From a bacterium (GTDB lineage Bacteria > CSSED10-310 > JAJRTK01): 28,646 nucleotides of DNA. The stretch is from the NCBI GenBank assembly GCA_024278345.1, contig JAJRTK010000232.1, forward strand, positions 1 to 28,646, written 5' to 3'. Positions 1 through 28,646 of the stretch are shown piece after piece (position 1 is the stretch's first letter; each line of letters starts with the position of its first letter). The notes beneath the pieces were generated by a model. It did no database searches. It worked only from the letters and a program-made list of their open reading frames with translations, and was not told where the DNA came from. Position numbers and translations under genes: made by a program.

Positions 1-201
1 GGCCTCGGTCATGGTACCGGCCACCCGAAAAAAGCGCGCAGCGCACAAAGATGTGGGTCCAGGGAGCTGGCTCCCTGGCGTGGGTCTGGGAGCGGCGCTC
101 CCAGCGGAGGTCCGGAGGCAGTGCCTCCGCCGGGTTCCAGGGCTGGAAGCCCTGGGGCGGCGTCTGAAATCTGCACCGTGGCCGGTACCATGACCGAGAC
201 C
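1..201. mobile_element. MITE-like element with 24-bp terminal inverted repeats
   Basis: Bases 1-24 and 178-201 are inverted copies of one another and differ at a single position (base 3). The shared core contains CATGGTACCGGCCAC. The enclosed 153 bp have no credible coding potential and are dominated by four consecutive hairpins, listed separately. Small size, long terminal inverted repeats and no transposase suggest a non-autonomous element or a structured dispersed repeat. The window starts at the left repeat, so its true outer edge and any target-site duplication cannot be seen. Confidence 0.6.
53..157. repeat. Tandem array of four covarying hairpins
   Basis: Four units of 25-27 bp follow each other. 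Each has a short G-rich linker (GTGGGT, GTGGGT, GGAGGT, CGGGTT) and then a perfect hairpin. The hairpins are CCAGGGAG/CTCCCTGG at 59-78, CTGGGAGC/GCTCCCAG at 86-104, CGGAGGC/GCCTCCG at 113-129 and CCAGGGCT/AGCCCTGG at 137-155, with loops of 3-4 nt. Arm sequences differ between units but pairing is always kept, so the structure looks conserved rather than the sequence. It is not a CRISPR array, because there are no identical repeats with unique spacers. Confidence 0.75.
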
Positions 202-361
202 GTTTCTGAAAAGCTCATGAAGCTCCTCGCTGGTGTGGAGAAGTTTTTCTCAAAGTCCTATCCTAGATTGAGATGGTATTGGTATAGTCTAGGGATCGCA
301 ATCCCCGTTCTCATTTGATATTGCCGTCTATTCGCCCGCAATCATAGGAGATCCCGACTCC

Positions 362-1873
362 ATGACTTCAACCGAGGCCAGTGGACACGTTCCTTCCTTT
401 GTCATGCTTGACGACCGGATGCCGATCCATTACCGCTCGATCCGGTCTTCCGGTAAGGGAGAATGCGGCTATGCAGGGCTGGATTCCTTACTCTTGGAGC
501 TATCAGAACCCTTGGAAGTCGGGGAGTGGCTAGACATTTTTTTTTCGGTGCCCACACAAAATGGGCGACAGGTTGTTCAGTGCCAGGGAGAAGTCAGCAG
601 AGTCAAGGCATCCCACGGTAAGTTACGCTACGCCGCAACCATACGATTACCTGTCATCCGGCAAGGAAAAGAGGCTCTGAGCCAACATTTGATCGCCCAT
701 GGCTCAAAGGTATCTCCTTCCCTTTCGCCAAGTGCGCTTCCCGATCTTAACGAACCGGGACCCAGCATCCAGGAACTCGACATCGACGGCCCTGAGTTCG
801 CGATCCCGGACCTGGAGGATCCAGAACAGGCGGTTCAGGACCTCGATCTCGATCTCGACGGACCTGAACCCGCGAGCCCGGAAATTGCCTGCAGGCCGCC
901 CCGCACAGGTTCACTGGGATTCCAAGACGTCGATTCGATCCTTGCGATCTTCGACGACACTCCGCCAGTCAAGGCGGCCTCTCCCAAACCGGCACCGGGA
1001 TCGGCACCAACTGACCTCCGAACCGGTGGCATCATCGGTGCCTCTGGCAACACCGTTCGGCCCATGAGGCAATGGAAGCGCCTGGTGATAGCCTTGAAAG
1101 TCCGAGTGACGGGAGAGGGCTACCAAGGGCTCGGTCATTCTCTTGATCTTAGTGTCGCGGGGATGTTTATACAGCTTTCAACCCATCGCCCCCCGACGGG
1201 GACCTGGGTCTGGGTTGAATTCGAAGTTCCCATCGAAACAGGTCCAAGAAGCGTTCGTTGTGTTGCGGAGGTTCTCCGTGAAGTTGAACCGGGAGAGGTG
1301 GCCCATGCCGGGAATCTTCCTGGCATCGGTGTCATGTTTCGGCAGTTTGCCCGCGGTTTCATGGATCTGAGAGCCTACTTGATGGCCAAACTGGGTCTCG
1401 ACTTGCTCGAAGTCGGTAAACCGGCGCTCACCAAAGTTCCACAAGAAATTTGGGAACTGGATCATACGAGGAAAGCCTCCCCCGAGCCGACAAAAAAATC
1501 CTTGAAAAGTAACGTTCCGCCACGCCAAGTAGCGTCGAAACTCGTTTCCACCAGATCTTCTTCCGGTCGCGATATCCACGTGGAGATCTTAGAGGCCGTG
1601 GTACCAGAGGATGCCCCATCCAGAGCCTGGTACTCGGCGGAAGATGAAGAAGAACCGTGGAAAATGCAGCTCCGGGCCATCGCCAACAAGCGGGAACCCA
1701 GAAAACGTCGGTCAAGGCCCAAGCCAAAGCGCTCAGTATTGAGAACGATCCGTGGGGCATTTGGAACCTTGACTGGCATAAGATCGGTCGTGGCTATTGG
1801 GATCACTTTCTGGCTGGCCCTCCTGATTGGTCTTGCCATTTACGTCGTTCGTACCATGTCCTATGTCTTCTGA
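362..1873 (+). CDS. Two-PilZ-domain protein with C-terminal membrane anchor
   Basis: This 503-residue protein probably reads cyclic di-GMP. The second PilZ domain (about residues 233-345) has both signature motifs, RxxxR at R236-R240 and DxSxxG at D262-G267, which bind the ligand in this family. The N-terminal domain (about 18-112) has PilZ-like spacing, but GLDSLLLEL stands where DxSxxG should be, so it is probably a degenerate, non-binding copy. Between them is an acidic linker with repeated Asp-Leu and DGPE motifs (about 130-180). A basic stretch (443-458) precedes one hydrophobic segment (about 476-497) at the C terminus, which suggests tail anchoring with both PilZ domains in the cytoplasm. 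An AGGAG lies upstream of the ATG at slightly long spacing. The pilin-like gene follows after 28 bp, so a role in pilus or surface behaviour is plausible but inferred. Confidence 0.85.
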   Translation: MTSTEASGHVPSFVMLDDRMPIHYRSIRSSGKGECGYAGLDSLLLELSEPLEVGEWLDIFFSVPTQNGRQVVQCQGEVSRVKASHGKLRYAATIRLPVIRQGKEALSQHLIAHGSKVSPSLSPSALPDLNEPGPSIQELDIDGPEFAIPDLEDPEQAVQDLDLDLDGPEPASPEIACRPPRTGSLGFQDVDSILAIFDDTPPVKAASPKPAPGSAPTDLRTGGIIGASGNTVRPMRQWKRLVIALKVRVTGEGYQGLGHSLDLSVAGMFIQLSTHRPPTGTWVWVEFEVPIETGPRSVRCVAEVLREVEPGEVAHAGNLPGIGVMFRQFARGFMDLRAYLMAKLGLDLLEVGKPALTKVPQEIWELDHTRKASPEPTKKSLKSNVPPRQVASKLVSTRSSSGRDIHVEILEAVVPEDAPSRAWYSAEDEEEPWKMQLRAIANKREPRKRRSRPKPKRSVLRTIRGAFGTLTGIRSVVAIGITFWLALLIGLAIYVVRTMSYVF

Positions 1874-1901
1874 AAACTCGACCCGAACAGGATGAGCTAC
1901 T

Positions 1902-2396
1902 ATGCTGCTCTTGAACAAAGGTACTCGAGTCAACGCCTCATCCAAGGCCGGTATGACCCTAATCGAGCTCCTCATCGTCATTACCATCGTGCTCGTGCTC
2001 GCTGCCTTATCGGTTCCGTTGCTTTTGAGAAACAAGATATCCGCGAATGAAACCTCCGCCGTTGGCAGCCTCAAAGCAATCGCCAACGCATCGATCAACT
2101 TCAACGAACAACGGGAACCTCACCGCTACCCGAACAACCTGGCTGAACTGGGGTCACACGACCCTCCGTATATCGACCAAGGTTTGGCCGGTGGCGTGAA
2201 GGCAGGCTACTTTTTCCAGTTGGTGGCCGGAACTACCGGCTCCACGGGAAGCAACTTCACCTGGTCGGCCGAGGCTCACCCCGTCGCCTACCGGAAAACG
2301 GGAATCCGCTCCTTCCATATCGACTCAACGGGGATGATTCTCGGTGACGATATCAGCGGCAAACCCGGGTTACCGACCATGCCTCCCTTACAATAA
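1902..2396 (+). CDS. Type IV pilin / pseudopilin-like protein
   Basis: This 164-residue protein has a class III signal. A 17-residue positively charged leader ends in Gly17, cleavage is expected before Met18, and the mature helix starts [13 protein letters not shown] with the conserved Glu at mature position 5 (E22). The rest resembles PilA/GspG-like pilins: a [13 protein letters not shown] helix, a central GYFFQL strand, and a C-terminal region ending [15 protein letters not shown]. The product would be processed by a PilD-type peptidase and built into a type IV pilus or type II secretion pseudopilus. No pilin peptidase, PilB/PilT or secretin gene is in the window, so those must lie elsewhere. 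AGGA sits about 9 nt before the ATG. The stop codon overlaps the start of the hybrid kinase by one base, implying co-expression. Major pilin versus minor pilin or pseudopilin cannot be decided from sequence alone. Confidence 0.88.
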
Positions 2397-4894
2397 TGGC
2401 CCGAAGCAAACGAGGCAGAGGGGAGAGTCCCGCGATTCCAAGGATGCGCCATTCGATCCCACTTTCATTCTGTTTTCTTGGAGCGCTCCTTTGGGGCCAG
2501 CAGACTCGAGCTTCGGTCAAGGTGTCCTCCTTCGCCGAACCCGTATCCCTTGCCGGCCTCTGGAGGTTCCATGCGGGAGATGATCCCGCGTGGGCCGAGC
2601 CAAAGCTTGATGACTCAAACTGGGCAGAGCTCCGCGTGCCTAAGCCGTGGGGCCGCCAGGGTTATCTCGATCTGGCATGGGGCTGGTACCGATTGAGATT
2701 GGAGCTCCCCGTCCTGGAGCTCTCGGAGGACAACCACTGGGGAATCCGCCTGGGAAATGTCTCTTCCTGCTATCAGCTCTACGCCGGAGGAATCCTCCTT
2801 GGCGGTGTTGGTAGCCTCCCGCCCGCCTCTCAAATGGAATACGACCGACATCGCCTCTACGTCGTGCCCCAGCGAGCCATCGCCAGTGATGGGACACTGC
2901 AGCTCGCTGTCAGGGTCTGGCGCTCACCCTTGGCGTGGACCAGCAGTGGAGGATTCACGGGCGGGCCCTTCGAAGTGGGCTCGATGCGAGACCTTGCCAA
3001 AAAGGAAGACCTCGACCAACTTCCAGAGCTGGTTCTCATCTCCATTTTCTTCATGGTCGGATTTCAACACCTGCTTTTTTTCAGTCGAAGGCCACGGGAA
3101 AGCTCCTATCTTTGGTTTGGCCTCCTTGTGGTCAATTATGCCCTGTACATTTTCTTGACAACCCAGTGGCGATTCGCGCTGAGCGATGATTTCCAGTTTC
3201 TCAAGGAACTAGAATATGCCTCCGTGTTTTTGCTGCCAGTGCTGGCGATCCAATGCCTGTGGGTCATGCTGAAAGCACAATTGTCGCTGCCACTCCGCCT
3301 CTACCAGCTTTCCCATTTGCTACTGGCACTCATGGCGGCAGTGACTCCTGGCTTGGGCTTAAACCTGGCCATCATGGAGTGGTGGACTCTTTGGGCTGCC
3401 GTCGCCATCCCTCTTTCCATCGCACTCATTCTGCTTCGTGCAAAACAAGGTGACCGCCAGGCCAAAACCATCGCCCTGGGAATCGTGGCCTTCGCGGCCA
3501 CGAACCTCCACGACATCCTGATCACCCAGGAAATCCTGGCCGGCACACATTGGAACGCCTACGGGATCGCCGCATTTATCGCATCCATCGCCGTATCCCT
3601 AGCGAACCAGTTCGAGCGGGTACAAAGACAGCTAGACCTCTTGAGGAACAGGCTGGAACAAGTGGTGGAGGTCCGTACTCAAGAGCTTGTGGAGGCCAGG
3701 AACAAAGCCGAGTCGGCCAATCGAGCCAAAAGCGAATTCCTTGCCAACGTCAGCCATGAGCTTCGTACCCCCATGAACGGAATTCTGGGCATGACCCAGC
3801 TTGTTCTGAAGGAACGGCTCCCCCGGAAAGTGGAGCATTCCCTGAAGATCATCAACTCGTCTGGCCGCGAGCTCCTCAATCTTCTCAACCAGGTCCTAGA
3901 CTTCTCATGCATTGAAGCCGGAAAACTGATCCAGAGGGCGGAGCCGTTCAACCTACGAAGACTCGTGAGCGAGCTTGTGGAACTCTTTCGACCCAGCGCG
4001 ACAAAAAAGGAAATCGCACTCCACGCCACTGTTTCTGAAGATCTGCCCAAGTGGGTCCAAGGCGACCCCAGTCGTCTGCGCCAGATTCTGACGAACCTCC
4101 TTGGCAATGCCATTAAGTTTACCCAGAATGGAGAAGTTTCCCTCACCGTCCAACGCGACCCTTCAGATAAGGAAGGTACGATCTGCTTCCGCGTACGGGA
4201 CACAGGCATCGGTATCCCTTCAGAAGCCCAAGGCATGGTCTTCGCCGCTTTCACGCAGGCCGACGCTTCCACCACCAGGAAGTTTGGAGGAACCGGACTC
4301 GGACTGGCTATCTGCAAGAAGCTCGTCGAGCTGATGGGCGGCCGAATCGGACTGACCAGCGCACCAAGACAGGGTTCAACCTTCTGGTTTAGCCTGCCCC
4401 TCCCGGCAGCCCGGCCACCCAAATCGTCCAAGGCAACTCCCGAAAAGAGCGAAGCTTCCTCTCTCACTGTTCCCAGTGAAAGACTGATTCTCTTGGTGGA
4501 AGACAACGCTGTCAACCGCCTTGTCACCAAGAAGATGCTCGAAACCCGGGGCTACTATGTCGATACGGCAAACAACGGCCTGGAGGCTCTGGCCAGCATC
4601 CAACGAAAAGACTACAACCTGATCCTCATGGACTGCCAAATGCCTGAAATGGACGGCTACGAAACCACCCGAAGGATCCGATCCTCCCAAGATGGCGTTC
4701 GCTCTATCCCCATCATCGCTCTCACCGCCCATGCCCTGAAAAGCGACAGGGAAAAATGCATGGAAGCCGGGATGAATGACTACGTGGAAAAACCGTTTGA
4801 CGAAACGCTACTTTTCCGCATGATCAAACAGTGGATCGCCCCAGCGACGGCATCACCACAGGGGCCACCCCGGAAACCCCTTCAAGGATCGTAA
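2396..4894 (+). CDS. Hybrid sensor histidine kinase, 7TMR-DISM type, with receiver domain
   Basis: In order, this 832-residue protein shows a signal peptide (hydrophobic core about 20-34), a periplasmic jelly-roll sugar-binding-like domain (about 45-195; [21 protein letters not shown] is typical), a seven-helix membrane region (about 210-405), a coiled coil (405-445), a HisKA domain with phospho-acceptor His454 in SHELRTP, a HATPase domain and a receiver. The HATPase has an N box at N571, DTGIGI at 602-607 and GTGLGLAI at 632-639. The receiver has E702/D703, phospho-acceptor D746, T777 and K799. All catalytic residues are present, so an active phosphorelay is expected. No HPt domain or DNA-binding output is fused, so phosphotransfer must continue in another protein. 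The ATG overlaps the pilin stop (TAATG). Met17 (base 2444) gives a more compact signal peptide and is an alternative start. The ligand is unknown. Confidence 0.92.
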
Positions 4895-4901
4895 CCAGAG
4901 T

Positions 4902-6062
4902 TCAGGGGCACGCAATACCGCGATGAGCAAAGATTGCCTGAATGGCCGAAGTCTGCCCATGTCCCCGAGCGAACCAGCCTGCGCAAAAGGTGTGAATGTT
5001 CGTGGAGGGTTTCTGATCGTGAAAGACCTTCCGCAAAACGTCCCAAATCTGCGACTCCATCCCTGAAAGCGCGTCGTGCGCTTCGTTGGCTGGATCGCTG
5101 ATGTCCCACAAAATCGCCTCGATGGCCACTTCATTCCCATCGCCCATGGTTATGCTGGGAGCACTGGGTGTCTCCATTTCCCACGACGAAGCGCCAAACG
5201 CATTGGTGTCCACCTGGGTCGGCACCCCCTTGATGATCGCCGAAAACCAATAGCTCACCCCTTCGCCCCAAGCCAGATCAGGATGCTCCGGTATGGAGTC
5301 AAACGGATCGTGACTGCCCCCTGGACTCGTGCTGTACGTAACATTTTGTTCAACGTAGTGGCCGTACTCATGCGTAATCACATCATCATCGTATTCATCG
5401 GTGTCCGATGAGACTCCCAAAAGGTGAATCGAGTTGTCCGAACCATCAAAGTAGGTCCCGTCCTGGCTTCCCTCCGCCCAAACAACCGAAAGCGACGGCA
5501 AAGTAACAGTCTCCTTGGCCAGCACCCAATCCGCCGCTCTCACCATCGTGTCAAGAATGTTGAATACACCGCCCAAACTGTCGGCGGGTGCCAACAAATC
5601 TTCCGTCCGTGGCGCCGTCGAAGCCGCAAAGGAAGAACCGGAGCCAGCGTAGCCCTGCCCGGACTGATTGACGATCTTGATGTTGTAGGGACTGTCAGCC
5701 TTCGCCACAATGGAGACATGAAGCTTTTCCCCATCTTTCGCCTTCCCTGAAAGTGTGTACGCGCCAGCCGCGTTGGTCATGGCCTGGGCCACCATGTCAC
5801 CGCCATTGTCCGCCACAAGCTGCACCACGGCATGGCGGATGGGGAGCTGCGGTTTCTGTCCGGTAAAGCCGCCCGTGTTGTAAACCCGGTCCTCGTAGAA
5901 AAGCGAGCCGCTCACCGTCACCTGAATCTTGTTCCCATCATCACCGCCGCCACAACCGGAAAAAAGAAAAACCAGACCCAAGGTGCAGCTTCCCAAGAGC
6001 GCGAGGGCCATCCCTCCGTTCACCTCGGCCAACCCATTTACAGGCCTCTTCCAAACTTTCAT
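4902..6062 (-). CDS. HExxH metalloprotease-like lipoprotein
   Basis: This 386-residue protein has an N-terminal hydrophobic segment ending in a lipobox, FSGC with Cys37, so it is probably lipidated and surface or periplasm facing. Residues 46-120 look like a small beta-sandwich of the carboxypeptidase-regulatory or Sdr-B kind. The C-terminal half carries the zinc motif HEYGH (H231, E232, H235). WGEG at 265-268 supplies a plausible third ligand, Glu267, giving a gluzincin-like pattern. I do not recognise a named peptidase family beyond that, and the substrate is unknown. The ATG overlaps the stop codon of the upstream exported protein (TGATG), so the two are probably translated together. The gene converges on the hybrid kinase with only 7 bp between their stop codons. 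Met18 is a possible alternative start with a more standard signal peptide. Confidence 0.8.
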   Translation of the reverse strand: MKVWKRPVNGLAEVNGGMALALLGSCTLGLVFLFSGCGGGDDGNKIQVTVSGSLFYEDRVYNTGGFTGQKPQLPIRHAVVQLVADNGGDMVAQAMTNAAGAYTLSGKAKDGEKLHVSIVAKADSPYNIKIVNQSGQGYAGSGSSFAASTAPRTEDLLAPADSLGGVFNILDTMVRAADWVLAKETVTLPSLSVVWAEGSQDGTYFDGSDNSIHLLGVSSDTDEYDDDVITHEYGHYVEQNVTYSTSPGGSHDPFDSIPEHPDLAWGEGVSYWFSAIIKGVPTQVDTNAFGASSWEMETPSAPSITMGDGNEVAIEAILWDISDPANEAHDALSGMESQIWDVLRKVFHDQKPSTNIHTFCAGWFARGHGQTSAIQAIFAHRGIACP

Positions 6063-6577
6063 CAGTTCGCCTCCTTGCGCGGAATCATGGGCGTTTCGAT
6101 GATCTCTTCTCCCTTGTCATCGACACGGACCTTGCCCTGAGGCTCCGACACTGGCGGAGTTCCGATTCTGAGCTCTTCGATGCGATGCAGAACCGCCCCG
6201 CCTATCACCACCTCAACGCCCACAATCGCGGTAAACGCCTGCCCGGGCTCCGCCCGAAGCAGCAGGTCCTCAATCCACCGGTCGCCACGCTTCAGTTGAA
6301 CCGGTCGATCCTGAAGCACATTTTCCACGACCACACCCTCGGGCACCTTGAAGAGCAACTTCCATTCATCCACGGAAGCCAAAGAAACCAGATCAACGGA
6401 AAGCCGGTGTGTCCCTCTCTCCACGTCAGAATCCACCAGCTCCAGCAAAATGTCCACCGGAGCCACAAGCTTGTCCGACGAAACACCCGAAACCGGAGAA
6501 CCTGCTCCGGCGCCCATGGCCACCGCCGAACCGGCCACCAAAAGCCCACAACTCCAGGCCACAAGAAAACCTTTCAT
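6062..6577 (-). CDS. Exported protein of unknown function
   Basis: This 171-residue protein begins with a clear signal peptide (MKGFLVAWSCGLLVAGSAVA, cleavage likely after Ala20). The mature part (about 35-145) alternates hydrophobic and charged residues in a way that suggests a beta-sandwich, and it ends in a charged tail. I recognise no family. A strong AAGGAG precedes the ATG by 7 nt. Its stop overlaps the start of the HExxH lipoprotein, so the two probably act together at the envelope, for example as a partner, chaperone or substrate-presenting subunit. That pairing is an inference from coupling only. Confidence 0.75.
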   Translation of the reverse strand: MKGFLVAWSCGLLVAGSAVAMGAGAGSPVSGVSSDKLVAPVDILLELVDSDVERGTHRLSVDLVSLASVDEWKLLFKVPEGVVVENVLQDRPVQLKRGDRWIEDLLLRAEPGQAFTAIVGVEVVIGGAVLHRIEELRIGTPPVSEPQGKVRVDDKGEEIIETPMIPRKEAN

Positions 6578-6965
6578 TCAATCTCTCCTTACAGAGGACA
6601 TGGGAAACAAAGCCCCTCGTACAAAAAAACGCCCACAGAGTAAAAACCCACCACCGCCAGTTCCAGCAAGCCCTGCAACAGATCAGCGGCGAAAACCTCG
6701 CGTCCAAAGCACCCACTGTTCCACACTTTACCCCTAACCCAAGCGGCAAGCGAATTCAAAATGGGTCTATCCACGTAAGCCTGGGGAGGTGGTCATCATG
6801 TCGGCGGATCCACGTAAGGCGGGACAAATTGTCGTCGATCCAGTATGGAAGGATTTGAAAAAAAAGATCCTAAAACCTGGAGCGCCAACATGGGATTTTT
6901 GCGCAAATCCATCCTTCGGGCAACGCCCCGCTCCGCTCGGCGGTCGTCCGAAAACTATAGCATGT

Positions 6966-7161
6966 GGGTCTCCCGGCCCGCATGCCTCGGGCTTCGCCCT
7001 GCGCCCACCAGGGAGCCCGCTCACTTCCCGTTGCAACTTGCGGGCAACGGGATCCCTACCCACGTGGATGGACGCTGCGCCTCTTTTTTTGCGCTCGACG
7101 GTCGTTGCGGGCGGGTCTCCCGGCCCGCCCGCCCTTCCGGCGGTCAACCGGCACCCGCCGG
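6966..7161. repeat. Hairpin cluster with shared TCTCCCGG loop
   Basis: The 16-bp GGGTCTCCCGGCCCGC occurs at 6966-6981 and again at 7113-7128. In each case the flanking bases pair around the loop TCTCCCGG. The first is GTGGG/CCCGC with one G-T pair; the second is a perfect 9-bp stem, GCGGGCGGG/CCCGCCCGC, at about 7109-7134. Other stems nearby are CCCGTTGC/GCAACGGG around 7027-7051 and CCGGCGG/CCGCCGG around 7138-7161. The constant loop with variable arms recalls the hairpin array at 53-157. Confidence 0.6.
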
Positions 7162-7183
7162 CTGTCTCCATGAGTATTACCGT

Positions 7184-7339
7184 GGGGACCTATCAGATCC
7201 GGTTGACAAGTCCACGCACGAAAGGAACCCACCGTTCAATTCCGTGAATCCCGTCCAGCCCGCCACCGGCAAGATGCCGGTGCCACCAGGGCGGCGCTGC
7301 GGAGTGTAAAGCAAAAACGCGGGGATTTGATAGGTCCCC
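7184..7339. mobile_element. Second small element with terminal inverted repeats
   Basis: GGGGACCTATCAGATCC at 7184-7200 is matched in inverted orientation at 7323-7339 with one mismatch. The 122 bp between them include a perfect 7-bp hairpin, CACCGGC-AAGAT-GCCGGTG, at 7264-7282. There is no coding capacity. Size and plan (terminal inverted repeats around internal hairpins) match the element at 1-201, although the terminal sequences differ. No target-site duplication is obvious. It could be a MITE, a structured repeat or a processed RNA locus. Confidence 0.5.
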
Positions 7340-7624
7340 CCGATTTAACCATGTACTTTCATGGTAAGGGGACGCAGACCATCGAGCCAGGCTGGGGCTC
7401 CGCCCTCCGCGGTCATGAGGAGAACTTGTTCTGTGCGGCGCCGAATCGCGACAACCTATGGTGGAGGACTTGACATTCAAGACAGTTGCTGGACCAACAT
7501 TCAGGTACGACGCGTTGCGTCTTGGTTTTGTCGGGTGTCCCGGCTTACGTTGATACCCTTCCACCGGGAACGGTTTGGACAGGGCCGGTTTCAAGGGTTT
7601 CCGGCCCGTTTTTCGGGGTGAAGT

Positions 7625-7690
7625 GGCGGACAGCGGGAGCGGCTGCGACCGATGGGAGCGGAAGGCAACCCAAGAGAAAAAATGGGCGGG
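7625..7690 (+). repeat. Dispersed intergenic repeat, copy A
   Basis: The core at 7651-7680 reads GATGGGAGCGGAAGGCAACC followed by CAAGAGAAAA, and is preceded by a G-rich stretch from 7625. It is one of five copies in the window (others near 11361, 13871, 24151 and 28421). The conserved part is close to GAGCGGAACGCAACCC plus AAAGAAAA. This copy lies just upstream of the Ser/Thr kinase gene and points toward it. Confidence 0.7.
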
Positions 7691-7820
7691 CCGAAGAAAA
7701 CTCCTTTTGTTGAAGCGGAATGTGGGGTGGCCTTGGTGAGGAGTTGTGAGAAATCCTTTCCAGGCTGTTAGACTATGGAAGCCGTCGGGCGCCGAAACCC
7801 GATGCCCCGAGACCCATGTC

Positions 7821-10800
7821 ATGGATGAGACCGTTTCCACAGCCGGGCCCTACCACCTCCTCGAGCCCCTGGGGCACGGGGGAATGGGCATCGTCTACCG
7901 GGCCGAGCACACCCAGACGGGAGCCCAGGTAGCCCTGAAGATGATCAAGGTGGCGAACGCCGGGATGCTCCGCGGATTCCGACGGGAGATCCATACTTTG
8001 GCCCGGATCCGCCACGAGGGGATCGTGGAGATTCTGGATCAAGGCATCCTCGACGGCCTGCCTTGGTATGCCATGGAACTCGTGGAAGGCGTGAGTCTGG
8101 CCAACTATGTGCCGGCCAGGCGGACGGAAGCCCCCACCATCGACCTTGCCGACACAGTGATTCTCTCTGGCCCCATGGCGGCGGGAGAAAAGGGTGGGAA
8201 TGCCCTGGAGCAGGCGAGTCCACGGGCAGCGGGAAGCGGCGAGGTGAGGCCGCGCACCAGTTTGGCGGAGCTCATGCCGATCCTGACACTTTTGCGGCGG
8301 CTCTGCCAGCCTCTGGCCTACCTGCACGGGGAAGGAATTGTCCACGGAGACCTGAAGCCAGAGAATATCATCATCCGAAACGGGCACACGCCAGTGCTGC
8401 TGGACTTTGGAGTCACGTCCCAATTCGCGGGCAACCTGAGTTGGGAGGGGACTCGGATCGAAGCGGGGATGGCGGGGACGGTGCCCTACATGGCGCCAGA
8501 GCAGGCCCAAGGGGAGATGGTGGATGCCCGCGCCGATCTTTACTCGCTGGGCTGCATCTTGTTCGAGCTGGTGGTGGGCCGTCCTCCCTTTGCGGATTCG
8601 TCGGCGTTTCAGGTGATTTGGTCCCACGTGAACGCGCCTCCACCCGTGATGTCGGATCTGGTGGAGGGGGTGCCGCAGGAGCTGGACGACCTGGCGCTCA
8701 GGCTTCTGGAAAAACGCCCACAGAACCGCATCGGGTATGCGGACGACGTGGCGGCAGCGCTGGTACGTCTTGGCGCCGGCCAGGACCCTCCATCGAGGGA
8801 GCCGGAGCCCAAGCCGTATCTCTACCAGGCTCGCCTTGCCGGTCGTTCCGATCAATTGACGACTCTGGCGGAAAGGCTCGACGCCTGTGAAGCCTCTCAG
8901 GGACAAACCGTATTGGTTTGCGGAGAAAGCGGCGTTGGCAAGACGCGTTTGGTTCTGGAGTTCAGCCGTGCGGCGTCGAAGCGGGAGGCCATCGTTCTGA
9001 CGGGAGAATGCCGCCGCGGCAGCGCCCGCCCGCTCCAGGGTCTAGCCAGGCCGCTCCGGATGCTGAGTGATCGGTGCCGGGAAAAAGGGCGGATCGAAGC
9101 TGATCGGCTCCTGGGCGCCAGGGGTAAGCTTCTAGCCCTCTACGAGCCTTCCATCGCGGAGCTTTCGGGGCAGGACGCCTTTCCCATGCCCGCCGCAATC
9201 CCGCCAGCGGCGGCGCGGAAACGGCTTTTTTCCTACCTTGCGGGAACCCTCAGCGCACTGTCGGAACAGGGGACGGTCCTTCTGATTGTCGAAGATCTTC
9301 AGTGGGCAGACGAGCTGACGGTGGGATTCCTAGAGGCCTTGGCGGCCAGCTCGGTGCTCCAGGATTCGGCGCTTTTGGTGATCGGAACGTACCGAGCGGA
9401 CGTGGAACCGGAGCGGCTTAGAGCACTGAAAAAAGCTCCGGGCATCGATGTTCTGGAATTGTCGTCTCTTGCGCCGGCGGCGGTGGCGGAAATGGTGGGA
9501 GACATGCTGGCGCACATCCCGGCGCCGCAGGTTTTCTCGCGCTTCGTGGCCCAGCAATCGGGGGGCAATCCCTTTTATGTGGCGGAGTATCTTCAGACGG
9601 CGGTCCTGGAGGGTCTGTTGCGGCGGGACCACGATGGTTTCTGGCAACTGGAGCCCGAGGACGACCCCGAAGCGGCGGAAAGGGCCTACAGCCAGCTTCC
9701 TCTGCCGCGAACGCTCCGGCACCTGGTCGCCCGGCGCATCCAGGCCCTGGAAGGCAGCGTGAAGGCTCTTTTGGAGACGCTCTGCGTCTTGGGGCGAGAG
9801 ACGACGAGCAGCCTTGCAGCCGTGGCATCTGGCCTTCCCACGGAAGAACTTTACGACGGCATCTCCGAGCTCCTCCGGCTCCAGATCCTGGACGAGATGG
9901 GGGAAAGCCTTCGGTTCACTCACGACCACCTCCGGGATGTGGCCTACCAAGCGCTCCCGCCCGATCGGCGCGCCAACCTTCATCGCAGCGTCGCGGCGGC
10001 CATGGAAGAGTTGCCTGCAACAGAGCGGGAGCTTCGAATGGCCGAACTGGCGCACCACTGGGTGGAGGCCGTGGAGGAGTCCAGGGCGCGGAGCTATTAC
10101 CTGGCGGCCGCCCGCCGCGCCAAGGACCGGTATGCCCATGCCGAGGCCGAGGAACACTACCTAGCCTACTTCCGCCTCCAGCCCGACATTACCCACCAGA
10201 GTATCGCCGCCAGGAATGAACTAGGCCGCGACGTGCTAGGCATCCAAGGCCGGCATGACGACGCCATCGCCCAATACGAACAGGCGTGGGAAGAGTCCCA
10301 GTTCATTGGTGATCGGGATGCCGAAGCCGAAGCCCTTGAATGCCTTGGCAGGGTTCACTACACCCGCGGCGCCATGGAGTTGGCCAGGAGCTTCTACGAA
10401 GAGGCTCTTCGGATCGTCTCGGACACGAACGACAAGAACCGGGAAGCCGGGATTCTTGTGGATCTGGCCATGCTCTCCGTGGACCAGGGGCGGATCGACG
10501 ATGGCTGTTTTCTGTCGGAACAGGCACTGGTGACCGCGCTGGAGGCGAAAAACCGTCAAGCCGAACGGCGGGCTCTCCTTCACCTGGCCAACGTGCATCG
10601 GGTGCTGGGAAACCTGGAAGGAGCACGGCCCGTCTATGATAGGGCGCTCTCTTTGGCAGTGAAGAGCGGTGATCGCCGAGGAGAGGCCGAAGTTCTGACG
10701 AACCTCTCGAAATTGGAGGCAGCCGGAAACCACTATGGGAAGAGCCAGACTCTGAGCGAAAAGGCACTCCGGATCTTCCAGGAGATCGTTGATCTAGAGG

Positions 10801-11321
10801 GAGAGGCCCGCGTGCTGACAAGCCTGGCGGGGCTGCACACGGGCAAGGGTTGGCTCTCGGCCGCCGCCGAGACTTATGAAAAGGCGATGAAAATCGAAGA
10901 AGAGCTGGGCCATCGTGTCGGGAAAGGCGTGGTTCTGACGCATCTTGCGAACCTCAAACGGATTCAGGGCGATCTGGACGATGCGATTCGTTTTTGCTGG
11001 GAAGCCGTGTCGATTTTCCAGGAGCTCAACGACGAAGTGCAGCTTGTCCGGGCGCTTTGCTGCGAGGGACACATCGCTCTTGCCCGGCGACGGCCGGCTG
11101 GCGCTCAACTCCGGGAGGCCCGCCGCGTTTCGGAAAAACTGGGAGTCGTGGGCAAAAAGGGCTCGGTGATCCGAGCACTGGAAAAGCTCGAACGAGCCCA
11201 CGAAGCATTTGAACATGGAGCGGAACACTTGTTATTCCGTGGTCAACTGGTGGGGGACATCCCGGTTCCGTTGCGGCAAAAACTCGTGGAAACCGGGGAA
11301 CTGAGCTGGGGTGAATCCTGA
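7821..11321 (+). CDS. Ser/Thr protein kinase fused to AAA-type ATPase and TPR repeats
   Basis: From the ATG at 7821 this is a 1,166-residue cytoplasmic signalling protein. The Hanks-type kinase domain (about 11-310) has the glycine loop GHGGMG, Lys40, Glu56, catalytic loop HGDLKPEN (Asp177, Asn182), DFG at 195-197 and APE at 225-227. The Arg before the catalytic Asp is replaced by Gly, so it is a non-RD kinase. An insertion of about 50 residues (96-145) precedes the catalytic loop. An ATPase follows with Walker A GESGVGKT (368-375) and Walker B LLIVEDLQWAD (from 487). About seven 40-residue TPRs (about 798-1070) end the protein. The ATPase-TPR part probably gates or scaffolds the kinase. A GTG at 7746 is in frame, but its AGGAG is only 2 nt away and kinase homology begins just after the ATG, so I prefer 7821. 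Confidence 0.92.
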   Translation: MDETVSTAGPYHLLEPLGHGGMGIVYRAEHTQTGAQVALKMIKVANAGMLRGFRREIHTLARIRHEGIVEILDQGILDGLPWYAMELVEGVSLANYVPARRTEAPTIDLADTVILSGPMAAGEKGGNALEQASPRAAGSGEVRPRTSLAELMPILTLLRRLCQPLAYLHGEGIVHGDLKPENIIIRNGHTPVLLDFGVTSQFAGNLSWEGTRIEAGMAGTVPYMAPEQAQGEMVDARADLYSLGCILFELVVGRPPFADSSAFQVIWSHVNAPPPVMSDLVEGVPQELDDLALRLLEKRPQNRIGYADDVAAALVRLGAGQDPPSREPEPKPYLYQARLAGRSDQLTTLAERLDACEASQGQTVLVCGESGVGKTRLVLEFSRAASKREAIVLTGECRRGSARPLQGLARPLRMLSDRCREKGRIEADRLLGARGKLLALYEPSIAELSGQDAFPMPAAIPPAAARKRLFSYLAGTLSALSEQGTVLLIVEDLQWADELTVGFLEALAASSVLQDSALLVIGTYRADVEPERLRALKKAPGIDVLELSSLAPAAVAEMVGDMLAHIPAPQVFSRFVAQQSGGNPFYVAEYLQTAVLEGLLRRDHDGFWQLEPEDDPEAAERAYSQLPLPRTLRHLVARRIQALEGSVKALLETLCVLGRETTSSLAAVASGLPTEELYDGISELLRLQILDEMGESLRFTHDHLRDVAYQALPPDRRANLHRSVAAAMEELPATERELRMAELAHHWVEAVEESRARSYYLAAARRAKDRYAHAEAEEHYLAYFRLQPDITHQSIAARNELGRDVLGIQGRHDDAIAQYEQAWEESQFIGDRDAEAEALECLGRVHYTRGAMELARSFYEEALRIVSDTNDKNREAGILVDLAMLSVDQGRIDDGCFLSEQALVTALEAKNRQAERRALLHLANVHRVLGNLEGARPVYDRALSLAVKSGDRRGEAEVLTNLSKLEAAGNHYGKSQTLSEKALRIFQEIVDLEGEARVLTSLAGLHTGKGWLSAAAETYEKAMKIEEELGHRVGKGVVLTHLANLKRIQGDLDDAIRFCWEAVSIFQELNDEVQLVRALCCEGHIALARRRPAGAQLREARRVSEKLGVVGKKGSVIRALEKLERAHEAFEHGAEHLLFRGQLVGDIPVPLRQKLVETGELSWGES

Positions 11322-11360
11322 GGACGGGGATCCATCGTCAAACGTCCACGTGGGAGATTC

Positions 11361-11420
11361 GGCCACTTTTTTTGAGGGTTGCGTTCCGCTCTCATCACTC
11401 GCGGCCGCTCGTGCTGTTCG
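11361..11420 (-). repeat. Dispersed intergenic repeat, copy E
   Basis: Read on the minus strand, 11394-11361 gives GATGAGAGCGGAACGCAACC followed by a C and an A-rich run ending AAGTGGCC. It sits between the kinase stop and the pyruvate kinase start, in the opposite orientation to copy A, so copies A and E bracket the kinase gene as inverted repeats. Similarity extends further on the G/C-rich side, to about 11420. Confidence 0.7.
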
Positions 11421-11493
11421 CCGGTTCCGCAGCTCTTCCAGGCTTCCGCCAGCAGGTGAGAATCCTTCCGATCAACAAGCAAGGGCCAGTGCC

Positions 11494-12948
11494 ATGTCGA
11501 TTCTAATTGAACATAAGTTGCTCTTGAGGAAACGAACGAAAATTATCGCCACTCTGGGTCCCGCAAGCCGCGACGGTAAGACCATTGGCGAGCTCATGAA
11601 GGCGGGGGTGGATATTTTTCGCCTCAATCTCTCTCACGGCGAGTTTTCCGAGCATGCGGCGACCTACCGCACGATCCGCCGGGCGGAACAAGAGCTTGGC
11701 AGGGCAGTGGCGGTGCTGGCGGATCTCGGCGGCCCCAAGATCCGCATGGGCCGGTTTGAAGGGGGACAGATCCAGCTCGCGGTCGGAGGAACAGTCCGGG
11801 TTACCACGCGGAAAGTGCTGGGGAAACCCGGGTTGGTGCCATCGCAGTACGAAGCCCTTGCCAACGATGTGAACCGGGGGGATCCGATCCTTCTGGACGA
11901 CGGGAATCTGGAGCTTCGCGTCCAGTCCGTAAAGGGCACAGAGATCGACTGCAAGGTCATCGTCGGTGGAGTTGTCAAGGACCACAAGGGAATGAACCTG
12001 CCGGGCGTCGATATCTCGGCACCATCCTTGACGGACAAAGACCGGCGTGACGCCCTGGGGGCCTTGGAGCTGGGCGTCGATTTCTTGGCTCTTTCATTTG
12101 TCCGGAAGGCCCGAGATGTCCGGCAGCTCCGGGAACTCATCCAAAAGGCGGGCCACCAGACCCGGATCATCGCCAAGATCGAGAAACCCGAGGCACTTCA
12201 GGAGATCGACGGAATCCTGGAAGCTGCCGACGCCATCATGGTGGCCCGAGGCGACCTCGGGGTTGAGCTCCCGCCGGAGAAAGTCCCCGCCGTCCAGGAT
12301 GAGCTGATCCAGCTCGCCCGGTGCCGAAACAAACCGGTGATCGTGGCAACCCAGATGCTGGAATCGATGATCGAGCATCCGCGGCCCACCCGAGCCGAGG
12401 TGTCGGACGTGGCTCACGCGGTGATGAACGGGACGGATGCAGTGATGCTGTCGGGGGAGACGGCCGTGGGGGCCCACCCGGTCCGGGCGGTAAAAATGAT
12501 GGCGGACATCGCCCGCCAGTCCGAAAGCCGCCTCTGGAGGACCAGCGCCTTCGGATCGGTTCAACACGGTCTCGACGCAAACCCGCCCATCTCCGTGGAA
12601 CTAGCCGTGGCCCGTGCCACAGCCCTTCTTTCCAGGGACCTTTTGGTACGAGCCATCGTGGTGGTCACTCGTGGCGGGAGCACAGCCTCGATGCTGGCGT
12701 CGGCCAGGCCGGCGTCTCCCATCCTTGGAGTCACCCTTGATGAGGACGTCTGCCGTCGGATGAACCTTCTTTGGGGCGTCGTTCCGGTGCTGGCGGAACC
12801 TGAAAAGATGCAGCGTCTCCGCTGCTTCGCCAGGAATCTGGTGGTGGAGATGTGTCTTGCCTCGCCGGGAGAATTCATACTGATCGTCCGGGGTTACGAC
12901 GAGCAAATGGAGCGAAGCGCCCCCACGGTCACCGTAGTCTGCGTCTGA
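11494..12948 (+). CDS. pyk: Pyruvate kinase
   Basis: This 484-residue protein converts phosphoenolpyruvate and ADP to pyruvate and ATP, the last step of glycolysis, in the cytoplasm. It has the classic signatures: TLGPAS (20-25), FRLNLSHG (42-49), the family motif RIIAKIEKPEAL with catalytic Lys228 and metal ligand Glu230, ARGDLGVE with Asp254, and the ATQMLESM and RAEVSDVAHAV segments. The B domain lies at about 83-180 and the C-terminal regulatory domain at about 350-484. Length is normal for a bacterial enzyme, with no extra PEP-utilising domain. The frame is open back to a GTG at 11311, but that extension would translate dispersed repeat copy E and resembles no pyruvate kinase. The ATG at 11494 has AAGGG about 9 nt upstream. 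A TerC-like gene follows after 25 bp, probably co-transcribed. Confidence 0.96.
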   Translation: MSILIEHKLLLRKRTKIIATLGPASRDGKTIGELMKAGVDIFRLNLSHGEFSEHAATYRTIRRAEQELGRAVAVLADLGGPKIRMGRFEGGQIQLAVGGTVRVTTRKVLGKPGLVPSQYEALANDVNRGDPILLDDGNLELRVQSVKGTEIDCKVIVGGVVKDHKGMNLPGVDISAPSLTDKDRRDALGALELGVDFLALSFVRKARDVRQLRELIQKAGHQTRIIAKIEKPEALQEIDGILEAADAIMVARGDLGVELPPEKVPAVQDELIQLARCRNKPVIVATQMLESMIEHPRPTRAEVSDVAHAVMNGTDAVMLSGETAVGAHPVRAVKMMADIARQSESRLWRTSAFGSVQHGLDANPPISVELAVARATALLSRDLLVRAIVVVTRGGSTASMLASARPASPILGVTLDEDVCRRMNLLWGVVPVLAEPEKMQRLRCFARNLVVEMCLASPGEFILIVRGYDEQMERSAPTVTVVCV

Positions 12949-12973
12949 ACCATCCTTTCTTCGAGGAATCAAC

Positions 12974-13786
12974 ATGGAGCAATTCTTCAACCTCCACAAC
13001 TTCGTCACCTTGCTCTTCCTCACGCTCCTCCAGGCGGTGTTGGGGTTCGACAACCTGCTTTACATCTCCATCGAGTCGAAGCGAGCGCCCAGGGAAGACC
13101 GCTCCCGGGTGCGGACCATGGGAATCGGAGTGGCCATCGTGTTGCGGATCGCCCTCTTGTTCCTTGTCATCTCCGTCATTGACTTCTTCCGAGACCCCGT
13201 GGTGACGCTGCATCTTCCGAGGATCCTCGACGCCAAGCCCTCGATTCACAGCCTGATCGTGCTTGCCGGTGGCGCTTTCATCATCTACACGGCGACGAGG
13301 GAGATCCTCCACATGATGAGTCTGGAGGGTGAACAGCACGCCGAGGGTCACACCGGACAGAGTGCCGGGAGTGTCATTTTCTGGATTGTGGTCATGAACG
13401 TGGTCTTCTCTTTCGACTCGATTTTGAGTGCTATCGCCCTCACCAAGGTCTTTTGGGTCATGGCCACGGCCATCGTCATCAGCGGAATTCTCATGATCAA
13501 GCTCGCCGATGACGTGTCGGAGTTCCTGCAAAGAAACCGTATGTACGAGGTACTGGGCCTCTTCATCCTCTTCGTGGTGGGCATCATGCTCCTCTCCGAG
13601 GGCGGACACCTGGCGCACCTGGAACTCTTCAACTACGAAATCACGCCCATGAGCAAGGCCACCTTCTACTTTGTCATCACCGTGCTGGTGCTCACGGACG
13701 TTGTCCAGGCCAGGTACCGCAAGAAGCTCCAGCGGGCGAGGGCAACGAAGGGGGAAGTGAGGATTCCTGAGGTTGGCACAAGCTAA
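12974..13786 (+). CDS. TerC-family integral membrane protein
   Basis: This 270-residue inner-membrane protein has about seven hydrophobic segments. It carries the paired TerC-family acidic motifs GFDNLLYI (24-31) and FSFDSILSAIA (145-155), followed by the typical LADDVSEFLQRNRMYEVLGLF region ahead of a helix ending VVGIMLLSEGGH. TerC/Alx proteins are linked to metal-ion (notably manganese) efflux and tellurite resistance, and the intramembrane Asp residues are thought to be functional. No other ter-operon gene is nearby, so tellurite resistance should not be assumed. GAGG precedes the ATG at good spacing. Adjacency to pyruvate kinase, an enzyme that needs divalent metal, is suggestive but may be chance. 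Confidence 0.92.
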   Translation: MEQFFNLHNFVTLLFLTLLQAVLGFDNLLYISIESKRAPREDRSRVRTMGIGVAIVLRIALLFLVISVIDFFRDPVVTLHLPRILDAKPSIHSLIVLAGGAFIIYTATREILHMMSLEGEQHAEGHTGQSAGSVIFWIVVMNVVFSFDSILSAIALTKVFWVMATAIVISGILMIKLADDVSEFLQRNRMYEVLGLFILFVVGIMLLSEGGHLAHLELFNYEITPMSKATFYFVITVLVLTDVVQARYRKKLQRARATKGEVRIPEVGTS

Positions 13787-13870
13787 GGCGGGCCACTCCA
13801 GCCAAAGACCGGTGCTGACCTGCTTTTTTGCGGTGCTCTTCGCTCAGGGCTTGGATCACGATAAACCCTT

Positions 13871-13920
13871 TGCTTTCTTTGTGTTGCGTTCCGCTCCCAT
13901 CGGCGGCCATCCGGTCGACC
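13871..13920 (-). repeat. Dispersed intergenic repeat, copy D
   Basis: On the minus strand, 13902-13871 reads GATGGGAGCGGAACGCAACA followed by CAAAGAAAGCA. It lies in the 205-bp gap between the convergent TerC and M20 peptidase genes. GATGGGAGCGGAA is shared exactly with copy A, and GAGCGGAACGCAAC with copies B and E. I see no strong intrinsic terminator elsewhere in this gap. Confidence 0.7.
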
Positions 13921-13991
13921 GCTGCTCGGTTGCACGGAATCATGGATCGTCGGTGGCGAAGCTCCAAGGCCGGCCTTGGCGCGGGAATCGT

Positions 13992-15530
13992 CTAGGTCGC
14001 GGCAAACGCGGCCGGATACCGGGCCAGGAAGGCAATGGCATGGGTGAGCTCCCGCCTATCAACACACTCGCCGATCTTGTGGGTGTTTTGCTCGATGCCG
14101 GGGCCAAGTCCGAACATTGGCGGGTGTTTGACCGCACCGGAAACCACCCACCTCTTCGCGGGGGAAATCTCGATGTGATGGGCCTCCACGGGGATGGGAA
14201 AGCCCACTCCATCGGTGGAAAAGATCCAGCGATCCACGCGGGGATCCCGTCGAAGGGCGCCTCCTCTTCCACCGGCGGCGAGATGCGGCGAGATCACCCT
14301 TTGATAGGTGTTGACGGCTGCCTGGATGGCCGGATGGTCTGGGGCGGTGACCCAGCCGGGATAGACCTGGGCGTTGCCCAGACGGTAGCCGCGCCAGGTG
14401 GGTTGGTCGTAGACGGGGATGGAAACCTGGACTTGGAGGCCGGCGTTTCTGGCGGCGCGTACGGCTTCCAGAGCCTCCAGATCGGCCACGGCTTGGTCCG
14501 GCGTTTCTCCCACGGTAAGACGACGATCAAAGCGGAAGGTGAACCGGTCGGGGACAGCGCAATCGCTGGGGGTCTCCAGGCGGGCCCAGGATGCGGTTCG
14601 CGTGCCATGGCCCAGGAATTCGTCATCCAGGAAGCCCTGCCGTGCGTCGTATGCCTTCGCCGCTTCGGCAAGAATGGCACCGCCCCACTCCAGGGGGTTG
14701 AGGCCTTCCCAGGGCATGGAGCCGTGGCAGGAACGGCCCGTGACGCGGACTTCAATTTGCATTCTTCCTCGCTGGCCGCGGTAGATCCCCAAAGCTCCTT
14801 TGGTGGAATCGCCTGTGCCCTCTGTGAGGACCACCACATCTGGAATCCGCTCCGGACCGGCGCCTGGCCAAACTTTCTCCACCAGGTACCTGGGGCCACC
14901 GCCGTCGTTGTCTTCTTCGGAAACCGTGGCGTAGGAGCGGATGATGGTTCCTTTGAGGGCACCCAGTGGGGCCAGCTCCAAGAGAATCCGCGTTGCTACA
15001 ATCTGGGCGACGACGCCGCCAAGCTGGTCCGCGGAACCCCGGCCAAAAAGTAGATGCTGCCATTCATCATCGGGGGGCAGATAGCCAAGTTGCTCCCGAA
15101 GAACCTCCTTGTCCAGGCCATCCCAGTGCAGCAGCCCATCGTAGGCGTCGAGGCCGCCGCCAAACTTGTCCAGCCACTGCCCTCGAAGTGCCTGGACCGT
15201 GTCGCTGTGACCGTCAAAATAGATCACCCGCCGCTGGGCCAGAGGCATGGAGTCATCGGGGTCCATCACCGTCCAGACGAGATTGCCGTACTCGTCAAAC
15301 TCCACATCCTTAGGACTCCGGACAGCCCCAATTTCCACGATCCGCCGGCGGAGGTACTCCAGCCGCGGCCCCTCGTGGTTGCTCAATCCAGATACAGCGT
15401 CTCCACCATCGGCCGCCGGGCGATCAACGTAATCCGCTGGAATCCGTACGGCTTCCCGGAGGATTGAGGCTGCCAGCTCCCGATCCCGTGCGGCTAGCTG
15501 AGCGACTTTCCTGTCCAACTTCTGCGACAT
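13992..15530 (-). CDS. M20-family zinc metallopeptidase / amidohydrolase
   Basis: This 512-residue protein has the M20 (ArgE/DapE/YgeY-like) metal and catalytic set: DGHSDTV with His108 and Asp110, GRGSADQLGG with bridging Asp168, SEEDNDGG with catalytic Glu205 and metal ligand Glu206, TEGTGD with probable ligand Glu237, and a C-terminal His484 in NTHKIGE. A dimerisation domain with SCHGSMPWEGLNP (268-279) interrupts the catalytic domain, as usual for the family. There is no signal peptide, so it acts in the cytoplasm, hydrolysing an amide or peptide bond. It is longer than typical DapE (about 375 residues), with an extra loop near 115-160. The substrate cannot be told from sequence or context. 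It converges on TerC and is divergent from the 15724 gene. Confidence 0.9.
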   Translation of the reverse strand: MSQKLDRKVAQLAARDRELAASILREAVRIPADYVDRPAADGGDAVSGLSNHEGPRLEYLRRRIVEIGAVRSPKDVEFDEYGNLVWTVMDPDDSMPLAQRRVIYFDGHSDTVQALRGQWLDKFGGGLDAYDGLLHWDGLDKEVLREQLGYLPPDDEWQHLLFGRGSADQLGGVVAQIVATRILLELAPLGALKGTIIRSYATVSEEDNDGGGPRYLVEKVWPGAGPERIPDVVVLTEGTGDSTKGALGIYRGQRGRMQIEVRVTGRSCHGSMPWEGLNPLEWGGAILAEAAKAYDARQGFLDDEFLGHGTRTASWARLETPSDCAVPDRFTFRFDRRLTVGETPDQAVADLEALEAVRAARNAGLQVQVSIPVYDQPTWRGYRLGNAQVYPGWVTAPDHPAIQAAVNTYQRVISPHLAAGGRGGALRRDPRVDRWIFSTDGVGFPIPVEAHHIEISPAKRWVVSGAVKHPPMFGLGPGIEQNTHKIGECVDRRELTHAIAFLARYPAAFAAT

Positions 15531-15723
15531 GGCTCCATACCCTCCGGCTCGTTACGTTCCACGGAAGGGCGAGATTACGCCCTCAACAGGGCTTCTAGCA
15601 CCGCCACTACGTCCCTGACAAGAGAGCGCGGAGAGGGACCCGGCAGAGTTCGACTCATTCGCCCCCAAAGGTTTTTTGCAGTAGAATGATCACAGGCTCA
15701 AACGATCAGGAGACGCGGCAACC

Positions 15724-16383
15724 ATGAACTTTCTTGATGAATTCGACCAGGCGTTCGACGATCTTTTCGGCGACGAACAAGAAACCGCGGCCCAGGGAAA
15801 AGGGAAAGCCCCCGGCACCACGGCCAAGACGATGGAAGGCGAGGTGGAACCATCCACGGGACCGACTCCGGGTGTTGATGATTCCGTGGCCGCCGAGCTC
15901 GCCGAGCTTCAGAGCGCTCTGGCCGACGAGGCTGTGGTCCCTGTGGCCACGGTCATCGCGCTCTTGGATCAGCTCCCAAGACGTTATGTTCTTGGAGCGC
16001 TCCACGGCTCCCTTCAACGCCTTGCGAAACTCACTTCGGCCGACAGGAGAGGGCCTGCCAACCAGGAGCTGTTGGCGATTCTGACCACCCGATGCGGGAG
16101 GATCCGGAAAGTCCTTCGGAAACAAGAGAAACAAGAGATTCTCCGCCTGGGCCACGCACTGGGGGATCCTCACGTGGAAGAGCACATTGGCCCAACGAAG
16201 CGGCTATTTAAGGAGCTTATGGCGACTCCAGGCCTTGAGGTGGAAGAGGCCGCCAAGCTCTTCATGATCGGCCTCTGGCAGCCAGCTTTGGTCCTGAAAG
16301 CCAAAGCGGAGGAGATCGAGAGCTTTGTGGGAATTTCCCCAAAGGTCACCCGCTCTTTTCAGGCCCGGCTTGCGGCAAGCTGA
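15724..16383 (+). CDS. Helical cytoplasmic protein of unknown function
   Basis: This 219-residue protein has no signal or membrane segment. The N terminus is strongly acidic with a repeated FD pattern (FLDEFDQAFDDLFGDE), then comes a low-complexity Gly/Pro/Thr linker (about 22-52) and an alpha-helical remainder. The C-terminal 45 residues (EEAAKLFMIGLWQPALVLKA, then a VGISPKVTRSFQARL-type ending) resemble helix-hairpin-helix-like modules, where GIS precedes a short helix. That is a pattern observation, not a firm assignment. AGGAG precedes the ATG by about 11 nt, and a -10-like TAGAAT is at 15682-15687 without a clear -35. No function can be assigned. Confidence 0.7.
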   Translation: MNFLDEFDQAFDDLFGDEQETAAQGKGKAPGTTAKTMEGEVEPSTGPTPGVDDSVAAELAELQSALADEAVVPVATVIALLDQLPRRYVLGALHGSLQRLAKLTSADRRGPANQELLAILTTRCGRIRKVLRKQEKQEILRLGHALGDPHVEEHIGPTKRLFKELMATPGLEVEEAAKLFMIGLWQPALVLKAKAEEIESFVGISPKVTRSFQARLAAS

Positions 16384-16388
16384 TGAGT

Positions 16389-16526
16389 CGCCAACCCGGG
16401 TGGGCAGTTCTTGGGGCGGTCGATGGACCGCCAACTGAACTGGGCAGTTGACAGCCAACGGTGCCGGGCGTTTTTCGTCAAAAATTGTTCTGAAAAGAGG
16501 TTTGGCGGAAAAAGACAACCGCCAAC
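16389..16526. promoter_or_regulatory. Paired CCGCCAAC inverted repeats, probable activator sites
   Basis: CGCCAAC occurs at 16389, 16429 and 16520, and inverted at 16502. Two of these form inverted repeats: GGCGGT-CGATGG-ACCGCC at 16415-16432, and TTGGCGG-N10-CCGCCAA at 16502-16525. Their right arms are 91 bp apart. In addition CGCCAAC-N5-TGGGCAGTT is directly repeated at 16389-16409 and 16429-16449. The sites lie about 55-190 bp upstream of the sigma-54-type promoter, where enhancer-binding proteins usually bind. Confidence 0.5.
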
Positions 16527-16578
16527 TCCTTAACTCTAAAGCTGTTTCCCTTTTGGATCGCAGATTGCCCTCCATTCC

Positions 16579-16594
16579 TGGCACGCTTCTGGCT
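16579..16594 (+). promoter_or_regulatory. Sigma-54-type (-24/-12) promoter
   Basis: TGGCAC-GCTTC-TGGCT matches the TGGCAC-N5-TTGCW consensus with one mismatch and keeps the invariant GG-N10-GC spacing (GG at 16580, GC at 16592). Transcription would start near 16606, leaving a leader of about 73 nt before the EF-hand gene at 16679. Confidence 0.5.
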
Positions 16595-16678
16595 ACATGA
16601 GATGGGCGTCCAGACGGAATCTTCCGTTCACAACGAGTTGAAGAATCTCTCGATTCAAGGAAATTTAGGAGAACAGTT

Positions 16679-17137
16679 ATGAGATCCATCGGCAAAGCAC
16701 CGTCATCGGCAGTCCGCACTCCAAAGCCCCCGGGCCGCCCCACAATCAAGCCACTTCGCCATGCGGTCGCTCACAAGCTGAAGAAAAAGGCCCGGGAGAT
16801 CAAGTCAGGCAGCGATCAATTCAAGATGGCCGATAACAACGGAGACGGTCAGATCGACCGCCAGGAAAAGCGGCAGGCTGCTTCCATCTGGGCAGCGAAA
16901 AAACGCCCCCGGGCTGACCTCAACGGTGATGGAAAGATCGACCGCCAAGAGTTCAAACAGGCAGTGGAAAAACGCCAGGAGCTCGCAGCCGAAAAGCATC
17001 CCGATGCCGACCTCAACGGTGACGGAAGAATTGGCCGCCGCGAACGCAAAATGGCCATGGCGCAACAGCAAGTACAAACGCCTCAGCAGCTTCTTGCCAG
17101 CGTTCAACAGCAAATGCTCGGAAGCCTGCGCCTCTAG
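16679..17137 (+). CDS. Three-EF-hand calcium-binding protein
   Basis: This 152-residue protein holds three 12-residue EF-hand loops: DNNGDGQIDRQE (52-63), DLNGDGKIDRQE (80-91) and DLNGDGRIGRRE (111-122). The first two have the full canonical ligand set; the third has Gly at loop position 9 instead of Asp but keeps D1, N3, D5 and E12, so calcium binding is likely. There is no signal peptide. The first 42 residues are very basic and Pro-rich (PKPPGRPTIKP, KLKKKAREI), suggesting binding to nucleic acid, acidic lipid or a protein partner, with the loops in the cytoplasm. The tail is Gln-rich. AGGAG precedes the ATG by 7 nt. Upstream is a sigma-54-type promoter with paired inverted repeats, and a strong hairpin lies 35 nt after the stop, so it is probably a single-gene, activator-dependent unit. 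Confidence 0.85.
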   Translation: MRSIGKAPSSAVRTPKPPGRPTIKPLRHAVAHKLKKKAREIKSGSDQFKMADNNGDGQIDRQEKRQAASIWAAKKRPRADLNGDGKIDRQEFKQAVEKRQELAAEKHPDADLNGDGRIGRRERKMAMAQQQVQTPQQLLASVQQQMLGSLRL

Positions 17138-17172
17138 ATCTTCAGCTTTTCTTTCCATCGCTCCGAACTCTT

Positions 17173-17199
17173 GCGAAGGCGGCACCGGGCCGCCTTCGC
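17173..17199 (+). terminator. Hairpin terminator after the EF-hand gene
   Basis: GCGAAGGCGG and CCGCCTTCGC form a perfect 10-bp stem around the loop CACCGGG, 35 nt past the EF-hand stop. The following TGGTTGTT is only moderately T-rich, so it may be a weak intrinsic terminator or an mRNA 3'-end stabiliser. It ends 45 nt before the next start codon. Confidence 0.6.
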
Positions 17200-17244
17200 T
17201 GGTTGTTCGCCTGTGAAACAGCCCCTTCTTCATTGGAGGCCACC

Positions 17245-19275
17245 ATGATGACGCGGAACCCAATGTCATGCCCTATTCCCATGCGATTTGCCCTGGCACT
17301 CTGGGGACTTCTCTTGGCGCTGGCCTGCGCCGGGTGTGCTGGAGACGATTCCACCACCGACGTCGATCCACGGCCAGATGGTAGCTACGCCCTCAACGAG
17401 ATCATTCTGGGCCAGGATTCGCCGAACCTTCTCAAAGGGATCTCCGTGGCCTTCGATCCCGATCGCCGCGAAGTCTACGTTGCCTCGATTCTCGCCGGCC
17501 ACATCGCGGCGGTGCCTCTAGACGGAGGTGGCATGAGCCGAGTCATGGAGCAGGAGGGTGACGGCTGGGAGGTGAAGGCTCTGGCCTTCGATCCGAAACG
17601 CCGGCATCTCTGGATCGTCGATAAAGGCGGGGAGGAGATCTGGATCGTGGACACGGATTCCGGGAAGATGCTGCGGCGAAGGGACACCTCCGTTGATGCC
17701 GGTTCAAATCCCGGTGCCTATCCCATCCGTTCCATCGCCCTGGACGCCAGCCGCGATGAGATCTATGTCTCCAGGCAAGATGGGGATCGGGTCTTGGTCT
17801 ACGACTCAGCTCTGGAGAAGAGGAAAGAAATCCTGGCCGGACGCTCTAGCCAAACCCTTGTTTGGGACGAATCGAACGACCGGCTTCTGGTCTTCTCCGT
17901 TCCTGGCCGCGACTCTAGCGAGCCGGGCGTCATTCTGGCGCTCCCCGGTGGAGAGACATCGGGGATGACGGAGATTCCGTCGCCCCGGGGCCGAGGTCCG
18001 CAACCCAAGCTCTTGGCCGTAGACGCCAATGGCGCGATCTACGTGGCTGGATCATCGCTTTGGAAGCTGAACGATGGCGGTGGCATCGTGTGGGAAGCTG
18101 CCTTAGATCTGAGTCCGGCGGCTGTGGCTGTTTCCGGCAACGAAGTGGGCATCCTGTTCCGATACGGGCCCGCGAACCAGGAAACCTACGTCTCCCGGCT
18201 CAGCAGATGGAACCGGGATGATGGTCGCTCCATGGGAAGCCGCATGGCCCGTTACGAGTCGAGCCACGTGGTGGGAACAGTAAGCGGGTTCGCGGTAGGC
18301 AACGGAGGAGACGCCAGCATCACCCTCTTCCCCGCCGGATCTGGCGAAGGACGGACAATCAAAGTAGGTTCTTCCGCGGAAGACGTGCTCCTGACGCCGG
18401 ACGGCCAACGAGCACTGGTGCTGAATCGGCTGGGCGGCAGCCAACTGGTTGAAGTAGATCTTGAAACGGGAACGGGGCGAACTCTGGAAGCTGGTGCCTG
18501 GCCCATCCGCTTCGTCGCTCGCCCCGCGGACGATAAGCTCTTCGTTCTTAGCCATTTCGAGTCGAAACTCTCCCTGTTCCGTCTGTCGGATCTGACGCCA
18601 CTTTCCACGATCCCGTTGGGCGTTCGTGGATCAACCACCGATACCATTGCAGCCATGGCCGCTGATCCAGAAGGCCGGCTTCTAGCGGCGCTCATCTGCG
18701 AGCAGGGAAAAGTGGTCCTTGTAGACGGCGCCCGGGAAGAGGTCCGTGGGACGGTGGCGATTTCGGACGTGGCTCTGAGCGCCGGCCCGGGACGGCTTCA
18801 AGGTGCCGTAGACGGAGAGGGTGACCGAGTTTTCGTCTACGAGCAAAAAGGGCGCCTTCTGACGCGGCTGGACGGTCCGAATTTCCGGATCGCGGCAACA
18901 AGCCAGGTCATTCCCAGCCAGACATCAGGTGGCGGGTATCGCTTGAAAACCGTTTTTTACAGTCGGCAACTGGACCGGCTCCTGGTGGGCGATCAAATTG
19001 TCAATCCCGACACTTTGCAGGTGGTAGGCCGGGTTCCGAACGTGCATCGCGTCGTGGGGGAAAGCCAAGGCCGCCTGTGGGGCCAGCGCCGTGGCGCAAA
19101 CGGCCTGGAAGTCCTGGTGACCCTGGATTCGGGAACACTGGAAAGCTTGGGTGAACAATCGCTGGGCACCACATCAGTGATGTCCTCGGCCATCTGGATT
19201 TCTCCCGATCAGGGCCGCGCCCTGGTGGCGAATCCGTCGGCTAGCACGCTCTCTTTGGTGCCTTTACTGGAATGA
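17245..19275 (+). CDS. Secreted or lipid-anchored beta-propeller protein
   Basis: From the ATG at 17245, which has GGAGG 5 nt upstream, this is a 676-residue protein. Residues 11-31 form a signal sequence ending ACAGC; Cys31 (or Cys28) may be lipidated, although the lipobox is not ideal. The rest is a series of NHL/YVTN-like propeller strands such as REVYVASIL, RRHLWIVDKGGEEIWIVDT, DEIYVSRQDGDRVLVYDS and NDRLLVFSV. These repeat roughly every 45-50 residues, and the length would suit one large or two smaller propellers. No catalytic motif is visible; such proteins usually bind partners or ligands on the outer surface. The gene converges on the S8 protease across a nested hairpin, and the start at Met13 (17281) is an alternative. 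Confidence 0.8.
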   Translation: MMTRNPMSCPIPMRFALALWGLLLALACAGCAGDDSTTDVDPRPDGSYALNEIILGQDSPNLLKGISVAFDPDRREVYVASILAGHIAAVPLDGGGMSRVMEQEGDGWEVKALAFDPKRRHLWIVDKGGEEIWIVDTDSGKMLRRRDTSVDAGSNPGAYPIRSIALDASRDEIYVSRQDGDRVLVYDSALEKRKEILAGRSSQTLVWDESNDRLLVFSVPGRDSSEPGVILALPGGETSGMTEIPSPRGRGPQPKLLAVDANGAIYVAGSSLWKLNDGGGIVWEAALDLSPAAVAVSGNEVGILFRYGPANQETYVSRLSRWNRDDGRSMGSRMARYESSHVVGTVSGFAVGNGGDASITLFPAGSGEGRTIKVGSSAEDVLLTPDGQRALVLNRLGGSQLVEVDLETGTGRTLEAGAWPIRFVARPADDKLFVLSHFESKLSLFRLSDLTPLSTIPLGVRGSTTDTIAAMAADPEGRLLAALICEQGKVVLVDGAREEVRGTVAISDVALSAGPGRLQGAVDGEGDRVFVYEQKGRLLTRLDGPNFRIAATSQVIPSQTSGGGYRLKTVFYSRQLDRLLVGDQIVNPDTLQVVGRVPNVHRVVGESQGRLWGQRRGANGLEVLVTLDSGTLESLGEQSLGTTSVMSSAIWISPDQGRALVANPSASTLSLVPLLE

Positions 19276-19335
19276 GGCAGACCAATGCCGGCTTTGCTCA
19301 TCGTACCGGCCAGGAACCAAACAAGGAGAGCTCAG

Positions 19336-19409
19336 TCGCCCTCGACTGCGATGAAATGGCCTTTCGCACAGCCGAGAGCGGCTGTGCTCCATCAAGTGGC
19401 CGAGGGCGA
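19336..19409. terminator. Nested hairpins between convergent genes
   Basis: GCACAGCCG-AGAG-CGGCTGTGC at 19366-19387 is a perfect 9-bp hairpin. It sits inside a second inverted pair, TCGCCCTCG at 19336-19344 and CGAGGGCGA at 19401-19409. Lying between the ends of two convergent genes, it probably serves as a bidirectional terminator or barrier, though T-runs are absent on both sides. Confidence 0.5.
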
Positions 19410-19420
19410 TGACCGGAACC

Positions 19421-22400
19421 TCAATGGATGACGCTGGCGGAACCCGAGCCAAGGATCCTCCGAGTGTTGCGCCTGCGTCTGACCTTGCAGCCTACGACGA
19501 AAAGCCCCAGTAGTAGGGCCAACGCGAAGACCGCACCACCCAACGGCACCATCCCGGTAGCGGGGATGGTGAAAGAAACGAAACTGGAAAGCTGAGAGGG
19601 ATTCCCCTGATCATCCCGGGCCAGCACGGCGAAGTCGTAGGTCTCCCCGACGGTGAACCCGCTCACCTTCATGCTGGTGAGGAGACCGGTATCAAGGCTG
19701 TCCGTGAGCTGGTCCTGGGATATTTTCCAATGAAGTGTGTAGCCGCCCAGGTCGTTCTCCAAGAGAGGCTGCCAACTGGCGACGATGGAACGGGTTCCTC
19801 GCCCCGATGCGGCATGGGGCTCTCGAAAAAGCCCTCCGATGGTTCCCAGCGCCAATCCCCTGACGATTCCCACCGGTGTGTCGATGACAAAGGTAGTGCT
19901 CCGGTGGTCGGGTAGGGCCCGTCCGGCGGCGGATCGTGCGCCTGTCACCAGCAGGGTGTAGGTTCCGTCGGGTGTTTCGACCTGAACATCGAAGGTCAAC
20001 GCGAGGGTGTCGTTGGGCAAGCGGGTGGTAGACCACTGGGGATTCGCCAGGGCAAAATCATCGTAAGGCGGATCCACGCCGAATGTGACCGATGGCAAGA
20101 CGGCACTGTCCATGCTCCCGCTGAAGAGAAGCGTAAACGTCACTGTTTCGGCACTGACGGGGCTTGGCGGGTCAAGAGTCACCTGTTGGAGGTAAACAGG
20201 GCCTCCGGATGCTGGATCGGAGAGCCAGGCTCCGTAGTCGATGATGCCAAGACCGTTCTGGGGCGCGTCGTACCAGTCGTAGAGAGCCGGAATGTTCGCA
20301 CCTTCATCATTGGTTTTGTCGCCGTTGGTATCAGTCGCCTCCATCTGGGCGGTCACGGCGGCCCCCCAGTAGTTGCCGGTAAAGGTCGCGGGGGAGGTAC
20401 TGTCGTTCCGGACAGAGAATCCGGTACCGCTGGCCAAGTCGATGGTGGAACCGGACGCGCTGCCAGCGCCATTGAGGAGAATCCCGTCGCCATCGGCATC
20501 GGCGATGGTGGAGTTGCGAATCTCCGGAGATCCCGTCACTTCAGTTCCGGCATTGGCGAAGATAAAGGAATCCTCGATGACGCCGGTAACGCCGGTGACG
20601 CCACCTCCATTGTGGGCGATGGTGGAGCCACGGATTTCCGTGGGCCCCGCGATCCCGCTGGAGTTCTCCTCCACGATGGAATCCCGGATAAAGGCAGCGC
20701 TCACCGTATCATTGAAACGCAGGGTGGCCGAAGCCAACCCTCCGGTCACGTTACCACACCGTTCGACGGTGGTTCCCACGATGGCGGAGGCCTTGACGAA
20801 ACCGCAATCGCTAAAGCCACCGCCATCGATGAGCCCCACGGAAATGTAGCCGCCGGAGATGGTGGTGTCTCGGAGCATACTCCCCGGCCCGGTCGTGATG
20901 GCGATGCTCCCTGTATCCGCCAGAGTCATTCTTTCCAGTAAAGGGTTGGAAGCAGAGTCCCCGGCGAAACCCTGAGCCGTATGTTGGATTGTGACGTCGG
21001 CAAGATAGGGGTTGGCGCCGGTGGCACTCACTCCGCTACTGTATTCGACATGGACGTATTGGAGAGCGGATCCCTCCCCCAGTCCGTATCGCTCCAAGAG
21101 ACTCACCACGCTGTTCGTGGAATCCGTGGCCGCAATATCCAAGTCTCCGTCACCATCCAGATCCCCCAAGGCGACACTGTAAGGGGAATTCCCCACTCCC
21201 AGCTCCTTGGCCACCCAAGTCGTGCCCTGGTGCAGCAGGAGAGAGAGACTGTTCCCGTTTGGGTTGGCAAGGGCGATGTCCAGGTCTCCATCCTGGTCGG
21301 CATCGCCAACGGCCACGCCATAGGGCGAGACGGAGAGGCTCACATCTTCCCGAAGCCATGTGTTTCCGGTGTATCGAAGGATGCTGAGACTACTTCCTCC
21401 GGAATTGGAGCAAACGATTTCTAGAGAAGCATCTCCGTCTAAATCGGCCAGAGCCACATCGACGGGCTGAGCACCCACAGCGACATCTTCTCTGGTCCAC
21501 TGCCCGGTACCCCGCCACCAGATGGTCACGGTATCGGACAACGAGTTGGCCACGACGATATCCAGTTGATTGTCGCCGTCAATATCGCCAATGGCAAGGC
21601 CCTCCGGTCCCGTGCCCACGGCGAGATCCGTCCGCGCCCAGACTCCAAGATCGAGCAGGAGCAGACTCACTGTACCGGAGTCCATGTTGGTGACAGCGAC
21701 ATCTGGATCGAGATCCGAATCCAGATCGCCAATGACGATATCGGTCGGAGAGCTGCCCACCGTAACCTCCGCCAGCGCACTCCAGACACCCTGAGCATTG
21801 GCGGTGAGCATCGTCACGGTGCCGCTCACCTTGTTGGCGACGGCGATATCCGCATCGCTGTCACCATCCAAATCGCCAACTGCCACCCCCTGGGGGCTTG
21901 TACCCACAAGAATGTCCTGCCGGGTCCAGGAGCCGGCATCTGAAGTCAGAAGAGTGACGGAGGTGCTCGACTGTCCGGAGACCACCAAATCCGCGTCACT
22001 ATCGCCATCGATATCGCCCGCGACGACGACCAGAGGACCTGCCACGACATTGAGATCCTGACGCGGACCCCACCACCAGGAGTCCTCACTGGTGTCATCG
22101 AAGCGAAGGAGACCCCAGTCCCCGACAGCCGGGGCCTTCTCCGCCGAAGTCAAGAGAATGGGCTTCGCCAGTGTCCCCACAGCTCGAAGCTTGCCCTGAA
22201 CTATGAAATCGAGAGGCGAGCTCTTCTTGAGAAATCTAAAGATCGTTCCCGGCGGGAGAGTGAGAGTTGCACCCTGACACACTAGAAGCGTATTCCGAAC
22301 CACGTAGGTATCTTCCGCAAGAGTGGTGTCGGTGCAGAAAACATTGCTGGGAAGCTCGGTTCCTCCGTCGATCTCCAAATCGTATTGCAGACTCTCCCCG

Positions 22401-24019
22401 AAAGGACCATCGCCCAGAAGAAGGAGATCCAATTGGATCAAGCCGCCTCCCTTCGCCGGTGGAGAGAGCGTGAGCGCAAAGCTGTTCGCACCGTTTCCAA
22501 CGACTTCGCCCGAAGCAATGTCCCCCCACGAACCTGTCCCATCGGTAATGCTCACGCCCGCCGTCGGCGAACTCAGCGTACCCGACAGACTCGACAGGTT
22601 TCCGAAACCGCTCTGGATCTCCAAGCTCAGTGTGACCGACTCGCCCAAGTCCAACCGGCCATCGCCGTCTCCTCCCGGATCGGAAATCACGACGCCAAAA
22701 ATGGCCACCTCGGGAACGACAGGTGTGGAAAGTGCCAATGCCGCACTGGGAAGGCCTGCGCCAACATCCAGGGCAGGAATAGTTTTTGCGGTTCGCAGTA
22801 CCTGCTGAGAAAGCAGATGAACGTTCCAGGTGGGATGAACTGAAGCCAGGAGGGCGATGATGCCGGTCACCACTGGTGCGGCCAGGCTCGTTCCCTGCCA
22901 CTGGCCATAAGCGCCACCGGGTAGCGTGCTCCAGATCTCCACGCCCGGGGCACCCAGATCGACCCAATCTCCATAACTGGAAAAGATGGCCCGCTGGCCT
23001 TGGCGATCGATGGCGGCGACGGCGAGGACATTGTCGTTGGCGGCCGGATAGACGGGCTTGGAGGTTCCATTATTCCCCGCGGCGGCCACGACAACGGTTC
23101 CCAGAGCAACGGCCGCATCGATGGCATCCTGGATGGCCTGGGAGTAACTGTCGGCGCCGATGGAGAGGTTGATCACACGAGCTCCATTGCTGGCGGCCTT
23201 CGTGATGCCCGCCGCAACATTGGAAAAGGTGCCGATTCCCCGGGCATCCAACACCTTGATGGGCATAATGCCGCACTGCCAACAGAGTCCGGCGACGCCG
23301 ATCCCGTTGTTGCCGGTAGCCGCGGCGATACCGGTGACATGGGTGCCATGTCCGGCATCATCTTCCGGATCGTCGTCACCATTGACCAAGTCAGCGCCCG
23401 GAACGAGAACGACGCGCCCCTGGAACTCAGGGTGAAATTGGGCAAGTCCAGTGTCGAGAAGGGCGATGACCGTGGCCGGGTCCCCGGTAGCCTGCCCCCA
23501 GGCCTCCGGTCCATCCACGTCGATGTCGGGGGTCCCCCCCGACTGCCCGGTATTGTCAAGAGCCCATTGCTCGGGAAAGCTGGTGTCATCGGGCATCACG
23601 ACTCCCAGTGCCCGAACGGGGCCATCGATCTCGGCCCAAAGGACTTCTTTCCGCTTGCGAAGGAGAGCCAGGATCTCCCCTGGTTCAGTTTCTTTTGCAA
23701 GGTCCAGCAAAATGGTGCGGCAAAGACCCGCAACCCGCTGGCGGCGGGCCTCGTCCCAAGGCCCTCGACTGGACCGGCGCCACCGTTCCGAAAACGCCAA
23801 AGGCGCCGCACACTCCCCGTGAAGAAAAGCAGCGCCAGCAATCCCCGGAAGAAGCGGAAGGCGCCGGACAAGCCCAGACGGGGACGAGGGCGCCGGGTCT
23901 GCATCTCGCGGGGCCAGGCGTACCATGAGCATGGCGGGAGAGCCAAACGCCCCCGTCATCCCGCAGGACGAAATGATCCCCAAAAAGAGGGGAAGCCATC
24001 GTGCAAGAGCTCTCCACAT
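19421..24019 (-). CDS. S8 subtilisin-like protease with propeller nested in beta-helix
   Basis: This 1,532-residue exported protein starts with a signal (ISSC at 16-19 is lipobox-like) and a prodomain-like region (about 28-135). The S8 domain (about 140-430) has the full triad: Asp189 in LLDTG, His224 in GHGTHV, Ser378 in GTSLAAP, with oxyanion Asn316. After a linker domain (435-550), a right-handed beta-helix begins (about 555-650), is interrupted by seven FG-GAP/VCBS repeats of about 47 residues (about 655-978, motif GDLDGDxDxDIAV), and resumes to about 1260. An Ig-like domain, an Fn3-like domain and a hydrophobic segment (about 1493-1511) followed by VRRRRNTRR end the protein; IPATG precedes that segment. 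The FG-GAP Asp clusters probably bind calcium. AGGAGG lies 7 nt before the ATG. It is likely a surface or secreted protease; substrate unknown. Confidence 0.92.
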   Translation of the reverse strand: MWRALARWLPLFLGIISSCGMTGAFGSPAMLMVRLAPRDADPAPSSPSGLVRRLPLLPGIAGAAFLHGECAAPLAFSERWRRSSRGPWDEARRQRVAGLCRTILLDLAKETEPGEILALLRKRKEVLWAEIDGPVRALGVVMPDDTSFPEQWALDNTGQSGGTPDIDVDGPEAWGQATGDPATVIALLDTGLAQFHPEFQGRVVLVPGADLVNGDDDPEDDAGHGTHVTGIAAATGNNGIGVAGLCWQCGIMPIKVLDARGIGTFSNVAAGITKAASNGARVINLSIGADSYSQAIQDAIDAAVALGTVVVAAAGNNGTSKPVYPAANDNVLAVAAIDRQGQRAIFSSYGDWVDLGAPGVEIWSTLPGGAYGQWQGTSLAAPVVTGIIALLASVHPTWNVHLLSQQVLRTAKTIPALDVGAGLPSAALALSTPVVPEVAIFGVVISDPGGDGDGRLDLGESVTLSLEIQSGFGNLSSLSGTLSSPTAGVSITDGTGSWGDIASGEVVGNGANSFALTLSPPAKGGGLIQLDLLLLGDGPFGESLQYDLEIDGGTELPSNVFCTDTTLAEDTYVVRNTLLVCQGATLTLPPGTIFRFLKKSSPLDFIVQGKLRAVGTLAKPILLTSAEKAPAVGDWGLLRFDDTSEDSWWWGPRQDLNVVAGPLVVVAGDIDGDSDADLVVSGQSSTSVTLLTSDAGSWTRQDILVGTSPQGVAVGDLDGDSDADIAVANKVSGTVTMLTANAQGVWSALAEVTVGSSPTDIVIGDLDSDLDPDVAVTNMDSGTVSLLLLDLGVWARTDLAVGTGPEGLAIGDIDGDNQLDIVVANSLSDTVTIWWRGTGQWTREDVAVGAQPVDVALADLDGDASLEIVCSNSGGSSLSILRYTGNTWLREDVSLSVSPYGVAVGDADQDGDLDIALANPNGNSLSLLLHQGTTWVAKELGVGNSPYSVALGDLDGDGDLDIAATDSTNSVVSLLERYGLGEGSALQYVHVEYSSGVSATGANPYLADVTIQHTAQGFAGDSASNPLLERMTLADTGSIAITTGPGSMLRDTTISGGYISVGLIDGGGFSDCGFVKASAIVGTTVERCGNVTGGLASATLRFNDTVSAAFIRDSIVEENSSGIAGPTEIRGSTIAHNGGGVTGVTGVIEDSFIFANAGTEVTGSPEIRNSTIADADGDGILLNGAGSASGSTIDLASGTGFSVRNDSTSPATFTGNYWGAAVTAQMEATDTNGDKTNDEGANIPALYDWYDAPQNGLGIIDYGAWLSDPASGGPVYLQQVTLDPPSPVSAETVTFTLLFSGSMDSAVLPSVTFGVDPPYDDFALANPQWSTTRLPNDTLALTFDVQVETPDGTYTLLVTGARSAAGRALPDHRSTTFVIDTPVGIVRGLALGTIGGLFREPHAASGRGTRSIVASWQPLLENDLGGYTLHWKISQDQLTDSLDTGLLTSMKVSGFTVGETYDFAVLARDDQGNPSQLSSFVSFTIPATGMVPLGGAVFALALLLGLFVVGCKVRRRRNTRRILGSGSASVIH

Positions 24020-24124
24020 CTCAGTTTACCTCCTAGAAAGGAGCTCGTTCTCAAATATTCTCTTGATTTGGTGACGTTGCGCTTTTAGGGCAGAAAACTC
24101 TGTCCGGGGCGATGACGGGCGAGT

Positions 24125-24180
24125 GGCGGCGGACGGATTGCCGCCGCCGCGAGCGGAACGCAACCCAAAGAAAAGAAAGC
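24125..24180 (+). repeat. Dispersed intergenic repeat, copy B, with hairpin
   Basis: A perfect hairpin, GGCGGCGG-N8-CCGCCGCC at 24125-24148, is followed at 24151-24179 by the core GAGCGGAACGCAACCC then AAAGAAAAGAAAG. It lies between the cyclase gene and the S8 protease gene, both of which are on the minus strand. It is the best match to the consensus in the window and may contribute to termination of the cyclase transcript, for which no other terminator is visible. Confidence 0.7.
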
Positions 24181-24201
24181 GGTTTGCTCGGAATGCGTTC
24201 T

Positions 24202-27200
24202 TCACAAGTCCCGCGACCCTCGGTTTAATGGCTCCCAAAGAGGGCGAACCCTTGGGTGCCGGTGAAAAACCTGGGCCAGACCGGTCGGGAGGTTTTCCTC
24301 CATGCGAGCCTCCTCTTTCCGGGCTTCCCGAAGAGCAGCCTTCGCCGCAACTCCATCACCCTGCACTTGCAAGAGGCGTGACTGAAACCAGTGTGCCAAA
24401 TAAAGCTGACGCCTGGCGCCGGTGGAAACCATCTCCTCCCGAGCATCGGAAAGAAGCGCTGAGGCCCGCCGAACGATAGACGATAGCGACGAATACTCCA
24501 AAGCGACCTCGGCAAAACAGAGAGCCGCCTCCAGGAATAGATCGGAGTCCCTGTGACCTTCCAGAAAAGCCGCAACGCCCAACAAGTCCTTCTCGCTCTT
24601 CATGGGCTCCCTGTTTCCGGGCAACCACTGGCAGATTCGTGCAAGGATCTCCACTTCAGTGTAACCGATTTCATTGGCCAGACGATGCGCCTCCCGCCAC
24701 TTCTTGCCTGCCTCACGGCGATCGCTGTTCAACCAAGCGATCTCCCCCTGAAGTTGCAAGGCGTCGCATAGCTGGACCCGGTCTTTTCGCTCTCGGCTGC
24801 TCGCCACGCAGGCATCAAGAAGCTCGCCTGCGCGGGGAAACTCCCCCAAATCCACGAGCACACTCCCAAGATTAAACCAAACCAGGGTTTGTTCCTCGAT
24901 ACTCCCCGCCTCCGCCTGCTGGGAGCCGAGTTGCTCGAATGCCTCCAACGCCTCGCCCAACCGGCCCATGATGCGCCAGAGTGAGGCGAGATTTCCCACG
25001 TGGCGACGTCGCCCGTCGCCATCCCCGATCTCCTTGCAAAGCTCGGCAGCCTGCTGGAAATAACCTGCGGCAACCTCAATTTCCCGCCGCTGAGCCGCAA
25101 CGGTTCCCAGATTCCCGAGGACGACGGCCACAAGATACCGGTCCCCGGTCTTCTGGCAGAGGTCCAGCGCCTGGCGAAATACCCTATCCGTACGCTCCCA
25201 GTCTCCACGTCGATAGTAGACGGTGGCAAGATCGTTCAGGACCGAGACACCCCGGCGGTGATCCCCATGCTGGCGGCACAGTTCCAAGGCTCTGTCAAGG
25301 GTGTCGATGGCCTTCTCGAAAGCTCCCTGGAACGACTCCATCGTCCCCTGCTGGTCCAAAAGGAGAGCCTCCAACTTCGGTTCACCCAGCTCCCTTGCGA
25401 GAACAATCGCCTTCTGGACCATCTCTAGGGCCTGATCGGCTCGGCCTTGCCTGAATTCCACCCTTCCCATGAAGCTCTTCGCTCGAATCTCCTGTTGGAG
25501 AAGGCTGTGGCAGCGGGCCAAGACGCCGGCTTTCTCAGCCTCCGCCGCCAGGCGATCGAGATCGCCACGGCGGCCGGCGATTTCCGCGGTTTCGAGCACC
25601 ACCTCCACTTCCTCTCGTGGAAGCGCAAGCTTCCTGGCCAGATCCCGGGCGATGGCGAGATCCTCGCCAGCCTTGTGGAGGAACCCATGGAACTTCTCCG
25701 CCGACGCACGATCTCGAAGAAGGTCCAAGCGAATCCGCTCTTCTTCCGGCTTCAGCAAGCGAAGCGCACTGCTGAAAAACTCCATGGCCTCAAGCTGTGC
25801 TCCAGTCCCGCTGGCCTGATGCCCGGCACCGCGATAGGCTTCCACCGCCCGAGCCGCTTCGCCGGCGTATTCCCAATGATGACCCAGGGCTGGCAGGTGC
25901 AATTCCCGGTCGTGACTGAACTGCTCCTCTATGGCTTCCGCCGCCCTACGGTGGAGGCGACGGCGGTGGCGCACCAGAATACTGCCGTACGCCACCTCCC
26001 GGGTGAGAACATGCCTAAAGGCAAGCCTGCTTCCTGCCGCTTTTACGAGGATCTGCCTTTCCCGAAGCTCAACCAGAACAGTTGGGAGCTCGGAACGTAC
26101 CTCCTGGAAACGATCCAGTAGGCCGCCGTCGAATTCGCGGCCCAAGATGGCGGCCACGCGGGTGACGCGGCGGGCATCAGGAGCCAGGCGATCGAGACGT
26201 GCGGCGATGAGCGCCTCGATGGTGGGCGGCAGCTCTTCCCTCCCGGGTTCCCGGTCCAGGGTGAGCCGCCCCTCCTGCTCACGGAGAAGACCGCTTTCCC
26301 GGAGGTGGCGAACCAGTTCCTCTACATAGAGAGGGTTTCCGCCAGATCGCCCCGCCACAAGATCCCGAAGCGGATCCGAGACCCCTTCCCCCAACAGGGC
26401 CTGGAGCATGGATCCAATGGCCTTTTGGGAAAGCTCGGACAAAACGCAGGCTTCATGGGATCGGGGAAGCTCGCATCCAGGCCGGCTCAAGATCAGCAGC
26501 ACTGCGGGGTACTCCCCGATGGCGGCAGCCAGGTGGCGTACCGCATCACGGGTTGCCTCGTCGGCCCAATGGAGATCCTCGATGACGTAAAGGTGCGGCC
26601 GCTCTCTGGCCAAAGCCAACAAAAAGTAGCGAATGGCCAAGAGGCTGTTGAGCCGGATCGCCTTGGGCTCGAGCTGATCCAAGGGTGATCCCGGCTGGCG
26701 ATGGCCAAGGATCGCGCCAAGGTGGTGGCAGTCGATCTCGGAGAGCCCCAGCCGGCGACCTTCCTGCCAAACGCGCTCAAACTCAGAGCCCGCCCCGTCG
26801 GGCAGACAGCTTTGTATCAGGCGGCCAATGGCGCCATAGGCGGGATCGCCAAACGACTGCGCGGCTCCCTCGGCCACGGTAAAGCCAAGCGCTCTGGCGC
26901 GGCTCGCCAACTCCTCTTTGAGGCGGCTCTTGCCGATTCCGGCCTCCCCCTGGATCGTCAAGATCCGGCCCAATCCGTCACGAGCCTCCGGCAGCCGGCG
27001 CACCAGCCCAGCTAGGTCTTCGGCCCGCCCCACGATGGGCGCATCGACTCGTAAGCGACGGCAGCTCCGGGACCGCCCCAGCAACGAATAGAGGCGCAGG
27101 GGCTTCGCCTTGCCCTTCACGCGGAAAGAGCCCTGGAGCTCCGTTTCTGCCCCGTGGAGGCGGGCGACGAGGCTATCGGTCATCATCACTTGCCCCCAAT

Positions 27201-28299
27201 GCGCACAGGACATCGCCCGGGCCGTCGTATTGACGGCGTCCCCCATGATGTCCAGTGAACGCCGCCTGGCATTGCCAACCTCGATGTTCACCACCACACC
27301 CTCGTGGATGCCCCCGCGAAACCGAAACTGCGCCGGTAACCCCTTGAGCAGACCGGCAGCCACCTGTGCGGCACGGTTGGGATCATCCTCGTGAGCCACG
27401 GGAAAACCGAACACCGCAATCCACTTCGCGCCTTTGCCGGAAAGATCACTCTTGAGCAGGAGTCCATCCACGTCATCCAGGAGACCCGTCAGCCGCAAAT
27501 AGAAGGCCTGTAGGAGCCGCATCGACCAACCGCGGGTCTCCAGGAAGAGACAGGTCAAGCGGCGATAGCCGCCCTCGAGGTTTCCCGCCAAAGCCCGCAA
27601 TCGAGGCGGCAAATAGGCTCCCAAAACTGCCGCCCCGGGCAAGTCCGAGCTCAAGTCGTCGCCACGAGGTTCCAAGGCGCTTGGCATCCCCCGAACCCGC
27701 GCTCGAACCGCGACCGACACGGCGACCTCTCCTCTATCGGCTTTCCCCTCAAGACGCGCCAAAGCAGTGACCGACGGGCCGGTGGCGTGATAGTGCGCCT
27801 GCTCGGCCCTCCCCAAATGAAGGCCGTGGACAATGCCGTGATGCACGGCCTGGGAAATCCCCAGGGTGATGGGCCCCACGGAAGTCGGGAAGCTCGGCTG
27901 GCGCTCAAACTGCTCTCGAATCCTCTCCGCTGCCAACCGCGCCCGAACCGACCCTCCAGGATCTGGGAAAACGGCAAACACCGCGTCTCCGCCAAAGCTG
28001 ATGATACTCCCGCCCTGGCTGTGGATCGCCTCGATGACGGGAAGAAACGCCCTGTTGATGACGTCCCATACCTCTTCGGCACCCTCTCTTCCAGCACCCT
28101 GAAGCCGCTCGGTCAGAACCGTAAATCCGCTGATATCACAGAACAATAGCCCTGCCGGGAAGCGATCCGCCGCAGGATAGGACGAGGGCATCCTCCCCTG
28201 GGCGAGGCGCATCGCTAGATAACCTGGAAGATAGGGTCGAAACATTCCGTGGGCCCGTGAAGGTGAGCTGATGGACAGCTCAGGATAGCGGATCGGCAC
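24202..28299 (-). CDS. Soluble adenylyl cyclase-like protein: two cyclase domains, ATPase, TPRs
   Basis: This 1,365-residue cytoplasmic protein has the plan of mammalian soluble adenylyl cyclase. The first class III domain (about 48-205) has both metal-binding Asp residues, D55 in CDISGFT and D105 in GGDAVFAVF, but its usual Asn is Thr (GPSVTALARL). The second (about 245-408) has Glu254 and lacks the second Asp (GKGAKWIAVFGFP), yet keeps the transition-state pair N357 and R361 in DIMGDAVNTTAR. One composite active site making cAMP is therefore expected. Next come an ATPase with Walker A GEAGIGKS (450-457) and Walker B VIEDLHWAD (572-580), and a TPR-rich C terminus from about 800. The start is the in-frame GTG at 28299, with no clear ribosome site; Met19 (28245) is an alternative. 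It shares its ATPase-TPR plan with the 7821 kinase. The S8 protease gene lies downstream, 182 bp away. Confidence 0.92.
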   Translation of the reverse strand: MPIRYPELSISSPSRAHGMFRPYLPGYLAMRLAQGRMPSSYPAADRFPAGLLFCDISGFTVLTERLQGAGREGAEEVWDVINRAFLPVIEAIHSQGGSIISFGGDAVFAVFPDPGGSVRARLAAERIREQFERQPSFPTSVGPITLGISQAVHHGIVHGLHLGRAEQAHYHATGPSVTALARLEGKADRGEVAVSVAVRARVRGMPSALEPRGDDLSSDLPGAAVLGAYLPPRLRALAGNLEGGYRRLTCLFLETRGWSMRLLQAFYLRLTGLLDDVDGLLLKSDLSGKGAKWIAVFGFPVAHEDDPNRAAQVAAGLLKGLPAQFRFRGGIHEGVVVNIEVGNARRRSLDIMGDAVNTTARAMSCAHWGQVMMTDSLVARLHGAETELQGSFRVKGKAKPLRLYSLLGRSRSCRRLRVDAPIVGRAEDLAGLVRRLPEARDGLGRILTIQGEAGIGKSRLKEELASRARALGFTVAEGAAQSFGDPAYGAIGRLIQSCLPDGAGSEFERVWQEGRRLGLSEIDCHHLGAILGHRQPGSPLDQLEPKAIRLNSLLAIRYFLLALARERPHLYVIEDLHWADEATRDAVRHLAAAIGEYPAVLLILSRPGCELPRSHEACVLSELSQKAIGSMLQALLGEGVSDPLRDLVAGRSGGNPLYVEELVRHLRESGLLREQEGRLTLDREPGREELPPTIEALIAARLDRLAPDARRVTRVAAILGREFDGGLLDRFQEVRSELPTVLVELRERQILVKAAGSRLAFRHVLTREVAYGSILVRHRRRLHRRAAEAIEEQFSHDRELHLPALGHHWEYAGEAARAVEAYRGAGHQASGTGAQLEAMEFFSSALRLLKPEEERIRLDLLRDRASAEKFHGFLHKAGEDLAIARDLARKLALPREEVEVVLETAEIAGRRGDLDRLAAEAEKAGVLARCHSLLQQEIRAKSFMGRVEFRQGRADQALEMVQKAIVLARELGEPKLEALLLDQQGTMESFQGAFEKAIDTLDRALELCRQHGDHRRGVSVLNDLATVYYRRGDWERTDRVFRQALDLCQKTGDRYLVAVVLGNLGTVAAQRREIEVAAGYFQQAAELCKEIGDGDGRRRHVGNLASLWRIMGRLGEALEAFEQLGSQQAEAGSIEEQTLVWFNLGSVLVDLGEFPRAGELLDACVASSRERKDRVQLCDALQLQGEIAWLNSDRREAGKKWREAHRLANEIGYTEVEILARICQWLPGNREPMKSEKDLLGVAAFLEGHRDSDLFLEAALCFAEVALEYSSLSSIVRRASALLSDAREEMVSTGARRQLYLAHWFQSRLLQVQGDGVAAKAALREARKEEARMEENLPTGLAQVFHRHPRVRPLWEPLNRGSRDL

Positions 28300-28394
28300 G
28301 GCGGATGTCGAACCGTCCCCGACGCACTGTTCCTTCTACCGCGAAGGCTCGCTGCGACCCTTTTACAATCGCTTCATGGAGGGTTCATCCGTGG

Positions 28395-28455
28395 AGGGGC
28401 GGGAACGGCTGTGAGCGACCCGGAAGGAACGCAACCAAAAGAGAAAGTGGCCGGA
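28395..28455 (+). repeat. Dispersed intergenic repeat, copy C
   Basis: The core at 28421-28450 reads CGGAAGGAACGCAACCAAAA then GAGAAAGTGG and is followed by CCGGAA. The G-rich lead-in starts near 28395. The AAGTGGCCG ending is shared with copy E. It lies upstream of the cyclase gene, on the opposite strand sense. Confidence 0.65.
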
Positions 28456-28552
28456 ACGATGATCAATCCCACGTTGGGCCTCGTCCATCGTTTGGGGCAG
28501 CCCACTGTCATGGCCTGTGCCCGATTTTCGGTGGTGCTCTACCCCTAGGGCA

Positions 28553-28580
28553 TTGACAATTGCTTTTTTCTCAGTAGGAT
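28553..28580 (+). promoter_or_regulatory. Sigma-70-type promoter for the rightward gene
   Basis: TTGACA at 28553-28558 and TAGGAT at 28575-28580 are separated by 16 nt that include a T-run. Transcription would start near 28587, giving a leader of about 25 nt before the ATG at 28612. Confidence 0.55.
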
Positions 28581-28611
28581 CGGTGAAACCCCTAACGAAT
28601 AGGGAGAAGAG

Positions 28612-28646
28612 ATGCCTTCATCGAAATGCGAGCCCCGGGAGGGCGA
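28612..28646 (+). CDS. Start of a gene cut by the window edge
   Basis: An ATG at 28612 is preceded by AGGGAGAAGAG, a good ribosome site, and by a sigma-70-type promoter. Only MPSSKCEPREG can be read before the window ends, so no function can be proposed. Confidence 0.5.
   Translation, partial: MPSSKCEPREG

Follow-up and report, generated by a model that had tools for sequence, protein, structure and literature searches.

At the very start of a 28,646-nucleotide stretch of bacterial DNA (the window, contig C156 of a draft genome of 6.06 Mb in 550 contigs, 87.9% complete, hereafter the host genome) lies a 201-bp segment in which a row of hairpins is framed by inverted repeats. This locus raises the question of what kind of element it is, by what means it has spread, and what has kept its hairpins paired while the sequences of their arms changed.

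Structure of the element

The initial annotation had described a hairpin array inside a terminal-inverted-repeat element, and this description was borne out. The terminal inverted repeats (TIRs) are complementary at 23 of 24 positions (96%) and are conserved in the copies read, and between them stand four hairpins, H1 to H4, all perfectly paired and preceded by two smaller stems (Table 1). Arm lengths had been given as 7-8 bp, which holds for H2 to H4 (8, 7 and 8 bp) but not for H1, whose 9 bp extend the range to 7-9 bp. The reported G-rich linkers (GTGGGT, CGTGGGT, CGGAGGTC and CCGGGTT) and their periodicity of 24-27 bp were found again, the hairpins starting at positions 59, 86, 113 and 137, that is, at spacings of 27, 27 and 24 bp. 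The element is gene-free, with no open reading frame (ORF) of 80 aa or more inside its 201 bp.

Compared with dinucleotide shuffles, the whole element folded with z-scores of -7.5 on the plus strand and -8.1 on the minus strand. Once the TIRs were removed, these values were -2.3 and -4.2, respectively; the interior is GC-rich, so that its shuffles fold well too. A stable fold on both strands would be in line with a functional structured RNA, regulatory or small, that is spread by the TIRs, but no match for the hairpin array was obtained in Rfam at either gathering or relaxed thresholds. We return to this possibility below, together with the changes observed in the hairpin arms.

Table 1. Positions of the element, its parts and related remnants in the window (position 1 is the first base).
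Feature	Position	Strand	Basis and remarks
Complete family-1 MITE (F1)	1..201	none	Copies 92-100% identical; TSDs at other copies
Left TIR GGCCTCGGTCATGGTACCGGCCAC (T1 type)	1..24	+	Repeat search; 215 genome matches to core; contig begins at its base 1
Right TIR	178..201	-	Repeat search
Small leading hairpin H0, GCGC(gca)GCGC	34..44	+	Sequence; older copies TACGACGC(gga)GCGTCGTA
Small stem CACA(aaga)TGTG	44..55	+	Sequence; some older copies GTACAT/ATGTAC
Group II intron site in other copies, none in window copy	56..57	-	Junction of bases 56 and 57 (+), lying 2 nt 3' of H1 when read on -
Hairpin H1, CCAGGGAGC(tg)GCTCCCTGG, 9 bp	59-67/70-78	+	Sequence; common to second MITE family F2
Hairpin H2, CTGGGAGC(ggc)GCTCCCAG, 8 bp	86-93/97-104	+	Older copies CCAGGAGC/GCTCCTGG, compensatory
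Hairpin H3, CGGAGGC(agt)GCCTCCG, 7 bp	113-119/123-129	+	
Hairpin H4, CCAGGGCT(gga)AGCCCTGG, 8 bp	137-144/148-155	+	Older copies CCAGGGCC/GGCCCTGG, compensatory
Degenerate F2 relic: T2-type end GATCCACGTAAGGCGGGACA, H1-like hairpin, inserted hairpins CCCGTTGC..GCAACGGG and of GCATG..CATGC type	6807..7095	-	Compared with F2 copies
F2 end fragment: T2 TIR GGGTATCAACGTAAGCCGGGACA and H0 hairpin	7504..7557	-	Compared with F2 copies; weak profile match 7489-7540

Copy number and mobility of the element

The search of the host genome with the TIR core, allowing at most one mismatch, returned 215 matches (107 + 108), and the reversed-pattern control returned 0. Forty scored matches to F1 were 92-100% identical to the window element, and its copy number exceeds 100, with contig ends falling inside copies at many contigs. 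The element is therefore far from being single-copy, the outcome that had been named beforehand as telling against a mobile structured element. Target duplications (TSDs) were evaluated in the 22 complete F1 copies with both flanks available: 9 showed a perfect TSD of 8 bp and 2 one of 9 bp, whereas none of 462 mismatched flank pairs reached 7 or more of 8 positions; the window copy is outside this count, its contig beginning at the element's base 1. Around half of the full copies are devoid of a TSD, possibly owing to decay or recombination. In addition, one F1 copy (L183:3557-3359) is nested in another repeat, F2, of which uninterrupted paralogs occur at L166, L195, L138, L175 and L174, these empty sites being paralogous F2 copies within the genome and not sites in syntenic genomes. 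The flanks of F1 copies lay in ORFs in 23% of cases vs 61% of random sites (p = 6e-11).

The TSDs at full copies, the insertion with uninterrupted paralogous sites and the many copies identify the window element as a MITE: it is short and multi-copy, it is bounded by TIRs, other copies of it have TSDs and one of them paralogous empty sites, it carries no transposase gene, and it has a parent insertion sequence (IS) with the same TIR, which is described below. An older F1 subfamily has the TIR GGCCTCGTCCATCGTTTCGGCCAC, with the change present at both ends together, and the copy at L041 measures 174 bp, one hairpin being missing. The young form of the TIR had no match in 59 other genomes, and searches for the window element in plasmids and for the TIR in viral contigs found none. 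A repeat following a solo TIR on contig C96, first read as an IS end, was discarded, most of its matches belonging to an unrelated repeat.

A second MITE family with the same hairpin module

The repeat F2 constitutes a second MITE family, with ends (GGGTATCCACGTAAGGCGGGACA) unlike those of F1 and with an 8-bp TSD that was exact at 4 of 10 paired ends and matched at 7 of 8 positions in one. F1 and F2 have in common the leading stems, the linker and H1 (AAAAAGACGCGGAGCGTACAAAAACGTGGGTCCAGGGAG..CTCCCTGG), after which F2 carries hairpins of its own, GCAGGGC/GCCCTGC and CCGGGGAC/GTCCCCGG. Within 872 kb of the host genome, 51 of the 56 H1 hairpins were located no more than 260 bp from a TIR of the T1 or T2 type.

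A third kind of flank (GGCGTGTACTTTCAYGGTAAC..) was seen around F2 arrays at L131:8303-8491, L150:7308-7504 and L127:249-439; it is a direct, not an inverted, repeat. The window also holds a further repeat at 7184-7339, with inverted ends GGGGACCTATCAGATCCGG .. GATTTGATAGGTCCCC and the hairpin CACCGGCA(aga)TGCCGGTG, and the sequence of these ends is widespread in the genome.

DUF6399 insertion sequences as probable partner of the element

The older form of the TIR, GGCCTYGKTCATCGTTTCGGCCA, is present in several other bacterial lineages belonging to several phyla. A scan of GTDB genomes with this form gave at least 105 stretches, many of them element ends and some likely coding coincidences; the matches in alphaproteobacteria, Nocardioides and Thiomonas, which look like such coincidences, were left uncounted. 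Three loci contained a single DUF6399 gene between TIRs with a TSD. In an uncultured member of the Magnetococcales (L296), a complete IS of 1882 bp has identical 23-bp TIRs, the TSD ccaatctt and one ORF of 587 aa. The encoded protein begins with an HTH-like region, has the conserved motifs DETF, SD and EGRNG, and carries DUF6399 (PF19936, E=1.7e-47) at its C-terminus; HTH and rve (E=0.05) profiles matched weakly in addition. The copy on a Thiodictyon plasmid (L308, TSD gtccaacc) bears no annotation other than 'DUF6399 domain-containing protein', and the one from Caldilineaceae (L276), with the same TIRs and the TSD agaatctg, has its DUF6399 gene interrupted by an ISAzo13 element. With regard to a candidate DDE/RNase H catalytic fold, the AlphaFold2 model of the L296 protein was poor (pLDDT 52.7) and Foldseek on it was uninformative, and a profile search of the PDB with the DUF6399 protein returned nothing informative. 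At L276:2609-3394, on the minus strand, the ORF of the DUF6399 C-terminus has an in-frame extra RCPELVEG that resembles an inserted short palindrome.

The host genome contains DUF6399 as four fragments, and no intact IS of this kind was found in its draft assembly. On contig C80 a 3' remnant of DUF6399 directly adjoins the TIR GGCCTTGGTCATAGTACCG, a variant also present on MITE copies, and on contigs C188 and C507 the ends of DUF6399 are followed by an F2-type TIR. In a genome of the same phylum (G003), DUF6399 ends adjoin the older T1 TIR GGCCTCGTTCATCGTTTCGGCCA. DUF6399 was present in 3 of 386 genomes, and no relatives were found in viral contigs and phages. Neither multi-copy transposase ORFs nor long TIR-TIR spans were found in 872 kb of the host genome. 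The IS256 transposase (PF00872), suggested as partner by the 8-9-bp TSDs, was absent.

Intergenic, GC-rich palindromes in high copy are also features by which the element might be taken for a REP/BIME-type repeat moved by a RAYT (Y1) transposase, and the host genome has a single weak match to PF01797, in a 242-aa frame (G000:C390:22999-23169, L198). This match remains below the cut-off, however, and 24-bp TIRs with 8-bp TSDs are unlike the REP/RAYT signature; given the TSDs and the link to DUF6399, we consider such an origin most improbable.

Gene order, TIRs and TSDs point to the DUF6399 protein as the putative transposase of these elements. Mobility of the element and its IS partner are well supported, and the proposal of a mobile structured element has thus gained support from its copies, its TSDs, paralogous empty sites and a transposon partner. 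The literature searched contained no mention of DUF6399 and no match for the letters of the TIR, and the IS family is probably undescribed. Altogether, it is very likely that the element is a high-copy MITE with 24-bp TIRs and 8-bp TSDs mobilised by a DUF6399 transposase.

Folded interiors of MITEs with the same TIR in other lineages

Exact 8-bp TSDs flank MITEs carrying this TIR in bacterium Yes70-08, Legionellaceae, Schekmanbacteria, Desulfoluna and Desulfobacteraceae, the TSD of the last (L262) deriving from a gap-free 8-base comparison. Fold z-scores of -2 or below were observed in 27 of 31 distinct interiors (median -5.2), a set chosen by TIR only and dominated by Yes70-08, compared with 7% of control stretches. 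The hairpin sequences mostly differ between lineages under the same TIR. In a MITE from Desulfoluna (L240), the hairpin GGAGGCTCTGCCTCC equals a common form of H3 here (window 114-128), which suggests either that certain hairpins are common to several lineages or that they have arisen more than once.

Folded interiors are thus nearly universal in MITEs with this TIR, over lengths from 85 to ~430 bp, while in the autonomous IS L296 no comparable folding was seen in 100-nt pieces of the coding part. This distribution would fit a hairpin array needed for transposition: by forming stems or cruciforms, the ~150-bp interior would become shorter and bent, allowing the transposase to pair the two TIRs. 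Against such a role, folding is weak in the interiors of a few short MITEs (z of -0.2 in L283 and -0.9 in L254), and copies with deleted hairpins exist, such as the 174-bp F1 copy that has lost one. We regard a requirement of this kind as unlikely, albeit worth keeping in view.

Covariation and upkeep of the hairpin arms

Covarying arms had been taken in the initial annotation as a sign of selection on folding. In a comparison of 20 F1 core variants, 98% of cells were paired and 18 cells at 4 pairs had changed on both sides, these 18 cells corresponding to few independent events inherited by many rows; none of 500 shuffles reached this count, and the slid controls gave 0. The main two-sided changes were those from CTGGGAGC/GCTCCCAG to CCAGGAGC/GCTCCTGG in H2 and from T-A to C-G in H4, and hairpin 3 of F2 has undergone compensatory changes likewise. 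On the contrary, in 61 young F1 copies none of 36 arm changes was compensated; loops were ~7 times more variable than arms, and the arms varied no less than spacers and TIRs. The deduction of selection on folding from covarying arms is therefore supported only in part. Since compensation is found between subfamilies but not among recent arm changes, we conclude that the ability to fold has been preserved in the long term, whether through selection or through correction of palindromes, while no such control is visible at the level of single copies.

Template-switch correction at palindromes can keep hairpin arms perfect without selection. In the present element, perfect but differing arms might be maintained by such quasipalindrome correction at replication rather than by selection for a folded product, the hairpins acting as a mutational attractor in neutral MITEs. 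The uncompensated arm changes of the young copies agree with this explanation, as do differences that come in blocks, the two adjacent pairs of H2 having changed together as expected from one correction event. It leaves unexplained the strong hairpins in almost all MITEs with the same TIR elsewhere, as well as the kept linkers. We consider quasipalindrome correction a serious candidate, somewhat short of an even chance. A functional structured RNA would account for the compensatory changes between subfamilies and for the presence of the module in two MITE families, but it is at variance with the uncompensated recent mutations and with the other hairpins found under the same TIR elsewhere, and we judge it very unlikely.

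Hairpins as insertion targets

A group II intron, assigned at the level of Rfam RF00029 (at four loci), is inserted in the host genome beside H1, and its position is precisely the same in both F1 and F2. Three 5' junctions (L128:14563, L135:19898 and L170:6894) and five 3' junctions (L118:61, L119:97, L122:99, L123:216 and L144:135) were located. These insertions indicate that H1 serves as a site for another mobile element. Furthermore, small hairpins of five or more kinds are inserted within hairpins of the array (for instance CCCGTTGC..GCAACGGG and GCGGCCC..GGGCCGC), resulting in a hairpin within a hairpin at L026, L040, L119, L145, L149, L150, L170, L174 and L175. Such small hairpins lay no more than 90 bp from an array motif in 22 of 29 cases, against a background of 7.6%.

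Proposed mechanism

We propose that a DUF6399 transposase, no longer intact in the draft assembly, would recognise the TIRs in trans and move the MITE, which would insert mostly into non-coding DNA and generate an 8-bp target duplication. The hairpin array would be a structured passenger module, common to F2 with its different TIRs (also those of a DUF6399 IS), that gains small hairpins by nested insertion and in which H1 marks the group II intron insertion site. Hairpin cargo may have an advantage in that it renders read-through transcripts inert and offers little for selection to remove, an explanation that we advance tentatively, at a little less than even confidence; the main alternative to it is a direct role of the hairpins in joining the two ends.

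A broader proposal, possible rather than probable in our view, is that DUF6399 proteins act as transposases in an IS family, as yet undescribed, that spans several phyla, that MITEs of this family nearly always carry folded, exchangeable hairpin cargo, that the module has moved between TIRs and come to serve as an insertion site for small hairpin elements and group II introns, and that the hairpins are needed for spread. If this were true, many of the GC-rich hairpin repeats that lack an explanation in environmental bacteria would be the cargo of one transposon system. The system described here offers one explanation for the scattered hairpin repeats in unrelated environmental bacteria. Moreover, DUF6399, listed in databases as being of 'unknown function', would gain a concrete role as an IS transposase, judging from its sequence context, with TIR and TSD length defined, and the question of why bacterial MITEs are so often hairpin-rich becomes experimentally addressable.

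Comparison with known systems

BOX elements of Streptococcus pneumoniae and S. suis resemble the present element in being intergenic, high-copy and MITE-like, and their defined ends enclose a variable number of hairpin modules, called boxB (PMC3049150). In S. suis the same boxB modules occur between two different end pairs, comparable to the H0-H1 module in F1 and F2 (PMC3049150). In contrast to BOX, the 23-24-bp TIR is here common across phyla and tied to a DUF6399 IS, and each hairpin has its own arms; the likeness is one of organisation only. REP/BIME and GTAG/CGTC palindromic repeats are likewise dispersed, nested and mosaic palindromes (PMC3733652, PMC3116915), but the element described here has TIRs and an 8-bp TSD, and its host genome is devoid of a RAYT above the cut-off. 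Stem-loop sequence families share with it the condition of intergenic repeated families with a common predicted fold; the survey of them covered 40 genomes and grouped stem-loops by sequence and structure, and its abstract ties no family to one TIR or transposase (PMC2267715). Group IIC introns insert at the stem-loops of terminators and attC sites (PMC4424553); the intron found here also lies directly beside a stem-loop, with the difference that this stem-loop belongs to a MITE and is present in two MITE families.

With bacterial MITEs in general, the element shares TIRs, TSDs, the lack of a transposase gene, intergenic preference, a folded transcript and a related IS with the same TIR (PMC10969869). 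It departs from them in being GC-rich instead of AT-rich (PMC10969869), and in that folded cargo is general to the MITEs of this TIR while being mostly lineage-specific in sequence. We assign the element to no named repeat family beyond MITE, and what is new in it is the family of its parent IS, a TIR that recurs across lineages, and hairpin cargo as a general feature.
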